The translations under genes were made by a program, and so were the position numbers. This document shows, in pieces, positions 1 to 64,000 of a stretch of DNA of 64,000 nt. Below the pieces are notes generated by a model that saw only the letters and a program-made list of their open reading frames with translations, was not told the DNA's origin and did no database searches. The stretch's first letter is position 1. Each line of letters opens with the position of its first letter. Origin of the DNA: a virus; the IMG/VR virus record IMGVR_UViG_3300034684_000096, positions 1 to 64,000 of that record. One strand, written 5' to 3'.

Positions 1-1
1 C

Positions 2-367
2 CATACCATACCATTGATAAACACAAGTAGTGGTACTGATTTCTCTTATATGTTCAACTATTGCTATTCACTCCAGACCATACCATTGATAAACATAAGT
101 AAGGGTACTAATTTCTCTTATATGTTCAACTATTGCTATTCACTCCAATTTATTGATGCTGGTATACCTACGGTGCATGTATACAATTATTCAGTTGATT
201 TTAGCTCTTCTAGTTTCTTATCAAAAGACAGTATCATAAATATATTCAACAACCTACCTACAAAGACAGGTCAAACTATAACTATTGATACACTTACAAA
301 TGCAAAACTAGACGACACAGACAGGGAGATAGTTACAAATAAGGGTTGGGCACTAGCTGTAGCATAA
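2..367 (+). CDS. DUF285/BspA-type leucine-rich repeat tail protein, C-terminal part
   Basis: The reading frame is open to the left edge, so this is only the C-terminal end of a larger protein. It shows two nearly identical 24-residue units of the kind TIPLIN-x-S-x-G-T-x-FSYMFNYCYSLQ, the pattern of DUF285/BspA-like leucine-rich repeats. A tail follows with FNNLPTKTGQTITID and a final TNKGW segment. That combination is common at the ends of phage tail or receptor-binding proteins, so a host-binding virion role is inferred. It stands at the head of the late plus-strand block and is followed closely by small late genes. A surface-adhesin origin of the repeats is possible. Confidence 0.75.
   Translation, partial: HTIPLINTSSGTDFSYMFNYCYSLQTIPLINISKGTNFSYMFNYCYSLQFIDAGIPTVHVYNYSVDFSSSSFLSKDSIINIFNNLPTKTGQTITIDTLTNAKLDDTDREIVTNKGWALAVA
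5..148 (+). repeat. 72-bp tandem repeat, two copies
   Basis: Two adjacent 72-bp units (about 5-76 and 77-148) differ at only a few bases and encode the 24-residue leucine-rich units. Further copies may lie left of the window edge. Confidence 0.85.
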
Positions 368-378
368 AGGAGGGAACA

Positions 379-534
379 ATGAAAACATATATAGCAGATG
401 AAGGTAAGGTTTGGAAAAAGGGTGATGAGATTATAGGAGTTATTCTATACACATCAGATGATTTCAATGATAGTGATTTAGTACAAGTAGATGAAGTGGA
501 AGACGCAATAGATGGGGAAGAAGGAATTAGATAA
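379..534 (+). CDS. small acidic hypothetical protein
   Basis: A 51-residue protein starting MKTYIADEGKVWKKGDEIIG. The ATG at 379 is preceded by AAGGAGGG at the proper distance; an in-frame ATG at 346 lies inside the preceding gene and lacks such a site. The C-terminal half is acidic (VDEVEDAIDGEEG). I do not recognise the family. The starting motif resembles small proteins often found next to phage tail-fibre genes that describe a single beta-rich fold, but no function is assigned. It lies between the tail protein and the lipase and probably shares their transcript. Confidence 0.7.
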   Translation: MKTYIADEGKVWKKGDEIIGVILYTSDDFNDSDLVQVDEVEDAIDGEEGIR

Positions 535-568
535 ATATCTGATTGCCGATGGTATGGGGGATTGAAAC

Positions 569-1168
569 ATGGATTATACAAGGCTATTTGATACACAGAA
601 TTGGCAAACAATAGGCGATGATACACAATACCAAATTATTGATAATACAGATGAATTTATAATTATATTTTGTGGTTCTAATTCATCTCAGGATTGGAAG
701 AATAATTTTAACTTTACTAAACAACCTTATAAGAATATGAATATTCCCTTTAAGGTTCATAGAGGATTTCTTAAAGTTTGGAAACTAATTAATGATTTCT
801 TTCTAGATGAGGTAAAAGATGTAACTAAGCCTATTACAATTGTTGGACATTCCTATGGAGGAGCAATAGCAACTCTATGTATGGAAGATATTTGGTTCCA
901 TTATCCAGAAAAAAGAGATACTTTAAAACTTATAACTTTTGGCTCTCCAAGAACTATTGGGTGGAAAAATTATAAAAAAGTTAAGAATCGTTGGGAGAAT
1001 TCAATTATCTATTGTAACCAGCTAGACTTGGTTTCGAATGTTCCTCCATTCTTATTGGGCTATCATCATGTTAAAAAAAGAACATTTATCAATAAAGAAA
1101 AAACAATAAAGCAATTTTTCAGATTTATCAATAACCATGAATTGCATAATTATAAGGAAATAACATGA
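569..1168 (+). CDS. class 3 lipase-like alpha/beta hydrolase
   Basis: A 199-residue protein with the nucleophile elbow G93-H94-S95-Y96-G97-G98 followed by an AIATLC helix, the hallmark of Pfam Lipase_3 (ester hydrolysis of acylglycerols or related lipids). Asp153 in NQLDLVSNVPP and His190 or His193 near the C-terminus would complete the catalytic triad. The upstream FCGSNSSQDW segment resembles the oxyanion-region 'F-x-G-S/T' of the family. No signal peptide is visible, so it would need a holin, a virion location or host release. It is placed among tail and lysis genes, so a role in host-envelope damage or entry is inferred. ATG at 569 has GGGGG seven bases upstream. Confidence 0.8.
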   Translation: MDYTRLFDTQNWQTIGDDTQYQIIDNTDEFIIIFCGSNSSQDWKNNFNFTKQPYKNMNIPFKVHRGFLKVWKLINDFFLDEVKDVTKPITIVGHSYGGAIATLCMEDIWFHYPEKRDTLKLITFGSPRTIGWKNYKKVKNRWENSIIYCNQLDLVSNVPPFLLGYHHVKKRTFINKEKTIKQFFRFINNHELHNYKEIT

Positions 1169-1400
1169 AACGAATACTATTATTTATAGAAAACACATTG
1201 ACAAAGTAGCATATTTTGCTATCACCTATGGCATTGTTTACACTTTAGCAGACAAATGGGAAATCAATGGGGCAATTGCTGTTGGTATCTTATTAGGTGT
1301 CATTAAAGAGATATGGGATAAATACACAGATGTCAAATTATCTATTACAGATTTGATTGTTGATATGTTAGGTATAGTACTTGCTTGCTTAATTTTCTAG
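1165..1400 (+). pseudogene. small YfiM/DUF2279-like membrane protein, interrupted by an apparent frameshift
   Basis: ATG at 1165 overlaps the lipase stop (ATGA) but this frame stops after 14 codons (MKRILLFIE...). The next frame continues without a start codon from about 1191 to the TAG at 1398-1400 and encodes HIDKVAYFAITYGIV, then GILLGVIKEIWDKY and TDLIVDMLGIVLACL. The DK-x-x-x-F...G...KE-x-x-D...D-x-x-x-x-x-x-G layout with two hydrophobic segments matches small phage and bacterial proteins related to YfiM (DUF2279). One added A in the run at 1190-1193 would join both parts into a 79-residue protein. It is either a real mutation, a slippage site or a sequencing error in a homopolymer. Confidence 0.6.
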
Positions 1401-1403
1401 GAC

Positions 1404-1433
1404 TTGACAATGGCTTACCATCTATGATACTAT
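1404..1433 (+). promoter_or_regulatory. sigma70-type promoter for the tail-fibre genes
   Basis: TTGACA at 1404-1409 and extended -10 TGATACTAT ending at 1433, with an 18-bp spacer. It sits just before the 1455 gene. Confidence 0.75.
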
Positions 1434-1454
1434 ATTCTTACATAGGAGTAATGA

Positions 1455-3131
1455 ATGACTGTATATTTTGATAAATTAATCGATAACTACTTACCCACAG
1501 ACTCTGGATGGACATTTCATCCAGATAATATAGTTGAATTGCCCACTGTAGAATCTGACAATAAACTAGTTATTGATACTAATAATCCTTTACCTAATGC
1601 CTATTCACAGTTAATGTTCAGCACTACATCCAGTACTGGAAATGCCTATATCTATTATCTAAATCTCATTACTTCTACTAATGGTGAATTACCACAGATT
1701 ATACAAGACCCTAATGCTAGTAATGCAAAAGCCATTAAAATTGGTGCAAATACTAAGTTAATCTTTAAAACAAACTATCCATATAATAAAGATAGATTAA
1801 AGAAAGTAGTATGTAGGTGTAGGAAAGAGTCAAATGCTACCGCTTCATTACGTGTAGGAGTTATAAGTGTTAAAGATGGAGCATATCTTACTCCTTCAGG
1901 TTCTATTGGTACTGATGATTTCTACGATGTAACTATTAATTCCACTACTATGATAAAGGAAACATATGCTACATATATGGGTTATATATTAGATACTACA
2001 ACAAATGCATATGTAGCTTCAATACCTAGCGTAGATTATCCTGTAGCGTTATATGATGGCACCACTGATATTGCCTTAGTAATAGAAGTGACTGGTGGTA
2101 CAGGTAATTACTATATAGATAGCATTGAATTGCAAGATACTGAGAATAGTATTGCTGATTTGCCGAATGGTAGATTTGTAGTGGACAGTCTGGAAGGATT
2201 GACTGATGACAACAAATTGAGTCCGGTTGAGAAGACGTATATCAAAACCCTGATAACGGAGATTGATGCTGAATATACTGGCGTGCTGGCAGACGGAACA
2301 GCATCCGGTGTAAGTGGTACATTGTTGACCACACTGACGACCAAGTGGGACGCGTTACATGCAATTGTTGACCCATTGTTGGATAATATGGGTACTGCAA
2401 GTGACATTACGTCCGAGTTTGATGTTGCTTTTGCTGAATACTACGCTGCAGTGAATGCTCTTGAGGAACAGATATCCATCCACACTGCAGGTCTCATCGA
2501 AGGCCTTGACGACCGGAGCAGGTGGGAAATTCAAATCAGCGGAGGGCCAACTGTTCCTCTTGATTCCACACCAATAACACTGAGCGTTAAACTACTAAGA
2601 GATAGCGTCGATGTGACGAACGATTACGCAGAATCCGACTTCGATTGGCTCAGGATAACCAGTAACACACCGGCCGACTTCGCTTGGAGAGGGGGGGTGT
2701 CCCCTATAGGAAAAACCTTGACAATCACCAACGCTGACCTTGAAGCCGGGTATGCTACCTTCCTGTGCAAGTTCAAATACCTATATGGGGGGTCGAGTTA
2801 TTACTTCAAGACCGGCACGGTGGCAATCTCAGAGGAAGTCCCCGGTCCTCAGGGAGAGGCGTATGTGGTCGTGGTCTCATCATCGAACGGAGACAAATTT
2901 AAGCCCGGAGAATCTATGACTACGCAACTCAGAGCGCACGTATTTCTCAACGGAGAAGAGATTACTGCAGATATCCCTGACTCGTGGTTCAGGTGGAGAA
3001 GGAAGAGCTTCTATGAACCGAATGACGATGCGCTTTGGAACTCCAACCATATGGCTGGATATAGGACGATAGAGGTCACTGCGAATGACGTGCTTGCAAG
3101 AGCGACATTCTTTTGTGACATCGTGAGATAG
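1455..3131 (+). CDS. tail fibre or minor tail protein with Ig-like C-terminal domain
   Basis: A 558-residue protein, with its own promoter and the site AGGAG before ATG. The N-terminal 230 residues form a beta-rich carbohydrate-binding-like module (APYPYNKDRL-type jelly-roll texture, not firmly assigned). Residues about 235-350 are helical (SPVEKTYIKTLITEIDAEY), a segment frequently found as a helical stalk in phage tail proteins. From GPQGE at residue 464 there is an Ig-like domain with DSWFRWRRKS, NSNHMAGYRTIEVTANDV and ATFFCDI, typical of siphophage tail proteins. Third-position base use becomes markedly G+C richer from about base 2,200, inside the gene, so its C-terminal half looks imported. 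Structural role is inferred from these domains and from the neighbours. Confidence 0.75.
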   Translation: MTVYFDKLIDNYLPTDSGWTFHPDNIVELPTVESDNKLVIDTNNPLPNAYSQLMFSTTSSTGNAYIYYLNLITSTNGELPQIIQDPNASNAKAIKIGANTKLIFKTNYPYNKDRLKKVVCRCRKESNATASLRVGVISVKDGAYLTPSGSIGTDDFYDVTINSTTMIKETYATYMGYILDTTTNAYVASIPSVDYPVALYDGTTDIALVIEVTGGTGNYYIDSIELQDTENSIADLPNGRFVVDSLEGLTDDNKLSPVEKTYIKTLITEIDAEYTGVLADGTASGVSGTLLTTLTTKWDALHAIVDPLLDNMGTASDITSEFDVAFAEYYAAVNALEEQISIHTAGLIEGLDDRSRWEIQISGGPTVPLDSTPITLSVKLLRDSVDVTNDYAESDFDWLRITSNTPADFAWRGGVSPIGKTLTITNADLEAGYATFLCKFKYLYGGSSYYFKTGTVAISEEVPGPQGEAYVVVVSSSNGDKFKPGESMTTQLRAHVFLNGEEITADIPDSWFRWRRKSFYEPNDDALWNSNHMAGYRTIEVTANDVLARATFFCDIVR

Positions 3132-3140
3132 GAGAAAAAA

Positions 3141-4475
3141 ATGGCAACATTAGTATCAACCGGTCAGTTTACGATTACCGACCACAATGATGCAGTAAGC
3201 ATCACAAGTTTCATCAATGCAAGCCGTGGTGTATCACAGGTATTTGCGAACAACGACGGCACCAACGTATATGTTCCGAGCTGGACCAGTGGCGGAAATC
3301 AGGTTCTGAAGGCCTATGTATATGCTGGTGCAGGAAACATCGCGGCAAGCCTTTCCAACAAGAAATGGTCTGCGGACACCCCGGAAGGCTCATCCATTGG
3401 AAGTAGCGATACTTACACCATCACTACAAACATACTGACCGAGGCGGCACCCACGAAGACTTATTACTTCCAAGGTGACTACATCGACTCTGTTACCGGC
3501 CTTTCCAGCCATGTGATTACGGCGGTAACCCTCACCCTCACCAAGAAAGGTGACGCCGCGGTATTCGCTCGCGTAGAGGGTATGACGGTCATCAATAAAT
3601 CCACAACCACAACTCAGGCGTCGTGCCAAGTACAGGGTAGCCTTTACCGTAACTCAGGTACCCGGGATACCACTAACGTTTCATACAAGTGGTACAAAAT
3701 TATTGCCGGGAGCCCTGTTGCTCTCGTATCCGGGCAGGCTGATGTCACTGCAGGGAATATCGTGTTCAAGAATGATGCAGGTGCTACCCAGAGCGCTCCT
3801 ACTGACTTTTCCACAACCTGTACGCAGATTGAAATCAAGGAGAACGCAGTCAATGATATTCAGCTGTTCAAGCTGGAAATCAAGGATACTACCGTCAATA
3901 TCACCTACGGTGAAACCTTTGCGGTGTACGACGTTTCAGACCCGTACGATGTGCAGATTGCATCCACCGGAGGTGACAAGTTTCAGAACGGGCAAGGGAC
4001 CACGAATCTTACCCCGATTGTGAAGAATGGAGCCGTTACCGTCAACGTCACCGGGTGGTCTTTCCTCTGGACGTTGTACGACAAGGACGGTGTGCGCTCC
4101 GGATTCGTTGATACCGACAAGACTCCTTCCGCAAAGACCGTGTCGGCCAACACAACCACGACCTTCACTATCTCCGCGGCACTTGCTGTTGCTCCTGTGA
4201 CAGGAAGCCTTATCAAGGTCACCAATGCCGCAGGTACCACCATCAGGGTGTATGAGGTCGCTTCAGCAACCACCACGACAATCACCATCAGGACCACAGG
4301 GCTCACCAATACTTGGGCATCGACTGTTGCTCCTACTGCATCTGAGTTCCAGAACGGTCAGCTGTTCTGCGTGCTACCGACCAGAACCACCTCCGGAGCG
4401 ACGCCAATTACCCTGACGGGCAATGACGTCGATGTGAAGGGGACTGTGTACTGCGAAGCTTCCAAGCCAATATAA
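3141..4475 (+). CDS. Ig-like repeat tail protein
   Basis: A 444-residue protein, start ATG with GGAGAAAAAA upstream. It is almost entirely beta-strand-like and Thr/Ser/Val rich. At least three Ig-like units can be seen: residues about 1-130 (ending ITAVTLTLTKKGD), 135-265 (SYKWYK) and 270-440 (GWSFLWTLYDKDG ... GTVYCEASKP). The WYK and LWTLYDKDG motifs followed by GTVYC recur in phage tail Ig modules. Its N-terminus VSTGQFTITDHND is clearly related to VSTGSLTIADLND at the start of the next protein, suggesting that both dock on the same structure. The whole gene is visibly richer in G+C than the rest of the window, a sign of recent transfer. Confidence 0.7.
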   Translation: MATLVSTGQFTITDHNDAVSITSFINASRGVSQVFANNDGTNVYVPSWTSGGNQVLKAYVYAGAGNIAASLSNKKWSADTPEGSSIGSSDTYTITTNILTEAAPTKTYYFQGDYIDSVTGLSSHVITAVTLTLTKKGDAAVFARVEGMTVINKSTTTTQASCQVQGSLYRNSGTRDTTNVSYKWYKIIAGSPVALVSGQADVTAGNIVFKNDAGATQSAPTDFSTTCTQIEIKENAVNDIQLFKLEIKDTTVNITYGETFAVYDVSDPYDVQIASTGGDKFQNGQGTTNLTPIVKNGAVTVNVTGWSFLWTLYDKDGVRSGFVDTDKTPSAKTVSANTTTTFTISAALAVAPVTGSLIKVTNAAGTTIRVYEVASATTTTITIRTTGLTNTWASTVAPTASEFQNGQLFCVLPTRTTSGATPITLTGNDVDVKGTVYCEASKPI

Positions 4476-4485
4476 GGAGTTATTT

Positions 4486-7400
4486 ATGCCTACACCTGTA
4501 TCTACCGGTTCTTTGACTATAGCTGATTTGAATGACGGACTATACGCCCTGCTCTCTTCGGAGACAGGGCTGGTCCATTGTGATTCTGCAGGAACACCTA
4601 CCACCCCACTTACGACCACCCCGCTCACTACGATGATGACAGTATACAAAGGGAACTCAGTTCAGACGGGATTTTCTTTTACAAGGACTGCGAGTAGTGG
4701 GGTTACCTCTGCTGTAAACGCTTCCGGCGTTCTGTCTGTCACTGGCCTTACGGTGGGTGTGGATAGCGGGTGGGTTGATATTACAGCCTCCAAGTCTGGG
4801 GAGCCTTCGATTACCAAGCGCTATGTTATCTCTAAGGTTAAGCAGGGCATACAAGGTCCAGCCGGTACTTCAATAACCTCTGTAGATGTTGAATATGCAA
4901 TCAGCACATCAAATATCACAGCACCAACTACAGGTTGGTCCACTACTTCTCCAGCGTGGGAAGACGGTAAATACCTCTGGGCAAGGACGAAGACAACGTA
5001 TAGTGTGGGTGAACCGACTTACACAAATCCTGCTTGTATCACTGGAGGTAAGGGAGAAACTGGAGACCCGGGTCAGTTGCTTGGATTGAATGCTGACACC
5101 AATATTATTGGTGTACAGGTTCGTGGTAGTGAATTAATTACGCAACAGATTGTATTCACATTGTCAGGAAGAGATGTGGTGCTTTCTGATGTAGATTGGG
5201 TGCGTTCTGATTATGGTAATCCAGAAGAAGGATTTGAATATGTTTATGACGCGTTAGGTGAGATAGATTACACACAGAGATACATTGACTGTAGTACAGT
5301 ACTTAATGATAATATTAGTGTTTCTGTCAGTTATGTGTCTGGAACACAGGTTTTAACTTCTTCAGTGACCATATCCAAAATATTGGTTGGGACCGCACAG
5401 CCTATATACCTTGAAGCAACTGATACTATTCCTATAATAACTGAAGAAGGAGCATTAATAGAAGGTGATTTCTTCTTGTATGTCGGCCCATACTCTGGCC
5501 CGAATAGTGACCCCGGAGACCAAGGGCTTAATCCTGCTGTGGCTGAGACAAATGAATTTATCTATGGCCGTATTTATGAGTATAAAGGGAAGGACTCTGG
5601 AGGTGTTGACCAATGGGACGAATCCAGAAAGAGTGAACACTTTTCTGCTGCACAAAAGGACGCTCTTGAGATAGCAAAGAACTCAGGAGTTTATCTATAT
5701 GCTGCTGTGGTCGTGGCTCAGCTCGGCCTATTCATGGATTTGATTTTTTCAGGCTCTCTGATGAGCGCCGATTACATAGAATATACATCGGCCCAAATCG
5801 GTACTGTTGTTGATGGACACTTAGTGACTGAAGAAGATGTTGCATTAAAAAGACCGTACAAAGGCATCTATATGGATGGCAATAAGGGTTTGATAAAATT
5901 GCTATCTCTGATGGTTAAAGATATTGATGCTTTTGGCTTCCTTACATCCTCAGGGTTTAGGACGCTCCGGGGTGAGGATGGACAAACCATAGGGGTTTCT
6001 ACAGTCTCTCCCACTCTATGGAAACACTCCGAAATGGAAGCCTTGATTGCCAGTCAAGATACACTGGCTACGCTGTCAGGTACTATTGAAGGATATAGTT
6101 TTACAAGAGCTTCCAGACGGACAAATCAGCGGATATTATTGGCAAGCCATGGGTATGAGAGTGAAGAAATAAGTGCAGGGGAGGTCCATTATTTTACCAG
6201 ACTATACCCAAGTAAAGTTTTTTCTAATAGTACATTTTATTGTGAGTATAAAGGATATTATGATGGTTATGCTTCCGAGAGACTCTATTGTGGATATATA
6301 AGAGATGATGAACAGCAGATTGGTGAGCATCTTGGTGTTAGTTATACTGTAGCAAAAACATACAGTTTTGCCATTCCTAGAGATGGGCATCCTGTATATC
6401 CATCTTTTAGGATACTGCATAAATCTGCTGCCCTCTGGGGTAATCGTGGCTCTCATGTTGATTATCATAAAGTCTGGACAAACCAAGTTTTCTCTGGCCT
6501 TGTATTAGTGAATGGAGAAACATCATACGAAGTAATAGCTCCAGAGCCAAGTGCTTACTATCCCAATACCAAGACGTGGACAATCGGGTCGTACAACCAA
6601 AACAGCATTGATAACTATTGTTCGGGCACTGATTTCTACAACCTTTTCTCCGGCCTCGCAGTAGGCGCCGACGGCTTCTGCGATGGCGGTCAAATTCGGG
6701 TAAACGGGACACTGTATACAGTAACCCGTCTCACCAAGAATGCCAACTCGATTACCTTCTACACCTCTGGTGGTGTGGTCACAGTAGATAAATTCCAAGA
6801 AGGAACCAGCGTTGGCGTCTATACTTCTTTGGCAGTTACCCAAGCAATCAACTTCCAAGCTGTTGCAGGTGGTATCGAGACAAAGCACATATTCCCTTGG
6901 GGGACGCAAGCGGGTACTCCGGGGAGTTATGATATTGGAACGAATGATGAACGGTTTAATACAGCATATCTTAGCGGAGCAAATATAAAACCTGCTGGGC
7001 AATCAGTAGGCATGTCTCCTTTACTTACAAAAAGTCTCAATGGTTACCCAGGAATGGTGCATTCTGATGGAACCGATTCTAATTGGCTTAGGACACCTCT
7101 GAATGGCCTTATTCCTTATGCTTCTGGTGGAGCAAGCGCATTAGGAACGTCAAGTTGGCCTTTCAACAGCGGGTATTTCAAGAACCTTAATGTTACTGAG
7201 TCTATTTCAGTTTCTGTTACAGCAGGTACATATACAGTTTTTAGTCGCCTTGAGACACAGACTGTTGTACCGACAAGCTTTACTAAATATTTTGAATGTA
7301 GATTATGGTATAGTGGCACGATTAATGTAATGTTTACGATGAAAATTCCTAGCGGTTCCGGTTCAAGCTATTTTAGAGCTAGGGTATATGTTAATGGTGT

Positions 7401-7569
7401 TGCCGTTGGTACAGAAAGAATAATATCTAGTGGTTCTACTACATTCTCAAATACTATATCTATTGTTTCTGGTGATAAAGTTCAGGTATATGCGAGGAGA
7501 GTAGGTACTGCACTGACTTGTGAAATAAGTGGGATAAAGGTAAATACTGCACAGTATGGAGTTGAATAA
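4486..7569 (+). CDS. large tail fibre/tail tip protein
   Basis: A 1027-residue protein. The N-terminus (VSTGSLTIADLNDG) is shared with the upstream tail protein. A BIG2-like domain lies around residues 50-115 (SGVTSAVNASGVLSVTGL ... TKRYVISK). A short collagen-like GIQGPAG hinge leads into the siphophage tail module with GWSTTSPAWEDGKYLWARTKTTYS (residues about 148-175), then GGKGETGDPG. Residues about 390-520 are helical. A C-terminal beta domain (SGSGSSYFRARVYVNGVAVG) probably trimerises and binds the host. Blocks of higher G+C (about 4,490-4,850 and 6,540-6,930) alternate with A+T-rich blocks, so the gene is a mosaic. Role as receptor-binding fibre is inferred. Confidence 0.8.
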   Translation: MPTPVSTGSLTIADLNDGLYALLSSETGLVHCDSAGTPTTPLTTTPLTTMMTVYKGNSVQTGFSFTRTASSGVTSAVNASGVLSVTGLTVGVDSGWVDITASKSGEPSITKRYVISKVKQGIQGPAGTSITSVDVEYAISTSNITAPTTGWSTTSPAWEDGKYLWARTKTTYSVGEPTYTNPACITGGKGETGDPGQLLGLNADTNIIGVQVRGSELITQQIVFTLSGRDVVLSDVDWVRSDYGNPEEGFEYVYDALGEIDYTQRYIDCSTVLNDNISVSVSYVSGTQVLTSSVTISKILVGTAQPIYLEATDTIPIITEEGALIEGDFFLYVGPYSGPNSDPGDQGLNPAVAETNEFIYGRIYEYKGKDSGGVDQWDESRKSEHFSAAQKDALEIAKNSGVYLYAAVVVAQLGLFMDLIFSGSLMSADYIEYTSAQIGTVVDGHLVTEEDVALKRPYKGIYMDGNKGLIKLLSLMVKDIDAFGFLTSSGFRTLRGEDGQTIGVSTVSPTLWKHSEMEALIASQDTLATLSGTIEGYSFTRASRRTNQRILLASHGYESEEISAGEVHYFTRLYPSKVFSNSTFYCEYKGYYDGYASERLYCGYIRDDEQQIGEHLGVSYTVAKTYSFAIPRDGHPVYPSFRILHKSAALWGNRGSHVDYHKVWTNQVFSGLVLVNGETSYEVIAPEPSAYYPNTKTWTIGSYNQNSIDNYCSGTDFYNLFSGLAVGADGFCDGGQIRVNGTLYTVTRLTKNANSITFYTSGGVVTVDKFQEGTSVGVYTSLAVTQAINFQAVAGGIETKHIFPWGTQAGTPGSYDIGTNDERFNTAYLSGANIKPAGQSVGMSPLLTKSLNGYPGMVHSDGTDSNWLRTPLNGLIPYASGGASALGTSSWPFNSGYFKNLNVTESISVSVTAGTYTVFSRLETQTVVPTSFTKYFECRLWYSGTINVMFTMKIPSGSGSSYFRARVYVNGVAVGTERIISSGSTTFSNTISIVSGDKVQVYARRVGTALTCEISGIKVNTAQYGVE

Positions 7570-7865
7570 TGAAATATTGGAAACTAGGAAATGATGTTTT
7601 TGCAGGGGATTACATTGAGGGTGCTATAGAACTCACAGAAGAAGAATTTGGTATATATCAAGAAGAAAAAATTGGTATAGCCATTAGGGCACGCCGTAAC
7701 ACCCTCCTCAAGGAAGTTGTCGATTCAGTCAATCCCATGCGTTGGGAAGCCATGACAGATATACAGAAGGACGCTTGGAGAGCCTATAGGCAAGCTCTTC
7801 TGGACGTTCCCCAGCAGGAAGGCTTCCCTATGACAATAGTTTGGCCTATAGCACCGGAGGTGTGA
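7569..7865 (+). CDS. tail fibre assembly/chaperone-like protein
   Basis: A 98-residue protein whose ATG shares a base with the stop of the fibre gene. The C-terminal half RARRNTLLKEV ... MTDIQKDAWRAYRQALLDVPQQEGFP ... WP fits the short conserved pattern 'RR-x-x-LL ... W-x-x-YRQALRDIP-x-Q-x-G-F-P-x-x-x-x-WP' found in phage tail assembly chaperones and fibre-associated proteins. Location right after the fibre gene supports a role in fibre folding or assembly. Confidence 0.7.
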   Translation: MKYWKLGNDVFAGDYIEGAIELTEEEFGIYQEEKIGIAIRARRNTLLKEVVDSVNPMRWEAMTDIQKDAWRAYRQALLDVPQQEGFPMTIVWPIAPEV

Positions 7866-7866
7866 T

Positions 7867-8106
7867 ATGGAAGACAAAAAACCGTTAGGATTTCTTAAAG
7901 ACAATTCAGGAGATAATAGTTCAAAACGTTTGGCTGCATTTATACTACTTGCACTTTTTATAGTAGTTTCAGTTTATGGCGTTATTGTTGATTCTGTAAT
8001 TGGAGCGAAATCAATAGAGTTTATAAAATATATATCCACAATATCTCTAGGTGGTGTTCTCACATTATTAGGATTCACACTACCAGAAGTATTGAGTAAG
8101 AAATAA
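7867..8106 (+). CDS. two-segment membrane protein, possible holin
   Basis: A 79-residue protein with a charged N-terminus (MEDKKPLGFLKDNSGDNSSKRLA) and two hydrophobic segments, residues about 24-44 (AFILLALFIVVSVYGVIV) and 54-74 (ISLGGVLTLLGFTL). The N-terminal phrase is seen in small phage membrane proteins of the late region. Size, topology and position after the tail genes fit a holin, but no family-specific motif proves it. GGAGGTGTGAT precedes the ATG. Confidence 0.55.
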   Translation: MEDKKPLGFLKDNSGDNSSKRLAAFILLALFIVVSVYGVIVDSVIGAKSIEFIKYISTISLGGVLTLLGFTLPEVLSKK

Positions 8107-8118
8107 AAGGGGGACTAA

Positions 8119-8301
8119 ATGACGAACACAAAATTAGAGCAAATACGTTATTATCTAGAACGTTTATATAAGCGCACTAGCTATGGAAAATCTACTGATA
8201 CAAAACCTACTGATGCATCAATCGGAGATAAATTTATTGAAGTGGATACAAATAAGGAATATTATTTCTATGATGATTCATGGAATGAGATTACCATTTA
8301 G
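8119..8301 (+). CDS. small late hypothetical protein
   Basis: A 60-residue protein with GGGGG upstream of its ATG. The pattern GDKFIEVDTNKEYYFYDDSWNEI resembles short phage proteins that carry 'G-x-x-F-x-E-x-D-T-G-K-x-Y-x-x-x-x-x-x-W'. Often these stand beside tail-tip or lysis genes, but the function is unknown. Confidence 0.65.
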   Translation: MTNTKLEQIRYYLERLYKRTSYGKSTDTKPTDASIGDKFIEVDTNKEYYFYDDSWNEITI

Positions 8302-8306
8302 GAGAT

Positions 8307-8855
8307 ATGATGTGTGGAAAAAGATTTGGGAATGGCTTAAGGAATATGGTGGCTACATTCTTGCTTTTATTGGCGGTATTGCATCCTATTTCTTCATTGA
8401 CCGTAGAGGAAACGCAAGAACTGACGAGTATATTGCAACCCTTAATGCAAGACTGGCAGAGTACGAAGACCTCGTTGAACGACTTGAGTATCACACTGGG
8501 GAACTTACAAGAAACATCAATTCTATGGAAGCAACCAGTGGAGAACTTAGAGCAGAGAACAACAAACTTAGAGATATCCTTGGGACAAGCAACCGAGATA
8601 TCTCAGAAGCAAGACACTCGCTTACAGAACTTCGAACTAGACTTGAGTCTGCTGAAGGGGACATCGACAGACTTGCAGAAATTGACAGGGAACTTGGAAA
8701 ACAATCAACAAGAATTGACGGAGGTTTCCAAAGACTTGCAGAGTTCATTGAAAAGTATGGAGCGACAGATAGCCCTATATAAAACAATAACAAAGGTGCT
8801 TATTGGTATTGTCATAGTAACAGGCACTATATCAGGAGTTTCAATATACCTATAA
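8307..8855 (+). CDS. overlapping alternative frame with signal-like start and C-terminal membrane segment
   Basis: This 182-codon frame overlaps the 8312 gene almost completely in the +1 frame. It would encode a hydrophobic start (MVATFLLLLAVLHPISSL), a coiled-coil-like middle and a convincing C-terminal membrane helix (VLIGIVIVTGTISGVSIYL) located beyond the end of the 8312 gene and just before the terminator. ATG 8307 and 8310 share the same AGGAG. A smaller product from ATG 8757 (32 residues, only the membrane helix) is also possible. Overlapping reading frames are known for spanin pairs, but heptad repeats can keep a second frame open by chance. Confidence 0.3.
   Translation: MMCGKRFGNGLRNMVATFLLLLAVLHPISSLTVEETQELTSILQPLMQDWQSTKTSLNDLSITLGNLQETSILWKQPVENLEQRTTNLEISLGQATEISQKQDTRLQNFELDLSLLKGTSTDLQKLTGNLENNQQELTEVSKDLQSSLKSMERQIALYKTITKVLIGIVIVTGTISGVSIYL
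8312..8782 (+). CDS. N-terminal membrane anchor plus long coiled coil (i-spanin-like)
   Basis: A 156-residue protein beginning at GTG 8312, seven bases after AGGAG. A short amphipathic start (WKKIWEWLKEYGG) leads to one membrane segment, YILAFIGGIASYFFI, then DRRGNARTDEY and a continuous heptad-rich coiled coil to residue 150. One N-terminal membrane helix followed by a periplasmic coiled coil is the architecture of Rz-type inner-membrane spanins, which join inner and outer membranes during lysis of diderm hosts. Codon use is natural throughout. Other coiled-coil late proteins are possible. An overlapping open frame is listed separately. Confidence 0.6.
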   Translation: MWKKIWEWLKEYGGYILAFIGGIASYFFIDRRGNARTDEYIATLNARLAEYEDLVERLEYHTGELTRNINSMEATSGELRAENNKLRDILGTSNRDISEARHSLTELRTRLESAEGDIDRLAEIDRELGKQSTRIDGGFQRLAEFIEKYGATDSPI

Positions 8856-8861
8856 AAATAA

Positions 8862-8892
8862 CCCCGGAATTAACTTCCGGGGCTTTTCTTTT
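8862..8892. terminator. bidirectional intrinsic terminator between converging operons
   Basis: Stem CCCCGGAA / TTCCGGGG with a 5-base loop, followed by CTTTTCTTTT on the plus strand and TTATTTTTA on the minus strand. It separates the late plus-strand genes from the minus-strand replication block. Confidence 0.9.
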
Positions 8893-9094
8893 ATCTAATG
8901 CCTGATATGTAATCCATATACCATTCAGACAAACTCTTTTCTTCTGATGGAGCTTCTGGAATGTCTATGGTTTCATCATCTTCCATAACTTCTGTAGTTT
9001 CCTCATCATCGTCTACAATAAAATCATCGATTCCATATACATCTTCACTCTCTTCAAAAAAATCATCGTAGGGCACTTTTACCTGCCTTCCCAT
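8891..9094 (-). CDS. small acidic hypothetical protein
   Basis: A 67-residue, strongly acidic protein (DDFIVDDDEETTEVMEDDET). Its start overlaps the end of the 9063 gene, so translation is probably coupled. No recognised domain. The acidity could mimic DNA or serve as an interaction tail, but nothing shows this directly. Confidence 0.6.
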   Translation of the reverse strand: MGRQVKVPYDDFFEESEDVYGIDDFIVDDDEETTEVMEDDETIDIPEAPSEEKSLSEWYMDYISGIR

Positions 9095-9788
9095 GAACTA
9101 CTTCATAGAATGTTTCCATATTCAGATACATAACTGGCACACCTCGCATTTCAGCCAACTTCTTTGCTGACTTCAATAACCCAGTTTCTTTACTATACAT
9201 AATAATCAATGTACTGTTTTTATCCAGTTGCCGTATCATATGGTCATAGGCGATATTCACTGCAGTTCTCCCGTTCCCCCAGTGAATTCTTTCTGGCTGG
9301 AAGGTACAATTCTTGCTATGGGCAAAGTTGCTTACCAGTGGTCCATTTGGACCCTGCATTACTGCATAATACTTCTTCTTATTAGGATATACTTTATCTC
9401 TCCATTCAGCCAATCTCAATACTAAATTAATCGTATACTTATTGTAAGCTTTCATGTCTGTAATAACCGCAATCTTTACAATATCATTTTCATTGGTAGG
9501 TGCTGGTTGTACTTTAATGCCTAGACGGTCAAAGTAGTTACTCTGGAAGAAAGTAAATCCTTTATCTTCTTCCTCTTCATCTACAGCGTCATCCAATACT
9601 TCTTTTTCGTCAACCTCTTCCTCACCCTCAATAAGCTCTTCTACAGTAGTTTCCTCTACTTCTTCAAGCAGTTCCTCATCTGGTAGTTCTACCTCAATGT
9701 CAGCCATTACTTCATCCTCTACTTTCTTTTCTACAGGTTCTACTACCTTCTTAGGTCTTCCTCTTTTCTTTCCAGTACTTGTTGCCAT
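9063..9788 (-). CDS. AT-hook, acidic linker and Rossmann-like (SLOG/DUF2493-like) domain protein
   Basis: A 241-residue protein. Residues 7-14 (KKRGRPKK) form a classic AT-hook, a minor-groove DNA-binding motif. Residues about 20-80 are an extremely acidic linker. The C-terminal 150 residues look Rossmann-like: IVKIAVITDMKAYN, then HWGNGRTAVNIAYDHMIRQL, then LIIMYSKETGLLKSAKKLAE and VPVMYLN. This arrangement (a G-x-x-x-A-x-x-x-A-x-D helix, then a hydrophobic strand and S-x-x-T-G-x-x-x-x-A-K-x-A) resembles the DUF2493/SLOG nucleotide-binding fold. It is adjacent to the replicative helicase. Function unknown; a DNA-bound nucleotide sensor is one inference. Confidence 0.5.
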   Translation of the reverse strand: MATSTGKKRGRPKKVVEPVEKKVEDEVMADIEVELPDEELLEEVEETTVEELIEGEEEVDEKEVLDDAVDEEEEDKGFTFFQSNYFDRLGIKVQPAPTNENDIVKIAVITDMKAYNKYTINLVLRLAEWRDKVYPNKKKYYAVMQGPNGPLVSNFAHSKNCTFQPERIHWGNGRTAVNIAYDHMIRQLDKNSTLIIMYSKETGLLKSAKKLAEMRGVPVMYLNMETFYEVVHGKAGKSALR

Positions 9789-9789
9789 G

Positions 9790-11205
9790 TTAATTTTCTC
9801 CTATATGTATCTTTGTTTTATCAATCCATCTACTATCCAATACCATCCTACTGATATCCAAACAGTTAAGACAAACAACTGTATCGGATTCATTGAATTG
9901 TTGGTTTCTCATAACTATTGGAGACAATCTCCAATACTTAGCCTGTTTCTCCTCATCAGTATAGTTCATTGCAAATGCTGATGTTACGGTAGCTAACTTA
10001 CGAATATCTTCTGATACCGTAGTAGCTGAATTTCCTTTCTTAAAGCTTTCCCTATTACCTTGTGATACAGTAATAATAGCACAACCTTTCTCTTGAGACA
10101 ATCCTCGTAATGATTTAAATATCTCATTCAATTTATGTCTTTCATCTAACCTACTATTTTCTGCTAATAGTAAATCAGCATAGTCTAGGATAATAACATC
10201 AAACACAATATTATGTTTTGTCTCATATTTATCCAACAGCATTCGAATATCACGTACACCCATACTATTTTGTGGTCTGGCTTCTACTACTAACCTTCCT
10301 CCCTTAGATTGCATTCTCAAATCAAAAGACTTCTCTACAATTTCTTCACCAGTAAGCAAATCTGGGGTATATTCTCTATACTCAATATCTCCCTCATTAG
10401 TGAAGTAAGGTATCATTATTGTTTTATTTCCCCTATAGTAGTTTGTTGGTTTACCGGTAAAAGAAGAGTAGTATCTATCCTTTACTTGTAATTCCAACAT
10501 TTCTAGTGATATATGAAGTACATTGAGATTAGCACCAATAGATGCCCATGTACCCATTTGTTGAAGAAGCATTGTTTTACCTGCTTTAGCCTTGGCTAAA
10601 AACATCATAAAATCACCTCTTCGTACAGGACCAGTCATTTCACCGAAATCTCCGGGTGGAGTGAATAATACTGTGTTTTCGCTCAACCCCATTATTCCTA
10701 GTTTATCTGTATCTCTGAACAAATCAATACCAGTACTTTCTTCTTTATCAAGTTTCATGTATTGAATAACTTGGTCTTCAGCACTCTCTACTTTACCACT
10801 CATTAAATCATTATTGATTCTTCCTACTAACTTCTCTAGCTTTCTACTTGAAAAGAATGTATATGCTTGGTCTAATTGGTATTCAACATTGAATGATTCA
10901 TTTGCTACGCTAGCACTTAATTCTCCAATCTTCGCCAATAGCCCTGCAATGTATGTTCTTTCTGTTTCTCCAATTTCTAACTCACTATATTCAAAAATAG
11001 TATTTAAGTTATTTGCCGGAGATTCGTTGTACCTTGTATAATAATCCTTACACCACTTTGCTACTGTTTTAGAAGCTTTACTTGAAAACAGAGAAATATC
11101 TAGTTTATCAAATATTCTTCCCATAAATTCAGAGGATACTATCATAGCCAACAATACCCTCTCTTCCCTTTTTGTATCCAGCTTCTCTACTTTTACATCA
11201 ACCAT
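9790..11205 (-). CDS. DnaB-like replicative DNA helicase
   Basis: A 471-residue protein of usual DnaB length. The N-terminal 150 residues are helical. The RecA-like motor has Walker A in FLAKAKAGKTMLLQQ and Walker B in FDVIILDYADLLL, followed by the H3/H4-type segments EIFKSLRGLSQEKGCAIITVSQGNRESFK, which are typical of DnaB. It would unwind the fork as a hexamer and works with the primase that is encoded immediately upstream (junction without gap). ATG is preceded by AATGGTTGATGT-like coupling to the primase stop. Confidence 0.88.
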   Translation of the reverse strand: MVDVKVEKLDTKREERVLLAMIVSSEFMGRIFDKLDISLFSSKASKTVAKWCKDYYTRYNESPANNLNTIFEYSELEIGETERTYIAGLLAKIGELSASVANESFNVEYQLDQAYTFFSSRKLEKLVGRINNDLMSGKVESAEDQVIQYMKLDKEESTGIDLFRDTDKLGIMGLSENTVLFTPPGDFGEMTGPVRRGDFMMFLAKAKAGKTMLLQQMGTWASIGANLNVLHISLEMLELQVKDRYYSSFTGKPTNYYRGNKTIMIPYFTNEGDIEYREYTPDLLTGEEIVEKSFDLRMQSKGGRLVVEARPQNSMGVRDIRMLLDKYETKHNIVFDVIILDYADLLLAENSRLDERHKLNEIFKSLRGLSQEKGCAIITVSQGNRESFKKGNSATTVSEDIRKLATVTSAFAMNYTDEEKQAKYWRLSPIVMRNQQFNESDTVVCLNCLDISRMVLDSRWIDKTKIHIGEN

Positions 11206-12096
11206 TTAGTATATTTTCCTTCTTAAATCATTCATCAACATAGTAGCATCATCGTTACTCAAATCATCTGGGTCACCTGATGGTAAGGTAATATTATACA
11301 CAGAACCACCACTGATATTGCTAATCATTATAGCAGCTTTCTTAGCTTTCTCTTGTGCAGGTACTTCACTATCATATAACATAAATATTCGTTTATACCT
11401 ACGCAGTAACAATAATTGTTCAGACATAAAACTTGTACCAAAAGATGCACAAACATCATACTTTCCTAATCGTAAAGCATCAAATACACCTTCCACCATA
11501 ACAACTATATCACTTGTGCAGTTATCTATATTATATAACAATGATTTATGGAATATTTTCTCCTCATCTGGGCTTGCAGTTAAGTAACGCAAATAAGCGT
11601 CTTTACTAATAGCACGCCCTTGGTATGAAACTATTTCATTATTGTACTCTATAGGAAAGTATATCCTTGAACTATCTTTCCCCGGAGGTGTTCCCTTAAC
11701 ATGGTATTCTCTTTCAATATACTCGGGGTCATATCTTCTTCCTTCTAAATATTGTTTATGATACCACTGCAGAGGATATCCCGGCACTATTACCTTTCTG
11801 TCAGGGTGCACCAATACTCTTTGTTCTTTAATAACTGTAGACGCACCATCATCATACCTATTTAATACTTCTTCTATATTTGGTAGAGAAGTAATTCTTC
11901 GCATAGTAGCAATTAAGGAATGGTTACCACATCTCCAACAAGAAAATGTATGTGCTCCATTTCTAGGTACACCTCCATGGTATGAAGTATCTCCACACCA
12001 TGGACACATAACACCTATATAATTGCTTCCTACGTTTGGACCTTCTAGTGCATAATCTACACCATAGTCATCAAAAAATGAAATATAGTCTAACAT
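11206..12096 (-). CDS. DNA primase (zinc finger and Toprim)
   Basis: A 296-residue protein. An N-terminal zinc-binding domain shows C-P-W-C-G and CWRCG (CHC2-type), and the centre GTPPGKDSSRIYFPIEY plus GRAISKDAYLRYL is the DnaG-like linker. The Toprim core is VMVEGVFDALRLGKYDVCASFGTS followed by YKRIFMLYDSE. It would make RNA primers for lagging-strand synthesis with the neighbouring DnaB-like helicase. I chose ATG 12096, which overlaps the stop of the upstream gene (TGATG), over two in-frame GTG codons upstream. Confidence 0.85.
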   Translation of the reverse strand: MLDYISFFDDYGVDYALEGPNVGSNYIGVMCPWCGDTSYHGGVPRNGAHTFSCWRCGNHSLIATMRRITSLPNIEEVLNRYDDGASTVIKEQRVLVHPDRKVIVPGYPLQWYHKQYLEGRRYDPEYIEREYHVKGTPPGKDSSRIYFPIEYNNEIVSYQGRAISKDAYLRYLTASPDEEKIFHKSLLYNIDNCTSDIVVMVEGVFDALRLGKYDVCASFGTSFMSEQLLLLRRYKRIFMLYDSEVPAQEKAKKAAIMISNISGGSVYNITLPSGDPDDLSNDDATMLMNDLRRKIY

Positions 12097-12278
12097 CACC
12101 ACTTTACCAATTGAATAAAGATGAAGAACAGGAGGCTAATTCCTGTACCTATAAAGAAGCCGAGCCACCCTTCTAATAGAATACCAGCAATAGGTATTAC
12201 TACACCGAAGAAATTCTGTGCCCACATACTAAATGCAAAGAATGCATCATTTACTACATCTACTTCATTCTCTTCCAT
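12096..12278 (-). CDS. small two-helix membrane protein
   Basis: A 60-residue protein with two hydrophobic stretches, VVIPIAGILLEGWLGFFIG and ISLLFFIFIQLV. It overlaps both its neighbours by one to three bases and is therefore probably co-translated with the primase. Function unknown. Confidence 0.6.
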   Translation of the reverse strand: MEENEVDVVNDAFFAFSMWAQNFFGVVIPIAGILLEGWLGFFIGTGISLLFFIFIQLVKW

Positions 12279-12409
12279 TAAAACCTCACTTTTTGTTCTT
12301 CAATATATAGTTCTTCGTACTCGTCTTCCAAATAACCATACTCTTCTTCAATTCGTTCCTTCTCTTCCCGAATTCTTTCTTCCGCTTCATTGTAATCCGA
12401 AAATGTCAT
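12278..12409 (-). CDS. small charged helical protein
   Basis: A 43-residue protein beginning MTFSDYNEAEERIREEKE with CAAGGAG upstream, ending at a TAA that overlaps the next ATG. It is almost wholly Glu, Arg and Tyr and should be a single helix. Not recognised. A promoter lies directly upstream at 12,433-12,461. Confidence 0.6.
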   Translation of the reverse strand: MTFSDYNEAEERIREEKERIEEEYGYLEDEYEELYIEEQKVRF

Positions 12410-12432
12410 TCTGTGTAATCTCCTTGATTATG

Positions 12433-12461
12433 AATATAGCATAAATATTAAAGATTGTCAA
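12433..12461 (-). promoter_or_regulatory. extended -10 promoter reading left into the primase-helicase genes
   Basis: TTGACA and TGCTATATT with a 17-bp spacer. The -35 box overlaps the last codons of the SNF2 helicase gene. Confidence 0.75.
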
Positions 12462-14130
12462 GTCCCTTTTCTTTCAAAATACTTTGAACTTGTCGAGTAA
12501 TATGCATAATATCTGTTTCATTGTCCATTACTGCTAAAATATCATTTTGCTTATTGACCAACATATCAATTACCTCTTCTTCAATAGTGGAAAGTAATAC
12601 AGGAAAGTATACATTAACTGTATCCCACTTACTCCCATCTCTTTCTAATCTTCCATTACATTGTTTAATAGTACTAGGCACATAAGGAAATTCAGCATAG
12701 AGAATAGTGTGTGCGACATATTGCCAGCCATCATTTCCAATACCTGCTGATTTAAATTGACCAAATAGTATTCTAATTTTAGGGTCATCAATGAAAGCAT
12801 TCTTTGCCTCATCCTTTTTCTTTCTACCAGATACTCTCCCATCGAGTTTTACTGATATTTTGGGAAACGCATTATATAAAGTATCAATCACACTATGGTG
12901 TTCAGTAAAGACAATAATTTTCTCGTCTGTGGACTTAATAAAGTCTTTGAGGAATGAGATAACAAAGTCTAATTTTGCATTAGCTGAAAACTCTTTTAGT
13001 TGCATTGCTCTTATTGCACTATTTGTAAGTTCTACATCACCTCTCGTGTACGTAGAGACGTCAGCACGGCCTTCCATAATATCGTCGTATTGTTTCTTAT
13101 CTTTCTCAGACAAATGCAGTGGGAGAACGTGAGGCACTGCTGTGGGCAGTCCTTCAATCGTTGCGTGATTCAATCTCCTGAACATTACATGTTTGGTCAG
13201 TAATGTGTATAATTCCTCTAAGTTTGAAGAACCCTTATCATCAAAATATTCTCTTTTTAACCATTTACCATTTTTCTTATAAGACATTGAAGCCATGTGT
13301 CCATTACAATATCTTAATGCAAAGTGTTTCTTATCATGCCATATATCTGGTCTCAATATATTCAATATATTAAAGAACTCAATTGGTTTGTTTTCAATTG
13401 GTGTTGCTGATAATGCTAGTATATTTGGTGTATCTTTGATAATGTATCTAATGCTATGGTTCCATAGTGTTGTTTCTTCTTTTAAATATTGGCATTCATC
13501 AAAAATTACTCCTTGAAAATGCATGTTCTTTAATTCTTCAACACCCGGACTATAATAGTATCTTTTTCCACGTTTTTCAGTATTGAGACTAAATAATTCA
13601 TAGTTAGCGATTATGACATCAGCGTCATATGCATGAATAGAATCTACTCCATCACATACTACTACTCTTTTACTATCAGTATCAAACCTAGTAAACTCTC
13701 TTTCCCATTGAGTTTTTGTAGATGCTTGGCATACAATAAGTAATGGATAATTAATCTTTGTGTATAGAAAGTAACTACTCGCGGTAATGGTTTTACCTAG
13801 CCCCACGTCATCAGCCAATAACATTCTTCCACCGTGCGCTATAGCATATTCTAATGGAGATACTTGATAGTCTCGTAAATGAGGAACTCTATACCGTTTT
13901 AATGGTCTAGTAGGATATTGCTTATTTACATAGGCATATTTATTAATAGCACCAATAGCATGAAGCTTTTTTATATTTTCATCATTGAATTGAAACTCAA
14001 CTTCAGATGTATTTCTATTATAATGCCCACCCATCTCCACAAGTTCTGCTACTTGTTCTCGTTTCTTCTTTGGACCCCTATCTTGAGGGGATATATAAAT
14101 AGTGTTATTGTCTACTCTTGTTTTATACAA
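12448..14130 (-). CDS. SNF2-family helicase
   Basis: A 560-residue superfamily 2 ATPase. Motif I is LLADDVGLGKTITA, motif II is VIFDECQYLK (DECQ in place of DEAH), motif III is LALSATPIENKPIEFFNILNIL, and motif VI lies in TIKQCNGRLERDGS, matching the SNF2 pattern Q-x-x-x-R-x-x-R. Residues about 1-95 carry a small domain ahead of the motor. Such phage enzymes are thought to remodel protein-DNA complexes during replication or recombination. It is followed at 12,433 by a new promoter for the primase-helicase genes. Confidence 0.88.
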   Translation of the reverse strand: MYKTRVDNNTIYISPQDRGPKKKREQVAELVEMGGHYNRNTSEVEFQFNDENIKKLHAIGAINKYAYVNKQYPTRPLKRYRVPHLRDYQVSPLEYAIAHGGRMLLADDVGLGKTITASSYFLYTKINYPLLIVCQASTKTQWEREFTRFDTDSKRVVVCDGVDSIHAYDADVIIANYELFSLNTEKRGKRYYYSPGVEELKNMHFQGVIFDECQYLKEETTLWNHSIRYIIKDTPNILALSATPIENKPIEFFNILNILRPDIWHDKKHFALRYCNGHMASMSYKKNGKWLKREYFDDKGSSNLEELYTLLTKHVMFRRLNHATIEGLPTAVPHVLPLHLSEKDKKQYDDIMEGRADVSTYTRGDVELTNSAIRAMQLKEFSANAKLDFVISFLKDFIKSTDEKIIVFTEHHSVIDTLYNAFPKISVKLDGRVSGRKKKDEAKNAFIDDPKIRILFGQFKSAGIGNDGWQYVAHTILYAEFPYVPSTIKQCNGRLERDGSKWDTVNVYFPVLLSTIEEEVIDMLVNKQNDILAVMDNETDIMHITRQVQSILKEKGLDNL

Positions 14131-14372
14131 TGCTTACTCCTTTCATTATCGTCATTTACAAAATTGGATGCATCTATAAGTGTTTCAAGTGCCTCTTCAC
14201 TACCAATTTGTCTTCCTTGTTTATCATATCTTCTTACATAATATGTTCCAGTCTTTTGGCTATAAGATATAGTGTAATTATATAATTCTCCAAAAGCATC
14301 ATAATGATTATAACTCGCAGTCAGTAAATGCCATGGAAGGATTTCTTTATTCAGTGAAACTTTATCATCCAT
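14112..14372 (-). CDS. hypothetical protein
   Basis: An 86-residue protein with a beta-rich centre (LYNYTISYSQKTGTYYVRRYDKQGR). It overlaps the SNF2 helicase start and the nuclease end, so the four genes form one tightly packed unit. Not recognised. Confidence 0.6.
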   Translation of the reverse strand: MDDKVSLNKEILPWHLLTASYNHYDAFGELYNYTISYSQKTGTYYVRRYDKQGRQIGSEEALETLIDASNFVNDDNERSKHCIKQE

Positions 14373-14949
14373 CTATTTCTTTCTCCTCTTCTTCACCAGT
14401 CTCTCCAATATCGTAGTAATCTTCTTTTGATAGAAAATCATCCTTATTGTACGACCATTCTCCATTGCCTCCCATACCCCAAGAGACAGCTTTTCTCAAT
14501 AAAGCATATAAAGCCCAATACTCTAATTCATAGTTCATTTGAAAAGTATATCTACTTTCATCAACAGATTTTGTAAATTTTTTACCTTTAACAATTTCTA
14601 CTGAACCATCATTGTATACATAAATTAATCCCCATTTAGGAGGAACTTCTTCTGGTTGTATAACACCTTCCGGGCAAGCATAATATCTCCACTTACCTAT
14701 ACCTTCTTTTGGTCTTTTTCTAAATGGTTTTTTAGCATCAGCTAAGAAGTCTTTATGGCTTACTTTTACTTCTATCATATATGTACCTCGTCTATCAATA
14801 GCATATACATCAGGTACTTCTTTTAATTTACTTCGCATTTCTTTGCAGATAATTCTGATTCTTCCAGAAGCCATGAAATATGCTGTAATGATATCAGCTA
14901 CTTCCTTATGGGTAAATTTACGCCCTACTTCTTTTTTCTTTCTTCCCAA
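14365..14949 (-). CDS. MmcB-like PD-(D/E)XK nuclease
   Basis: A 194-residue protein. The nuclease core is VPDVYAIDRRGTYMIEVKVS-x-x-DF-x-x-D, where D (in PDVYAID), E and K (in IEVKVS) give the PD-(D/E)XK triad. The following KWRYYACPEG ... PPKWGLIYV matches the MmcB family of DNA repair-associated nucleases. An N-terminal basic helical segment (residues 1-25) and an acidic C-terminus frame it. Its place between the helicase and the replication protein suggests a job in processing replication or recombination intermediates. Confidence 0.7.
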   Translation of the reverse strand: MGRKKKEVGRKFTHKEVADIITAYFMASGRIRIICKEMRSKLKEVPDVYAIDRRGTYMIEVKVSHKDFLADAKKPFRKRPKEGIGKWRYYACPEGVIQPEEVPPKWGLIYVYNDGSVEIVKGKKFTKSVDESRYTFQMNYELEYWALYALLRKAVSWGMGGNGEWSYNKDDFLSKEDYYDIGETGEEEEKEIDG

Positions 14950-15163
14950 CTTTAGCCTCCATTAGTCCATCCATAAATCTAGTTATCTCTTCTAAGCAAC
15001 GAGAATCATAAGTAGTATTTTCTAAAGGAAAGAATGTGTATTTTCTCCATTTAGCAAACCACTTTACTTGACCTAAACACATTGATTCATTGTACACATC
15101 AAATATATAAGTCTTTCTCCTATAATCCTCTAGTAACAGAAATGTTAAGCTTTGTTTACTCAT
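14918..15163 (-). CDS. hypothetical protein
   Basis: An 81-residue protein with ATG after AAGGAG. It has an aromatic-rich centre (GQVKWFAKWRKYTFFPLENTTYDSRCLEEI), a pattern seen in small phage replication-region proteins of unknown role. It overlaps the MmcB-like gene. Confidence 0.6.
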   Translation of the reverse strand: MSKQSLTFLLLEDYRRKTYIFDVYNESMCLGQVKWFAKWRKYTFFPLENTTYDSRCLEEITRFMDGLMEAKVGKKEKRSRA

Positions 15164-15172
15164 TCTAACTCC

Positions 15173-16540
15173 TTACATACCAATACTAAGCATTGCTTCA
15201 ATCTCTTCTTTCGTAGCTGGTTTTGCTTTAATTGCAGGTTTAGTATATTTCGTAATAAACTGCTCATATTCTGAATCTTTCATACTGATATTAAAATTGT
15301 GCTCATTACGAATCCAAGCTTTAAAGTTATCAAAGGTGTACCCATATGGGGATACTTTTCTGATATCTGGGGTACCTGCATTTTCTCTTAAATAATCAAC
15401 AAATGTTTTAAGAAATATTGTTGGATTCTCATCACCGAAATATGACCTCCATGTAGTATTCTTAGCATAGTATTGCCCATAGCTTTCCCAAATCTTTTTA
15501 TGTTCTTCTATCAGTTTAGATATCTTTACTTTAAGTGATAGTTTTTGCAAATCACTGAGTGCAAAGTCGTACTCATCCCACCATTTTGCAAAGATTTCAT
15601 AATACTTGTCTTTATAATCCTCACTTACACTCTTTTCCAACATCACTTCTCTAGTTTTTGATGGTCCTTCATCAAGGCATTTCAAAAACCATGAAAATCC
15701 ATTTGTAGGGTTCATTAACCAAGCGTTAATGGTCTTTGGTAACTTGCTTTTATCTACAGGCCATACAGATATATCATTTTTCATTACTTCAAAAGCATCC
15801 AAAGCATCATACAAACATTGTTTGTAATTACTAGCAGATAGATTTTTACTTGTTAATCCATAGGTAGTAAGGAATGTACTGTCTTTCATCCTAAACATAT
15901 TCTGTATTGCATTCAATACTGTTTTAGTTACAGCTAATGGTGTTTCATCACCTACCTCTTTTGGCAGTCTATTATTAAACAGATTCTTTTCTTGAGCATA
16001 ATAAAAAACATCTTTGACTTCTTCCCATACTTCAGGCTGAATAAAATTTTCTTTTTGACCTCGCAAAGGCTTTGCCTCCTTAGAAGAATATTTATATTCT
16101 TCTTTCTTTTCTTTTATATTATCTGTATTACTATTATATAGGGGGATTTTACCTACACCCAAAAACTCGTTACCCGATAACCGGGGATGGTCTGCAGGGT
16201 ATACGGTTAATAATGAGATTTGTTTACCTGCAAAATGACCATTTGTGTCGCGTACATTTTCTGTTTTAATAAGCTTGTCTTCTTCTAATGTACGCAGACC
16301 TTTAGGCACCCAGTCTTTACTCAAGTGGGTGTATTCAATGAGGTCTTGTGTTGTAGTATAAAAGTCTGAACCAAAACTTTGAAATGATTTCATAGTTAGT
16401 GCTACATATAAGCTTATTAAATTCCTAGATTCTACTCCTGTATGCGTTTCATATAAAATACGCATAGCATCCATTTGTTGCCAACAGAAATATGCTTGTC
16501 TTGCATCTCTCAATTGGATGTTATCATTTACTTCCTGCAA
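15173..16540 (-). CDS. winged-helix replication protein (DnaD/initiator-like)
   Basis: A 455-residue protein. Residues about 35-120 form a winged-helix domain (TTTQDLIEYTHLSKDWVPKGLRTLEEDKLIKTE) like those at the front of phage replication initiators and DnaD/DnaB-loader proteins. The remaining 300 residues are helical with aromatic patches (SYGQYYAKNTTWRSYFG) and are not recognised. It is the first gene of the minus-strand replication operon, with two promoters upstream. It starts with TTG after AAGGAGTAATAAAAA. Role in origin recognition or helicase loading is inferred. Confidence 0.6.
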   Translation of the reverse strand: MQEVNDNIQLRDARQAYFCWQQMDAMRILYETHTGVESRNLISLYVALTMKSFQSFGSDFYTTTQDLIEYTHLSKDWVPKGLRTLEEDKLIKTENVRDTNGHFAGKQISLLTVYPADHPRLSGNEFLGVGKIPLYNSNTDNIKEKKEEYKYSSKEAKPLRGQKENFIQPEVWEEVKDVFYYAQEKNLFNNRLPKEVGDETPLAVTKTVLNAIQNMFRMKDSTFLTTYGLTSKNLSASNYKQCLYDALDAFEVMKNDISVWPVDKSKLPKTINAWLMNPTNGFSWFLKCLDEGPSKTREVMLEKSVSEDYKDKYYEIFAKWWDEYDFALSDLQKLSLKVKISKLIEEHKKIWESYGQYYAKNTTWRSYFGDENPTIFLKTFVDYLRENAGTPDIRKVSPYGYTFDNFKAWIRNEHNFNISMKDSEYEQFITKYTKPAIKAKPATKEEIEAMLSIGM

Positions 16541-16573
16541 TTTTTATTACTCCTTAATCCTTCGTTCAACCAC

Positions 16574-16602
16574 AGCATATCATATAATCATGCTTTTGTC
16601 AA
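16574..16602 (-). promoter_or_regulatory. promoter 1 for the leftward replication operon
   Basis: TTGACA and TGATATGCT, spacer 17 bp, reading left towards the 16540 start. Confidence 0.75.
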
Positions 16603-16616
16603 CTGCTCGCGAGAAA

Positions 16617-16646
16617 ACTATAGCATATTTCATTTGCCACTGTCAA
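16617..16646 (-). promoter_or_regulatory. promoter 2 for the leftward replication operon
   Basis: TTGACA and TGCTATAGT, spacer 18 bp, in tandem with promoter 1 and back-to-back with the rightward thyX promoter. Confidence 0.7.
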
Positions 16647-16651
16647 GCCTA

Positions 16652-16680
16652 TTGACAAAAGTGTAGAAATATGCTAATAT
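16652..16680 (+). promoter_or_regulatory. promoter for thyX
   Basis: TTGACA at 16652-16657 and TGCTAATAT ending at 16680, spacer 17 bp. Divergent from the two leftward promoters. Confidence 0.8.
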
Positions 16681-16705
16681 AGGCTCATCTATGGAGGATA
16701 AAAGA

Positions 16706-17659
16706 ATGAATGAATTAAGAATTGTAGAACCCAGTGTTGAACTGATTACCGAGCTACCTATGCTTGAACGTATTGAGAAAGCAGGTAGAATATGTTATAG
16801 GTCTGAGGAGAGAATTAAAGAAGGAAGTGCGTCAAAGTTTGTACGAATGATTGTGAATAAAGGACATTGGTCTGTATTAGGGCACTCACAACTGTATGTA
16901 GAAATTCCGTTTGAGGACTGGCTTTGTGTAGAGATTGAATTGCCGTTTAATCTTAAAGGACAATTTTATACTGTGTATTCAAAGACATCTGACGTAGTAT
17001 TAGTAGGTGCAGGAGTGGATGCATGGTTAGAGTTATTTACTACTGTGTATCATGATATGGGGTATTACTTTATACAAGAATTCCCAGATGTGTTCTTTAA
17101 ACTACTTGACCATGAATCATTTGGTGAAGCATATGGTAAAGAACAAGAAGATGCAGTAAAGCCAAACTTTTATACTAATAGTATTATTGAAATGAGCTTG
17201 AATGATGCTATGTGGATGTTGAAAGAGACTATGATACTTACATTGGACAGAGCGTCAGCTATGCAACTACGAACACACAGACTAGCTACTCATTCAGTAA
17301 TGAGTCAACGGTATATCAATTTTGAGAAATATGGTTTTCCTTATATCATTCCTGAAGAGGTAATGAATAAAGCAGGGGCATTACTTCAATGGTATGATTG
17401 TAAGTATGATGAAATAGAAAAGTACTCTCAGTGGATTAATTTAGGTTTTAAACCAGAGATTGCTCGTACATCATTAGGCTCAGATATTGAATCGACAATG
17501 GCAGTAACAGCAAGTCTATGGGAGTGGAAGCATATTTTTGAGATGCGACTAGACCCTCACGCTCAACCAGCTATTCAGAAGGTTATGAAAATGGCGTATG
17601 ATTTGTTGCTAGATAAATACTCTGGTACTGAATTAGAAAAGCTCTTGACAATTTCTTAA
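16706..17659 (+). CDS. thyX: flavin-dependent thymidylate synthase
   Basis: A 317-residue ThyX, longer than the usual 210-260. It makes dTMP from dUMP with FAD, NADPH and methylene-tetrahydrofolate. The signature is seen as QLRTHRLATHSVMSQRYINF, where THR-x7-S-x-RY corresponds to the canonical RHR-x7-S motif with the first Arg replaced by Thr. The N-terminal AGRICYRSEERI and KGHWSVLGHSQLYVEI are also typical (flavin-binding region). ATG 16706 is used because GGAGG lies eight bases before it; an in-frame ATG at 16691 overlaps that site. It supplies thymidine for phage DNA synthesis by the polymerase next door. Confidence 0.9.
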   Translation: MNELRIVEPSVELITELPMLERIEKAGRICYRSEERIKEGSASKFVRMIVNKGHWSVLGHSQLYVEIPFEDWLCVEIELPFNLKGQFYTVYSKTSDVVLVGAGVDAWLELFTTVYHDMGYYFIQEFPDVFFKLLDHESFGEAYGKEQEDAVKPNFYTNSIIEMSLNDAMWMLKETMILTLDRASAMQLRTHRLATHSVMSQRYINFEKYGFPYIIPEEVMNKAGALLQWYDCKYDEIEKYSQWINLGFKPEIARTSLGSDIESTMAVTASLWEWKHIFEMRLDPHAQPAIQKVMKMAYDLLLDKYSGTELEKLLTIS

Positions 17660-17673
17660 ATTTATGCTATTGT
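17645..17673 (+). promoter_or_regulatory. promoter for DNA polymerase
   Basis: TTGACA and TGCTATTGT, spacer 17 bp. It begins inside the last codons of thyX. Confidence 0.75.
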
Positions 17674-17692
17674 ATGTGACAAGGAGACACAC

Positions 17693-20473
17693 GTGACATT
17701 TACATTTGAAAAAGAACAGAAAGAAGTAGTTGACTTGTCACTACAGTTACAAGAGAACCCTTCAATAGCAAGTACTCCTATTTGTAATACTTGCCCTTTG
17801 GCTGACCATATGGATATGATGCCTGTACAAGGCGAGGGTAGAATGAGAATACTGGTTGTACTCTCTCATCCTACTAAAGGTGACTTTGACATGGGTGGCT
17901 ATATGGCTTCCCAACAATTTACCCACATGGCAAATTATCTTGATAAGTTTGGAGTAGATATCAATAGAGATTGTTGGATTACTTCAGCAGTTAGATGTAA
18001 AACCAAAGGGCAGGTTCCTGAGAAGAAAGTATTTGACTGTTGTAGACCTATGCTATATAGAACAGTACAACAAAAGAAACCTTTTGTAGTATTCATTGTT
18101 GGCAGAAATGCCATGTATGGTTGGAAAGGGCACCAATTCTCTATTCCACCAAGAGCACCGAACGGATACAATACCTATGGAAATGACTCTGATTATACCC
18201 GATGGGTGATGAATCAGATACCTGATGCTGAGTATGCTTTTGATTATAATGGATACCCTATTAGACCAGTGGTAATGCCATTGTTTAATCCTGCAGATGT
18301 TTCAAATGCCGAAAGAAGTAATATGAAGAGAAACCGTACTACTTCTGTGTTGCCTTCTAGACAAATGCGTATGATTGAAAATGGTATTAACTTAGCTGTG
18401 CAGATTAATAAAGACCCTATTGCTCATAGTAGAAACCAGCAGAGTCTTTATAGTAAGCATTCAAAAACTGTGGTTATTAAGTCTGAAGTAGAAGCTATTA
18501 AAGTATTGAAAGAACTTAATACTCGGAGAATGATTGCATTTGATTATGAAACGACAGGTATTAAACCATATAACAAAGCACATGCAATTAAGATGGTTGG
18601 TATTGCTGATGGAGAGTATTCTTATGCAATACCATTTTTCAATTCATCTGCGTTTCTTAACGCATATGAAGCATTAATGACTAATCCCTCAGTAAAGAAG
18701 ATTGCACATAACTTTAAATTTGAGTATGTGTGGACTAAGATTAAATTAGGGTTCGAAGTTACTCCTGTGTATTGGGATACTATGCTTGCTGCTCATATTA
18801 TTGATATGAGAGAAGGTGTTACAGGATTGAAAATGCAAGGGTATTTACAATTTGGGGATGCTGGTTATGAAAAGGTAACAAAGAAATTGCTTGGTCCAGT
18901 AGAAAAGCAGAAGAAGGGAAGGAAAAATACGAATGCGATAAACTGGCTTTCGTATCTCAATCCGTATAATCTGCACGAGAATGAAAAAACATGGGACTTG
19001 CTATTAAACTATGTAGCTGAAGATGCTTCATTAACCTTTGCTTTGTACCACAGACAGAAACAGTTGATGGCTAATCTAGATTTACCTCATTTGATGAAGG
19101 GAATGAAACTCTTTATGGAGAGTACAGTTACCTTAGCTGATATGGAGATGAATGGGTTTGTATTGGACATTGATGCACTTCATGCCAATAAGTTAGAAAT
19201 TAAGAAGCGTATGGATAGTCTTAAGCAAGAGATGTTTACTACTAAGGAGTATGGGGCTTGGATAGAGGCACATCCAGATAAAGACATTAATTTCAATAGT
19301 CCAAAGCAATTACAGGAATTCTTCTTTGAGTTGTTGAAATATAGGCCTACAAAGTTTACGAAGAGTGGATTGCCCTCTACCGATAAAGAAGCATTAACTG
19401 ATATTGGTTCTGAATTTGGTAATAAGTTGTTGGAGTATAACGTATTGGATAAGTTAGCCAATTCATTCCTTACTTCCTATGAGATGGAAATGAATGAAGA
19501 CGGGCATATACGTTCTATCTTCAATCTGAATAATGTTACTTCATATAGAACATCTGCTTCGAATATTAATGCCCAACAGGTGAGTCATCATTCTGTTGAG
19601 TCTAAATATGTGCTTAATTTACTGAAGCCACATTTTGGGCACAGGATGATGAACATGGACTTCAAATCACTGGAGGTTTATACTTCTGGTGCACATACTT
19701 GGATGGTGCATGATAAAGATAATAAATCACTTGAGGGGACATTAAAGAGGTATCTTGATGATTTAGCTACAGATATGCATAGAGATATTGCTTCTGAGAT
19801 ATTTATGGTAGCCCCAGAAGAGATAACTAAGGACCAACGAAATAGAGCAAAGAAGTTTACGTTTGGTACTACCTATGGTGCCGGAGTAAAGTCTCGTGCT
19901 CATAATCAGTGGAAAGATATGACTTCACAGGAGAAAGCACATCTTGCAGAAAATGGGATTAAGAACTATGATGATTTTGTCAATCATATTAAACAAATTG
20001 ATTATAATTTCTGGAATGTTCGTTTTAAGGAGTACGGTATTTGGAAACGTAGAATTTGGGAGTTCTATGTAAAATATGGGTACTTTGTAGGAATGACCGG
20101 ATTTTTATATACTGCTCCTGATTTGAATGAAAGAAATTGCTTGAACTTTGGTAGTCAGGGAGATAGTGCACATATCCTTTTGTCGATGGCAAATTTTGTG
20201 AATGCAGAATTAAAGAAGCATAAATTACAGTCTAGGCTAATCTGTCAAGTACATGATTCCTTAATGATTTCAGTTATCGATAGTGAAATTCCTTTTATAT
20301 TTAGTAAGGTATCAGAATTCTTGAAAAACTTATACAAAGTATATCCTTTTACTGAAGGTTTTAATTACATGATAGAATGTGAGTTATCTGATATTAACGG
20401 AAATTGGGGTGAAGTAAAAGAGGTAGCTAAGATTAATGGAGATGGAGTGATTTACCTTAACAAGGAGGAGTAA
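17693..20473 (+). CDS. family A DNA polymerase with N-terminal uracil-DNA-glycosylase-like domain
   Basis: A 926-residue replicative polymerase beginning with GTG after AAGGAG. Residues about 25-200 resemble family 4 UDG: C31-x2-C34 and C102-x13-C116 (likely iron-sulphur ligands) with ITSAVRCKTKG and VFIVGRNAMYGW. A 3'-5' exonuclease follows from about residue 280 (AFDYETTGIKPYN; AHNFKFEYVW; YVAEDASLTFALY). The polymerase domain has motif A around residue 656 (MDFKSLEVYTSG), motif B around 716 (RNRAKKFTFGTTYGAG) and motif C at about 851 (CQVHDSLMISV, with Ser in place of the usual Glu). The same domain order is known from SPO1-type phage polymerases. Confidence 0.92.
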   Translation: MTFTFEKEQKEVVDLSLQLQENPSIASTPICNTCPLADHMDMMPVQGEGRMRILVVLSHPTKGDFDMGGYMASQQFTHMANYLDKFGVDINRDCWITSAVRCKTKGQVPEKKVFDCCRPMLYRTVQQKKPFVVFIVGRNAMYGWKGHQFSIPPRAPNGYNTYGNDSDYTRWVMNQIPDAEYAFDYNGYPIRPVVMPLFNPADVSNAERSNMKRNRTTSVLPSRQMRMIENGINLAVQINKDPIAHSRNQQSLYSKHSKTVVIKSEVEAIKVLKELNTRRMIAFDYETTGIKPYNKAHAIKMVGIADGEYSYAIPFFNSSAFLNAYEALMTNPSVKKIAHNFKFEYVWTKIKLGFEVTPVYWDTMLAAHIIDMREGVTGLKMQGYLQFGDAGYEKVTKKLLGPVEKQKKGRKNTNAINWLSYLNPYNLHENEKTWDLLLNYVAEDASLTFALYHRQKQLMANLDLPHLMKGMKLFMESTVTLADMEMNGFVLDIDALHANKLEIKKRMDSLKQEMFTTKEYGAWIEAHPDKDINFNSPKQLQEFFFELLKYRPTKFTKSGLPSTDKEALTDIGSEFGNKLLEYNVLDKLANSFLTSYEMEMNEDGHIRSIFNLNNVTSYRTSASNINAQQVSHHSVESKYVLNLLKPHFGHRMMNMDFKSLEVYTSGAHTWMVHDKDNKSLEGTLKRYLDDLATDMHRDIASEIFMVAPEEITKDQRNRAKKFTFGTTYGAGVKSRAHNQWKDMTSQEKAHLAENGIKNYDDFVNHIKQIDYNFWNVRFKEYGIWKRRIWEFYVKYGYFVGMTGFLYTAPDLNERNCLNFGSQGDSAHILLSMANFVNAELKKHKLQSRLICQVHDSLMISVIDSEIPFIFSKVSEFLKNLYKVYPFTEGFNYMIECELSDINGNWGEVKEVAKINGDGVIYLNKEE

Positions 20474-20701
20474 ATGCCAACAGTAGATAATGGCTACACA
20501 GTATACGAATATAAGGGATACAAAATTTATCTTATACGAGATAATGATTATACTTCATACACAGTGTTTCGTATATGTGATGGGTATGAAGTAGATTCCG
20601 GGTATCTTTATGTATCAATGCCAAAGACATTAAAAGATATTAAAACATCTATTGATGATTTTGATTATGATTGTATAAGTGAAGATGATGATTATGAATA
20701 G
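20474..20701 (+). CDS. small Tyr/Asp-rich hypothetical protein
   Basis: A 75-residue protein directly after the polymerase stop, with AAGGAGGAG inside the polymerase end as binding site. Beta-rich N-terminus (YKGYKIYLIRDNDYTSYTVFR) and acidic tail. Not recognised. Confidence 0.6.
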   Translation: MPTVDNGYTVYEYKGYKIYLIRDNDYTSYTVFRICDGYEVDSGYLYVSMPKTLKDIKTSIDDFDYDCISEDDDYE

Positions 20702-20705
20702 GGGC

Positions 20706-20734
20706 TTGACAAAAGATTAAAAATATGATAGTAT
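20706..20734 (+). promoter_or_regulatory. promoter
   Basis: TTGACA and TGATAGTAT, spacer 17 bp, before the 20754 gene. Confidence 0.8.
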
Positions 20735-20753
20735 TAATCATGGAGGATTAAGA

Positions 20754-21014
20754 ATGGTAAAAGCGTTTGGTTTAGTGTATTTGACTGAAGAAGAGATGGA
20801 AAATGAGAAGTTGAGGAAGAAATATCCTGATGCGTTGTTAGCCCGTCCGTATACTATGTTGTATGGCACAGGAAAATTTACTCATGAGGTAACCTTTACT
20901 TCTTCTGGGTATAATCGTAAGGAAAGGCGTGCTTTGGCTAATAAGAGAAAGTATAATACCCGTGGATTTCCTTCTGGATATAATGCAAATACGGTACATA
21001 AGTATTGGGAGTAA
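20754..21014 (+). CDS. hypothetical protein
   Basis: An 86-residue basic protein with GGAGG before the ATG and its own promoter. The C-terminal half (GYNRKERRALANKRKYNTRGFPSG) is Arg/Lys-rich and may bind nucleic acid. Not recognised. It overlaps the start of the HNH gene. Confidence 0.6.
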   Translation: MVKAFGLVYLTEEEMENEKLRKKYPDALLARPYTMLYGTGKFTHEVTFTSSGYNRKERRALANKRKYNTRGFPSGYNANTVHKYWE

Positions 21015-21403
21015 GGCATCAATCCAAAGCCAATAGGCGTAGAAGAAAGAATAAATGCGCTCTATGTGGTAGAGGCAGAAATGATGGAGTAACTTTAACT
21101 ACTCATCATGTCTTTCACGGCAAGAAATTTAAAGGAGTGTCAGACAAAAACGGGTTTGTTTTGACACTATGCTGGGATTGTCATAAGAAACTTCATTCCT
21201 CTCGTGTCATAGATAAGAAAGTACAACAAATGATGCAGTATGAGTATGAAAAGACTCATACACGAGAAGAATTTATTGAGTTGATGAGTAAGAGTTGGCT
21301 TACTGAAGAAGATGAAAGAAGGATTGAAGAGGACAGAAGATTGGCAATGGCGGTTTCTGTTGCAATTAAAGAAATAGCCCTTGACAAAAGTAGAAAAGTA
21401 TGA
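21005..21403 (+). CDS. HNH endonuclease-like protein
   Basis: A 132-residue protein. The N-terminus is very basic (KANRRRRKNK). The core C-ALC-G ... TLTTHHVFHGKKFKG ... LCWDCHKKLHSS carries two C-x2-C zinc pairs, the HH pair and the C-terminal H-x3-H that define HNH nucleases. The start appears to be TTG at 21005 inside the preceding gene, with no good binding site, so translational coupling is likely. Such proteins can be free-standing homing nucleases or act in packaging or recombination. It lies in the recombination block rather than next to terminase. Confidence 0.75.
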   Translation: MGVRHQSKANRRRRKNKCALCGRGRNDGVTLTTHHVFHGKKFKGVSDKNGFVLTLCWDCHKKLHSSRVIDKKVQQMMQYEYEKTHTREEFIELMSKSWLTEEDERRIEEDRRLAMAVSVAIKEIALDKSRKV

Positions 21404-21409
21404 TACTAT
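21381..21409 (+). promoter_or_regulatory. promoter for the SSB-RecA genes
   Basis: TTGACA and TGATACTAT, spacer 17 bp, overlapping the end of the HNH gene. Confidence 0.8.
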
Positions 21410-21435
21410 ATAGAAAGTATAGGACGGAGGAATAA

Positions 21436-21885
21436 ATGGAAATGGAACTATTGTCCTTAGAGACAATTAAAACAGTATTCTCACAAATAAATTTTAACAA
21501 AGAAGATGGTGTTGTTGTACGTTCTAATTTTAACTTAGAAGTAGATAGACAAGGCGGTCTAACTGTTGAATATGGGTATATCTGGGCACAGGCTGGAAAG
21601 ATGAAACTGAAAGCTGAGCGTCAGGTGAAAATGGTTCGGGCACAGGTAGAGTTAGAATATCGCTCTGGTGAACGAGGTAATCCAAATGAGAAGAAGACAG
21701 AAGCATCTATTAAAGCATTGGTAGAGACTGATGCAGATGTAGCTATGGCAGAGAAGATTCTTATTGAAGCCACTTACTGGTATAACATTGCCACGAATTA
21801 TGATAAGGCAATTAGTCAGAGAATGGATTTGATTAGAATTATTAGTAAAGATATGAATAAAGACACTACACAGTATAGCAATTAA
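21436..21885 (+). CDS. hypothetical helical protein, possible recombination mediator
   Basis: A 149-residue protein with GGACGGAGG before ATG. The segment KKTEASIKALVETDADVAMAEKIL followed by a helical region with DKAISQRMDLIRI resembles the 'KTEAxIKAxVExDxxVxxA' helical proteins encoded beside SSB and recombinase genes in many phages, which have been compared with the recombination mediator UvsY. Position immediately before SSB and the RecA-like gene supports a mediator or annealing role, but the assignment is inference. Confidence 0.5.
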   Translation: MEMELLSLETIKTVFSQINFNKEDGVVVRSNFNLEVDRQGGLTVEYGYIWAQAGKMKLKAERQVKMVRAQVELEYRSGERGNPNEKKTEASIKALVETDADVAMAEKILIEATYWYNIATNYDKAISQRMDLIRIISKDMNKDTTQYSN

Positions 21886-21936
21886 TCTACGTTGTAGATT
21901 GCGCAAAATTAGTAGTAACGTAATAGGAGAAACAAA

Positions 21937-23049
21937 ATGCAAACAATTCAGCAGTATTATTCAGAGAGCTATGAAGGAAGTTCAAGCTTGGGTAAGGGAG
22001 ATAAGGAATTCTCTCTTAAGTTTCCGGAAGATGTATCGGTATTCAAACTGAAACCCGATGTAACAAATGTGATTGATATTATCCCATTTAAGATTGTAGG
22101 GGACAAGCATCCACTTGTACACGCAAGAAAGATTCAGGGTGATGGTTCTGAATATGACGATATCTTCATGTACTATGAACACAGTTATATGAATGATAAT
22201 GGAGATAGTGTACTCTGTCCTAACAAGATGTACGGTGAACCATGTCCTATTTGCGAAGAGAGAAAGAGGATTGCAGAAATTTCACCAGATGGTTGGAAGG
22301 ATGAGCGAGTGAAGGCATTGAAGCCTAAAGCTAAGGTAGCTATGAATGTCATTGATTGGAAGGAACGTTCCAAAGGTATTCAGATTTGGACTGGTTCTGC
22401 TTTCAGGGATAGAAATGGTTTGCTTGACGGTTCTAAGTTGAATCGTGATGACCAGTTTGATACAAATGTTCAACTTGCAAAAGAAGGAGATACATTTAAG
22501 ATTGCGGTTAGGGATTGGAGAACAAAGCAGGTTATTGAAACTGAGCATATTTACTTCCAGTCACCTACCAATGGTTTCGGTGTAGCAATTCCTGCTAAGA
22601 GTGATACATTTGACGGGCATGAGTTTGTAAAGCCTGTATCGTTTAGCCTTAAGCCTCGTGAACAGCAGTACAAGAGAGATATCGTTGACAAGGCATACAA
22701 TATTCCAGAATTCTTGAATATTAAGACCTATGATGAAATTGCTTCCCTGTTCTTCGATGTTGATAAGCCAGATATGGACGACGATGGTGATTACTCCCCA
22801 AGTGCTCCAGCATTGGATGTAATGCCAACGAAGCCACAGGAAACTGTTACCGAAGAAGCTCCGATTAAGCCAGTGAGCGCAGTTGCTGAACCAGCAGAAG
22901 CTCCAGAGCTGAGTGGGAAACTTTGTTCTTACGGTAAGAAGTTTGGTCTTGATTATGAGAAGTGCTCTGAGTGTGATGACTGCTTGGAAAACAATGTGGC
23001 TCAATATTCAAAGTGTGCTAAAGCAAGTCAAGCATTGGCAAAGCTGTAA
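21937..23049 (+). CDS. gp32-like single-stranded DNA-binding protein
   Basis: A 370-residue protein organised like T4 gp32. The N-terminal 100 residues include VFKLKPDVTNVIDIIPFKI and MYYEHSYMN, then a zinc motif LCPNKMYGEPCPICEERKR (C-x8-C-x2-C type) inside the OB fold, then KAKVAMNVIDWKE and IQIWTGSAF. The C-terminus is acidic and Pro/Ala-rich (DVDKPDMDDDGD) as expected for protein recruitment, and ends in an unusual extra Cys cluster (LCSYGKKFGLDYEKCSECDDC). It coats single-stranded DNA at forks and with the recombinase encoded next. Confidence 0.82.
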   Translation: MQTIQQYYSESYEGSSSLGKGDKEFSLKFPEDVSVFKLKPDVTNVIDIIPFKIVGDKHPLVHARKIQGDGSEYDDIFMYYEHSYMNDNGDSVLCPNKMYGEPCPICEERKRIAEISPDGWKDERVKALKPKAKVAMNVIDWKERSKGIQIWTGSAFRDRNGLLDGSKLNRDDQFDTNVQLAKEGDTFKIAVRDWRTKQVIETEHIYFQSPTNGFGVAIPAKSDTFDGHEFVKPVSFSLKPREQQYKRDIVDKAYNIPEFLNIKTYDEIASLFFDVDKPDMDDDGDYSPSAPALDVMPTKPQETVTEEAPIKPVSAVAEPAEAPELSGKLCSYGKKFGLDYEKCSECDDCLENNVAQYSKCAKASQALAKL

Positions 23050-23065
23050 GGCTAAGGAGTAGTGT

Positions 23066-24154
23066 GTGGAAGATAAAGACGTTAAAATTTTAAAAGAGTT
23101 TTATGAAATCGACCCTGACGCCCCGTATTATCCTACGGGCGTCACACTTCTCGACGAAGTGGCTGGTGGAGGTCTCGGAATGGGACTTCCCGGCGGTAAA
23201 TTCATAAATGTAGCAGGCGCGGAAGGTGGCGGCAAAACTTTTCTGGCTTGGCATATCATTGCAGCAAATGTATATTACTGGAAAAAGCGTGGAGTTAATT
23301 TCAAATGGATGTATGATGATGCAGAGCATGGCTCTACTCTAGATGTATATTCGTTGTATGGCATTGAAGATTATGAGGACCATATTGTTTCTTCTTCAAC
23401 GGTAGAAGAGTATCATTTGAATATGAATAAATTCTTAGATACGATTGAGGAAGGGGAGAGAGGTATTTATATCCTAGATTCTTTTGACCCACTGAAGACA
23501 GAGAATGATGTTAGTGAGGTTAATAAAGACTTGGATAAGATGGCTGATGGTAAGTTTGAGAAACGTGGCTCATATGATATGGCGAAACAAAAGTACATGT
23601 CGTCTCGATTCTTTCCTCAAATTACTACAAAGCTAGCTAACAAGCACGCTATTGGTATTGTGATATCACAGGTGAGATATAATGTCAGTGGCATGGGAGC
23701 GCAGTTTACTATCAGTGGTGGAAAAGCATTAGACCATGGATACAATACTCGCTTGATGCTTACGAAACAGAGACCTATCCAAATTACCTCTGAAGGGGAA
23801 ACACTAGATATTGGTGCCGGAGTAAAGATTAAATTGTTGAAGAATAAATGTCCTAGACCAAACAGAGAGTGCCAACTTGACATCTTCTTCACCAAAGGTG
23901 TTGATGATGTAGGAGCTTGTGTTGATTATCTCTATCAGTTGAAAACCACTACAGGTCAGGTTTCTAAGCGAGCAAGTATTGAGTGGGATGACCAAACATT
24001 CAAAACAAGAGAATCTTTTATTAAGTATATTTATGAAAATAAGTTAGTGAAAGAATTGAGGAAAAGGACTATTGAACGCTGGGAAAGGTTAGAAGAAGTA
24101 GCAAAAGAAAAAGCATCTTCTAGTATACCAGAACAGCAATTTGATTGGGATTAA
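23066..24154 (+). CDS. RecA/UvsX-like recombinase
   Basis: A 362-residue RecA-fold ATPase starting with GTG after AAGGAG. The core begins with PTGVTLLDEVAGGGLGMGLPGG and Walker A GAEGGGKT (K57). Walker B is GIYILDSFDPL, and VISQVRYNVSGMG ... GGKALDHGYNTRLMLTK corresponds to the RecA L2 and final strands. It would form filaments on SSB-coated DNA for strand exchange. Sequence is distant from bacterial RecA and closer in texture to phage UvsX-like proteins. Confidence 0.85.
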   Translation: MEDKDVKILKEFYEIDPDAPYYPTGVTLLDEVAGGGLGMGLPGGKFINVAGAEGGGKTFLAWHIIAANVYYWKKRGVNFKWMYDDAEHGSTLDVYSLYGIEDYEDHIVSSSTVEEYHLNMNKFLDTIEEGERGIYILDSFDPLKTENDVSEVNKDLDKMADGKFEKRGSYDMAKQKYMSSRFFPQITTKLANKHAIGIVISQVRYNVSGMGAQFTISGGKALDHGYNTRLMLTKQRPIQITSEGETLDIGAGVKIKLLKNKCPRPNRECQLDIFFTKGVDDVGACVDYLYQLKTTTGQVSKRASIEWDDQTFKTRESFIKYIYENKLVKELRKRTIERWERLEEVAKEKASSSIPEQQFDWD

Positions 24155-24165
24155 AGGAGTAAATT

Positions 24166-24357
24166 ATGACATTGATGGCAAAAACAAAAACAACTGATGC
24201 GGTATTTACTGATGTCCGCTATTATGTCATAACTTCTCGTCCAGATGGAACCGTTGGGGCTAACATTAGCTTCAACGGTAGTCCACCCGGAACATCTGAA
24301 TTCCATCTTGAGTTAGATGATATGAAGGATTTGAGTGTAAGAAGTTATGATAAGTAG
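24166..24357 (+). CDS. small hypothetical protein
   Basis: A 63-residue protein with AAAGGAG upstream and a beta-strand centre (TDVRYYVITSRPDGTVGANISF). It overlaps the next gene. Not recognised. Confidence 0.6.
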   Translation: MTLMAKTKTTDAVFTDVRYYVITSRPDGTVGANISFNGSPPGTSEFHLELDDMKDLSVRSYDK

Positions 24358-24856
24358 GGATAAAGAGAAAGAGATTAGAGATTTATTTCAGCAAGTGGTA
24401 GAAGGTAAGCCAATAAGCAAGAAAGATGCTCAACGAATTCTCAATTACATGAATAAGAAGTTAAAACCCATTAAACCTAGAAGCGCTAAGAATAAAGGTG
24501 CGAGATTACAGAAGATTACTTGTGAGATGATTAGTAAATATACACATATTCCTTGGGGGAGTGGTGATGACTTTCTTATTCGTTCACGAGAGATGGGTCT
24601 TAATGGTGTGGATGTGGTATTGAGGGGGGAAGCAAGAAAAGCTTTTCCCTTCAGTATTGAATGTAAGAATACTGAGTCTTTCTCATTGGTTGCAACAATT
24701 AAACAAGCATCAGAGAATACAAAAGAAGGAGATGATTGGCTAATTGTGCATAATAGTTCTAAATTAGAAAAACCAATAGTTATATTGGATATGGAAGCAT
24801 TTTTCAAAGCATATTTTAAGGAGAACAGAAATGAATTGGAACAAGGCATTAGATAA
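24347..24856 (+). CDS. PD-(D/E)XK nuclease, possible Holliday junction resolvase
   Basis: A 169-residue protein. After a helical start, KNKGARLQKITCEMI and GVDVVLRGEARKAFPFSIECKNTE provide Glu/Gln, Asp (GVDVV) and E-C-K residues of a PD-(D/E)XK active site, followed by a Gln-containing helix (IKQASENTKEGDDWLIVHN). The order resembles phage and archaeal junction resolvases and recombination nucleases. It lies between the recombinase and Mre11/Rad50 genes. Confidence 0.65.
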   Translation: MISRDKEKEIRDLFQQVVEGKPISKKDAQRILNYMNKKLKPIKPRSAKNKGARLQKITCEMISKYTHIPWGSGDDFLIRSREMGLNGVDVVLRGEARKAFPFSIECKNTESFSLVATIKQASENTKEGDDWLIVHNSSKLEKPIVILDMEAFFKAYFKENRNELEQGIR

Positions 24857-25199
24857 AGCATTAACTGAATTCATGTCCACAATGATTTTTACTCAAGTAG
24901 ATTACAAAGTAAGCTGTGAAGTATGTGAAGAAAATGATAAATTTGCGTATGTAGTAATTCATGATAAGGACAGTAGTGCAAAAACTAAATTTTATGATGC
25001 CTCCTCCTTAGAAGATGTGCTTGTGTTTATACTAGGTGTTGTAGCTAAATATAAAGAAACTCATGTAGTAGATAATGATATGCTCATGAGTATTTGGATT
25101 TGGCAAGTAATTGCTAAAGAAACCCAAGATATGGATGTTTATACAGTAGCGTCCTTTGCTGAAAGTCTTATAGATACTGTAATGGATGGAGTAATGTAA
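24831..25199 (+). CDS. hypothetical protein
   Basis: A 122-residue protein overlapping the nuclease gene. The phrase KTKFYDASSLEDVLVFILGVV is echoed in the next protein (FTKFYRRKVLESALLILLGMF), which suggests the two are distant duplicates. Function unknown. Confidence 0.6.
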   Translation: MNWNKALDKALTEFMSTMIFTQVDYKVSCEVCEENDKFAYVVIHDKDSSAKTKFYDASSLEDVLVFILGVVAKYKETHVVDNDMLMSIWIWQVIAKETQDMDVYTVASFAESLIDTVMDGVM

Positions 25200-25663
25200 T
25201 GGATAATAGAAAGATACAGGATAAAGAATTAATGGAAGGATACTCCGTATTGACAAATAATCTCTTTCCTATTAAATCAAAATATGTGTTCCAGTTAGAA
25301 ACACTAACTGAGAAGGATACCATGTATGATAATGATTTATATGCAAGGATTAGTGTATTTTATAAAAATGGTGAACATTATGGGTTTACTAAGTTTTATC
25401 GGAGAAAAGTTCTAGAATCTGCATTGTTAATCCTTCTTGGAATGTTTTCACCGGATAAAGATGAAAAACTGACTGATGCACAAAAAGTAACAGAAGAAGC
25501 TTTAATGGAATGGTTAGCCAACTGTTCATTAAGTTTTAAGCAACGAAGAATGTTTGGAGAAGGACGGGCATTATTTACTGATGAAGGTACACCTTACGTT
25601 TTAGCTTTTATTGATGCAATGGCAGAAAGTGTACAGAACGTTATGGGGGATGAATATGCTTGA
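25199..25663 (+). CDS. hypothetical protein, likely paralogue of its upstream neighbour
   Basis: A 154-residue protein whose ATG overlaps the upstream stop. It has the same order of a beta-rich first half, a KFY-centred turn, then a hydrophobic helix as the 24831 product. The end overlaps the Rad50-like gene. Function unknown. Confidence 0.6.
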   Translation: MDNRKIQDKELMEGYSVLTNNLFPIKSKYVFQLETLTEKDTMYDNDLYARISVFYKNGEHYGFTKFYRRKVLESALLILLGMFSPDKDEKLTDAQKVTEEALMEWLANCSLSFKQRRMFGEGRALFTDEGTPYVLAFIDAMAESVQNVMGDEYA

Positions 25664-26822
25664 GAAAGTAATAGTACGGGGGTTTCAATCACATATTGAC
25701 ACAGAAATTGAGTTTGATGTGGGTATGAACCTCGTGAGAGGAGATAATGCTTCAGGCAAATCAGCTTTACGAAGAGCTATCTTTTGGGTATTGAAGAACA
25801 AACCATCTGGTGCAAGTTTTATAAACTGGAACTATGATGACAATGAAGTATGTGAAGTTACTATTGTATATAATGGTAATACTATTACTCGGCGTAGGTC
25901 TAGGAATGGTAAGGTAAATGAGTATGTATTGAATGGTGAAGTACTTACTGGATTTGGAGTAAATGTACCAGAACCCATACAAGACTTGCTAGGTCTTGAT
26001 GATACTAATATTGAACTTCAACATTCATCATTATTTATGCTTACTGAATCACCACCAGAGATGGCTCGGAGATTGAATAAGTTGACTAACCTAGAGGATA
26101 TTGATAAGGCTTTTACTTCTATCAGGAGAAGAAAACTTGATAATTCTAGAGAGATAAAAAATGCTGAACAGAAACTTGAAGATTTAAATACTGAGTTAGC
26201 ATCTTATGCGTTTCTCGAAGAAGCTGGAAAAGTAATAGCTGAACTAGAAGAAAAACAGGCATTATTGAAAGGCATTGAACAGAAGTATAATACTATTAAT
26301 GCCTTGATTGAAGAGATTATTGAAGCAAAGAGTAAACTTACTGAAGAGGCTCCGGTTGATGTAAAAACATTAGATACGGCTGTCACGTTAGTAAAAACTC
26401 TGTATAAAGAGTATGATGAAATTGATACATTGCTTATGACTATCAATAAATTAACAGTACTTCCTGTTCCTCATCATATTAGTTTAGAGACAATCAGTAA
26501 TTCAAGAGATAATCTGGTAGCGTTGTCTATGGATATTAGGCAATTAAATATGTTGTTTAGTGATATTAGAGAAAATACTATACTTCCTCTTCCACCTGTA
26601 AGTCTTGATGAACTTAACTTAACAAATGTAAAGAAAGCGATTAATGAATACATGGAAGTACAGACATTGCTTAATCGATTGGATGAAACAAAAACTATGT
26701 TGGAAGCAGGTAAATTTAAACTTTCTCATTTAGAAGAAGAGTATGATAAGATAAAACCAGAGACTTGTCCACTGTGTGGAAGCCCATTTGGAGGAAACCA
26801 TGAAAGTAATCATGTTGGCTGA
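25656..26822 (+). CDS. Rad50/SbcC N-terminal half (Walker A, coil, zinc hook)
   Basis: A 388-residue protein. MLEKVIVRGFQSHIDTEIEF and RGDNASGKSALRRAIFWVL give the N-terminal SMC-like ATPase lobe with Walker A (GDNASGKS). A Q-loop region (IELQHSSLFML) and about 230 residues of coiled coil follow. It ends just after CPLCGSPF, the C-x2-C zinc hook. The signature motif and Walker B are missing here and are instead found in the separate protein at 27956. ATG 25656 is seven bases after GGGGG. It should act with the Mre11-like nuclease whose gene overlaps its end, in DNA end processing. Confidence 0.82.
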   Translation: MLEKVIVRGFQSHIDTEIEFDVGMNLVRGDNASGKSALRRAIFWVLKNKPSGASFINWNYDDNEVCEVTIVYNGNTITRRRSRNGKVNEYVLNGEVLTGFGVNVPEPIQDLLGLDDTNIELQHSSLFMLTESPPEMARRLNKLTNLEDIDKAFTSIRRRKLDNSREIKNAEQKLEDLNTELASYAFLEEAGKVIAELEEKQALLKGIEQKYNTINALIEEIIEAKSKLTEEAPVDVKTLDTAVTLVKTLYKEYDEIDTLLMTINKLTVLPVPHHISLETISNSRDNLVALSMDIRQLNMLFSDIRENTILPLPPVSLDELNLTNVKKAINEYMEVQTLLNRLDETKTMLEAGKFKLSHLEEEYDKIKPETCPLCGSPFGGNHESNHVG

Positions 26823-27693
26823 TTTGCATTTTAAGACAGATAACCCTATTTGTAGAACAGATAACTATTTTGAGACAGCATTGAGGAAGTTCAGTTGGGT
26901 GAAAGAGCAAGCTGGAGAAGATGGTATTATTCTTATCGCTGGAGATATTTTTGATACAGGAAAGCCACAGTCTTATTTGAAGATGTATCACAGTATGAAT
27001 ACTCCCTTTTCAAAGAATGTAAAAACTATTGCCGGTAACCATGATATTAGTTATAAGTCAATGTCTTATGTGAATGAAACAGCATATGGTGCATTATCAG
27101 CAATTACTGGTATGCACATAGACAAGCCGTTCATTCTCAATGATGAGTATGAAGTACATGGTTTTAACTTTGGTGAAGAGATTGAACACAGGAAGCCAGT
27201 GTTTGGCAGAAAGATGATTGCAATGACTCATCAATTTGTATATACACAAAAACTTCCGTTCGATATTGGAATACATGCCTTAGACCTCTTGACAAATTAT
27301 CCAGAATATGATATTATATTAAGTGGTGATAACCATCAACATTTTATCTATAACTATGATGGAAGAACGTTAGTAAACCCCGGTTCATTGTTGCGTATGG
27401 ATGCTGACCAGATTGACTTCAAACCTCAGATGGTTGTATTGGAAGATGGAAAAATTTCTACGGTACCAATTCCTATTGAGGAAAATGCTGTAAGTAGAAA
27501 ACATTTGGATTTACGAGAATCTGCTAGTCTTGCTAGAGATAACATGATAGCATATTTGGAATTGGCAAAATCATCAGATAAAGAAACCTATGATTTTCTT
27601 TCTCTTTTACAGGAACGGATTCTTACTATTGATGATATGAAAACAAAAGAAATTCTCACAGATGTGTATGTAGAATTAAAAGACGCTAAATAA
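26800..27693 (+). CDS. Mre11/SbcD-like nuclease
   Basis: A 297-residue metallophosphoesterase. Motifs appear in order: MLADLHFKTD (D-x-H), IAGDIFDTG (GD-x-x-D), TIAGNHDIS (GNHD), MTHQFVY (H) and LSGDNHQHF (GD-x-H-x-H). These bind two manganese ions for double-strand end resection. ATG 26800 follows GGAGG and overlaps the Rad50 N-half gene. A strong promoter-like sequence is found inside it at 27,289. Confidence 0.85.
   Translation: MKVIMLADLHFKTDNPICRTDNYFETALRKFSWVKEQAGEDGIILIAGDIFDTGKPQSYLKMYHSMNTPFSKNVKTIAGNHDISYKSMSYVNETAYGALSAITGMHIDKPFILNDEYEVHGFNFGEEIEHRKPVFGRKMIAMTHQFVYTQKLPFDIGIHALDLLTNYPEYDIILSGDNHQHFIYNYDGRTLVNPGSLLRMDADQIDFKPQMVVLEDGKISTVPIPIEENAVSRKHLDLRESASLARDNMIAYLELAKSSDKETYDFLSLLQERILTIDDMKTKEILTDVYVELKDAK
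27289..27317 (+). promoter_or_regulatory. internal promoter within the Mre11-like gene
   Basis: TTGACA at 27289-27294 and TGATATTAT ending at 27317, spacer 17 bp. It would separately express the coil and Rad50 C-half genes. Confidence 0.55.
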
Positions 27694-27704
27694 GGAGTAT
27701 GGAT

Positions 27705-27953
27705 ATGGAACATGATAATGAGATTAGACGACTAGAAGAATTTAAGAAGAAGATTGAAGAGCGTGTTGCTGAAAATCAAAGAACGGAAGCAAGACTTGAA
27801 ACATTGTTAGACCAAGCGAATTCTCGCTATGGTAAGAAGACTGTTGAAGAATTGGAAGCATATAGAGATGAAGTATATGCGAAGTATAATAAGGCCATGG
27901 AAGAGGTAAAGAGTCTTAATGCACAACTAAGCACATTCTTTGCAGGAGTATAA
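27705..27953 (+). CDS. coiled-coil protein, probable third Rad50 segment
   Basis: An 82-residue protein that is a single heptad-rich helix (IRRLEEFKKKIEERVAEN ... YGKKTVEELEAYRDEV). ATG 27705 is favoured because ATG 27699 is only two bases from GGAG. Its place between Mre11 and the Rad50 C-half and its texture suggest it replaces part of the Rad50 coiled-coil arm. This is inference. Confidence 0.6.
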   Translation: MEHDNEIRRLEEFKKKIEERVAENQRTEARLETLLDQANSRYGKKTVEELEAYRDEVYAKYNKAMEEVKSLNAQLSTFFAGV

Positions 27954-27955
27954 TA

Positions 27956-28576
27956 ATGAATATATTGGAAACTTTAGATGTAGGGCAAACAATTGCAAAG
28001 TACCATAAATTGGTAGGTATGCAAAGTATGTTAACTGCACAGAAAGAGAAGACAGAGCATGAGGTAGAAGCATTACGTGAACTCAGTTTAGCTATTGAAT
28101 CAGCAAGTACATTAATCCAAGATACTGCTAAAGAAACACAGGAAAAGATACGAGTTCATTTAAATAGTCTGGTTACTAAAGCATTGCAAGCGGTTTATCC
28201 AGAAGATATTCATTTCTTTGACTTGAAGTTTGTTTCCGAAAGAGGTCAAACAAGTATATATCCTACGTTAATTAAAGGTGAAAATGAGCTTGACCCACTA
28301 GATAATTCTGGAGGAATGGCGGAGATTATAGCATTTGCGTTACGTATTGCATTAATGACTATTGGTAAAAAAGCGAAGATATTAATTCTTGATGAACCTT
28401 TTACGGGAGTGTCTGCAATCCGAATTCCTTTAGTGCAAGATTTTCTTCAGGAGATATCTAAAGATTTAGGTATCCAAATATTAATTACTTCTCATATACC
28501 GGGGTTTACTTCAGATAATTGTAGGCTATTGGAAATTAGGAAAGAAGATGATGTGAGTGTAGTGACAATAAAGTAA
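27956..28576 (+). CDS. Rad50/SbcC C-terminal half (signature motif, Walker B)
   Basis: A 206-residue protein. A short coil (residues 1-85, IQDTAKETQEKIRVHLNSLV) is followed by TKALQAVYPEDIHFFDLKF, the ABC-type signature DNSGGMAEIIAFALRIAL, Walker B AKILILDEPFTGVS and a D-loop plus switch region LITSHIPG. There is no Walker A, so it must pair with the 25656 product to form a complete ATPase. Confidence 0.82.
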   Translation: MNILETLDVGQTIAKYHKLVGMQSMLTAQKEKTEHEVEALRELSLAIESASTLIQDTAKETQEKIRVHLNSLVTKALQAVYPEDIHFFDLKFVSERGQTSIYPTLIKGENELDPLDNSGGMAEIIAFALRIALMTIGKKAKILILDEPFTGVSAIRIPLVQDFLQEISKDLGIQILITSHIPGFTSDNCRLLEIRKEDDVSVVTIK

Positions 28577-28585
28577 GAGGGGTAC

Positions 28586-29230
28586 ATGCAATATACGATT
28601 GAGCAATTAAGTAAACTACTGAATAGAAGACCACGTACATTATATCGTATGCATGTAGAACATGGTATTGGTACACTTGGAGAGGTCGCTGAAGGAAGAA
28701 GGTTAGTATTCACTGAAGAAGAATATGCATATTTGGCTGATTTGTTTGCTGATAAATCTAGAGATAGGTTGTTAACTAATCAGACCGTTGCAGAGGTAAT
28801 TGATGTGCTGATGCAAACACCAATGACCGTATATGATTTGGCAAGGAAACTAAAAGTAAAGAAGAGTAGTATGCAAACACTTATTACTACAATGACCATA
28901 GAGTTTGAAGAGCTGGTAGAGAACTATAAAGGCATACTCTATTGGAAAGGGGCTTCTATGCCTGACATGGATGAAGGTGCAAGAATACGCCACGTATATA
29001 AATCTTACATTTCTGATAAAGTCATTAGATGGTACACATACTCTAATGTAGGTATAGGAAATGACCCCGGATATTTATATATCGCCACAGACAAATGTTT
29101 ATATGAAGAAGATGTTACTGGTAGATTAGCATATGAGCATGACATTATTCTTATTGGTGATACTAAGATAGAAGCATATGAAGATATTGGTAGAGAATTT
29201 AAAATAATTGGAGATATTTATGGAGAATAA
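28586..29230 (+). CDS. helix-turn-helix DNA-binding protein
   Basis: A 214-residue protein with AGAGGGG upstream. The N-terminus MQYTIEQLSKLLNRRPRTLYRM ... EGRRLVFTEEEYAYLADLF resembles MerR-like or excisionase-like winged helices. A second HTH-like stretch is seen at residues 66-100 (QTVAEVIDVL ... VYDLARKLKVKKSSMQTLI). The C-terminal half is not recognised. A regulator of this operon is possible. Confidence 0.55.
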   Translation: MQYTIEQLSKLLNRRPRTLYRMHVEHGIGTLGEVAEGRRLVFTEEEYAYLADLFADKSRDRLLTNQTVAEVIDVLMQTPMTVYDLARKLKVKKSSMQTLITTMTIEFEELVENYKGILYWKGASMPDMDEGARIRHVYKSYISDKVIRWYTYSNVGIGNDPGYLYIATDKCLYEEDVTGRLAYEHDIILIGDTKIEAYEDIGREFKIIGDIYGE

Positions 29231-29579
29231 ACAAATTCCAAAGAGACTGGCTGTAGATTTTGATAACACATTGTTCCATGCAGTGAGTTTCCCAGAGATT
29301 TATAGTGTTACATGGATGAATAAGTTAGTACATATGTATGTGAGGCACATGAAGAAAAAGGGCTGGTATATTATCCTTAATACCTGTAGAGATGAAACGA
29401 AAGGATTGGATATTGCAAAACGAGCATGTGAAGCACACAGCATCCCTATTGATGCATATAATGAACAAGAACCTACTGCAGTAGAAGTATGGGGTCCAAC
29501 GAATAAGATTGCATGTGATAGAAGTATTGATGATACACAGGTAGGTTTTATTGGCTATCTGCTTCGGAAGTTCGGGTGA
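29220..29579 (+). CDS. HAD-like phosphatase
   Basis: A 119-residue protein. LAVDFDNTLF is HAD motif I (nucleophile and acid Asp), ILNTCRDE is motif II (Thr), and CDRSIDDTQVGFIG holds the acidic metal-binding residues of the last motif. It is short, close to phage and Bacteroides 'BT0820-like' hydrolases. Substrate may be nucleotides or polynucleotide 3' phosphates. ATG 29220 is six bases after GGAG inside the previous gene. Confidence 0.7.
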   Translation: MENKQIPKRLAVDFDNTLFHAVSFPEIYSVTWMNKLVHMYVRHMKKKGWYIILNTCRDETKGLDIAKRACEAHSIPIDAYNEQEPTAVEVWGPTNKIACDRSIDDTQVGFIGYLLRKFG

Positions 29580-29584
29580 TAACT

Positions 29585-29947
29585 ATGGAGTTGACAAAAG
29601 AGAATATTGTAGCATTAGTCAAGCAGATTAATGAACGGCTCCCAGATAATACATTTGGTGCTTCTAAAGTATTACTCAACCCATATTTTGATAATGAAGA
29701 AGAAGAGGCACGTAGACTGGCTATTGAAGAAGAGATAAAGTTTGATTACGAGTCTACGATTGCTGATTATAAAGGATGGCTGAAGCGCTGTAGGTTTAGA
29801 AATAAACAGTATAAGAAGATGGAAGCCTTGATTGACGAATTAAAGCAAGAAGGCTTAATTGTTTCAAGTTCACCTCGTAATGAAAACGGGGTGGTTATCG
29901 GACCTAGATATTTTTATAAGGATTATAGCATTGATACAGAAATTTGA
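29585..29947 (+). CDS. hypothetical protein
   Basis: A 120-residue, largely helical protein (IVALVKQINERLP; EEEARRLAIEEEIKFDYESTI). A GTG at 29576 is an alternative start. It ends within the next gene. Not recognised. Confidence 0.55.
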   Translation: MELTKENIVALVKQINERLPDNTFGASKVLLNPYFDNEEEEARRLAIEEEIKFDYESTIADYKGWLKRCRFRNKQYKKMEALIDELKQEGLIVSSSPRNENGVVIGPRYFYKDYSIDTEI

Positions 29948-30536
29948 AGTTGGTAAATGGTACCGATATTTAGGTAAAAACGTTTGGGTATTAGGAAGTT
30001 TACAGGCACGGGTATTGGATAAAAAACCTAGACAGTGTGTTGCAGTAGCTAAGAAAGGTAAGTTTGTAGGTTTGTCTAACATGCCTAAAAATCGAAAGCA
30101 GAAGGATGGCTTATGGAGCTATGGAGATAACTTAGAAGGTTGGCAAGAAATACCAGCATCAGTTATTGATGATATCCTGATATTTGATTGCCCTATATGC
30201 GGGAAGAAACCTATTGTAACGGATACTGGTGATGTGGGGACATTTAGTTTAAAACGTACTGCGAGAAAACAAACCTATTCTTGTTGTACACTCTTTACTT
30301 CAGGAGAATACCCTACTGCCAGTGAAGCATGGAATCAGGCTGTATTAAGAGTATATGATAATAAACTAGAGGTAGAAGACTTTGCATTGTTCTTGAAACA
30401 AGAGATAGAGCTAATGGAAGACAAAGAGATTAAAATGAGATGGACAAAGCAATTAGGCAAAGTCAATACATATTTGAGAACACACTATAGTACAGGAGAT
30501 ATCTATGGCAATAAACAGAAAGTCTTACAAAGGTGA
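29931..30536 (+). CDS. protein with Lar-like zinc domain
   Basis: A 201-residue protein probably starting with TTG 29931 after AAGGA. The centre FDCPICGKKPIV ... YSCCTLFTSGEYPTASEAWNQAV matches the Lar-type (restriction alleviation) zinc motif 'C-P-x-C-G ... C-C ... T-x-x-E-A-x-x-x-WN', although the exact metal ligands are not certain. Lar proteins in Rac prophage relieve host restriction; here the role is inferred. The first 80 residues form a basic beta domain (KWYRYLGKNVWVLGSL). Confidence 0.6.
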   Translation: MIQKFEVGKWYRYLGKNVWVLGSLQARVLDKKPRQCVAVAKKGKFVGLSNMPKNRKQKDGLWSYGDNLEGWQEIPASVIDDILIFDCPICGKKPIVTDTGDVGTFSLKRTARKQTYSCCTLFTSGEYPTASEAWNQAVLRVYDNKLEVEDFALFLKQEIELMEDKEIKMRWTKQLGKVNTYLRTHYSTGDIYGNKQKVLQR

Positions 30537-30717
30537 AGTAGTATGCAAATGTGGAACTACCATGAAGGCTGTAGGCTGGTCTGAGCATGAAGGGCATATT
30601 TGGATTTGTTCCTCTTGTGGTAAGAAGAAGTTTGAATTCCATCCAAATAAGATAATCTATTCAGATACCAGTGCGCCACGAGGGAGGAAGAAACGTGCGA
30701 AAAAAGAAGCCATGTGA
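30505..30717 (+). CDS. zinc-ribbon protein
   Basis: A 70-residue basic protein with CAGGAG upstream. C-K-C-G near residue 14 and C-S-S-C-G near residue 36 form a zinc ribbon, followed by a Lys/Arg-rich tail (RGRKKRAKK). Possible nucleic-acid binding. No further assignment. Confidence 0.65.
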   Translation: MAINRKSYKGEVVCKCGTTMKAVGWSEHEGHIWICSSCGKKKFEFHPNKIIYSDTSAPRGRKKRAKKEAM

Positions 30718-30931
30718 GTATTGTAAAGAATGGACTACTTATGATGACAGGAACTATCTACATGAGGATGAATATCTATCGGTATTTATAGACCATATGA
30801 AGAATTCGTTAACTATTATCTACGGAAGTAATGATATAGATGAGGATATTGAAATTAGTTACTGTCCAATGTGTGGAAGGAAACTAGAAGACAGCATAGA
30901 CGATAAAGCACAATTGATGCTTAATTTATAA
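30695..30931 (+). CDS. zinc-ribbon protein
   Basis: A 78-residue protein, GTG start after GGGAGG. CEYC at the N-terminus and CPMCG near the C-terminus form a split zinc ribbon around a beta-rich acidic middle. Not recognised further. Confidence 0.6.
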   Translation: MRKKKPCEYCKEWTTYDDRNYLHEDEYLSVFIDHMKNSLTIIYGSNDIDEDIEISYCPMCGRKLEDSIDDKAQLMLNL

Positions 30932-30941
30932 GGAGAATTAT

Positions 30942-31238
30942 ATGAATGAATCAACGATAACCGGAAATATTACTACCGGAAATATTACTACCGGAAATAT
31001 TACTACTGGGTATACAAACAGAAAGCCAGAGCCGACAATTACTGTAGCTGGAAGAGTATTTACCTTTGATGAAGCTATTGAGCTATATGAGGCATTAAAG
31101 AAACTCTTTGCTCGTGGAACCCCTACGTATACATGGACTAGTACTTCATTACCGTATGACTATGAAGATTTACTGAAGATGGTCGATGATACAGGAACTA
31201 AAGACTGGGGGTTTACACAAAAGTATAATAAAGGTTAA
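30942..31238 (+). CDS. hypothetical protein with N-terminal GNITT repeats
   Basis: A 98-residue protein with AAGGAGAA upstream. Three NITTG units occupy residues 9-23. The rest contains ITVAGRVFTFDEAIELYEALKKLF, a strand plus helix not recognised by me. The repeat may be a flexible linker. Confidence 0.55.
   Translation: MNESTITGNITTGNITTGNITTGYTNRKPEPTITVAGRVFTFDEAIELYEALKKLFARGTPTYTWTSTSLPYDYEDLLKMVDDTGTKDWGFTQKYNKG
30957..31011 (+). repeat. 15-bp direct repeats
   Basis: Three near-perfect copies of GGAAATATTACTACC in tandem within the 30942 gene, in frame, encoding GNITT. Confidence 0.9.
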
Positions 31239-31247
31239 ATCCCGGAC

Positions 31248-31277
31248 TTGACAAAGGCTACTCCTTCATGCTATTAT
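31248..31277 (+). promoter_or_regulatory. promoter for the terminase small subunit gene
   Basis: TTGACA and TGCTATTAT, spacer 18 bp, followed by GGAGG and ATG 31305. Confidence 0.8.
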
Positions 31278-31304
31278 ACACTATAATTATGGAGGAGTAT
31301 TTTT

Positions 31305-32000
31305 ATGGCCGGAAATGACTTGATTAGTGTTGATGTAGAAGAATTAGCAGACTTAGAGTTAACTGGACAGGAGCTACGTTTTGTGATGGCTTATTTATCC
31401 CCACAGTGTAACTTTGATTCAAAGAAAGCTTTACGTGTTGTTACCCCTGATGATGAGTTTATGTCATTAAAGAAAGCTACATTCTATGCACGAGCTAGGG
31501 CAATGATGAATAAGCAACCTGTCAAAGATGCAATCAGTCGGTTGTTATCAAAAGAAGTTGAACAAAAGAAAAATGAAATAATGCCTGTATTGGTTGATAA
31601 TTTATTGTTAGCTGCAACGTATGACCCTGCAGAAATTATTGATGATGATGGTGATTTTAGGTACGGTGATTTAAAGTCTGTACCTCTGAAACTACGCCAG
31701 ACGGCAATAGAAGGTGTGAGTGTAAAGTACTGGGGTAAAGAATGTAATGTGAGGACAAGAGAAGTGAAATTGGCTTCAAAGTCCAAAGCACGTAGTGATT
31801 TATTAAATATCATGAAATTTTATGCTCAGTTGGATAATCAACAGGAAGAAGATAAGACACCACATTTTACATTAAATATTGGTAGTGCAAATATAGAAGG
31901 AATGCCTTCTGCTAAGGATTTATTTTCCATGGCAAATGATATGGAAAATGACGTAGAAGATATTATGGAGGAAGAGGAAGAAGATGATAGCGAAGTTTGA
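31305..32000 (+). CDS. terminase small subunit-like protein
   Basis: A 231-residue protein. LTGQELRFVMAYLSPQCNFDSKKAL ... SLKKATFYARARAMMNKQPVKDAI is the helix-turn-helix layout of phage small terminases (LT-x-x-Q-x-x-F...Y...A...). YDPAEIIDDDGDFRYGDL and a very acidic C-terminus follow, as in several Terminase_2-type proteins. It would recognise the packaging site for the large subunit. The large subunit is not encoded next to it or elsewhere in the window. The gene has its own promoter. Confidence 0.7.
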   Translation: MAGNDLISVDVEELADLELTGQELRFVMAYLSPQCNFDSKKALRVVTPDDEFMSLKKATFYARARAMMNKQPVKDAISRLLSKEVEQKKNEIMPVLVDNLLLAATYDPAEIIDDDGDFRYGDLKSVPLKLRQTAIEGVSVKYWGKECNVRTREVKLASKSKARSDLLNIMKFYAQLDNQQEEDKTPHFTLNIGSANIEGMPSAKDLFSMANDMENDVEDIMEEEEEDDSEV

Positions 32001-32268
32001 GGGTTATGATGAAGAAGGTAAACAAATTCAACATGGAGTTGATTCATTTACCAAGTATACTATCTATAGAAATATAGAGTTAGATGAAGTGGGAGATACA
32101 CCAGATATTATTTTATATAGTTCTAAATTAGCAAATGATGAATTATGTAATCTAGTGTATTTCGATGACAAAGATGATAATTTAATAGCATTGGTTCAAT
32201 CAAGTAGCGTATGTTACTTAATGGATGACAATGGGAAAACATTTGAAGTAGTGAGGATGAAGAAATGA
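31984..32268 (+). CDS. hypothetical protein
   Basis: A 94-residue acidic beta-rich protein overlapping the terminase end. Not recognised. Confidence 0.55.
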   Translation: MIAKFEGYDEEGKQIQHGVDSFTKYTIYRNIELDEVGDTPDIILYSSKLANDELCNLVYFDDKDDNLIALVQSSSVCYLMDDNGKTFEVVRMKK

Positions 32269-32786
32269 AAGGAAAATTAATGATTATGTTACTTCTTATC
32301 GGAAGTATTCTATTTGGTGCTCCAGTAATACGGGATAGTAAATCTTTTAATATAGAACTTACTATAAACCCTGTACATGAAGTAAAGATATTGGAAGCAG
32401 TGCCTACTAATGTAGGAGCTTTTAATTTAGCTACCACTATTACTAACCATGGTTTTACAGAGTCAGCGACAACAGTTAGTACTTATTATATGGTAGTTAA
32501 AACAAATAATAAGAGTGCGGTTAATATTGATGTGGTAGTGGAGAATATGAAGAGTACTGGTATTGATACACAGATTGCCTATACAATCAGTGCTGGGGCT
32601 ATTGATATTACCTCTGCTGATACTGCGGTCACAGGGACTTTGTTTACGGAAGTAATACCTTTAGCTAGCAATGGTATGAGGATTGTCTCACAGCCTTTTA
32701 CGATAGCACTGGATGACTCTAATGTTAATGATGCAACCTCTGCTACGTATACAAGCGATATTATATTTAAACTGATGGCTCCTTGA
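32265..32786 (+). CDS. exported protein of unknown function
   Basis: A 173-residue protein starting MKGKLMIMLLLIGSILFGAPV, a clear signal peptide with likely cleavage around residue 19. The mature part is a beta-rich, Thr/Ala/Val domain without cysteines (IELTINPVHEVKILEA ... STYYMVVKTNNKS ... ATYTSDIIFKLMAP), like small bacterial envelope proteins. It is the last gene of the plus-strand block and overlaps its upstream neighbour by four bases. Exclusion of other phages or a change of the host surface are possible roles. Confidence 0.65.
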   Translation: MKGKLMIMLLLIGSILFGAPVIRDSKSFNIELTINPVHEVKILEAVPTNVGAFNLATTITNHGFTESATTVSTYYMVVKTNNKSAVNIDVVVENMKSTGIDTQIAYTISAGAIDITSADTAVTGTLFTEVIPLASNGMRIVSQPFTIALDDSNVNDATSATYTSDIIFKLMAP

Positions 32787-32806
32787 TACTATATAGATAC
32801 AAAAAT

Positions 32807-32840
32807 AACCCACCTTGAAAAAGGTGGGTTTTCTTATTTT
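32807..32840. terminator. bidirectional intrinsic terminator
   Basis: Stem AACCCACCTT / AAGGTGGGTT with a GAAA loop and T-rich runs on both sides. It ends the plus-strand block and the minus-strand Pth2 operon. Confidence 0.92.
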
Positions 32841-33261
32841 ACAATAGTTTTAAATCTTTTGTTATAGGGTCTATCCTCTCAGAAGCATCTGGACCAATTG
32901 CAATACAGGTAATGGTCTTTACTCCTCCAAATTCAGTCCATCCATTATCCTCAATCAACGCTACCGGAAGTCCAGCTTCTTCTGCTTTGCTTTTAATTTC
33001 CAATAGTTCCTCTAATGAATTAACCCCTAGCACAATTTTAGTAAAATCTCCCTCAATCCATTCTACCATTTCTTTCGTTACATTTTCTATCTCATAACTA
33101 ATGACTTCAGTAGTGTCATCTCCTATTGAAGAAAAAGGATAACTTACTGACTGCTTCATTCTATCAAAGAATATCTTCATGGAAGCGTGAGCTGACTGAG
33201 AACAGGCTTTTCCTTTTCTCATGTTTAAATCTTTTCTCATTACAATAACTTGTTTAATCAT
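32839..33261 (-). CDS. peptidyl-tRNA hydrolase, Pth2 family
   Basis: A 140-residue protein of typical Pth2 length. KQVIVMRKDLNMRKGKACSQSAHASM is the conserved N-terminus, FTKIVLGVNSLEELLEIKSKAEEAGLP the middle, and ALIEDNGWTEF ... TITCIAIGPDASERIDPIT the C-terminal motif of the archaeal/eukaryotic Pth2 family. It releases peptides from tRNA that dropped off ribosomes. Most bacteria use the unrelated Pth1, so a phage Pth2 is notable. It is the last gene of the operon that starts with the PIF1-like helicase. Confidence 0.85.
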   Translation of the reverse strand: MIKQVIVMRKDLNMRKGKACSQSAHASMKIFFDRMKQSVSYPFSSIGDDTTEVISYEIENVTKEMVEWIEGDFTKIVLGVNSLEELLEIKSKAEEAGLPVALIEDNGWTEFGGVKTITCIAIGPDASERIDPITKDLKLL

Positions 33262-33271
33262 TTAATGCTCC

Positions 33272-33646
33272 TTATCGGTTATACCACAAAATATACTTTG
33301 CATTCTTTGGCTTTTCACCCTCATAATTTGAAGGATAGTACCTTCTCTTTATAATGTTGTACTTTTCATCAAGAATATCCCCATAGCCGTCATCATCAGT
33401 AAACCCTCCTCCGTCCACACATTTTACCCAAAATTCAAAAAGCATGAGACTCCCAATATCTCCATTTATTTTATGGTCTATCCAATTATCAGGGTAATTA
33501 TCTTCAATCCAAGCTTCTGCCTCTTCATTACAAGAGAATACCTTTTTAGTAGGGGAACCTTGCTTATACATGTAGTTGATAGTACACGTAAGGTCTTTCC
33601 TTATTTCAATTACAAAATATTCTACAACTAGGTTATTCTTTTCCAT
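33272..33646 (-). CDS. hypothetical protein
   Basis: A 124-residue protein with many aromatic and acidic residues (FWVKCVDGGGFTDDDGYGD). It overlaps the 33633 gene end. Not recognised. Confidence 0.55.
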   Translation of the reverse strand: MEKNNLVVEYFVIEIRKDLTCTINYMYKQGSPTKKVFSCNEEAEAWIEDNYPDNWIDHKINGDIGSLMLFEFWVKCVDGGGFTDDDGYGDILDEKYNIIKRRYYPSNYEGEKPKNAKYILWYNR

Positions 33647-33986
33647 CTATAATCTCCCTCATAGTCTCATCTAACTCTTCACTATCCATATCCATAGCTT
33701 CCGCAGTTACTTGCTCACTGAAAGCTAACTGCAAATCTGGACTCTTCCTTACTTCATTTCTCACCTTAGCCCATACCTTCTTCCAGTAATCATTCCCTTC
33801 ATCTGTATTAGACCATTCAAACGAATACATCAGCAACCAATCTGGATTCAATGTATTCGTATCTGGAATAGCATAGTGAGCTTTTCTTGAATTATCTCCT
33901 ATTACTCTCTTATTTTTAAGAGCTGATGCATAGTGCGCCAACTCCTCCTCATCCAATATATCTAGTAGCATTTCAATATTTGTCAT
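33633..33986 (-). CDS. hypothetical protein with 'FEW-x-x-TDEG-x-x-YW' motif
   Basis: A 117-residue protein. YSFEWSNTDEGNDYWKKVWAKVR is closely echoed by the C-terminus of the 57703 product (LFEWETTDEGCEYWHSLSKAI), so the two are members of one family. Function unknown. Confidence 0.6.
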   Translation of the reverse strand: MTNIEMLLDILDEEELAHYASALKNKRVIGDNSRKAHYAIPDTNTLNPDWLLMYSFEWSNTDEGNDYWKKVWAKVRNEVRKSPDLQLAFSEQVTAEAMDMDSEELDETMREIIDGKE

Positions 33987-33996
33987 TTATACTTCC

Positions 33997-34200
33997 TTAT
34001 ACTAAGTTAATAAAGTCTTCAACCCTCTTTTCTTCTATGTCATATTCAGTACTTACAATGTATTTAGAGATAAGTACTACTACATTCTCACCCACTACCT
34101 TGTGTTCATTATCATCATTACTAATTCCTAACCATGAACCATCAGTATAATCCACTCTCCAGAATTTACCAAATACTTTCACCATGTCATTCCGTTTCAT
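33997..34200 (-). CDS. small hypothetical protein
   Basis: A 67-residue protein with AAAGGAGTGAC upstream. KVFGKFWRVDYTDGSWLGI suggests a small SH3-like barrel. Not recognised. Confidence 0.5.
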   Translation of the reverse strand: MKRNDMVKVFGKFWRVDYTDGSWLGISNDDNEHKVVGENVVVLISKYIVSTEYDIEEKRVEDFINLV

Positions 34201-34489
34201 TTGTCACTCCTTTTTTCATTAATGGTACATACATCCAAGCAATTACGTCACACCTATGTACAAAATCAACCCACGCTTCTTGTGTACCAAGAAAATATGG
34301 ACTTGTTTCATCATATGTTTCTATCCTATTTTCGTTAATCCAGCATTTGTATAAAATCCATCCATTCTTCTTTGGCTTCTCACTCACTGGTTTCCACATA
34401 AGTTGGGATTTTAAATTACTGTTTTCTTTCTTAAGCTCTAGTAGTTTTCGATAAAGACCCCAATAAGCATGTTTGTTTAATTCTTTCAT
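34187..34489 (-). CDS. DUF551-like protein
   Basis: A 100-residue protein. A short helical start leads to LMWKPVSEKPKKNGWILYKCW ... CDVIAWMYVPLM, the 'W-x-P-x-S-E-x-P ... V-x-x-W-x-P-x-P' pattern of DUF551, a family widespread in phages with unknown function. ATG 34489 is chosen because AGGGA precedes it. Confidence 0.6.
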   Translation of the reverse strand: MKELNKHAYWGLYRKLLELKKENSNLKSQLMWKPVSEKPKKNGWILYKCWINENRIETYDETSPYFLGTQEAWVDFVHRCDVIAWMYVPLMKKGVTNETE

Positions 34490-34499
34490 AATTATTTCC

Positions 34500-34730
34500 C
34501 TACCAAATACTATAACCGCTATCATCAAACGCAGTATACAGTGTTATTACTAATGCACCAAGTAAAACCGGTATTGCGAGCACTGCTAACACTTTTGGGA
34601 ACAGTGCTCCTAAAAACCCCATACCACAAAGGATAAGTATCGTTATTATAGCTTTCACTAATGCAACTTTATTAATCATCCCAATTTCTCTACGAATCGC
34701 ATCCATTATTTTATGCTTATTGTCCATCAT
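34500..34730 (-). CDS. two-helix membrane protein
   Basis: A 76-residue protein with membrane segments KAIITILILCGMGFLGALF and VLAVLAIPVLLGALVITLY. It follows the PIF1-like helicase closely. Function unknown. Confidence 0.6.
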   Translation of the reverse strand: MMDNKHKIMDAIRREIGMINKVALVKAIITILILCGMGFLGALFPKVLAVLAIPVLLGALVITLYTAFDDSGYSIW

Positions 34731-34737
34731 AACCTCC

Positions 34738-36069
34738 TTATGCAGTCACAAAATCCATTACATTATTTCTCATAAACTCTACCGCTTCATCATTTACTAC
34801 AATATCCCTATTAGTAATATTCCTCGATAGCCCAATGCCTTCTAAGGTAGTACACCGAGATAGAGCGAGATAGACTCCAGACTCTGGAACCCAGCTTGCC
34901 GTTAAATCAACGTATAATGCATCAAGGGTCAATCCCTGACTCTTATGAAAAGTCACAGCATATGCAGGTTTACAGGCAATTTGCGTGAATGTACCAATAA
35001 CCATGTGGTCTATTCTTCCACTGTTTTCATTGTAGGAAAAGGCGTATTCTTTCCATGTTGCTTTTCCAACACTTACATGAGTGTTATTCTTTGTTACAAT
35101 CTGTACAGAATCTTCCGACATGCTCTCTACTACACCAAGTGTACCATTCTGGTACCCACCGGACTTATTATTCGCTGTACACATAACCTGTTGCCCTACA
35201 GACAGAGATATATGTGACTCCAGATGTGGATATTTAGACAAATGGAATTCATCTTCAATACGTGCTCTATAATGTTTCTTCATCTTAAACTTAGGGTCAG
35301 AGCAATACTTCTCATTCAGACGATTAACCACAGCATTAGTAGAAGCTAGGTACAGAAGTACGGGGTGTTTCTCCATATGATTATCGGCTTTCAATACTCG
35401 TGTATTCACTAACTTTAAATCCCTTGAGGTTTGCATCCCAACTCTGATTCTGAACAATGCGTCCTTAAATGCTTCATCTTCCTGTCTATATACTTGGTCT
35501 AAGTGTATAGTTTTAAAGCCCATCTTTTTATACAGATTAGCATTGAAGAAGAAGTACTTGCCATTATACATACGTTCAAAATAAGCATGTTCTTCACTAT
35601 AGCGTTTAGGAGCTACAGGAGGAAGTTGAAAAATATCTCCAAATAGAATAAGTCTTGGTCTTCGTGTCTTAGGAGCATTGATAATGATGCTCAAGATATA
35701 ATCCATTAATGAAGCATTTACCATGGATACCTCATCAATAAGGATTACTTTCGCATTGAGTAACATAGCTCGTGTCTTACTTGTGACTTTCAACCCAGCA
35801 TAAATATCCAGTGGAGGTATCGTTAACGCCGAATGGATGGTAGTGGCTGGAATATCATCTTGTACCAAGTTTGATGCACTAATTCCCGTGCTACCCATTA
35901 CTAATACATTATCCAAATGGTCGTATGCCATTCTCAACATGATAGACTTCCCTACCCCACCCGGTCCCATGATAAACAAATTCTCATTCGTATTCAATAT
36001 CATATCTAATGCTTTCTCAAATATAGGGGAAGAGGTTTCTACCCAATCCCATTTCTCGTTTAATTCCAT
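34738..36069 (-). CDS. PIF1-like superfamily 1B helicase
   Basis: A 443-residue helicase. Motif I is LFIMGPGGVGKSIMLR, Ia GSTGISASNL, motif II VILIDEVSMVNASL, motif III LILFGDIFQLPPVA, and motif VI AYAVTFHKSQGLTLDALYVDL ... VYLALSRCTTLEGI, all matching PIF1/RecD-type 5'-3' helicases. This is a third helicase class in the window, beside DnaB-like and SNF2. It has its own promoter at 36,091 and leads an operon that ends with Pth2. Confidence 0.88.
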   Translation of the reverse strand: MELNEKWDWVETSSPIFEKALDMILNTNENLFIMGPGGVGKSIMLRMAYDHLDNVLVMGSTGISASNLVQDDIPATTIHSALTIPPLDIYAGLKVTSKTRAMLLNAKVILIDEVSMVNASLMDYILSIIINAPKTRRPRLILFGDIFQLPPVAPKRYSEEHAYFERMYNGKYFFFNANLYKKMGFKTIHLDQVYRQEDEAFKDALFRIRVGMQTSRDLKLVNTRVLKADNHMEKHPVLLYLASTNAVVNRLNEKYCSDPKFKMKKHYRARIEDEFHLSKYPHLESHISLSVGQQVMCTANNKSGGYQNGTLGVVESMSEDSVQIVTKNNTHVSVGKATWKEYAFSYNENSGRIDHMVIGTFTQIACKPAYAVTFHKSQGLTLDALYVDLTASWVPESGVYLALSRCTTLEGIGLSRNITNRDIVVNDEAVEFMRNNVMDFVTA

Positions 36070-36090
36070 TATTCTCTCCTCTATATGTAT

Positions 36091-36119
36091 ATCATATCAT
36101 GGAATACAAAAAATGTCAA
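36091..36119 (-). promoter_or_regulatory. promoter for the PIF1-Pth2 operon
   Basis: TTGACA and TGATATGAT, spacer 17 bp. Confidence 0.8.
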
Positions 36120-36154
36120 GAACTATTGCTCTTAACATTTAATTTATTTCATAC

Positions 36155-36484
36155 TTATTCATATCCTTCTATATGCATAAACTTTCCTTTTTGTACACCA
36201 ATACCATAGGGTAGCTCCTTCGCATAATAGTGCAATTCTGTTTCAGCAATGCAATTAAATCTCTTTACTATCCCATCTTCATCAGTTACAGTAATAGGTG
36301 TATCAAACACCTCACCGTCATACACCGGACGGTCATACTCATTCCATTCTTCTGCATACCTCTCCACTACATCTTTAAAATCTTTCCCCCACATGACAGT
36401 TTCGTCTCCACCATCAGTAATAGTAAATTTTTCACATGTATGAAATTTAGTCATACACTTATAGCACCTAGGGCAATAATCCAT
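36155..36484 (-). CDS. hypothetical protein with N-terminal Cys cluster
   Basis: A 109-residue protein beginning MDYCPRCYKCMTKFHTCEKF, a likely zinc site (C-x2-C-x2-C ... C). ATG 36484 follows AAAGGAG. A second part, DFKDVVERYAEEWNEYDRP, is helical. Function unknown. Confidence 0.6.
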   Translation of the reverse strand: MDYCPRCYKCMTKFHTCEKFTITDGGDETVMWGKDFKDVVERYAEEWNEYDRPVYDGEVFDTPITVTDEDGIVKRFNCIAETELHYYAKELPYGIGVQKGKFMHIEGYE

Positions 36485-36495
36485 ATCTTTCTCCT

Positions 36496-37284
36496 TTAAT
36501 TTACAAAATACACTGGGTATTCTGCTTGCCAAGTACCCGGAACTGGAATCATTCTATTCTTATTTATCACAACTTCCTTATACAACACTTCACGTTCCTC
36601 TAATTGATTCTCCAGTGAGGTTACAAGCTTCAGAGGGTCAAAATTAATATCTTTATAGCTTACTAGTACATGGAATCCAGATTTGGTAGATACAATCTTA
36701 TAATCAGTAATAGAGTAATCTAGCATAACACTATCAATACCTAATTCAGTAAACATGTTCACAGTGTTATTCTTGGTCACTAAGTCTATATCAATATCTA
36801 GATACAATCCTTTCGCATGTGCTTGCTGATAACATGTTAGTAAATTATTGTCAATCTTATTCAATCTACGAATGAAGTTTTCCCCATTACTTCCTCCAGT
36901 AGCTATTGCAATAGCTTCTGTCTGGTATTCTCCTATTAACTTCATAAACGCCTGTAGTGCTTTCGTAGTGCTTGACGGGTCAATATTTGAATAACACACC
37001 ATACACTTTTGTGGAATTTCTTCTCCGGTCCTTGTGGTGTATCCTCGTTCATCACATTCTAACCGTCTGATATGCTTAACAAACTCATCTTCACTATCGT
37101 GCCTTACAATAGTCTTAGCATACATTTCTGTTCTTCCTAAGTCATACTTCTTTCTCTCATCGTCATTCAGATATTTATTCCTTGCTGACATGGAAAGAAA
37201 ATATACTTCAGTAGGTTTTAGTCTAGGTAAACACTCTCTGTAAAATCTTCTTACCTGTTCTTCATCATGAATTATCTTATACAT
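36496..37284 (-). CDS. AEP primase/primase-polymerase-like protein
   Basis: A 262-residue protein. Motif-like elements of the archaeo-eukaryotic primase fold appear in order: SNIDPSSTTKAL near residue 100, GLYLDIDIDLV with D163, D165 and D167 (motif I, h-D-h-D), IVSTKSGFHVLVS with S202-G-F-H205 (motif II), and NRMIPVPGTWQ near 245. These suggest a catalytic AEP core without helicase domain. Because a Toprim primase is also encoded, this could be a second priming or repair polymerase. Other nucleotidyltransferases are not excluded. Confidence 0.5.
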   Translation of the reverse strand: MYKIIHDEEQVRRFYRECLPRLKPTEVYFLSMSARNKYLNDDERKKYDLGRTEMYAKTIVRHDSEDEFVKHIRRLECDERGYTTRTGEEIPQKCMVCYSNIDPSSTTKALQAFMKLIGEYQTEAIAIATGGSNGENFIRRLNKIDNNLLTCYQQAHAKGLYLDIDIDLVTKNNTVNMFTELGIDSVMLDYSITDYKIVSTKSGFHVLVSYKDINFDPLKLVTSLENQLEEREVLYKEVVINKNRMIPVPGTWQAEYPVYFVN

Positions 37285-37288
37285 TATC

Positions 37289-37489
37289 CTAATTTACTCC
37301 TAAATAATCTACCAGTACTCCCCAAGACATGCCCATAGGGATTGTCTTGAACCCACACTGGTCTAACTGGCCACTAATCCATTCTGCTACTTGTTCATTT
37401 GTCTTATCTTTGAAAGAATCAGAATTGTTAGCTATTACAATACCAATCTCAAAACAAAGGTCTACCAATGCTTGTTCTCTCGTTCTCAT
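37289..37489 (-). CDS. small hypothetical protein
   Basis: A 66-residue protein, helical first half (REQALVDLCFEIGIVIAN). Not recognised. Confidence 0.5.
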   Translation of the reverse strand: MRTREQALVDLCFEIGIVIANNSDSFKDKTNEQVAEWISGQLDQCGFKTIPMGMSWGVLVDYLGVN

Positions 37490-37501
37490 ACTGTTGCTCC
37501 T

Positions 37502-37903
37502 TTAATCCCACCATGTAAGACTATGCTTTTTTATTATGTTTGTCAATAGCTCCAGATGAAATTTGTAACTATTTTCTGTAAATTCACGTAGTCGTTTATA
37601 ATCCTTATCATCAGTATCCAAATAATCTGGACCAAATACCACAATGTGTGCATTATCTTCAATATACCCATTAGATAATCGTTCACACACTTCAGAAGCA
37701 ATCAGCATCTCTCTAGCGGTTTTCTCGCTACGCATTAACGTACCATTCTTTTTGTGTTCTAAAGACGAATTATATAACCAGTTACCCATAAGTTCAAAAA
37801 AGAAGGTAAAGTCATACCATGGATATGCTTTCTTCATTACAAATAAGAAGATATGTTGCCATATCTTCCTTTTCATATTTTCTTTCCAAAATACATATTT
37901 CAT
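37502..37903 (-). CDS. hypothetical protein
   Basis: A 133-residue, aromatic-rich helical protein (YPWYDFTFFFELMGNWLY; KTAREMLIASEVCERL). ATG 37903 is immediately after the TAA of the upstream gene. The second half resembles small phage proteins of unknown function with a W at the C-terminus. Confidence 0.5.
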   Translation of the reverse strand: MKYVFWKENMKRKIWQHIFLFVMKKAYPWYDFTFFFELMGNWLYNSSLEHKKNGTLMRSEKTAREMLIASEVCERLSNGYIEDNAHIVVFGPDYLDTDDKDYKRLREFTENSYKFHLELLTNIIKKHSLTWWD

Positions 37904-37904
37904 A

Positions 37905-38072
37905 TTAGCCCTCAAACAGATGGTAAAAATCCCTTTTTGTAATTTTCATCCACCATACTGCTACACTAGATGGTTCAGTACCGTCCTTATCATATTCGTA
38001 CTTCTCCGTATAGCTAAATAACTCTATCCACGACAGCCCTAACAGTAATGCAATAATTATAATTACCCACAT
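37905..38072 (-). CDS. small membrane protein
   Basis: A 55-residue protein starting MWVIIIIALLLGLSWIELFS, one membrane helix with a short polar tail. It fits exactly between its neighbours. Function unknown. Confidence 0.55.
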   Translation of the reverse strand: MWVIIIIALLLGLSWIELFSYTEKYEYDKDGTEPSSVAVWWMKITKRDFYHLFEG

Positions 38073-38073
38073 A

Positions 38074-38532
38074 TTAGTTTATCTTTATCCCAAAAGGACG
38101 TGTATCTCCATATTCTCCGAGACAAAGTGTTTTAAATGCTTCAGAATATGAGAGGAAGCGATAATCCTTGGATTGTCCACTCATTGCCTCTGGATATCTA
38201 ACCATTACACCAGTCTTATAAATGCCACAATAACCCAAGCTTCTACCAGTCTTCTTGTCATATACTTTTTGACCAATGACAGTCAAAGCTTCAACTGCTG
38301 TTTTAAAAGGCCTGTAAGCTGGTGTTGGTTCAACAACACAAAGATATTTATTAAAATACACAGGTACTTTATATTCACCTGTATTACTGCAATATTCTTT
38401 TACTGCTGGTTCAGTATTAGTACTAATAAAACATTTAGTCCTATCTTTTGCTGTACCTAAATAATACCTTTCTTTCCATGTCTTTCTATCATCACTTACC
38501 CAAACTTTTGTACCAAATGCTATATATTCCAT
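38074..38532 (-). CDS. hypothetical protein
   Basis: A 152-residue protein led by its own promoter. It is beta-rich (FGTKVWVSDDRKTWKERYYL; VPVYFNKYLCVVEPTPAYRPF). Proteins with the start 'FGTKVWVSDD-x-x-W' occur in phages; no function is known to me. Confidence 0.55.
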   Translation of the reverse strand: MEYIAFGTKVWVSDDRKTWKERYYLGTAKDRTKCFISTNTEPAVKEYCSNTGEYKVPVYFNKYLCVVEPTPAYRPFKTAVEALTVIGQKVYDKKTGRSLGYCGIYKTGVMVRYPEAMSGQSKDYRFLSYSEAFKTLCLGEYGDTRPFGIKIN

Positions 38533-38553
38533 GTATTCCTTCCTTATGTTTTA

Positions 38554-38582
38554 ATTCTACCACACCATTACTTATTTGTCAA
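38554..38582 (-). promoter_or_regulatory. promoter
   Basis: TTGACA and TGGTAGAAT, spacer 17 bp, for the 38532-36155 gene string. Confidence 0.8.
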
Positions 38583-38622
38583 GTATATACGAGAAAAAAG
38601 TTTCCATTATCAACTACATTAT

Positions 38623-38916
38623 TCATTCTTCCCCTCCCATGATTACTGCTTGGTCATAACCTGCTTCATATCCTTCTTTATAACCTTCCCCGTATCCCTC
38701 GTCGTAAGAAGTCTGTGAAGTATCTTCACATCCTTCCTCATAACCATCTCCATAACCTTCATGGTATCTATCATCTAATCCAACATCTAAGTTGTCTTCA
38801 ATCTCCCTAGCCAATTTTCGCAGAATAGCCCTAATATCGATTTCTGCCAATGCTTCATTACCTTTTGTATTATTCATACAATCCAGAATTTCTGCTACAT
38901 AATTTGCTACATTCAT
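38623..38916 (-). CDS. hypothetical protein with GY-rich repeats
   Basis: A 97-residue protein. Residues about 52-92 repeat GY-x-E/D-GY units (HEGYGDGYEEGCEDT; DEGYGEGYKEGYEAGYD). Such segments are usually disordered or amphipathic. The N-terminal half is helical. Function unknown. Confidence 0.55.
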   Translation of the reverse strand: MNVANYVAEILDCMNNTKGNEALAEIDIRAILRKLAREIEDNLDVGLDDRYHEGYGDGYEEGCEDTSQTSYDEGYGEGYKEGYEAGYDQAVIMGGEE

Positions 38917-38926
38917 TTCTTACTCC

Positions 38927-39304
38927 TTATACTTTCGTAAGTAATACACTCTGTATATTACGTTCTTGAAGCACACCGTTTTTATCAAAATATGTTACCT
39001 GTACATAACCAGTTACTATAGTGTCTGGAACATTCCAGCTTACAGTCATGTATGTTGCACTTTCTGGTACATACTTGTCACTCTTTAATACTACTACATC
39101 TCCTACAGCAAATGAATTATCATTTCTATTGGTTTTTGTAATATCTACTTCTACACAATCAAATATACTAATAAGTCGCAACCTATCCTCTACTAATTCA
39201 TATTGGTTTTCATGTCTTTCACATGGTTTTACCTCATATACTTTTCCAATCTTATCACTGTACCAATATGATGGTAATTTACTTTTAATTATTCTTACGT
39301 ACAT
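38927..39304 (-). CDS. hypothetical protein
   Basis: A 125-residue beta-rich protein (MYVRIIKSKLPSYWYSDKIGKVYEV; FAVGDVVVLKSDKYV). The texture suggests a tandem SH3-like or KOW fold. Not recognised. Confidence 0.5.
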   Translation of the reverse strand: MYVRIIKSKLPSYWYSDKIGKVYEVKPCERHENQYELVEDRLRLISIFDCVEVDITKTNRNDNSFAVGDVVVLKSDKYVPESATYMTVSWNVPDTIVTGYVQVTYFDKNGVLQERNIQSVLLTKV

Positions 39305-39307
39305 TGT

Positions 39308-39556
39308 TTACCTCTCACTCCATGTAATAGTCAGATGTTTAAATTCTGTATGACCAGCCATATACCCAGCATCTCTTAGCTCATCAATAAGAGAAAGTAC
39401 TATATCTTTAGGCCAATCAACAATATTCAATCGTGTACGTCCATATAGCACACAACTTTCTATAGTAGTAATAATTTTTTCCTTACATGCGTTATATGTA
39501 TATTCTCTCATTTTCTCCGCACTAAGAAACGTTTTTTCTTCTGCATTAAATTCCAT
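39308..39556 (-). CDS. hypothetical protein
   Basis: An 82-residue helical protein (KIITTIESCVLYGRTRLNIV; LSLIDELRDAGY). Not recognised. Confidence 0.5.
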   Translation of the reverse strand: MEFNAEEKTFLSAEKMREYTYNACKEKIITTIESCVLYGRTRLNIVDWPKDIVLSLIDELRDAGYMAGHTEFKHLTITWSER

Positions 39557-39559
39557 AAC

Positions 39560-39736
39560 TTAACTCCTAAATATTGTATAAAACGTATCGAATATCCATG
39601 CGATACTATAGCCAATCAACACACTAATAAGTGTAACCAAAGATTCTAATGGAAAGTACCATGCTATAGTAATTAATCCACCGAATAATAAAACTACTAG
39701 TAATGTAGCCAGTACTGCTTTAATTACTGCTCCCAT
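39560..39736 (-). CDS. small two-helix membrane protein
   Basis: A 58-residue protein (GAVIKAVLATLLVVLLFGGL then LISVLIGYSIAWIF) with AAAGGAGG upstream of ATG 39736, which overlaps the previous stop. Function unknown. Confidence 0.6.
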   Translation of the reverse strand: MGAVIKAVLATLLVVLLFGGLITIAWYFPLESLVTLISVLIGYSIAWIFDTFYTIFRS

Positions 39737-40401
39737 TATACTTCCTCCTTTATACCAAATGGTACTTCTTTCTCAAAATGATATCTTTCAAAAGCTGTAT
39801 CCCAATCCATAATTTCTTGGTCTATGATAATACCTTCTTCAGTGTACCCTTCATGCTTGAATGTTATGCCATTATAACAAATCCACTCATCTCTGTACGG
39901 TTTAAACTCTTCTGCATTCTTGAAAGCTCTGTATGGGTTATTAATGACTTCGAGCACTGTGAATGGGCATCTCCAATTTCCTACAGGTACTTCGACAATA
40001 ATACAATCATAATAAATACCAGTTACTCGCCCAATTTCCCCAACAATTTTTTTCTTCCCAACATTTTCTGTCCCAAAAATACAGTTTGAACCGTCTTCCT
40101 TAGGTGTAAAATCTCTCGTTACTCGTACTTTTGTACCTATGCATACCTTGTTCTTCACCACCCATTCCGTTTGACGTTCCTTGTATGTTGGTTCTGGTGC
40201 AGGGTAGAAATACCTATAACAGCTATTTTCTATTTTGAATGGATAATCAATTGCACTCTTGTCTCGTGTAACTAACTGTGGTTTTTCCTTTCTGACACTA
40301 TCCTCTAACCACTCCACATCATCATCTGCCCAACCAAGTTGTTCGCCTACAAATTGGTCTACGGTAATCGGGGTCAAAATTTTGTTCTTGTCAAATTTCA
40401 T
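39736..40401 (-). CDS. hypothetical protein with beta-barrel segment
   Basis: A 221-residue protein. CIGTKVRVTRDFTPKEDG and VGEIGRVTGIYYDCIIVEV look like a KOW/SH3-type barrel; PYRAFKNAEEFKPYRD is a helix. The first residues MKFDKN are similar to the start of the 44419 protein. The gene follows RtcB in the same operon. Function unknown. Confidence 0.5.
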   Translation of the reverse strand: MKFDKNKILTPITVDQFVGEQLGWADDDVEWLEDSVRKEKPQLVTRDKSAIDYPFKIENSCYRYFYPAPEPTYKERQTEWVVKNKVCIGTKVRVTRDFTPKEDGSNCIFGTENVGKKKIVGEIGRVTGIYYDCIIVEVPVGNWRCPFTVLEVINNPYRAFKNAEEFKPYRDEWICYNGITFKHEGYTEEGIIIDQEIMDWDTAFERYHFEKEVPFGIKEEV

Positions 40402-40414
40402 TTTTAATTCTCCT

Positions 40415-41587
40415 TTACTCTGACGCCTTGTAATTCCATACAGGCTTTAACACTTCTACTACCTCTACCGTAGGACCAATCTGACTCAGAATAGCTTCCG
40501 GTGCTTTATAAGCAAAAGGTGCTTCATCGATAGTCAATTCACTAATACAAGTAGTATGGATACCTTCCATACTTCTTTTAAAATCTTCTAGAGAAATATT
40601 CTCTTTTGCTTGTGTCCTTGACATTACCCTACCAGCACCATGAGGAGCAGAGTAATTCCATTCTTCATTGCCTTTTCCTATTCCTATAATCATTCCATCT
40701 CTCATGTTCAATGGGATAACTACTTTCTCTCCCTCATATGCACTAATTGCTCCTTTCCTCAATATCATACTCTTCTGCTCAATGTAATTATGGGTAGAGG
40801 AAATATATTCAGTGTAATTAGCGCCACCTAATTCATGTAGAATATTATTAATAATCATGCATCGATTGATATGAGCAAACGCCGTTGCTACTTCAACACA
40901 AAAGATGTATTCCAACATATCCCTACCAGTTAAGTACTCTAACCCATTGGCTATTTCAATCTTTGGTAATTCAGCAATCTTCTTCCCTAACTCATAGCTC
41001 GTGTACTGTTCTTTCAACTTAGCAATTGCATCATTTCTCTCTTTCTTATGGTTAGTACGCTTAGCAATGTTCTGGAAATGCTTAGCAATCTTACCCCCAA
41101 AACTACGGGAACCAGTATGAACACATAGCCACTGATTACCTTCTTTATCCACATCTACCTCAACATAATGATTTCCTCCACCGAGTGTACCTAAGCCCCT
41201 AACCGCTTCCTCTGGACTCTGGTTAGTCATCTTACACACTTTATGAAAGGACATAGGAAGCTTATATTCAAGAGAAGGTCTGTAACCTGCATCAAATATT
41301 TTTTCAATAATCTCGTCCAATACATTTACGTCAATATTCTTCTCCAACTTTACAGCCAACACACCACACCCAATGTCTGGTCCAATAAGATTAGGTACCA
41401 CTTTTTTCGTAATCTTCATAGTATACCCAATTACACAATTAGCTCCAGCATGTACATCACTCATAATTCTTGTATGTGCATTTTCACTGATAGGCAAATC
41501 AACAATATGCTGTATTTGTTCCTTAGCAGTATCTTCAATTTCAGATGCAAAAATTACTGCTGTATCATACTTTCCTTCTATAATCAT
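40415..41587 (-). CDS. rtcB: RtcB-type RNA ligase
   Basis: A 390-residue RtcB, at the short end of the family. It joins 2',3'-cyclic phosphate or 3' phosphate RNA ends to 5' hydroxyls using GTP and manganese. Signature segments: RIMSDVHAGANCVIGYT, GPDIGCGV (metal Cys), GTLGGGNHYVEV, VHTGSRSFG and NYSAPHGAGRVMSR (guanylylated His). It can repair tRNAs cut by host anticodon nucleases. Strong promoter upstream. Confidence 0.93.
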   Translation of the reverse strand: MIIEGKYDTAVIFASEIEDTAKEQIQHIVDLPISENAHTRIMSDVHAGANCVIGYTMKITKKVVPNLIGPDIGCGVLAVKLEKNIDVNVLDEIIEKIFDAGYRPSLEYKLPMSFHKVCKMTNQSPEEAVRGLGTLGGGNHYVEVDVDKEGNQWLCVHTGSRSFGGKIAKHFQNIAKRTNHKKERNDAIAKLKEQYTSYELGKKIAELPKIEIANGLEYLTGRDMLEYIFCVEVATAFAHINRCMIINNILHELGGANYTEYISSTHNYIEQKSMILRKGAISAYEGEKVVIPLNMRDGMIIGIGKGNEEWNYSAPHGAGRVMSRTQAKENISLEDFKRSMEGIHTTCISELTIDEAPFAYKAPEAILSQIGPTVEVVEVLKPVWNYKASE

Positions 41588-41610
41588 CTTAATCTCCTTT
41601 ATCTAAATAC

Positions 41611-41639
41611 AGTATATCATCTACTAATAATTTTGTCAA
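41611..41639 (-). promoter_or_regulatory. promoter for rtcB
   Basis: TTGACA and TGATATACT, spacer 17 bp. Confidence 0.82.
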
Positions 41640-41645
41640 TAGCTT

Positions 41646-41900
41646 TTATTCATCTTTTACATCATCTAATGTAATAACCAATTCATCATATGATGCATCT
41701 TCTACTTCTTCATCGGATAGTTCATCAATCAAGTCAAAAGAAACATCCCAATCATCGGCTGAACTAATGAGTGCATCAAAATCATATTTCCGCTCGTTCG
41801 TTGCCTTCTCAGCTATTGCCATTGCTTTCTCTTCATCTTCCGCCTGTACAATAATACTTGCATATTCATGAAGTACAACTCCTACTCTATAGTTTTTCAT
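41646..41900 (-). CDS. small acidic protein, DpnD/PcfM-like
   Basis: An 84-residue protein (YRVGVVLHEYASIIVQAEDEEKAMAIAEKA): two strands then 'V-x-A-x-x-E-E-K-A' helix, the layout of DpnD/PcfM-type small proteins, followed by an acidic tail. It pairs with the similar protein encoded just upstream. Function unknown. Confidence 0.5.
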   Translation of the reverse strand: MKNYRVGVVLHEYASIIVQAEDEEKAMAIAEKATNERKYDFDALISSADDWDVSFDLIDELSDEEVEDASYDELVITLDDVKDE

Positions 41901-42184
41901 TCTTCCTCTCCTAACAATTCATTAAGTGTAAACTTATTTTTATTATCGACAGAATATGAAACTTCTCGTTCGAACCTTTCTTTCTCCGCTTCACTTACAT
42001 CTGACTTAATTGAGTGCAACACACGTGCTTCCTGCTCGATAGTATCAAGGGCAAACTCATATAAAAGCCCTTCAGAAAAAGCATCATCTACAGCATTCTC
42101 AATCTCAATCTTATCTGCGGTATCCTCGCTTTCTACCAATACTGTCATAGCCTGTGTAATTACTACATCTACTAATGTTTTCAT
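41897..42184 (-). CDS. small acidic protein, DpnD/PcfM-like
   Basis: A 95-residue protein from ATG 42184, after AAGGAG. TLVDVVITQAMTVLVESEDTADKIE has the same strand-strand-helix order as its downstream neighbour, which suggests duplication. The stop overlaps the neighbour's ATG. Confidence 0.5.
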   Translation of the reverse strand: MKTLVDVVITQAMTVLVESEDTADKIEIENAVDDAFSEGLLYEFALDTIEQEARVLHSIKSDVSEAEKERFEREVSYSVDNKNKFTLNELLGEEE

Positions 42185-42197
42185 TTTTTTCTCCTTA

Positions 42198-42228
42198 CAC
42201 CCATAGTATATCATGTACTATGGGTGTT
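42198..42228. promoter_or_regulatory. 12-bp palindrome over a promoter, likely operator
   Basis: ACACCCATAGTA and TACTATGGGTGT form a perfect inverted repeat with a 7-base centre. It covers the -10 box and spacer of the promoter at 42,205-42,233. Confidence 0.6.
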
Positions 42229-42233
42229 GTCAA
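42205..42233 (-). promoter_or_regulatory. promoter
   Basis: TTGACA and TGATATACT, spacer 17 bp, for the pair of acidic DpnD-like genes. Confidence 0.82.
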
Positions 42234-42238
42234 TAGTG

Positions 42239-42478
42239 TTAATCTACAAATTCCAAATCTTTTGCCGTCAGTCTTTCTACAGGAAGGCTACACTTTTCCC
42301 CCCAATAGATAGTTCCCGTACCATCTAATGCAATGTAGAGCTTATCTCCAGCAATCAATCTCACAGCATACACAACCATACCTTCATAGATACTATCATT
42401 TTGTATTACCCCATATTCTCCGATATTCAACTCATACATGGGAATAAACTCATTTTTGTCTTTACATCTAGCTCTCAT
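42239..42478 (-). CDS. small hypothetical protein
   Basis: A 79-residue beta-rich protein (NIGEYGVIQNDSIYEGMVVYAVR). ATG 42478 follows AAGGAG located in the RNA ligase end. Not recognised. Confidence 0.55.
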   Translation of the reverse strand: MRARCKDKNEFIPMYELNIGEYGVIQNDSIYEGMVVYAVRLIAGDKLYIALDGTGTIYWGEKCSLPVERLTAKDLEFVD

Positions 42479-42479
42479 A

Positions 42480-43586
42480 TTACAACGTCTCCTTATTTCC
42501 AGCAAACCATAGCTGGTAACTTCTACTCTTAGCTTTAAAACCAATACTCTGGTCAGTCATACTTCTCCACACCAAGCCTTCCCTAGGCACATCAGCCAAT
42601 ACACTTGTACCTTCGCAATCTTTCAATACTTCATCCAATGTATCAGGCAAGGTAACTCCTGTACCTACAAGCGGTACCATTAAAAGGTCGTGCTTAAAAC
42701 AGAATTGTTGCAACTCATTGAAATTAAATGCTTCCCCTGTATCAACATCTGTGACCTTATAGACAAACAACATAGGCATCTTCAACCCATAAATATTCTT
42801 CTGAACATCTGGACCGCAAACCTCACCCTGTATACAAAGATTACGTTTTTCGCTCCTAAGAATTCTCTCAAGTCCGTATATCTTACCGACTCTAGCCCAT
42901 AGGTTATTGTCGTTAGAATTACGAATTACATTGTGAGAAAACACTAGATACTTCCTTCGCTTTCCATAGAGTAGCCATGCTCCGGCACTTCCCTCACACT
43001 TTTCGGTCACATAAAAACGCTCATCTGGTCTCTGCTCTTTATATGCATTAAACAACTTCTCAATATTCGTTTCATCAGACTTCTGTACTGTTTCTGGGTA
43101 CTGCCTAATTTTCTTACCACGAATCTTTGCATACAGTTTTCTAAACCACTTGAACCGCATGAAAAACAGCATAATAGGGTTCTTATGTTTATTCTGAATC
43201 TGTTGCTTACCCTGTAGTTCCTCTGGGTCATATTTACGAATACCTAGTACCTCCGATACATCAGCACCCTCTTTAATTACAAAGTCTTCTGGAAGAATGT
43301 CCAAATTGAATGCAATGCCCGAAGAGTACATCCCACACATTTTCATGTTTCTAATTCTGAACCCATCATACAGTTTAGAATATGAATTTTTTCTTAAAAA
43401 CTCAAACTCTGGTTTAACAGGAAGCAAGGTGTCGTAAAAAATATAAACACACAAATCTCCTTCTTTAAACTGGTCTTTCTGTACAATAACCGGATAGTTT
43501 TCAATCGTTGCTTTCACAACCCTATCATACTTTGGAATAGGTTCAATCTTCTGAACCTTTGCTATAATTGCTAAATCTCTTGCCAT
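42480..43586 (-). CDS. DraRnl (Rnl5)-type RNA ligase
   Basis: A 368-residue ligase. The N-terminal 120 residues form an OB-like module (VQKIEPIPKYDRVVKATI; FKEGDLCVYIFYDTLLP), as in Deinococcus Rnl and related phage enzymes. The nucleotidyltransferase part has motif I YVTEKCEGS with the AMP-accepting Lys196, motif III LCIQGEVCGP (Glu255), motif IV REGLVWR (336-341) and motif V GFKAKS (Lys351, Lys353). It seals 3'-OH/5'-phosphate RNA nicks. Together with RtcB it covers both chemistries of RNA repair. Confidence 0.83.
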   Translation of the reverse strand: MARDLAIIAKVQKIEPIPKYDRVVKATIENYPVIVQKDQFKEGDLCVYIFYDTLLPVKPEFEFLRKNSYSKLYDGFRIRNMKMCGMYSSGIAFNLDILPEDFVIKEGADVSEVLGIRKYDPEELQGKQQIQNKHKNPIMLFFMRFKWFRKLYAKIRGKKIRQYPETVQKSDETNIEKLFNAYKEQRPDERFYVTEKCEGSAGAWLLYGKRRKYLVFSHNVIRNSNDNNLWARVGKIYGLERILRSEKRNLCIQGEVCGPDVQKNIYGLKMPMLFVYKVTDVDTGEAFNFNELQQFCFKHDLLMVPLVGTGVTLPDTLDEVLKDCEGTSVLADVPREGLVWRSMTDQSIGFKAKSRSYQLWFAGNKETL

Positions 43587-43662
43587 TGTATTACCTCTAT
43601 TATTTGTTTTATGAAATACGACTCAATATTTATAAAAATTCTTCACGTACATGCTACTTTTA

Positions 43663-43908
43663 TTAAATAATATTTCCACGAACGTCAATTTTCTTTCCTG
43701 TCTTTAGTGCTTCATATATCTCACCAATGCGCTCTGGTTTTGCAACAATATTATAGCAACGCTCAATGTGTTTATTTTTATTACTTCTTTCATACAAGCT
43801 ATGGTCACTTACTCTATATCTTCTACCCCTTATGGTAAAATAAAATGAGTTATTACATTTATTAATACGATTCTCCCAACAAAATTGTTCAATATCATAT
43901 TCATCCAT
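43663..43908 (-). CDS. hypothetical protein
   Basis: An 81-residue basic protein with FYFTIRGRRYRVSDHSLYERS and NIVAKPERIGEIYEALKTG. Proteins with this 'Y-R-V-S-D-H' phrase are found in other phages. Function unknown. The 76 bases between it and the RNA ligase hold no gene. Confidence 0.55.
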   Translation of the reverse strand: MDEYDIEQFCWENRINKCNNSFYFTIRGRRYRVSDHSLYERSNKNKHIERCYNIVAKPERIGEIYEALKTGKKIDVRGNII

Positions 43909-43912
43909 TATT

Positions 43913-44128
43913 CTACAACTCCTCTGCCTTCTTCCTACTTATTTCATACTCATGTTTTTTATATTCTTCATGAAATGATTTATATGCATCTAATGATTCA
44001 CATGCATAGTCACCAGTTACTTTGCATCTATTACATTCACATCTATACCTAGGTATACCAAATCTTGTGTAGTCCCTACATAAGAATATCTTTCCTCCAC
44101 ACTTACACAACTCAATATATTTTCTCAT
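43913..44128 (-). CDS. zinc-ribbon protein
   Basis: A 71-residue protein with C-K-C-G near residue 8 and C-E-C-NRC near residue 30, likely a zinc ribbon, then a basic helix (EEYKKHEYEISRKKAEEL). Not recognised further. Confidence 0.6.
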   Translation of the reverse strand: MRKYIELCKCGGKIFLCRDYTRFGIPRYRCECNRCKVTGDYACESLDAYKSFHEEYKKHEYEISRKKAEEL

Positions 44129-44131
44129 AAT

Positions 44132-44359
44132 TTACCCCCATGAAGAAAATATCAAATTGACGTACAAAATATTCCCACAAATGATAATTAGCAAAAGTCC
44201 TACGGTAATTAATGTTGCAGTCAAAGTAAATCTTCGTACAAATTTTTTAATAGCATAGGTATCACTACGCTTACTTTCTTCATATACTTTTTGTATAAAA
44301 CCAATATACCAAGTAGAAAACACAAGAAGCAAAATTCCTAATACTAAACCAAATAGCAT
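44132..44359 (-). CDS. two-helix membrane protein
   Basis: A 75-residue protein (LFGLVLGILLLVFSTWYIGF; FTLTATLITVGLLLIIICG). Function unknown. Confidence 0.6.
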   Translation of the reverse strand: MLFGLVLGILLLVFSTWYIGFIQKVYEESKRSDTYAIKKFVRRFTLTATLITVGLLLIIICGNILYVNLIFSSWG

Positions 44360-44373
44360 ATATATCCCTCACA

Positions 44374-44404
44374 TTAGGTACAGGCGTTTATTTTACACCT
44401 GTAC
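44374..44404. repeat. inverted repeat in an intergenic gap
   Basis: GGTACAGG and CCTGTACC arms around a 13-base loop, between the 44419 and 44132 genes. No T-run follows, so a protein-binding or RNA-processing site is as likely as a terminator. Confidence 0.5.
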
Positions 44405-44418
44405 CTTAGTACAAACAC

Positions 44419-44994
44419 TTAATTAAACACTTTTCCTAGTGGGTCACCGTACTTATCAACAAAGTAATACATACAATGTTCTGTGTTGTTAAATTGCAAC
44501 ATTTTATCAGCACCATCATTTCTTACAAAAGCCAAAGTAAATCCATTAATAGTATTAGCAAATGCAAGTCTATACTCTTCATCATCCAACCCATAAACTG
44601 GTGTGTTGAAATATTCTTTTACAAATTCTTCAATAGTATATGGGTGATATAGTGTTGCTGGTGCAAGAGTAAATGAATCTGGTTCAAATCCTTGCTTTAG
44701 CAATACCTTTGCTACCTTATTAATTTCAGTCAACATGAGTAATGTGGTATTACTAAACATGTTTCCATAATCCAAACTCGTAGATACCTCATTCGCAAGA
44801 AATGCATCAGCTCTCTTTTCTGCAATTTCACGACCTGTTTTTCTACTAAATCGTTTAAAATCTTGCGCAGAAAGTGTACTCCACCCTACTACATACCTAT
44901 TTGTTCCTTCTCTGAGTTTAAAGCACAGAGACCCGACCCACTGCCCATGATACTTCACATGTACAAATACTTTTCCATCTTTGTCAAATTTCAT
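44419..44994 (-). CDS. hypothetical protein
   Basis: A 191-residue protein. Starts MKFDKDGKVFVHVKYHGQWVG, then a helical middle (MLTEINKVAKVLLKQGFEP). Not recognised. Confidence 0.5.
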   Translation of the reverse strand: MKFDKDGKVFVHVKYHGQWVGSLCFKLREGTNRYVVGWSTLSAQDFKRFSRKTGREIAEKRADAFLANEVSTSLDYGNMFSNTTLLMLTEINKVAKVLLKQGFEPDSFTLAPATLYHPYTIEEFVKEYFNTPVYGLDDEEYRLAFANTINGFTLAFVRNDGADKMLQFNNTEHCMYYFVDKYGDPLGKVFN

Positions 44995-44998
44995 TTAC

Positions 44999-45520
44999 TT
45001 ACTCCTCATTCTCAAAATCATCTTCATTAAAACATTCTTCGAAACATTTGTCAAGCTCTGATTCATCAATACTCAACGCTTTTACAATCTTTTTCACTTG
45101 ATTCAAATCACTTTCTGTTGCCTTCTCGTACCCTTGTCTAAAGATATATGCTGTATACCTACATTCGTCAATGTATTCCCCACTATCAATATCCAGAACT
45201 AAGTCTTTTGTGTAATCAATTGGTTGCCCGTAGCTATCAATATATTCTATAGCCTTAATCCTTATTACATCTAGATTTACTTCTTCCCCTTTAATAGTAA
45301 ATGGAGCTTTAAACAAGGTGACTTCCCAGTTCTCTGGCTCAACTGAACAAATCAGTGAAAGTTTACCAACCACTTCATGCAACTCTTTTGTCTCATAACT
45401 ACTAGAGTTAAACAAAGGACTAGTCTTTACTTTCCTTCTATGTCGTTCGATAACCCCAATTTCATTCTCGGTATCCTCAATAAAGTAGATATCCATGTGC
45501 CCATTAATCAGATACTGCAT
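44999..45520 (-). CDS. hypothetical protein
   Basis: A 173-residue acidic protein (beta-rich first part, helical and acidic C-terminus ELDKCFEECFNEDDFENEE). Not recognised. Confidence 0.5.
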   Translation of the reverse strand: MQYLINGHMDIYFIEDTENEIGVIERHRRKVKTSPLFNSSSYETKELHEVVGKLSLICSVEPENWEVTLFKAPFTIKGEEVNLDVIRIKAIEYIDSYGQPIDYTKDLVLDIDSGEYIDECRYTAYIFRQGYEKATESDLNQVKKIVKALSIDESELDKCFEECFNEDDFENEE

Positions 45521-45523
45521 AAT

Positions 45524-45991
45524 TTACACCTCTTCTTCAGTAGTTTCTTCAACTTCTGGTTCTTCACCATTCATTTTTGCTAACGTTTCTAAATCCCACA
45601 CATCTCCCTCCTTCATTAAATCACCAAGAAACCTTGGTTGCAATGACTTTACTTCCAGTACTTCAAATTTCCAAAAAGCCTCAAGAATGAACAAGTCAAT
45701 TATTCCCTGTTCCCACTGGCTAATTGCTTTCTCATATAGTTTACCGAATACATCAGTAACTATAGTTGAAGCATACCACTGATTCTTCTTTTTGTCAATA
45801 GTTACTGTGTCTTTAAAACCAAATAAATCCAAATCATAAAGTATTGACTCAAAAGCTTTAGCCGAAGTATTTTTAGGGACCGAATCAAAGGTATGGTGTT
45901 CAATCAGTTCTCCTTTCTTGAGATTATCAATATCCTTCCCTAGTGCCTTGTACCCATAGAGATTTAGCACACATCTATATTGTTTCTTCAT
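45524..45991 (-). CDS. hypothetical protein
   Basis: A 155-residue protein; ATG 45991 overlaps the upstream stop (ATGA). CVLNLYGYKALGKDIDNLKKGELIEHHTF at the N-terminus and a very acidic end. Not recognised. Confidence 0.5.
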   Translation of the reverse strand: MKKQYRCVLNLYGYKALGKDIDNLKKGELIEHHTFDSVPKNTSAKAFESILYDLDLFGFKDTVTIDKKKNQWYASTIVTDVFGKLYEKAISQWEQGIIDLFILEAFWKFEVLEVKSLQPRFLGDLMKEGDVWDLETLAKMNGEEPEVEETTEEEV

Positions 45992-46320
45992 TCGCCCCAC
46001 TTCCTTGTTGATTCTTTTAGTTTGTACAGTCTTTTCTCTACGTCTGCTTTCCTTTCCCTAATTACGTCGTATTCTTCTTCTAATTCTTTAAGTTCAATAG
46101 GGAACTCTTTTACTTCACTGAACGTACTTACCATAAATTCTACTTGCTCAGTATATCCTTTAGCACTGCATCTAGCACAAAGGTATGGAAATGCTATTTC
46201 TTCCCCATGATACTTACACACTTTAGTGTCATCATAGGCGATAAACACCACTTCTTCCCAATCACTATCTTTTGCAATCCTAGCTAAAACTGGTTCGCCA
46301 AGTTTAAACTCACAACTCAT
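45988..46320 (-). CDS. hypothetical protein, paralogue of the 46334 product
   Basis: A 110-residue protein from ATG 46320, after GAGAGG. SCEFKLGEPVLARI ... YHGEEIAFPYLCARC (possible zinc pair) is followed by a helix rich in Lys and Glu (ELEEEYDVIRERKADVEKRL). The front part is similar to the upstream small protein, and even the leader bases before the ATG are conserved. Confidence 0.55.
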   Translation of the reverse strand: MSCEFKLGEPVLARIAKDSDWEEVVFIAYDDTKVCKYHGEEIAFPYLCARCSAKGYTEQVEFMVSTFSEVKEFPIELKELEEEYDVIRERKADVEKRLYKLKESTRKWGE

Positions 46321-46333
46321 ATTAATTACCTCT

Positions 46334-46516
46334 CTATTTTTCTTCAATAAATGTACCAGCATGGAATTTTATCACTTGTTCACGACTAGTGCCATTGGTC
46401 TTAGTACGAATATACGGAAACACCTCTTCTTCCCCGTGATTTATCTGTACTTTTATTCTACCACACGTAAAAGATGGGTTTTTATCTGACTGCCCTACTT
46501 TAAACTCACCGCTCAT
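46334..46516 (-). CDS. small hypothetical protein, paralogue of the 45988 product
   Basis: A 60-residue protein: SGEFKVGQSDKN ... NHGEEEVFPYIRTKTNGTSREQVIKFHAGTF. It matches the start of the 45988 product in layout, so a tandem duplication with loss or gain of the C-terminal helix is likely. Confidence 0.55.
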   Translation of the reverse strand: MSGEFKVGQSDKNPSFTCGRIKVQINHGEEEVFPYIRTKTNGTSREQVIKFHAGTFIEEK

Positions 46517-46548
46517 ATTGATTACCTCTCTATCTTACTCTCATTTGC

Positions 46549-46623
46549 ATGAGGATTGTCTGTACTGTATCTTCTATATAAAGTTAATAAACTATTTAAC
46601 TTATTATAACAAATGCAGTACAG
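46549..46623. repeat. inverted repeat before the 46516 start
   Basis: TCTGTACTG (about 46,549-46,557) and CAGTACAGA (about 46,615-46,623) flank an A+T-rich gap that contains an extended -10-like TGTTATAAT on the minus strand. Probable regulatory region. Confidence 0.45.
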
Positions 46624-46630
46624 ATTCATT

Positions 46631-47230
46631 TTACACTATTTCCCAGCTTACCAGAAAATCCTTCTCAACCTTTGATTTAATCCACAAAAACAATCCTTTC
46701 CCTACATACGGTTTTGTATGCATAGTACTGTATACTGGTATCTTATACCCATAGGGAATATCCCCAGTGAAGTTCAACCAGAAATTATACAATTTAAACT
46801 TCAAGTACTGCCCCCACTTTTCTACATTATTGGTAGGGAAATACCCACAGTAATGTATATACCAAGCCAACCTTTCATCATATTTAATAGGATACACAAC
46901 CTCTTTCATTGCTTCCTTCACTTGCCAATCTTGTATATCCTCAATAGGTCGGTCACTCCGGTACAACAACTGTGCTCTAGATGGTTTGAACTTATCGATA
47001 TTATTGAATGGCTGAGCAAACAACTGGAAATATCTCTTACCATCATCTTCTTCCACCATCCATAATCCAAACAGCCATCTCTTAAGACCCTTTACTTGAA
47101 AATGTATAACAGAATACTCGTCAAACGCGAAGACAAAATAGCTATTGTGAAAAACAATGTCTTTCATGACAAATTTATGATTTTTCATCATATCACAAAA
47201 CATGTCGAACAATTCTTTTCGTCTTTCCAT
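46631..47230 (-). CDS. hypothetical protein
   Basis: A 199-residue, Trp/Tyr/Phe-rich protein (GLKRWLFGLWMVEEDDGKRYFQLFAQP; LAWYIHYCGYFPTNNVEKWGQYL). It has a strong promoter. Not recognised. Confidence 0.55.
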   Translation of the reverse strand: MERRKELFDMFCDMMKNHKFVMKDIVFHNSYFVFAFDEYSVIHFQVKGLKRWLFGLWMVEEDDGKRYFQLFAQPFNNIDKFKPSRAQLLYRSDRPIEDIQDWQVKEAMKEVVYPIKYDERLAWYIHYCGYFPTNNVEKWGQYLKFKLYNFWLNFTGDIPYGYKIPVYSTMHTKPYVGKGLFLWIKSKVEKDFLVSWEIV

Positions 47231-47251
47231 CTCTTATCTCCTTATATCTCC

Positions 47252-47280
47252 ATTATACACCAGTGTTGTCTACTTGTCAA
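47252..47280 (-). promoter_or_regulatory. promoter
   Basis: TTGACA and consensus TATAAT, spacer 17 bp, for the 47230 gene and probably the genes down to the RNA ligase. Confidence 0.82.
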
Positions 47281-47283
47281 GAG

Positions 47284-47670
47284 TTATTCTTCAACTTTTT
47301 TAAAATCCAATGAAGGGATAAACCAATCGTCATCTATGATATGACCAATAGCATAGATTTTGTTCCAATCACTGTATATCCTCACTGTTTTACCCTTCAA
47401 ATCTTCCCATCTATCTACTCCTGCAATCTCCAATACTCGGTAAATAAAATGCCCAGCAAACGAATTTACATTATGGTAGGTATATTCTGGTGGTAGGTAT
47501 AATGACCATCCACCAAATGCTTGATAAAAGCCGTCCTCCACCTGTGTGCCAATGAAACACGAAAGTATTCCATGGTCCTCAATCTCCAGCATTACATTAT
47601 CGATAACTGCATTCTTAATAGTAGCTTTCTCAGTAACAGGCAAATCATTCTTTGTTGTCTTATATACCAT
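47284..47670 (-). CDS. hypothetical protein
   Basis: A 128-residue beta-rich protein (DNVMLEIEDHGILSCFIG; VRIYSDWNKIYAIGHIIDDDWF). Proteins with the last phrase are seen in phages, function unknown. Overlaps the 47660 gene. Confidence 0.5.
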   Translation of the reverse strand: MVYKTTKNDLPVTEKATIKNAVIDNVMLEIEDHGILSCFIGTQVEDGFYQAFGGWSLYLPPEYTYHNVNSFAGHFIYRVLEIAGVDRWEDLKGKTVRIYSDWNKIYAIGHIIDDDWFIPSLDFKKVEE

Positions 47671-48223
47671 ATTGAACCTCCTTTATTGGTTCATACATTA
47701 ATCGGTACACATAATCTTCATGATTAGTTCCAACTTCCAAACCAGTATACAATGTAGCAATCTCTTTATCTACACTATATACTTTACGTACATGCATATA
47801 TGACTTAGCAAGAAACGGTTCATCTGACATGTATTGCTCAATGTAATCTGGTGATACACAATAATGAAACAACATACCTTCAACAACCGAAGCCCCTAGA
47901 TAAAACGTAGGTACCCAACTTTCACTATTTGATTCTCTACACATTACTACCTGTCCGTAATCATACTCATACGGTTCATCAATGATTTTTCTTTGCGTAC
48001 TTTTTAGTTTTACAAGGTCTTCCTTGTATTTATTCTGCGCTAGAATATCCACTAGTTCAGCAATTGTGTATGTTTTATTGTCACTACAATTCATAAACTG
48101 CTCTTGACATGATGAATCAGAAAATCCACCAAGTATACCAAACACTTTAATAAACTCTGGCATTGTCAATATTGCATACCTATTTTCACTTACTTTCAAT
48201 GAAACTGCTATTGTAGCCATCAA
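47660..48223 (-). CDS. hypothetical protein
   Basis: A 187-residue protein (MATIAVSLKVSENRYAIL; YTIAELVDILAQNKYKEDLVKL). Not recognised. About 80 bases upstream contain TGATACAAT on the minus strand, a possible weak promoter. Confidence 0.5.
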   Translation of the reverse strand: MMATIAVSLKVSENRYAILTMPEFIKVFGILGGFSDSSCQEQFMNCSDNKTYTIAELVDILAQNKYKEDLVKLKSTQRKIIDEPYEYDYGQVVMCRESNSESWVPTFYLGASVVEGMLFHYCVSPDYIEQYMSDEPFLAKSYMHVRKVYSVDKEIATLYTGLEVGTNHEDYVYRLMYEPIKEVQYGI

Positions 48224-48303
48224 TTACTCCTTATATTATGATTGTATCATTCCCATAAAAATATTCACTCTAACTATAATATGTAAAGAGAGTATATATT
48301 TTA

Positions 48304-48624
48304 TCAATTCTTTGGAAAAGAATCAATGATTCTTTTTGCAAGTTCTTTTGCGCTTCCCTTGTAAGCAATTTTATTTGCTTCCTTATCCCCCATGTCTGGA
48401 ACAAGTGCATCCCCTAGGGCAATATTGATATCCAACACGTAAGTAACAATATGAATTACTTTCAACAGCTTGATATAGTCATCTGGATAAAAATTGCTGT
48501 CCTCCGGTACTACATAGATATGGTCATCTGGACTGTCTATCCACTGCTCTTGATACTCCCCATTTCCCAAATTCTTCACATCGCTGGTTACAAATCTAAA
48601 CGCTTTTGTAATACTTACTTTCAC
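48304..48624 (-). CDS. hypothetical protein
   Basis: A 106-residue protein with GTG start overlapping the upstream stop, after AAGGAG. WIDSPDDHIYVVPEDSNFYPDDYIKLLKVI is conserved-looking but not recognised. Confidence 0.5.
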   Translation of the reverse strand: MKVSITKAFRFVTSDVKNLGNGEYQEQWIDSPDDHIYVVPEDSNFYPDDYIKLLKVIHIVTYVLDINIALGDALVPDMGDKEANKIAYKGSAKELAKRIIDSFPKN

Positions 48625-48896
48625 ATAATACTCCTTATATGTTTTATATATGCATCATATATTTCATTAAAATACATATTTCTTTCTTCAGTGCTTTCAA
48701 ACACTCCCTTGTAGTTATCAGAAAATCGATGCTGGTATATTGATTCACCGCTTTCATCTGGATACCATGCACTTAATCCCCCATAGCGCAATCTTACATA
48801 TAGTACTTGCTTGCCTTTCCTATATATCTCGTATTGTTCTGGGCAACCACCACATGACATGGAAACATCAAACTCATTCAATTCAAAATTATTCAT
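48621..48896 (-). CDS. hypothetical protein
   Basis: A 91-residue protein. DVSMSCGGCPEQYEIYRKGKQVLYVRLRYGGLSAW is a beta-sheet with a Cys pair; similar small proteins occur in phages. It lies in the operon of the Mom-like gene. Function unknown. Confidence 0.55.
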   Translation of the reverse strand: MNNFELNEFDVSMSCGGCPEQYEIYRKGKQVLYVRLRYGGLSAWYPDESGESIYQHRFSDNYKGVFESTEERNMYFNEIYDAYIKHIRSIM

Positions 48897-49530
48897 TTAC
48901 TTTCCTCTCATCTTTTACAATCTCTTGTTTAAAAACAAACCCTAGTTCATAGTTTCTGTTCTCTCCCTTTGGGTAAGGAAGAACAGGATAGCGCATTTGC
49001 TCTTTCCACAATCTCCTTAACTTCTTATCACTGGTGCAAAAATACACATACCGATGTTTTGGTGTCCGTACTTTCCTCAATCCTGTTTGCTTACTATGTT
49101 TATAGTGTCTGGAATGTTTGTTTCCTTCAGTGTACATATCAGTACGCTTTTTTGTTACTCCAGTATACATAAAATTAGTAGCTTGGTATATGTACCCATT
49201 ATGATTCATCCCTGTATCAGAAAATGAAACCACAATCCAATTCTTACTTCTCAATGAACGTAAGCATAGGCCAACAAACTTACTTAACGGTTCAGTCAAA
49301 TCCTCTTCTCTACATAATCTATTCAATTCATATACAGAAGCCTTAAACTCCTCACCCATAATTCCCCTACATAAAGAAGGGCTTGCTGGTTTGCCGAACG
49401 TACATACCGCCATCAACCTGTCTTGGTCGTACCATCCATATGCTACCGACACAACAGGCTTTCTTCCACTGTAGTGTCTCGGTAGCAAAAAGTCAATAGC
49501 GGTTGTATAATCAATCTCCTTGAATACCAT
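48889..49530 (-). CDS. Mom-like DNA modification protein
   Basis: A 213-residue protein with features of the Mom family (GNAT-like fold; Mu Mom converts adenine to a carbamoylmethyl form that resists restriction). Seen: FLLPRHYSGRKPVVSVAYGWY, MAVCTFGKPAS, VYELNRLC and WIVVSFSDTGMNHNGYIYQATNFMYTG. The last two are the ELNRL and 'SFSD-x-x-x-x-x-x-G-x-I-Y-Q-A-x-N-F-x-Y-x-G' signatures. The C-terminal third is basic (HSRHYKHSKQTGLRK). Start ATG 49530 directly follows the stop of the metalloprotease-like gene. Protection of phage DNA is inferred. Confidence 0.75.
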   Translation of the reverse strand: MVFKEIDYTTAIDFLLPRHYSGRKPVVSVAYGWYDQDRLMAVCTFGKPASPSLCRGIMGEEFKASVYELNRLCREEDLTEPLSKFVGLCLRSLRSKNWIVVSFSDTGMNHNGYIYQATNFMYTGVTKKRTDMYTEGNKHSRHYKHSKQTGLRKVRTPKHRYVYFCTSDKKLRRLWKEQMRYPVLPYPKGENRNYELGFVFKQEIVKDERKVNE

Positions 49531-49531
49531 A

Positions 49532-50638
49532 CTATGTAAGATACAGGTTACTGTTCTTGGTACTAGAGATACCACCACGAATGGCTACGTTCTTTCCAGC
49601 ATTGATACCAGAATCATAAGCACCTCTATCACTGACATTTACCTTACTTCTCGTAGTCCTAAAACCACTGAAGCCGTAGATATACTGTTTTGCCAATTTA
49701 CCATTTTCTTCTTGATATTCCACAACTTCAGTACCTGTAGCTTCAACCTCCTGTTTTTTAAATCTTTCATGCATGGACCTAGATACGCCAGCATAGAAAG
49801 AAGTCTTTGAACCATAAGAGAAGTTATTACTCTTCTTTGCTTCCTTGTAGTATCTTTCCAGTTCCTTTTGCAAGTAATCAAAGAGATAAGAGGCAACCTC
49901 ACATTCTGTTTTTGTTCCATGAGCGTATGCTACACTTGCTACCCCATCATTAGACAACAAGAGCCAACAACCGGAAATTTTACAAGCGATATTTGCAACC
50001 GTCTTCAATTCTTGTGTATACTTCTTATACCTCACCAATCCTATGCGATAGATATTTGACTCATTATTTGAAGTATCATGGATACCATACGACTGCATAA
50101 GTTCTTTCGCTTTCGCCCAAGCTAAAGAAGCTTCATTCACATTATCACTTTCGGATAGCGCAAGTAGTTTCTTCACTTTATTCAATACATGGGAAGTCTG
50201 TTCAACTTGGGTAATCTTATGGGTCAATGAAGCATTACTTTGTTCAATACCTATAGCTTCACAAATGTACTTGAATGAACCATCATGTCCCATATGGTGG
50301 TACAATTGCTCGTCAATGAAATGTGCTACCTCATGCTCTACAACTTCCTTGAACGTATCATAGGATACACTCTCTGACAGCAATTCATCAGAAAAGAAGA
50401 AATGGTTGTTGTTATATTCTGCATGATAGTAACCAAGGCACTTCTCGGAATTAGGGCTAACCAAATTTGGTGAAAAAGTCACATAGTTTCTGTTAAAGTT
50501 CTTAGACAGGTAATGTGAAAAGACCATTGGCTTATCTTCAAGATTATTCCACTTACCTATCGTTGCAAGAATGATATCATCGGCAACCTTAGCCATGAAT
50601 TTTGTTCTCTTTGAATACTGCTCAAGTTTAAAAGTCAT
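49532..50638 (-). CDS. SprT-like/DUF2786 metalloprotease-like protein
   Basis: A 368-residue protein. Residues about 85-130 hold VVEHEVAHFIDEQLYHHMGHDGSF, where HEVAH is the HExxH zinc motif with a third His nearby, like SprT-type DNA-protein crosslink proteases. Residues about 150-190 (LNKVKKLLALSESDNVNEASLAWAKAKELM) are DUF2786. The C-terminal half (YLFDYLQKELERYYKEAKK; SFYAGVSRSMHERFKK) matches the domain usually following DUF2786. The pairing is known in phages. It shares an operon with the Mom-like gene. Confidence 0.78.
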   Translation of the reverse strand: MTFKLEQYSKRTKFMAKVADDIILATIGKWNNLEDKPMVFSHYLSKNFNRNYVTFSPNLVSPNSEKCLGYYHAEYNNNHFFFSDELLSESVSYDTFKEVVEHEVAHFIDEQLYHHMGHDGSFKYICEAIGIEQSNASLTHKITQVEQTSHVLNKVKKLLALSESDNVNEASLAWAKAKELMQSYGIHDTSNNESNIYRIGLVRYKKYTQELKTVANIACKISGCWLLLSNDGVASVAYAHGTKTECEVASYLFDYLQKELERYYKEAKKSNNFSYGSKTSFYAGVSRSMHERFKKQEVEATGTEVVEYQEENGKLAKQYIYGFSGFRTTRSKVNVSDRGAYDSGINAGKNVAIRGGISSTKNSNLYLT

Positions 50639-50658
50639 TTGTTTCTCCTTATACCTTC

Positions 50659-50687
50659 ATTCTACCATAGGTTAACTAGTCTGTCAA
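50659..50687 (-). promoter_or_regulatory. promoter for the metalloprotease-Mom operon
   Basis: TTGACA and TGGTAGAAT, spacer 17 bp. Confidence 0.82.
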
Positions 50688-50700
50688 GAGATATGAAGAA

Positions 50701-50889
50701 TTATTCTTCATCATTACCAAGCACTTCCTCAATATATTCAATTACTAGACCGTTATTCCATAACAACTCATCCATGTAGGCAATGTCCGTTAATGCTTCA
50801 TTTTTATCTACTGGAATAGATAAATCCCCATAAGCAAATTTCGTTGCTTCTGACTCTCTGATAAAATCTAATGCTTCTTGTTTTGTCAT
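50701..50889 (-). CDS. small acidic hypothetical protein
   Basis: A 62-residue protein from ATG 50889 after AAGGAAGAG. It is helical and acidic (EALTDIAYMDELLW; EYIEEVLGNDEE). Not recognised. Confidence 0.55.
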   Translation of the reverse strand: MTKQEALDFIRESEATKFAYGDLSIPVDKNEALTDIAYMDELLWNNGLVIEYIEEVLGNDEE

Positions 50890-50909
50890 CTTCTCTTCCT
50901 TATATATAC

Positions 50910-50938
50910 ATTCTACCATGGGTAAGAGATATTGTCAA
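50910..50938 (-). promoter_or_regulatory. promoter
   Basis: TTGACA and TGGTAGAAT, spacer 17 bp, overlapping the end of the upstream gene. Confidence 0.82.
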
Positions 50939-51552
50939 TCCATTTTAATCGGATTTCTAAACGAATTTTTATCAAACCCATGAATAGATGCCTTTTCTTC
51001 ATCACTCATAGCTAAGGTTACATCCTTGTCATTGTTCAATGAGGAAATATAGGTTGATAGAGTTTTCCACAGTTCAAACTTATCAATCACTTTCGTAACA
51101 ATTGTATCCTTAAGAATAGGCAATGAAACAATTGTATGGTAAGACACACGTCTTCCCAATTCATCGGTAGAGGCCGGTACGCCGTACTTTCTTGTGAAGA
51201 TAGGAATATAGTTGTCCACCTGTGCTAACGCCATTACAGTGTCATTAAACAGCTTCTTGTGCTCTCTGTATACTCTTGCTAATTCAATATCAAAAGAAAC
51301 CTCTGTATAGTAGTCAGTCACTCCCTTGATATGATACAGTTTAAGCAAATATTGGGTATCCCCTACTTCCAACACTAGATACAAATCACGTGCTCTGGTT
51401 TCATTATAAAACCCACCATAATTAGCAATATTAAAGAGCATAGTATTAGTAAGATTGATTGAACCACGTCTATCAAACACCACTTTCTTGTCTACTCCAT
51501 AGATATGAGACAAATAATCATAATAGTCTTTGTTTTTATCAATAATATACAT
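50935..51552 (-). CDS. hypothetical protein
   Basis: A 205-residue protein (MYIIDKNKDYYDYLSHIYGVDKKVVFDRRGS start, shown in two parts: DYYDYLSHIYGVDKKVVFDR). Beta-rich first half, helical second half. It is reminiscent of small phage proteins with that N-terminus; function unknown. Confidence 0.5.
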   Translation of the reverse strand: MYIIDKNKDYYDYLSHIYGVDKKVVFDRRGSINLTNTMLFNIANYGGFYNETRARDLYLVLEVGDTQYLLKLYHIKGVTDYYTEVSFDIELARVYREHKKLFNDTVMALAQVDNYIPIFTRKYGVPASTDELGRRVSYHTIVSLPILKDTIVTKVIDKFELWKTLSTYISSLNNDKDVTLAMSDEEKASIHGFDKNSFRNPIKMD

Positions 51553-51563
51553 GTATTATGCTC

Positions 51564-51992
51564 CTAACCAGTTATAATGGTTACAAAAAAATCTTTAGAG
51601 AGAATGGTCATGGTGCCAAAGTCATAGCTAAATAGGATATCCTGTTCGAATGTTACAACCTTCCCAAAGTTAATTGGCGCACTTGTGTCAAACTTATCAA
51701 CTAAACTAATATCAACTAAACCAATGACACCAGCGTCTACAGGGAAGTCACAATCAAAATTTTCACCTCTCCCCCTATAATATCCATCTCCATATGCAGT
51801 AGACAATACAGCAAACTGTTTACCATCCACATCATACAAACCATCATCAAAAGAGAATTTCTTACCCCAATACTTTTGGTAAATGTCTTCATTCAATGCA
51901 TAGCAAATATCACCAATGTAATATGTACCAGCTTTTACTTTCAATAGACTAAATTGTCTTGACTCGGCTTTATCCAATTGCTTAACGTTCAT
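51564..51992 (-). CDS. conserved phage protein with 'YIGD-x-CY' motif
   Basis: A 142-residue protein. LLKVKAGTYYIGDICYAL followed by FAVLSTAYGDGYYRG and FPVDAGVIGLVDISL matches a widely distributed phage protein of unknown function ('G-x-Y-x-I-G-D-x-C-Y ... T-x-Y-G-D-G-x-Y ... D-A-G'). First gene after its promoter. Confidence 0.65.
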   Translation of the reverse strand: MNVKQLDKAESRQFSLLKVKAGTYYIGDICYALNEDIYQKYWGKKFSFDDGLYDVDGKQFAVLSTAYGDGYYRGRGENFDCDFPVDAGVIGLVDISLVDKFDTSAPINFGKVVTFEQDILFSYDFGTMTILSKDFFVTIITG

Positions 51993-52015
51993 TTGTTTTC
52001 CTCTCTTATATATAC

Positions 52016-52044
52016 AGTATATAGTATTTTATATTACTTGTCAA
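52016..52044 (-). promoter_or_regulatory. promoter
   Basis: TTGACA and TATACT, spacer 17 bp. Confidence 0.8.
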
Positions 52045-52285
52045 TAGGTAAAACATCAATATGATATTTTTTATCTTTATCAAAATCATGATGAAACTGC
52101 ATTATGTCATCATAATCAAATAAGTTAATGTATGTGAGAATAGTTGTCTTTTTATCATAAAAGTAGGCTATAAACTTACCTCCCCAATTGGTACAATCTT
52201 TTTTAGCATTCTTTAATGCTTTATTAAATGTAGGATTACCTAATGTTTCAACGACCTCAAATCCATGCTGATGTGTAATAATCAT
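52034..52285 (-). CDS. small hypothetical protein
   Basis: An 83-residue beta/alpha protein (GFEVVETLGNPTFNKALKNA; DKKTTILTYINLFDYD). Not recognised. Confidence 0.5.
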   Translation of the reverse strand: MIITHQHGFEVVETLGNPTFNKALKNAKKDCTNWGGKFIAYFYDKKTTILTYINLFDYDDIMQFHHDFDKDKKYHIDVLPIDK

Positions 52286-52294
52286 ATATAACCT

Positions 52295-52609
52295 CTAACT
52301 ATCTCTATTTGCAATGGTAAGCACTTTAGTTGCCACACTACCTAATACTCTATCACTCGGCATATAAGGTCTAAGCACCTCAACCAATTCTTCTACTGTC
52401 CAATCCTCAAACTTCCCTCTATTAACGATATCACCAGTGAGTGCAAACCACGCTCCAAAAGCAGTTACATCATCTTCATGTGCTTCTATTATTTTCGGGT
52501 TACCAACTTGTTTAATAATATATAAAGTCATCCCACCGATAGTAACAAACCCTATTTCATAAGCTCTGTCTTTTGCAATCAAATTAAAATCTAATTCTAT
52601 GTTATCCAT
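52295..52609 (-). CDS. hypothetical protein
   Basis: A 104-residue protein (FVTIGGMTLYIIKQVGNPK; RGKFEDWTVEELVEVLRPYM). Not recognised. Confidence 0.5.
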   Translation of the reverse strand: MDNIELDFNLIAKDRAYEIGFVTIGGMTLYIIKQVGNPKIIEAHEDDVTAFGAWFALTGDIVNRGKFEDWTVEELVEVLRPYMPSDRVLGSVATKVLTIANRDS

Positions 52610-52621
52610 AATTATTACCCT

Positions 52622-52930
52622 TTATACAATCTGCTTTAGCATTGCTACCAATATACGAATAAATTTTGCGTCTACTGACCAGTCCGGTACTCCACCATGC
52701 AAATCCAATCCGTAACCGTCTTCAAAATCCACTAAGGTATTCGCAAAATAACAACTGACCATTTGTCCTAATCCATCATTATCATATGGTCCTTGATACC
52801 TTGCATCGTAGAAAGTAACCAATGGCATTTCTGGTTTATAATCAGATGAATAATCGCAAACCACATTCCATGGAATACCAGATGTAGTGTCTTTCATATT
52901 CAAGGTAAAAACAATATCCTTATGTTTCAT
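52622..52930 (-). CDS. hypothetical protein
   Basis: A 102-residue protein rich in aromatic and acidic residues (VTFYDARYQGPYDNDGLGQ; DGYGLDLHGGVPDWSVDAKF). The latter phrase is seen in other phage proteins of unknown role. Leads its operon. Confidence 0.55.
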   Translation of the reverse strand: MKHKDIVFTLNMKDTTSGIPWNVVCDYSSDYKPEMPLVTFYDARYQGPYDNDGLGQMVSCYFANTLVDFEDGYGLDLHGGVPDWSVDAKFIRILVAMLKQIV

Positions 52931-52952
52931 AGTAACTCCTCTTTATGTATAT

Positions 52953-52981
52953 ATAATACCATGGATAAAAAAGCTTGTCAA
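52953..52981 (-). promoter_or_regulatory. promoter
   Basis: TTGACA and TGGTATTAT, spacer 17 bp. Confidence 0.82.
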
Positions 52982-53036
52982 TACTATTTTAGAAAAAACT
53001 ATCTTTCCAGTAGTTTATAAATAAATTGTTCTGCGG

Positions 53037-53279
53037 TTAGCATGGTGCACTCCTTGGAAGGAAACAATCTTCAAGTATATACGTCTCGTGATTCAAATGA
53101 CGATTGATACCAAAAATATCATGAGCAAAATCAAACCACTCAAAATTTAGTAATTTCTGTAGGTCTAATGACTGCTTTTCCATACAGAAATGTAAATCCA
53201 TCATAGTTGTCAAGTAAGGCATCTGTAATTCTTTTTCAGCTCTTTTTGCAATCTTTTGCATTAAATCATCTTTATTCAT
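53037..53279 (-). CDS. hypothetical protein downstream of the tmRNA-like RNA
   Basis: An 80-residue protein from ATG 53279, after AAAGGA. Helical (DLMQKIAKRAEKELQMPYLTT). A longer open frame reaches to 53,354, but its first part lies inside the tmRNA-like gene and is not coding. Function unknown. Confidence 0.55.
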   Translation of the reverse strand: MNKDDLMQKIAKRAEKELQMPYLTTMMDLHFCMEKQSLDLQKLLNFEWFDFAHDIFGINRHLNHETYILEDCFLPRSAPC

Positions 53280-53294
53280 GTTATTTTCCTTTAT

Positions 53295-53400
53295 TGGAGG
53301 TAAGGGGAATTGAACCCCTGTCTTATTAACTCTAAGCTTTCGTAATGTAGGCATTTATCGTCGCTTCATGCAAGTTAACAATCGAACCCTGTATACCCCC
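53295..53400 (-). ncRNA. miniature tmRNA-like RNA
   Basis: A 106-nt minus-strand RNA. The ends pair as a 7-bp acceptor stem (GGGGGUA with UACCUCC), including a G3-U70 wobble and discriminator A73, the alanyl-tRNA synthetase identity set. Next to the 3' side is a perfect T arm (AGGGG, loop UUCAAUU, CCCCU). The 5' side has AGGGUUCGAU, like the tmRNA D-region (GGAUUCGAC), instead of a D arm. Helix P2 forms from UUAACUU (53,372-53,378) and GAGUUAA (53,326-53,332), plus AAGC/GCUU. There is no anticodon arm. A possible tag frame starts at GCG 53,364 and ends at TAG 53,332 (ATINAYITKA). Pseudoknots of a full tmRNA are absent. CCA is not encoded. Confidence 0.75.
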
Positions 53401-53409
53401 GTAATTCAT

Positions 53410-53643
53410 TTATGCATTCTGCAAGGTTACAGAACCATCGTAATCTTCAAACATGCCTATAGCCCACATATTTGAATAATGCCCAACATCAATAGCACCC
53501 CCCTTATACACCACAACCACACCAGCACCACAAGTACCATTAGAGGAATTCATGAGCACAATGTTACCACTACTGGTTGACTTCATCAATTTTGGAAAAT
53601 CACTCACATGTTCTCCCTTATCCTTCGCAATTGTTTTAATCAT
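53410..53643 (-). CDS. small hypothetical protein
   Basis: A 77-residue protein rich in Gly, Ser and Val (SGNIVLMNSSNGTCGAGVVVVY; VGHYSNMWAIGMFEDYDGSV). This pattern recurs in phage proteins of unknown role. It is the only gene between the promoter at 53,666 and the tmRNA-like RNA, so the RNA is probably processed from its transcript. Confidence 0.55.
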   Translation of the reverse strand: MIKTIAKDKGEHVSDFPKLMKSTSSGNIVLMNSSNGTCGAGVVVVYKGGAIDVGHYSNMWAIGMFEDYDGSVTLQNA

Positions 53644-53665
53644 CTTTCTTTCTCCTTATATAGTA

Positions 53666-53694
53666 AGTATATACTATTTATTATTGTTTGTCAA
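53666..53694 (-). promoter_or_regulatory. promoter
   Basis: TTGACA and TATACT, spacer 17 bp, for 53410, the tmRNA-like RNA and 53037. Confidence 0.8.
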
Positions 53695-53701
53695 TAACTA
53701 T

Positions 53702-53932
53702 TTAATGCTTTTCTTTATAACCTTCTGATTCAAGGTTCCTAATCGCTTCATGCAATCTCTGCTTATTTCTAAACAACCGTATATCATATATAGGTGAACC
53801 ATCGTCATGTTTCTTCACCCCATCATGGAATGACAATGCATATTTACTTCTCCCAATATTATATTGTACATAATATTCTTTCACCAGTACCACTTCCTTC
53901 TTAAAAATTTTGGATAATAAATCTACCATCAT
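53702..53932 (-). CDS. small hypothetical protein
   Basis: A 76-residue basic protein (YYVQYNIGRSKYALSFHDGVK; RLHEAIRNLESEGYKEKH). Overlaps the 53901 gene. Not recognised. Confidence 0.5.
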   Translation of the reverse strand: MMVDLLSKIFKKEVVLVKEYYVQYNIGRSKYALSFHDGVKKHDDGSPIYDIRLFRNKQRLHEAIRNLESEGYKEKH

Positions 53933-54200
53933 GCAACATAATTACTAACGTTTCGTCTTCGATATCCTCAATAGAAGCATATTCTTCGCCATACTCATTC
54001 TGGAATTCTTCCAATGATTCGTATTCAATAAAATCACAACAGATAGCAATTACATCCAGTTCCATTTCTTCACCAGTATCTTCCTCCAACTCTTCAAAAA
54101 ATTCGAAAAGTGCAACCAAACCATCTCTAGAGAAATTATTTCCTCTACCGTAGTCATAAAACGCATTAATAAAATCCTGTTCCGTAACTGTAGTTTTCAT
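53901..54200 (-). CDS. small acidic hypothetical protein
   Basis: A 99-residue, very acidic protein (ALFEFFEELEEDTGEEMELD ... CCDFIEYESLEEFQNEYGEEY). The 'C-D-F-x-E-Y-x-S-L-E-E-F-x-x-x-Y' phrase is common in small phage and mobile-element proteins of unknown function. Confidence 0.6.
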   Translation of the reverse strand: MKTTVTEQDFINAFYDYGRGNNFSRDGLVALFEFFEELEEDTGEEMELDVIAICCDFIEYESLEEFQNEYGEEYASIEDIEDETLVIMLHDGRFIIQNF

Positions 54201-54222
54201 TTGTTTTCCTTCTTATATATAC

Positions 54223-54251
54223 AGTATATATTGTTATTTATTGTTTGTCAA
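54223..54251 (-). promoter_or_regulatory. promoter
   Basis: TTGACA and TATACT, spacer 17 bp. Confidence 0.8.
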
Positions 54252-54255
54252 TAAA

Positions 54256-54525
54256 TTATGAATCAAAATCTACAAATTCCAATGCACATTTTACTTGTTT
54301 TTCCAACAAACTCTGACAATATGCCTTTGCTTCATCCACAGTCGGAAAATCTTTTTCCTCTTCTGGATAATCATTCAACATTAATGCTGCAGTATACTCA
54401 TCACCAAATCCATGATTCGATACACTAATTAAGAAACTACTAAATAAGAAACGACCTAAAAACCCATACGCTTCATATGTTTCTCCATCATCATACTCTT
54501 TCCATTGTAGTTGTTTAATTTTCAT
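54256..54525 (-). CDS. hypothetical protein
   Basis: An 89-residue protein: QWKEYDDGETYEAYGFLGRF, then a strand-rich middle and FPTVDEAKAYCQSLLEKQV. The order resembles small phage proteins that begin 'L-x-W-x-x-x-x-x-G-x-x-x-A' and end with an 'EAK-x-x-C' helix. Function unknown. Confidence 0.55.
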   Translation of the reverse strand: MKIKQLQWKEYDDGETYEAYGFLGRFLFSSFLISVSNHGFGDEYTAALMLNDYPEEEKDFPTVDEAKAYCQSLLEKQVKCALEFVDFDS

Positions 54526-54527
54526 GA

Positions 54528-54713
54528 TTAGTCCTTTATTTTCAAATATAATTCTAATACTTCATCCACGTCTAAATAATTCATTTCTGCTGTTGGCTCA
54601 AAATAGCAACTGTCACAGTACCCGATAACTACTCCGGTGCTTTCCCTTATTACCACAGTAGGTAAATCAGAATCATAACCAGTATTGTCTTCAAATCTTA
54701 ATTCCATACTCAT
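54528..54713 (-). CDS. small acidic hypothetical protein
   Basis: A 61-residue protein (VVIRESTGVVIGYCDSCYFEP) with a C-x2-C pair. ATG overlaps the upstream stop. Not recognised. Confidence 0.5.
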   Translation of the reverse strand: MSMELRFEDNTGYDSDLPTVVIRESTGVVIGYCDSCYFEPTAEMNYLDVDEVLELYLKIKD

Positions 54714-54886
54714 TCTCCTAATGATAGTACTAATATATAGTATATAATAAATAATACACTACTCCCTAATATAATTATTGACTGTGTATTTCCTTGCAGA
54801 TAATAACTAGTAAACACACCTGTAAGTATTTGCAATACTATGCCAATGAAAACAAACAACACTCTCATTTTTAATACATCTTTCAT
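54710..54886 (-). CDS. small two-helix membrane protein
   Basis: A 58-residue protein (VLFVFIGIVLQILTGVF; IIILGSSVLFIIYYILVLSL). Both ends overlap neighbouring genes (ATGA). Function unknown. Confidence 0.6.
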   Translation of the reverse strand: MKDVLKMRVLFVFIGIVLQILTGVFTSYYLQGNTQSIIILGSSVLFIIYYILVLSLGE

Positions 54887-55050
54887 ACATAATCCCTTGG
54901 TGTCAATGTTCCTTCCCTTGGTTCCAAGAACCGTAATGCATAGGACTGCTCTACAGTAAAATGTGTTGCTTTCTTTTCATCAGTAGTCCAACCATCCACT
55001 GTTAGGTATAATTTCACACCATGAAATATTCTTGTATAAATATACTCCAT
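54883..55050 (-). CDS. small hypothetical protein
   Basis: A 55-residue protein starting MEYIYTRIFHGVKLYLTVDGW, with GAGGAG upstream. THFTVEQSYALRFLEPREG resembles 'A-x-x-F-T-x-x-x-A-x-x-F/L' tails of small phage proteins. Function unknown. Confidence 0.55.
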   Translation of the reverse strand: MEYIYTRIFHGVKLYLTVDGWTTDEKKATHFTVEQSYALRFLEPREGTLTPRDYV

Positions 55051-55053
55051 TAC

Positions 55054-55272
55054 TCACTCCTCAACAAAGAATGTTCGGTTTAAGCGTTCAACCTTAGGGT
55101 ACAGAAAGCTATCTGTTTCATATATAGAATAAGTTACATCCATGGTTAACACTCCATTAACCTTTTCCACCACTGTGCATTGAATAGTATCAGTAACCCC
55201 GATGGTTTTTTCATTCGCTTCCACAAATTCCATAATAGCTTTCAAATGGTCAATCGACAAACTGAATCGCAT
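55054..55272 (-). CDS. small hypothetical protein
   Basis: A 72-residue protein (FSLSIDHLKAIMEFVEANEK; TIQCTVVEKVNGVLTMDVTYSI), helix then beta-hairpin. Overlaps the 55250 gene. Not recognised. Confidence 0.5.
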   Translation of the reverse strand: MRFSLSIDHLKAIMEFVEANEKTIGVTDTIQCTVVEKVNGVLTMDVTYSIYETDSFLYPKVERLNRTFFVEE

Positions 55273-55492
55273 AATGTACTTCCTCTTTATAATATTCTAC
55301 TCGGTACTCTTTGTAATACAAGTCTTCAGTAGCTTGCATTGCACGTACCACTGCATTTGCCTGTGCTTTCTTAAATGGCATTGCTTCTTTTTTATGACTA
55401 CAAAATCCTGTATCAGAAATAGCGGAAACATAAATACAAGATACTCCTCCCCCTACTGTTACTTTCCTCACCACTACATAGCGTTTACTCAT
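55250..55492 (-). CDS. small hypothetical protein
   Basis: An 80-residue protein with AAAGGAG upstream (RYVVVRKVTVGGGVSCIYVSA; AMPFKKAQANAVVRAMQA). The second half is a helix of the same type as in the next two upstream proteins. Function unknown. Confidence 0.5.
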   Translation of the reverse strand: MSKRYVVVRKVTVGGGVSCIYVSAISDTGFCSHKKEAMPFKKAQANAVVRAMQATEDLYYKEYRVEYYKEEVHYAIQFVD

Positions 55493-55518
55493 TTACTCTA
55501 TCTCCTTTATCTATATAC

Positions 55519-55547
55519 AGTATAGCATGTTACATTTATTCTGTCAA
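55519..55547 (-). promoter_or_regulatory. promoter
   Basis: TTGACA and TGCTATACT, spacer 17 bp, for the gene string down to 54,256. Confidence 0.82.
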
Positions 55548-55775
55548 GAGCATTTGTAGATTTTTCTCTACATATTCCTTGTACGCTTTCACTGCATTGT
55601 TCTCTGCTTTCTCCCTATCCTTACATTTCCCTTTTTTCATCCTGTAATAATAATTATTCATTTCCCAATGCCAAGAATCATTAATTCTCTGGACTACCAA
55701 TTGCAAACCAAAGGGAACATTAACCACCCCATACTTTTCATCTGAATTATCAAACACAATAGCTTTCATGTCCAT
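55536..55775 (-). CDS. hypothetical protein, paralogue of the 55819 product
   Basis: A 79-residue protein: VNVPFGLQLVVQRINDSWHW ... KGKCKDREKAENNAVKAYKEYVEKNL. The same order of PFG-x-x-L-x-V, W, K-G-x-C-K and A-x-x-N-A-x-x-AYK-x-YVEK occurs in the upstream gene product. Function unknown. Confidence 0.6.
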   Translation of the reverse strand: MDMKAIVFDNSDEKYGVVNVPFGLQLVVQRINDSWHWEMNNYYYRMKKGKCKDREKAENNAVKAYKEYVEKNLQMLLTE

Positions 55776-55797
55776 TATTAACTCCTTATCTACTTAC

Positions 55798-55826
55798 ATT
55801 CTACACTATTACTTCTTATTAGTCAA
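55798..55826 (-). promoter_or_regulatory. promoter
   Basis: TTGACT and TAGAAT, spacer 17 bp. Confidence 0.75.
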
Positions 55827-56049
55827 TACCCAATAATGTATATTTTTCCATTTCTTTTTCCACATATTTCTTGTAAGCCCTTATTGCATTACTCTTTGCT
55901 CTCTCCATTGTCTTACATTCCCCGTCTTTAATCCAGTCTAATTCATTCCCTATATTCCACGCATATTTTCCATACCAATCAAATACTTGTAATTCAATAC
56001 CGAAAGGCATGTACAGTATATACCTACCATTTCTCACATACCATTCCAT
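55819..56049 (-). CDS. hypothetical protein, paralogue of the 55536 product
   Basis: A 76-residue protein: LYMPFGIELQVFDWYGKYAW ... DGECKTMERAKSNAIRAYKK. ATG 56049 follows AAGGGG. Each of the two copies keeps a separate, very similar promoter, so gene and promoter were duplicated together. Confidence 0.6.
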   Translation of the reverse strand: MEWYVRNGRYILYMPFGIELQVFDWYGKYAWNIGNELDWIKDGECKTMERAKSNAIRAYKKYVEKEMEKYTLLGID

Positions 56050-56071
56050 TATCAACCCCTTATCTACTTAC

Positions 56072-56100
56072 ATTCTACACTATTTCCCTTTGTTAGTCAA
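56072..56100 (-). promoter_or_regulatory. promoter
   Basis: TTGACT and TAGAAT, spacer 17 bp. Nearly the same sequence as the 55,798 promoter. Confidence 0.75.
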
Positions 56101-56337
56101 TACTATTTTCCTAGCTATCGCAATATCTTTTTTCATCCTCTCCATGTACTCAATCTTATTATCCACAAAAACAATTTTCTCATATCCGGTATTTACATTT
56201 CTTACGAATACATACACTACCCTTTCCCCCCATTCGGTATTTACATTATACACAACACCATTATCTCTGGTATTCTTATTCAATGCATAATTCACTATTT
56301 TCAATATGTCCTCATGATTCAATTTCTCAATTATCAT
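56080..56337 (-). CDS. small hypothetical protein
   Basis: An 85-residue protein (EDILKIVNYALNKNTRDNGVV; VYVFVRNVNTGYEKIVFVDN), helix then beta-strands. Not recognised. Confidence 0.5.
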   Translation of the reverse strand: MIIEKLNHEDILKIVNYALNKNTRDNGVVYNVNTEWGERVVYVFVRNVNTGYEKIVFVDNKIEYMERMKKDIAIARKIVLTNKGK

Positions 56338-56345
56338 ATCAACTC

Positions 56346-56374
56346 CTTATATACTACTTCTCTTTGTTAGTCAA
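56346..56374 (-). promoter_or_regulatory. promoter, weaker match
   Basis: TTGACT and TATAAG, spacer 17 bp. Confidence 0.55.
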
Positions 56375-56560
56375 TACCTCTTTTACATATACATCTGAAT
56401 AATCACTTCTCTCTGATTCCAAACATGCAAAATTATCTACACATGCATTGTCACATAACATACAATACAAACATTTGTTATACCATGATTCTATAGCTTC
56501 AGTTATTACCCCATGCTTACCTCGATATCTGACTTTAGTTCCTATTGCTAAATCAACCAT
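56354..56560 (-). CDS. small hypothetical protein with Cys cluster
   Basis: A 68-residue protein: AIGTKVRYRGKHGVITEAIESWY, then CLYCMLCDNACVDNFACLE, a run of five or six cysteines that may bind metal. The front part resembles small KOW-like barrels. Function unknown. Confidence 0.55.
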   Translation of the reverse strand: MVDLAIGTKVRYRGKHGVITEAIESWYNKCLYCMLCDNACVDNFACLESERSDYSDVYVKEVLTNKEK

Positions 56561-56580
56561 TGTTATCTCCTTATATGTAC

Positions 56581-56609
56581 ATTCTATACTAGTATTAGTT
56601 ATTAGTCAA
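56581..56609 (-). promoter_or_regulatory. promoter
   Basis: TTGACT and TAGAAT, spacer 17 bp, first promoter left of the gene-free region. Confidence 0.78.
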
Positions 56610-57032
56610 GAGTAAATGAATAAATAGTTTAAATAGATAACATATAATAGATAGATAGGTATAGTGTATATACATTGTGTATACATTGCGTATTATATGG
56701 GTTGTACATTACGTATAAGCAGAAGAGGCCCCTTTTGTTGGAAAAACAACATTTTCTTGCCACATGATAGATAACACCTGTTATGTATAGGTTTTATACT
56801 ACCCTTTATAGGTCTTATATAGGGGAAATACTATGCTATTTTATACCTTTTAGGGGTTGCAATCGCGTCTCTCGGTACATTTTTGTAGCCCAAAGCCCCT
56901 ATATAGCCCACTGTAGCCTATGCTCCTTTCCCTACACGAGCCTTAGCTACCCTAGGCTGTATCCCTACCTTACTCTACCCCTAAAACGCCGTAGAAGCCC
57001 ATTTTAGAGCCTTAGAGAGCACCTAAAAACAC

Positions 57033-57087
57033 CCATTTTACCCTTATTTTTAGCAACTTTAGCTCCATTTTACCCTTATTTTTAGCA
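57033..57087. repeat. two 23-bp direct repeats
   Basis: CCATTTTACCCTTATTTTTA followed by GCA, at 57,033-57,055 and again at 57,065-57,087, a 32-bp period. Confidence 0.85.
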
Positions 57088-57479
57088 TGTTTGGTCCTAT
57101 CTGTAACACATATTGCACAAAATATATCTAAGGCACTATTAAATTGTGCGCAATATATCTATGGTGCTAGTGGTGTTTCAGATACTATCTTCTTATAGGG
57201 CTATGACTTATGACATATGTTTAATTCCTAGTAACATGGTGGGTTTTGACATATGACATATGACATTGTCAAGTCCGACTCTAGGCATATATCTTATTAC
57301 CCTGCGTATTGTATAGGTAAAACCCTATATATACCTTGCGTATTGGTCCAGCTACGTTTCCTCTATGGTGTTTTGTTCGTGTGAAGCATGATAGGCAAAT
57401 AGAGCTGTTATTTAGCTATCGGTTAGCTTTAGCTCATTTCCTCTATGGGGTTTTTTTAGAGTATTTTGTACCTTCATTT

Positions 57480-57575
57480 GAGAGCGTTATTTGAGGGTGT
57501 AAGATTTGCATAGGGGCAAAATATTTTTACCCCGTACAAAAAAGTAGAGATTTCGGGGTGTTGACCCTCAAATAA
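57480..57575. repeat. long imperfect inverted repeat with inner hairpins
   Basis: GAGCGTTATTTGAGGGT on the left and ACCCTCAAATAAACGCTC on the right, about 60 bases apart. Between them GGGGC ... CCCC and CCCC ... GGGG can form further stems. Confidence 0.65.
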
Positions 57576-57643
57576 ACGCTCTATTTACAGGTTGGCTGAA
57601 ATTCAAACAAAAGCAGCGGTACAAAAATGAAGATACAAAGAAA

Positions 57644-57682
57644 GCCCCTCTACTGGAAATGACTAGAAACCAGTAGAGGGGC
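57644..57682 (-). terminator. intrinsic terminator of the 58-kb gene group
   Basis: Perfect 13-bp stem GCCCCTCTACTGG / CCAGTAGAGGGGC with a 13-base loop. On the minus strand it is followed by TTTCTTTG. Confidence 0.85.
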
Positions 57683-57702
57683 AAAGGGTATATAAAGAGA
57701 GA

Positions 57703-58182
57703 CTAGGTAATTTTAAGGTTTTGACGTTTCTTAGTAATGGCTTTACTAAGGCTGTGCCAATACTCACATCCTTCATCTGTAGTTTCCCATTCAAACAAAC
57801 AGTCGACGTTAGAAGATTCAAGAAGTATATTGAATACTTCAGCGTCTACATCATATTTGTATTCAGCATTACACACGTTTCTGATAATCTTATCCAGTAC
57901 CTCTTCAGTCAACCACTGTGTGTAATGTGCATAACCATTGATATCATCTTTGAAGTAGTTGATATAGTCATCATACTCTTCAATGGGTTTGGCTTCATAG
58001 GTGCCATACATGGAGTCTACTCCATTGAGTACTGAAGCAATGAATTCCGCATTCTTCATATCTGTGGTATAGAGATTAGATTTGTCTTTCGTCTTCTTTA
58101 CAAGCTCTCCATCATTGTCAAGTACAAACTTTTCACCTTGTAATGCACCACACGTTACTTCATGTTCGATATAATATTCCAT
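57703..58182 (-). CDS. hypothetical protein with 'FEW-x-x-TDEG-x-x-YW' motif
   Basis: A 159-residue protein from ATG 58182, after AAAGGAG. The C-terminus LFEWETTDEGCEYWHSLSKAI matches the 33633 product. The middle (WLTEEVLDKIIRNVCNAEYKYDVDAE) is helical. Last gene before the terminator. Confidence 0.6.
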   Translation of the reverse strand: MEYYIEHEVTCGALQGEKFVLDNDGELVKKTKDKSNLYTTDMKNAEFIASVLNGVDSMYGTYEAKPIEEYDDYINYFKDDINGYAHYTQWLTEEVLDKIIRNVCNAEYKYDVDAEVFNILLESSNVDCLFEWETTDEGCEYWHSLSKAITKKRQNLKIT

Positions 58183-58195
58183 ACTGTTTACTCCT

Positions 58196-58492
58196 TTAGT
58201 CTTCAAACCAAAAGCTTAATCTTGTTTTAGCTTCATTTGTTTTATCTTGTAATTGGTCCTCAAATACCTTCTGTTCTTCCATGATGGTAGGAAGCTCAGA
58301 GATATGATGAAAAGTCAAGTATTCACCTAAAGAGTCAATGAACAAGTCAGAGAAAGCATGAGTGATACATAAGGCCATTTCTTCAGTGAATAGCATCGGT
58401 TCTGGTATACCATTGTAGTGGAAGTATTTATCCGTTTCCAGAATAGCTACACCAGTGTATGGATTGGTGTATACAATAAAGTATTGTTTCAT
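58196..58492 (-). CDS. hypothetical protein of the 'LFTEE-x-AL' family
   Basis: A 98-residue protein. PMLFTEEMALCITHAFSDLFID is repeated with variation in the two upstream gene products. FIVYTNPYTGVAILETDKYFH precedes it. A three-member local family is likely; function unknown. Confidence 0.6.
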   Translation of the reverse strand: MKQYFIVYTNPYTGVAILETDKYFHYNGIPEPMLFTEEMALCITHAFSDLFIDSLGEYLTFHHISELPTIMEEQKVFEDQLQDKTNEAKTRLSFWFED

Positions 58493-58854
58493 AGTTTCTC
58501 CTTTACACCAAGTACCATATAATCATTACTAAAGGCTTTGGCAATGATTAGTGCTTGTTCTTCAGTGAATAGCAAAGGAGGTGTGTTGTATGTACTATGA
58601 AAACAACCATCAGTTCCTAAATACCTATCACCTAATGCTTTAGCGATACCAATGAATGAAGCAACAATCATATATTGAGTATCATCTACGTCTTTCAACC
58701 ATGCGTCAGAAATTCCATAACCCAATGCCCTACACTGTTCTACAGGCATACCGTCACATGCATGAGGCCAAAGGTACTCACGTCTTCTTTCTTTAGCTTC
58801 TGGATATAGACGGTTCATATCCTCTAGGTAAGTCTCTCTATCAAATACTTTCAT
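58489..58854 (-). CDS. hypothetical protein of the 'LFTEE-x-AL' family
   Basis: A 121-residue protein from ATG 58854, after AAGGAGAG. PLLFTEEQALIIAKAFSNDYM corresponds to the 58196 product, and YMIVASFIGIAKALGDRYLG lies before it. ATG of the next gene overlaps its stop. Confidence 0.6.
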   Translation of the reverse strand: MKVFDRETYLEDMNRLYPEAKERRREYLWPHACDGMPVEQCRALGYGISDAWLKDVDDTQYMIVASFIGIAKALGDRYLGTDGCFHSTYNTPPLLFTEEQALIIAKAFSNDYMVLGVKEKL

Positions 58855-58864
58855 TTGTCTCTCC

Positions 58865-59062
58865 TTATACCTGTACTGCATTGTATAGGCATTCGTATGA
58901 AGCATCAACATATCTAAGTGCCATACAGATTGCTTCCGCCTGTTCCCTTGTCATGATGAACATGTCTGTTGCATGCTGGTATGTCTTGAACCCCTCATCC
59001 ATGCACAAGTAGAGGCATGGTTGCTCTTGGTCTGCTGGTGTAAGTTGTACTGTGTATCCCAT
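58865..59062 (-). CDS. small hypothetical protein of the 'LFTEE-x-AL' family
   Basis: A 65-residue protein. CLYLCMDEGFKTYQHATDMFIMTREQAEAICMALRY is the same strand-turn-helix unit in its shortest form (given here in part: MFIMTREQAEAICMALRY). First gene of this operon. Confidence 0.58.
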   Translation of the reverse strand: MGYTVQLTPADQEQPCLYLCMDEGFKTYQHATDMFIMTREQAEAICMALRYVDASYECLYNAVQV

Positions 59063-59087
59063 ATTGTTTGTCTCTCCTTATAATTCA

Positions 59088-59116
59088 AGTATATCATAGG
59101 GTTGGTTGTTAGTCAA
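59088..59116 (-). promoter_or_regulatory. promoter with AGGGTTG/CAACCCT inverted repeat
   Basis: TTGACT and TGATATACT, spacer 17 bp. An inverted repeat AGGGTTG-N9-CAACCCT (59,098-59,120) covers the -35 box and spacer. Confidence 0.8.
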
Positions 59117-59136
59117 CCCTATTTGTAGAAGTTTTT

Positions 59137-59340
59137 CTAGTTTCTGTGCCGGAAATACAGTTCTTTGATTGGTGCATACATATCAAAATCTTCTATTTTC
59201 TGTATGACTTCATTCATTATCTGTCTTGTCTTCTTTTCCCCTACTTCATTGTACAGGGTTGGTACAATAGCTTCCATCATCATGCTTGACATCAGGGACA
59301 TACTCTCTTCAATCAATTGCAATACTTTTTCATCACTCAT
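59137..59340 (-). CDS. small helical hypothetical protein
   Basis: A 67-residue protein, helical with many Met (LLQLIEESMSLMSSMMMEAI). Not recognised. Confidence 0.5.
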   Translation of the reverse strand: MSDEKVLQLIEESMSLMSSMMMEAIVPTLYNEVGEKKTRQIMNEVIQKIEDFDMYAPIKELYFRHRN

Positions 59341-59362
59341 GTTTGTCTCTCCTTATGGTTCT

Positions 59363-59391
59363 ATAATACCATAGTTTATGAATACTGTCAA
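59363..59391 (-). promoter_or_regulatory. promoter
   Basis: TTGACA and TGGTATTAT, spacer 17 bp. Confidence 0.82.
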
Positions 59392-59394
59392 TAC

Positions 59395-59601
59395 CTAAAG
59401 ATTGAACACTTTATTCAATCTTTCTACTAATAGAAGTACAGGACACGTTTCACAATGGTCATAGGCATTGTTATCTACCGGACAATTTAAACAGAATTCA
59501 TCCAACTCATTGATGACTTGTTTCGCTTCCTCTTCAGTAGTGGGTACTACGATGGAAGTGTTTCTTCCTTGCGCTTCTAGGTAAATAGTGTTTACGTTCA
59601 T
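59395..59601 (-). CDS. small protein with Cys4 cluster
   Basis: A 68-residue protein. CLNCPVDNNAYDHCETCPV (C-x2-C-x9-C-x2-C) probably binds zinc or an iron-sulphur cluster. TTEEEAKQVINELDEF precedes it as a helix. Function unknown. Confidence 0.6.
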   Translation of the reverse strand: MNVNTIYLEAQGRNTSIVVPTTEEEAKQVINELDEFCLNCPVDNNAYDHCETCPVLLLVERLNKVFNL

Positions 59602-59620
59602 AATTGCTCCTTATGTTTCT

Positions 59621-59649
59621 ATAATACAATGGTTTAGGTGATTAGTCAA
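59621..59649 (-). promoter_or_regulatory. promoter
   Basis: TTGACT and TATTAT, spacer 17 bp. Confidence 0.78.
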
Positions 59650-60175
59650 TAGGTAAACCGAAGATTTCCCTAACTATATTTCCCAATGGTTCAGTGTACT
59701 GGTCAATATCTACAGTTTCGTTAACAATACCTTGTAAGAATGCATTATACTCATAATCTGGCATTGTCTTGGAATTCTTAATCATACGGAAGGTAATGTA
59801 GTTTGTACCATCGTGGTGCATACCTTTGGCTTTGAATTCATTCCCCTCTAGGTAATACATACCATAGTCTTGGTGGTGGTTAGGGTGAATACAGTTGCTT
59901 AAGTTATAATCCAACAGACTGAAGCCTTGCTTCCTTCCATTCCATAATCCTAGGCTTGCGATAGCAATAATCCTACCTTCCAGTTCCTTATCCAAAGTAT
60001 ATTTCAATTCATCTAATTGGAATTCAAGGTCAGCTGCTATAAAGTTCCATGCCTCATAATCAGATACACTAGCAATAGTTTCTTCCACATCATCTGATAA
60101 GTCAAACAATTGCTCTTTTGCTTCCTGTACTGCTTCTTCACTATAAGCGTTTTCATTGCTCCATAAAATAATCAT
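59642..60175 (-). CDS. conserved phage hypothetical protein
   Basis: A 177-residue protein. GRIIAIASLGLWNGRKQGFSLL and HHDGTNYITFRMIKN correspond to a family found in many phages ('I-x-x-LGLW-x-GR-x-x-G ... DG-x-NY'). Acidic helical N-terminus. No known function. Confidence 0.62.
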   Translation of the reverse strand: MIILWSNENAYSEEAVQEAKEQLFDLSDDVEETIASVSDYEAWNFIAADLEFQLDELKYTLDKELEGRIIAIASLGLWNGRKQGFSLLDYNLSNCIHPNHHQDYGMYYLEGNEFKAKGMHHDGTNYITFRMIKNSKTMPDYEYNAFLQGIVNETVDIDQYTEPLGNIVREIFGLPID

Positions 60176-60429
60176 TTGTTTCTCTCCTGTATGTTTTGCA
60201 TTCTCTTTCTATGAATACGGATACTTTCATTCAACTCTTCAATCATAGTTTCAATAGTACTATAGAAGCTATCCCATTCTAGAGTACGTGCAACCCCTAT
60301 GGTGGTTTCTGGACTGTAGAATTCAACTTCAAGGTTGTCTTGCTCATAACCGATAAATACTTTCATGGTATCAGTTTCTAGGTCCAAAAGCTCTGCAATC
60401 ATTCTCTTCACCTTGTCTTGGTAATTCAT
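60172..60429 (-). CDS. small hypothetical protein
   Basis: An 85-residue protein with GAGGGA upstream (KVRMIAELLDLETDTMKVFIGY-like texture: MIAELLDLETDTMKVFIGY; then TIETMIEELNESIRIHRKRM). Its stop overlaps the next gene. Not recognised. Confidence 0.5.
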   Translation of the reverse strand: MNYQDKVKRMIAELLDLETDTMKVFIGYEQDNLEVEFYSPETTIGVARTLEWDSFYSTIETMIEELNESIRIHRKRMQNIQERNK

Positions 60430-60454
60430 TTGCTTTCCCTCTCTTTATAACTCT

Positions 60455-60483
60455 ATTGTACCATAGGGGTTGGTTGTTGTCAA
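60455..60483 (-). promoter_or_regulatory. promoter with AGGGGTTG/CAACCCCT inverted repeat
   Basis: TTGACA and TGGTACAAT, spacer 17 bp. The inverted repeat spans 60,465-60,488. Confidence 0.82.
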
Positions 60484-60503
60484 CCCCTATTTCAGAAGTT
60501 TTT

Positions 60504-60830
60504 CTAAATAATCGCTAGAGCATAAGGTACATAGTTTCCACAGTTGTCACTAATCTCTAGGTTTGCATACAACTTGGCCAAAGCGTCAGTATAAGAGGTT
60601 GCATCGTGCACAATCTTCTTGCTTGCTTCAGAAACATGCAGAAGGTTTAAAGCATTCAACAACGCTTGTTGATAGTCATATTTTTGCCACGACCGATTAA
60701 CCCATGAATACGTTCCACGCACCGCATGTACCATTTCATAATCAGAATCAAACAATGAGATAGTTACAAACTCATAAGAATATGCTTTGGTGGTCTTGTC
60801 TCTCGTAGTGAAAATAATTGTGTTAGCCAT
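60504..60830 (-). CDS. hypothetical protein
   Basis: A 108-residue protein from ATG 60830, after AGAGGGA. TIIFTTRDKTTKAYSYEFVTISL is beta-rich and the rest helical (YQQALLNALNLLHVSEA). Not recognised. Confidence 0.5.
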   Translation of the reverse strand: MANTIIFTTRDKTTKAYSYEFVTISLFDSDYEMVHAVRGTYSWVNRSWQKYDYQQALLNALNLLHVSEASKKIVHDATSYTDALAKLYANLEISDNCGNYVPYALAII

Positions 60831-60853
60831 TTGTTTTCCCTCTTTATAATTCA

Positions 60854-60882
60854 AGTATACCATAGGGGTTGGTTTAAGTCAA
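60854..60882 (-). promoter_or_regulatory. promoter with AGGGGTTG/CAACCCCT inverted repeat
   Basis: TTGACT and TGGTATACT, spacer 17 bp. The same inverted repeat covers -35 and spacer. Confidence 0.82.
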
Positions 60883-60901
60883 CCCCTATTTGATAAGTTT
60901 T

Positions 60902-61216
60902 TTAGAAAAACATAGTAATGTTAGTCCCCAATGTATGATGAATTCGTACAAGGAATTCCCCTGCAAGTGAATTAGCATTCATGATACTGTTTACTTCACT
61001 GTACCATCTATTCATACAGAAGCCATCACCATAAAATTGGTAGGCATCATCATAGAACCTAATACCTCTTTGGGTAATTTCCCCGTCTTTGGTGAATTGT
61101 ACCCCATACAACTCACCTTCCTCACTGGTATTAGTGATATAGCCGAAAGTTGCTTTCTTTTCTTTTACCGCTTCCATTTCTGCAAGTACTCTAAATTTGA
61201 ATTCTTCTTTAGTCAT
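60902..61216 (-). CDS. hypothetical protein
   Basis: A 104-residue protein (MTKEEFKFRVLAEMEAVKEKK; ITQRGIRFYDDAYQFYGDGF). Not recognised. The gene-free space to its right holds the first of the two repeated RNA elements. Confidence 0.5.
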   Translation of the reverse strand: MTKEEFKFRVLAEMEAVKEKKATFGYITNTSEEGELYGVQFTKDGEITQRGIRFYDDAYQFYGDGFCMNRWYSEVNSIMNANSLAGEFLVRIHHTLGTNITMFF

Positions 61217-61248
61217 TGTTGTTTCTCCTTGTTCTCTTTATACCTAAT

Positions 61249-61277
61249 TCTACCATGTATAAGGTATGGTGTCAATA
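61249..61277 (-). promoter_or_regulatory. leftward promoter
   Basis: TTGACA and TGGTAGAAT, spacer 17 bp, for the 61216 gene. Its -35 end is the first base block shared with the second element. Confidence 0.82.
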
Positions 61278-61319
61278 GTATTTGAAAAAATAAATAAAAA
61301 AGTTTTTTCTTTTTAGGTA

Positions 61320-61348
61320 TTGACAACGGTGTGAAAGTATGATATACT
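61320..61348 (+). promoter_or_regulatory. rightward promoter inside the minus-strand array
   Basis: TTGACA and TGATATACT, spacer 17 bp. No gene follows on the plus strand; a small RNA is predicted. Confidence 0.78.
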
Positions 61349-61354
61349 GAACAA

Positions 61355-61545
61355 AAAAGACTTTATTTTTTCTTAAATTTGTATACAGATTAACGTATGA
61401 CTTATGTCATATGTCAGAAGTTCGGAAGTCATAAGTTCTGACATATGTCATAAGCTAACTTCTCACATAAAAAAGCCAACTTTTGACATATGTCATATGA
61501 CAAGCGCGAAGACCGATATATGATAATATATCGGTCTTCAATTTA
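61355..61545 (+). ncRNA. predicted small RNA A with TGACATATGTCA motifs
   Basis: From the start expected of the 61,320 promoter to the hairpin at 61,508-61,539. It includes at least four TGAC-TTATGTCA / TGACATATGTCA / TCATATGACA motifs. Arms 61,401-61,419 and 61,436-61,454 pair over 19 bases with one mismatch. No start codon with a binding site and open frame is seen. A homologous copy is at 62,528-62,755. Ends are predicted. Confidence 0.6.
61508..61539. terminator. hairpin terminator of small RNA A
   Basis: Perfect 14-bp stem GAAGACCGATATAT / ATATATCGGTCTTC with GATA loop, followed by AATTTAATT. The tail is only moderately T-rich. Confidence 0.65.
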
Positions 61546-61560
61546 ATTACACGCTATAAA

Positions 61561-61587
61561 ATAAGGGACTATCTCTAGTCCCTTATC
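61561..61587 (-). terminator. terminator of the 61593 gene
   Basis: Stem AAGGGACTA / TAGTCCCTT with a short loop; on the minus strand ATTTTATAG follows. Confidence 0.75.
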
Positions 61588-61592
61588 AGTTG

Positions 61593-62006
61593 TCACCTCA
61601 TGTACAATTTAATTGGTTCTTTCTCTGATGGAATTTTTACCAAGAAGGTATTGACTCCAGTCTCTCTATCACAGTCAATTTCCATTTGCTCTATCAATTC
61701 CCATTTGTCGGAATATTCATCAGAATAAGCAATGAGCCTATCTGGTTGTTTCTTTGAACGTTTGATGTTCATAGTTATTCCGGAATCAGAAACCAAGAAT
61801 ACCCATGAATAATTACCATCATCATCTAATGAATAATCATTGATGACTACCATGTACAAGTATTCGCTTAAGTATTCATTCCATTCTCTATCGTCAACAA
61901 TCTTCTGGAAGTCTTCCATGGAAGGATTGAACAGCGTAATGTGAGTGTTATGTGCTCCTTCTGTGAAGTTTCCACCATTTTTCTTTTTCCAGTCTTGAAT
62001 AGTCAT
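61593..62006 (-). CDS. hypothetical protein
   Basis: A 137-residue protein, single-gene transcript with own promoter and terminator. YLYMVVINDYSLDDDGNYSWVFLVSDSGI and MNIKRSKKQPDRLIAY are beta-rich (only parts cited). Not recognised. Confidence 0.55.
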   Translation of the reverse strand: MTIQDWKKKNGGNFTEGAHNTHITLFNPSMEDFQKIVDDREWNEYLSEYLYMVVINDYSLDDDGNYSWVFLVSDSGITMNIKRSKKQPDRLIAYSDEYSDKWELIEQMEIDCDRETGVNTFLVKIPSEKEPIKLYMR

Positions 62007-62028
62007 TGTTATCTCTCCTTATAATTCA

Positions 62029-62057
62029 AGTATAGCATAGGGTTGGTTGTTAGTCAA
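62029..62057 (-). promoter_or_regulatory. promoter with AGGGTTG/CAACCCT inverted repeat
   Basis: TTGACT and TGCTATACT, spacer 17 bp. The inverted repeat is the same as at 59,098. Confidence 0.82.
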
Positions 62058-62075
62058 CCCTATTTCATAAGTTTT

Positions 62076-62390
62076 TTAGATAAATTCTACTTTCATGTAT
62101 TGCTCACTAATCATGATACAATCTTGTTTGAGGATATTTTTCAATACTTGTGCTATGTTGTTAGCTTGGAAGTCATTGTCCATAACTTCCAATACATAGG
62201 AAGTCTCTTGTACACCATTCCAATAACCATCAGTGGTATACAGTGTATATCCTTCCCATTGGGTATTGTGTCTGTTGTACGCTTCCCTAGCTATTTCTAT
62301 AGCGTTTACAACTTCTTCTTTTGTGAAAGTCTGTTTGACTTCTGAATTGCTACCAGTCTGTGAACCAATGTAAAGTTTTGTTACTTTCAT
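62076..62390 (-). CDS. hypothetical protein
   Basis: A 104-residue protein (KVTKLYIGSQTGSNSEVKQTF; IEIAREAYNRHNTQWEGYTL). Its first residues and the helix-Trp part resemble small phage proteins with 'LYIGS'. Function unknown. Confidence 0.52.
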   Translation of the reverse strand: MKVTKLYIGSQTGSNSEVKQTFTKEEVVNAIEIAREAYNRHNTQWEGYTLYTTDGYWNGVQETSYVLEVMDNDFQANNIAQVLKNILKQDCIMISEQYMKVEFI

Positions 62391-62419
62391 GTAGTTTCTC
62401 CTTGCTCTCTTTATACTTA

Positions 62420-62448
62420 ATATTACTATATATATAATATAGTGTCAA
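62420..62448 (-). promoter_or_regulatory. leftward promoter
   Basis: TTGACA and TAATAT, spacer 17 bp, for the 62390 gene. Confidence 0.72.
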
Positions 62449-62492
62449 TAGTATTTGAAAAAATAAGTAAAAAAGTTTTTTCTTTTTTAGTA

Positions 62493-62521
62493 TTGACAAA
62501 GTAATAAACATATGATATACT
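62493..62521 (+). promoter_or_regulatory. rightward promoter inside the minus-strand array
   Basis: TTGACA and TGATATACT, spacer 17 bp. Same place relative to the repeat as the 61,320 promoter. Confidence 0.78.
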
Positions 62522-62527
62522 ATAAAG

Positions 62528-62755
62528 ATATGGTTATTTTTATATCCTAGTGTCAGTGTAGACTATGACTTATGTCATATGTGTAGGGTATGACTTATGA
62601 CATCAGTATATGGTATGACATATGTCAGAAGTTCGGAATCCAGAAGTTGCACAGTTGTCATATGACATAAGTTTCCCATAAAAAGACCAACTTTTGACAC
62701 ATGTCATATGACAAGCGCGAAGACCAAAAATAATATATTATTTTTGGTCTTTATT
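62528..62755 (+). ncRNA. predicted small RNA B with TGACATATGTCA motifs
   Basis: From the start expected of the 62,493 promoter to the palindrome at 62,720-62,751. It shares with RNA A the promoter block, GACATATGTCAGAAGTTCGG, and CAACTTTTGACA followed by GACAAGCGCGAAGACC. Arms 62,569-62,581 and 62,659-62,671 pair perfectly over 13 bases. The last bases run antisense into the end of the HNH gene. Ends are predicted. Confidence 0.6.
62720..62751. terminator. 32-base perfect palindrome, bidirectional terminator
   Basis: AAGACCAAAAATAATA and its reverse complement. It includes the last codons and stop of the 62738 gene and would end both that transcript and small RNA B. Confidence 0.7.
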
Positions 62756-63262
62756 AATCAATTCTCTAAATGAAGCATTATCAATGTATTCTTCTATATG
62801 CTTGCACGCGCTTACATAAATATTGTGTGCTTCCTCTTCAGTAGCATAACGACCCAAATGTATAACCTTTTTGCCTATCCGTATCTTTGCCTCGTACCTA
62901 CCCTTATGTTTATCAAAATAACAACCAACAAGTTTACCTTTCCTGTGTACTTTTCGATTTTGATTATTTCCCCTATCAGTAACCAATCTTAAGTTTTCAA
63001 ACCTATTGTCAATCCTATTTCCGTTAATATGGTCAATCTGCATTCCTTCTGGAATATCTTCACCTGTTGTTAATACCCAAACAATAGTATGATAGTATAT
63101 CCGCATACTATTGAACCTTACTTGACAATAACCATTATTAGTACCATTGTTCTTAACAAGAACCCATTTAGTACTTGGGTAACTTCTCAGCCTTTCCAAA
63201 GTACCATCCTTAAGCCTAAATACTTTCTTCAATTCCTCTACATCAATAGGTTTTCTTTTCAT
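62738..63262 (-). CDS. HNH homing endonuclease with AP2-like domain
   Basis: A 174-residue protein from ATG 63262, after AAGGAG. MRIYYHTIVWVLTTG, then GMQIDHINGNRIDNRFENLRLVT is the HNH core (D-H ... N ... N), typical of phage free-standing HNH nucleases. The C-terminal GCYFDKHKGRYEAKIRIGKKVIHLGRYATEEEAH (cited in part: YEAKIRIGKKVIHLGRYATE) is an AP2-type DNA-binding domain. It would cut a specific target and spread itself by repair. Confidence 0.88.
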   Translation of the reverse strand: MKRKPIDVEELKKVFRLKDGTLERLRSYPSTKWVLVKNNGTNNGYCQVRFNSMRIYYHTIVWVLTTGEDIPEGMQIDHINGNRIDNRFENLRLVTDRGNNQNRKVHRKGKLVGCYFDKHKGRYEAKIRIGKKVIHLGRYATEEEAHNIYVSACKHIEEYIDNASFRELINKDQK

Positions 63263-63274
63263 ATACACTCCTTG

Positions 63275-63393
63275 AAATAAAAACCCTATTATACTATCTC
63301 CCCCTTTCGGGTCAGCACGGAAACAGTATAATAGGGTAAGATTTTACTCAAGGAAACAAGAAAGTGCTGATGTCTCTTGTTTCCTCAAACCAT
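63275..63393 (-). ncRNA. two-hairpin structured RNA/leader before the HNH gene
   Basis: Predicted transcript from the 63,400 promoter. Hairpin 1 pairs GGAAACAAGA (63,374-63,383) with UCUUGUUUCC (63,352-63,361); its loop contains UCAGCAC. Hairpin 2 pairs CCCUAUUAUACU (63,325-63,336) with AGUAUAAUAGGG (63,284-63,295), contains GUGCUGA and a CCC-GAAA-GGG tetraloop stem, and is followed by UUUUUAUUUC like a terminator. UCAGCAC and GUGCUGA are perfectly complementary, so the loops could kiss. It may be a small RNA or an attenuator of the HNH gene. Confidence 0.6.
63284..63336 (-). terminator. terminator-like hairpin upstream of the HNH start
   Basis: A 12-bp stem followed by TTTTTATTTC on the minus strand, 14 bases before the HNH ribosome binding site. 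Confidence 0.6.
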
Positions 63394-63399
63394 ATAAAG

Positions 63400-63429
63400 A
63401 GTGTATCACATTCCATATGACATTGTCAA
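63400..63429 (-). promoter_or_regulatory. promoter for the structured leader and HNH gene
   Basis: TTGACA and TGATACACT, spacer 18 bp. The surrounding CATATGACATTGTCAAGTCC is repeated at 57,254-57,275. Confidence 0.7.
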
Positions 63430-63511
63430 GTCCTACTCTAGAAAAAAGTCAACTTATGATATACATATTTCCGGCTTTATAACTAAAGGGGAAGTTACTC
63501 CCCTTGTTGAT

Positions 63512-63724
63512 TTAAAGATAGGATACAATGTTCTGGATATCCGTAACTCTAAGACTGTCAGAACACCCGCTTTCCATGTACAACTTCAGTACGTCGATTG
63601 GTTTCATTTCGTCAATCTCATACGCTGGTACTCTACCCAATGCTCTGTACTCTGTAAGGTTTTGAATCCTTGAGTAAACGTTTGTGTAATACTTTTGTTT
63701 CATCATTTGTCTCTCCTTGTTCAT
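63512..63724 (-). CDS. small hypothetical protein with two possible starts
   Basis: A 70-residue protein (64 from the second start). ATG 63724 and ATG 63706 each follow their own AAGGAGAG-CAA element. The protein is helical (VYSRIQNLTEYRALGRV; DEMKPIDVLKLYMESG). Not recognised. Confidence 0.55.
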   Translation of the reverse strand: MNKERQMMKQKYYTNVYSRIQNLTEYRALGRVPAYEIDEMKPIDVLKLYMESGCSDSLRVTDIQNIVSYL

Positions 63725-63745
63725 CTTGCCTCTCCTTATAATTCA

Positions 63746-63774
63746 AGTATATCATAGGGTTAACTAATTGTCAA
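63746..63774 (-). promoter_or_regulatory. promoter with AGGGTTA/CAACCCT inverted repeat
   Basis: TTGACA and TGATATACT, spacer 17 bp. A variant of the inverted repeat found at four other promoters. Confidence 0.8.
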
Positions 63775-63791
63775 CCCTATATCCAGAAGTT

Positions 63792-64000
63792 TTACAATGT
63801 TTTTATGAAGTTTTGAATACTTGTGATATCCTCATCAAGGTCGTTGTATGCCTGTTTAGCTCTTCCATATGTGTAATCTAGCAGAAGGTTTGGAAGTGCC
63901 TTCACAAGTGCCTCATGTACGCTTACCAGCTCAAGGAGCGTAATGTGTCCGTTATTATACTTTTGTTGGTATTCTGCAAGAGTATCCGCTTGGGTACGCA
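63792..64000 (-). CDS. hypothetical protein, start outside the window
   Basis: Open frame from the right edge to TAA at 63,792-63,794. The 68 visible residues are helical (TLAEYQQKYNNGHITLLELVS; VKALPNLLLDYTYGRAKQ; YNDLDEDITSIQNFIKTL). Not recognised. G+C seems slightly higher than in its neighbours. Confidence 0.6.
   Translation of the reverse strand, partial: RTQADTLAEYQQKYNNGHITLLELVSVHEALVKALPNLLLDYTYGRAKQAYNDLDEDITSIQNFIKTL

Follow-up and report, generated by a model that had tools for sequence, protein, structure and literature searches.

Is the 106-nt tmRNA-like RNA encoded on the minus strand at 53400-53295 a working miniature tmRNA, a decoy that interferes with the host's machinery, or a remnant of an ssrA gene? 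The window, i.e. the whole 64,000-nt stretch of DNA analysed here, comes from a virus record of 120 kb (IMGVR_UViG_3300034684_000096), and its genes include those for a DNA polymerase, a DnaB-like helicase, a UvsX-like recombinase, RtcB, an RNA ligase, a tail-fibre-like protein and a small terminase subunit. Given this gene set, the virus is a tailed phage. The genes of the RtcB tRNA-splicing ligase and the RNA ligase (40415-41587 and 42480-43586, minus strand) lie close together and share the strand of the tmRNA-like gene. The features of the locus are as follows.

53666..53694, minus strand: promoter-like TTGACA-17-TATACT, a strong site upstream of the RNA, heading the unit gene-RNA-gene
53410..53643, minus strand: upstream gene of 77 aa, function unassigned, ending 9 nt before the RNA (PHROG 34898, E 1.8e-11)
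53295..53400, minus strand: messenger-less tmRNA-like RNA gene, 106 nt (RF00023, 52.1 bits over model positions 1-374; phage model R1, 36.3 bits)
53394..53400, minus strand: 5′ strand of the acceptor stem, GGGGGUA (G1-G2-G3), pairing with 53296-53302 in 7 bp including G3-U70
53381..53389, minus strand: tmRNA-type D-region GGGUUCGAU, from the sequence, a motif conserved in the tRNA-like domain of tmRNA
53372..53380, minus strand: 5′ strand of helix P2, 9 nt, from a constrained fold, with compensatory replacement in relatives
53334..53366, minus strand: apical hairpin AAGC-GA-CG ... CG-AAA-GCUU with inner stem AAGC/GCUU and a loop containing AAAUGCCUA, related to the loop motif AAANCC
53324..53332, minus strand: 3′ strand of helix P2, 9 nt, partner of 53372-53380
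53303..53319, minus strand: perfect T arm AGGGG UUCAAUU CCCCU with GAC just before it, from the sequence and the RF00023 alignment
53295..53302, minus strand: 3′ strand of the acceptor stem, UACCUCC including U70, followed by the discriminator A73; the gene lacks CCA
53037..53279, minus strand: downstream gene of 80 aa, function unassigned, its start codon ATG, preceded by AAAGG, 15 nt past the RNA (PHROG 12453, E 2.8e-13)
12433, 41611, 42205, 47252, 52016, 53666, 54223, 55519 and 63746 (minus strand), 61320 and 62493 (plus strand): copies of TTGACA-17-TATANT, by pattern count

The pattern TTGACA-17-TATANT has 11 exact copies in the window against 0.16 expected, and from these motifs the eleven sites are likely to be phage promoters read by the main sigma factor of the host. 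Transcription of the gene-RNA-gene unit is plausible, since one such promoter-like site stands upstream of it.

From 5′ to 3′ the RNA reads GGGGGUA UACA GGGUUCGAU UGUUAACUU GCAUGAAGCGACGAUAAAUGCCUACAUUACGAAAGCUUAG AGUUAAUAA GAC AGGGG UUCAAUU CCCCU UACCUCC A, the boundaries of P2 and the inner part being approximate. Rfam model RF00023 matched the window at 53292-53400 (minus strand), with the middle of the model deleted, at a score above the gathering score of 47 bits (E 1.2e-17); it was the best model of its clan at the RNA, the one other clan match having a lower score. ARAGORN made no call anywhere in the 64-kb window, the RNA included. The original prediction of a tmRNA-like gene with alanine identity elements is thus confirmed by the profile score and by G3-U70 and A73 in a 7-bp acceptor stem, and the perfect T arm, tmRNA-type D-region and P2-like helix that it described are all present. 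Of the features of a standard tmRNA, the RNA has the tRNA-like domain (G3-U70, A73, T arm, GGNUUCGAY) and the P2 helix. Also as predicted, sequence and fold show no anticodon arm, nor is there a D arm of tRNA-Ala, and there is no space for pseudoknots pk1-pk4 in its 106 nt or in the 63-122 nt of its relatives. The folding energy (-27.6 kcal/mol, z -1.8, 12 of 200 shuffles equally good) is weak evidence by itself; the homologues carry the structure well beyond chance. The RNA is the tRNA-like domain of a tmRNA with a capped P2 helix, without message or pseudoknots, and, as expected of a 'TLD only' phage tmRNA, it combines a full tRNA-like domain, the lack of a message and a phage genome.

Relatives were searched for in IMG/VR contigs by patterns made of the D-region, GAC and the T arm with a bounded gap, leaving the acceptor stem out of the pattern; the initial scan was flooded by T arms of adjacent tRNAs, and the pattern was therefore tightened. 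Among the matches listed, a full 7-bp acceptor stem stood at the expected place in 5 of 5, 9 of 27, 3 of 11, 107 of 120 and 0 of 1 loci in the five scans, and G3-U70 was present in every one of the full-stem loci (107/107, 5/5, 9/9 and 3/3 by scan). After identical sequences were dropped, there were at least 102 distinct RNAs of 63-122 nt, the window RNA included; at least 101 had all seven acceptor pairs, and almost all came from viral contigs. The 101 sequences among the matches listed fell into 41 groups at 80% identity. G1-C72, G2-C71, G3-U70 and A73 were invariant in 102 of 102 distinct RNAs among the matches listed, while acceptor pairs 4-7 took several forms each. The scan patterns did not select G1-G3, U70-C72, A73 or P2 covariation; the conserved D-region, GAC and T-loop partly reflect the pattern itself, and the D-region gives no independent support. 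RF00023 scored above its cut-off for the window RNA and nearly all relatives tested, and ARAGORN called none of the tested relatives. As a useful negative control, a pattern for the inner motif of the window subclass gave 17 matches without tmRNA context. Short pieces alone were matched when the window stretch was compared with phages by BLAST, and the protein of a neighbouring gene, used as bait for close relatives, gave none that was confirmed. Relatives of the RNA sit in several contexts: between a head protease gene and the gene of the major capsid protein, between the genes of terminase and portal, close to DnaB, and within tRNA arrays. One 136-kb viral contig (IMGVR_UViG_3300027749_000047, L207/L237) carries two messenger-less tmRNAs that differ from each other and are separated by about 67 kb, and the phage tRNA cluster that contains L126, a close relative of the window RNA, also contains a group I intron (6816-7000, Rfam 67.4 bits).

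Covariation was scored on sixteen gapless 78-nt sequences with an acceptor stem (7 bp), P2 (7 bp), an apical hairpin of 3 bp and a T stem (5 bp). In this class, 97.7% of cells were paired, both sides had changed in 18 of the 22 pairs, and double changes occurred at all seven pairs of P2. The covariation score of these 16 sequences was 0.780, compared with 0.164 ± 0.024 for shuffled alignments (0 of 500) and at most 0.165 for slid controls. Strong covariation is thus seen in P2, in the T stem and in the acceptor stem beyond pairs 1-3. The original prediction had looked to the tmRNA models, to the same short form with compensatory changes in other phages, and to conserved stems with G3-U70, and each of these bears it out. 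A covariance model (R1), built from the 16 other phage RNAs of the 78-nt class and giving rough E-values, had the window RNA as its sole match in the 64-kb window (E 8.5e-8). R1 also matches other long forms at 32-57 bits, where scores around 32 are weak alone because other, tRNA-consistent matches reach about 34 bits. Among the matches listed, the nearest relatives of the window RNA are L124, L126, L154 and L291 (104-106 nt), which share with it P2, an inner helix (AAGC/GCUU, or AAGAC/GUCUU in the case of L154) and a loop built around AAANGCC; the loop motif AAANCC was found in 45 of 101 sequences among the matches listed, compared with 3.7 in shuffles.

Cultured phages also carry the short RNA, almost always unannotated. 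It was found in Streptomyces phages LuckySocke, GiJojo, pSt2308, BRock, the Karimac group and the Samisti group, and also in Pontimonas phage phiPsal1 and Stenotrophomonas phage Jojan60. In one BLAST query, 82 records (by count, Streptomyces phages) covered the RNA, and 0 of the 60 records among the matches listed had an annotation at its site; BLAST with members L207 and L228 found no cultured relatives. For example, Karimac (MH590599) has an unannotated messenger-less tmRNA at 86164-86241 as well as an annotated full tmRNA at 97752-98030 (L306, L327), and the unannotated RNA of LuckySocke (OR725497) lies at 17977-18054. In the Karimac and Samisti groups the D-region has diverged from that of consensus tmRNA (GGUGUGAC, GGUAUGAC), with G3-U70, A73, P2 and AAAGCC retained and with compensation in P2, e.g. 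GUUAC/GUAAC to GUUAG/CUAAC. Other temperate phages have a copy of the 3′ end of ssrA near a tyrosine integrase or the phage end (L342-L347: Mycobacterium phages ZoeJ, Peanam, LilSpotty and prophiGD05-1, Gordonia phage Yeezy and Tsukamurella phage TPA4), and these are apparently att sites in ssrA, not short tmRNAs. In host genomes, the long-form pattern had a single true match over the GTDB collection, a Spirochaetia MAG contig that holds L291 and may itself be viral. R1, run on 198 genomes of the phylum of that MAG, gave just this contig above about 34 bits, the rest being tRNA-consistent, and the short-form pattern gave two chance matches without acceptor stem in 798 genomes of two other phyla. 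No SmpB gene was present in the viral records searched, a lone SmpB being found in the Spirochaetia MAG, so SmpB must be supplied by the host.

A phage tmRNA reduced to its tRNA-like domain is already known from mycobacteriophage DS6A, whose ssrA was listed as 'TLD only' by Hudson, Lau and Williams (PMC4131195). Like the window RNA it is phage-encoded and has neither tag frame nor pseudoknots; compared by its description, it differs from the window RNA, which has an extra apical hairpin with a GCC loop motif. As cited in PMC4131195, Mao et al. 2009 found that a DS6A-like RNA strongly inhibits tmRNA, chargeable or not, perhaps by SmpB titration, and inhibition of tmRNA in E. coli by the DS6A RNA is likewise cited in PMC11915505. 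The latter study, by Nawrocki, Petrov and Williams in 2025, assembled 97,179 tmRNA sequences, 79 of them from phages, and only 9 standard-form sequences had no tag frame or CDS, DS6A being the one such phage named. ARAGORN and BLAST were the tools of its main search, and the short RNAs found here escape ARAGORN. Standard bacterial tmRNA (RF00023) has the same acceptor stem with G3-U70, A73, D-region, P2, GAC and T arm, but is about 350-374 nt in length, whereas the 106-nt window RNA has no pseudoknots and no conserved resume codon, tag or stop. The messenger part has also been lost in mitochondrial tmRNA (RF02544) and in the plastid CDS-less tmRNAs of about 65 bp of Mallomonadaceae (PMC11915505); these are organelle-encoded, reductive forms, with the mitochondrial gene usually permuted, whereas the window RNA is one-piece and in a phage. 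Fremin and Bhatt (PMC8040213) described HMP2_734, an 84-bp RNA from gut metagenomes, as a novel tmRNA with the tag VGTTGLAW followed by a stop. It has a similar size and tmRNA-like structure, is called by ARAGORN in 1 of 36 instances and, compared by description, may belong to the messenger-less family, although its authors read a tag peptide and the window RNA has no conserved tag. PMC8363625 cites a crystal structure of the ribosome with SmpB, EF-Tu and a truncated tmRNA; like the window RNA, this tmRNA has no pseudoknot ring and no message, although it is a laboratory construct and not a gene, and the structure indicates that the A site can accept a fragment of this kind. A search that covered few subscription journals turned up no paper on the family as such.

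On balance we lean towards the reading in which the RNA is a phage tmRNA cut down to its tRNA-like domain, which is alanylated, binds EF-Tu and host SmpB, and competes with host tmRNA. The RNA would probably be excised from a short polycistronic transcript like a tRNA, would receive CCA, and could be charged with alanine by the host alanyl-tRNA synthetase via G3-U70, as the invariance of this pair suggests. The retained D-region, T arm and GAC point to binding of EF-Tu and host SmpB, after which the charged RNA may enter, or compete for, stalled ribosomes instead of host tmRNA. With no tag frame, trans-translation would be suppressed or blunted during infection and phage proteins would be spared ssrA tagging. 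This mechanism is supported by the inhibition of tmRNA by the DS6A RNA and by the truncated tmRNA seen bound to the ribosome, as cited in PMC8363625. A decoy for alanyl-tRNA synthetase, SmpB or EF-Tu had been among the original proposals and would have been new; it is still the best general mechanism, but since the inhibitory DS6A RNA was described before (cited in PMC4131195 and PMC11915505) the idea is not wholly new.

However, titration of SmpB may be only part of its action, as the invariant G3-U70 and the full tmRNA co-occurring in Karimac suggest. A pure SmpB decoy would have no need of alanine identity, and inhibition was independent of charging according to Mao et al. 2009 (cited in PMC4131195); the invariant pair therefore suggests an alanine-dependent role. 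We therefore leave room for an action other than that of a decoy, as a minority possibility, in which the charged RNA would undergo peptidyl transfer on stalled ribosomes (codonless alanine addition, or a ribosome freed with other factors) or would donate alanine elsewhere. We know of no route by which such a reaction would end without a stop codon, which counts against it. In its favour, G1-C72, G2-C71, G3-U70 and A73 are fixed while pairs 4-7 covary among the matches listed, and the Streptomyces phages retain the alanine signature, P2 and AAAGCC despite the drift of their D-region and despite Karimac's own full tmRNA, a pattern that counts against a plain decoy. This possibility agrees with the mitochondrial tmRNAs that have no CDS, which are found together with SmpB and are believed to assist without a tag (PMC11915505), but the sole experimental report on a 'TLD only' phage RNA cited in the same paper is one of inhibition. 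It is unlikely that the RNA is a decoy for some factor other than SmpB that recognizes alanine tRNA or acceptor stems, such as alanyl-tRNA synthetase, EF-Tu or a tRNA-attacking defence toxin, since most members have the D-region and GAC of tmRNA and not of tRNA-Ala, although the scans selected for both. Such a target would fit the acceptor end being the best conserved part of the RNA, the location of several members within phage tRNA clusters, and the RtcB and RNA ligase of the window phage. RtcB and RNA ligases are phage tools against RNA-cutting defences.

The remaining explanations are less probable still. A cis-acting processing site, with a tRNA-like hairpin at which RNase P and 3′ nucleases could cleave a polycistronic mRNA, would be in keeping with the 9 nt and 15 nt that separate the RNA from its neighbouring genes, and with some small siphophages in which it stands about 100-120 nt ahead of the gene for the major capsid protein or ahead of the portal gene. 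We consider it very unlikely, because the neighbours are wholly different between phages (capsid, portal, DnaB, tRNA arrays) and a plain tRNA would do, making alanine identity and P2 unnecessary. We regard a working miniature tmRNA with a 10-codon tag as highly improbable. The predicted frame, GCG...UAG at 53332..53364 (minus strand), encoding ATINAYITKA followed by a stop, does exist in the window RNA, but it was rejected as a tag since it is not conserved. Among the close relatives, only L291 has a frame of the same length and place (ATKMPTHANA followed by a stop); the GCG frame meets UAA at codon three in L124, which has just a shifted frame instead, has no stop in L126 and is interrupted by UGA in L154, in which the stop-supplying CUUAG nevertheless persists. 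Frames of at least 5 codons beginning with Ala or Gly showed no excess over shuffles among the matches listed (20 vs 18.8 in 87 short forms, 9 vs 9.4 in 14 long forms, 101 sequences in all), and members of 63-81 nt have hardly any space for a tag. The inner part is therefore read as RNA structure and not as coding sequence. Lastly, the earlier suggestion of a remnant of host ssrA or an att site, based on ssrA being a known integration site and on the existence of phages with 3′ ssrA copies beside integrases, is extremely improbable and was rejected. The apparent att copies of temperate phages consist of the 3′ part of ssrA and mostly adjoin an integrase, whereas the window RNA keeps both halves, which pair and covary, and no recurring integrase family is adjacent to the short RNAs.

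Taken as a tRNA-like domain that competes with host tmRNA, the RNA is no longer a curiosity: at least 101 distinct RNAs, compared with one named phage (DS6A) in the 2025 database, indicate a strategy directed at ribosome rescue that recurs among phages, which have probably used the short RNA repeatedly to interfere with or bypass this process. Culturable model phages, namely Karimac, LuckySocke, phiPsal1 and Jojan60, are now at hand for the question of why the alanine signature is invariant if the RNA is merely a decoy. A bolder proposal, which we hold to be doubtful, is that messenger-less tmRNAs form a widespread class of phage RNAs that, charged and guided by SmpB, would enter ribosomes without a template for codon-independent alanine addition or tag-free release, beyond titrating SmpB. 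If this is true, phages run or subvert ribosome rescue and do not merely titrate SmpB.

Two further elements were observed in other phages. Synechococcus phage S-CRM01 has, at about 88484-88512 (L349), an unannotated tmRNA 3′ acceptor and T arm followed directly by GGGGATG, which from its sequence looks like a permuted two-piece tmRNA. Enterococcus phage phiSHEF16 has, at about 42720 (L352), a longer stretch without annotation that is followed by a tmRNA-like T arm and acceptor end, and this is probably an unannotated full tmRNA.
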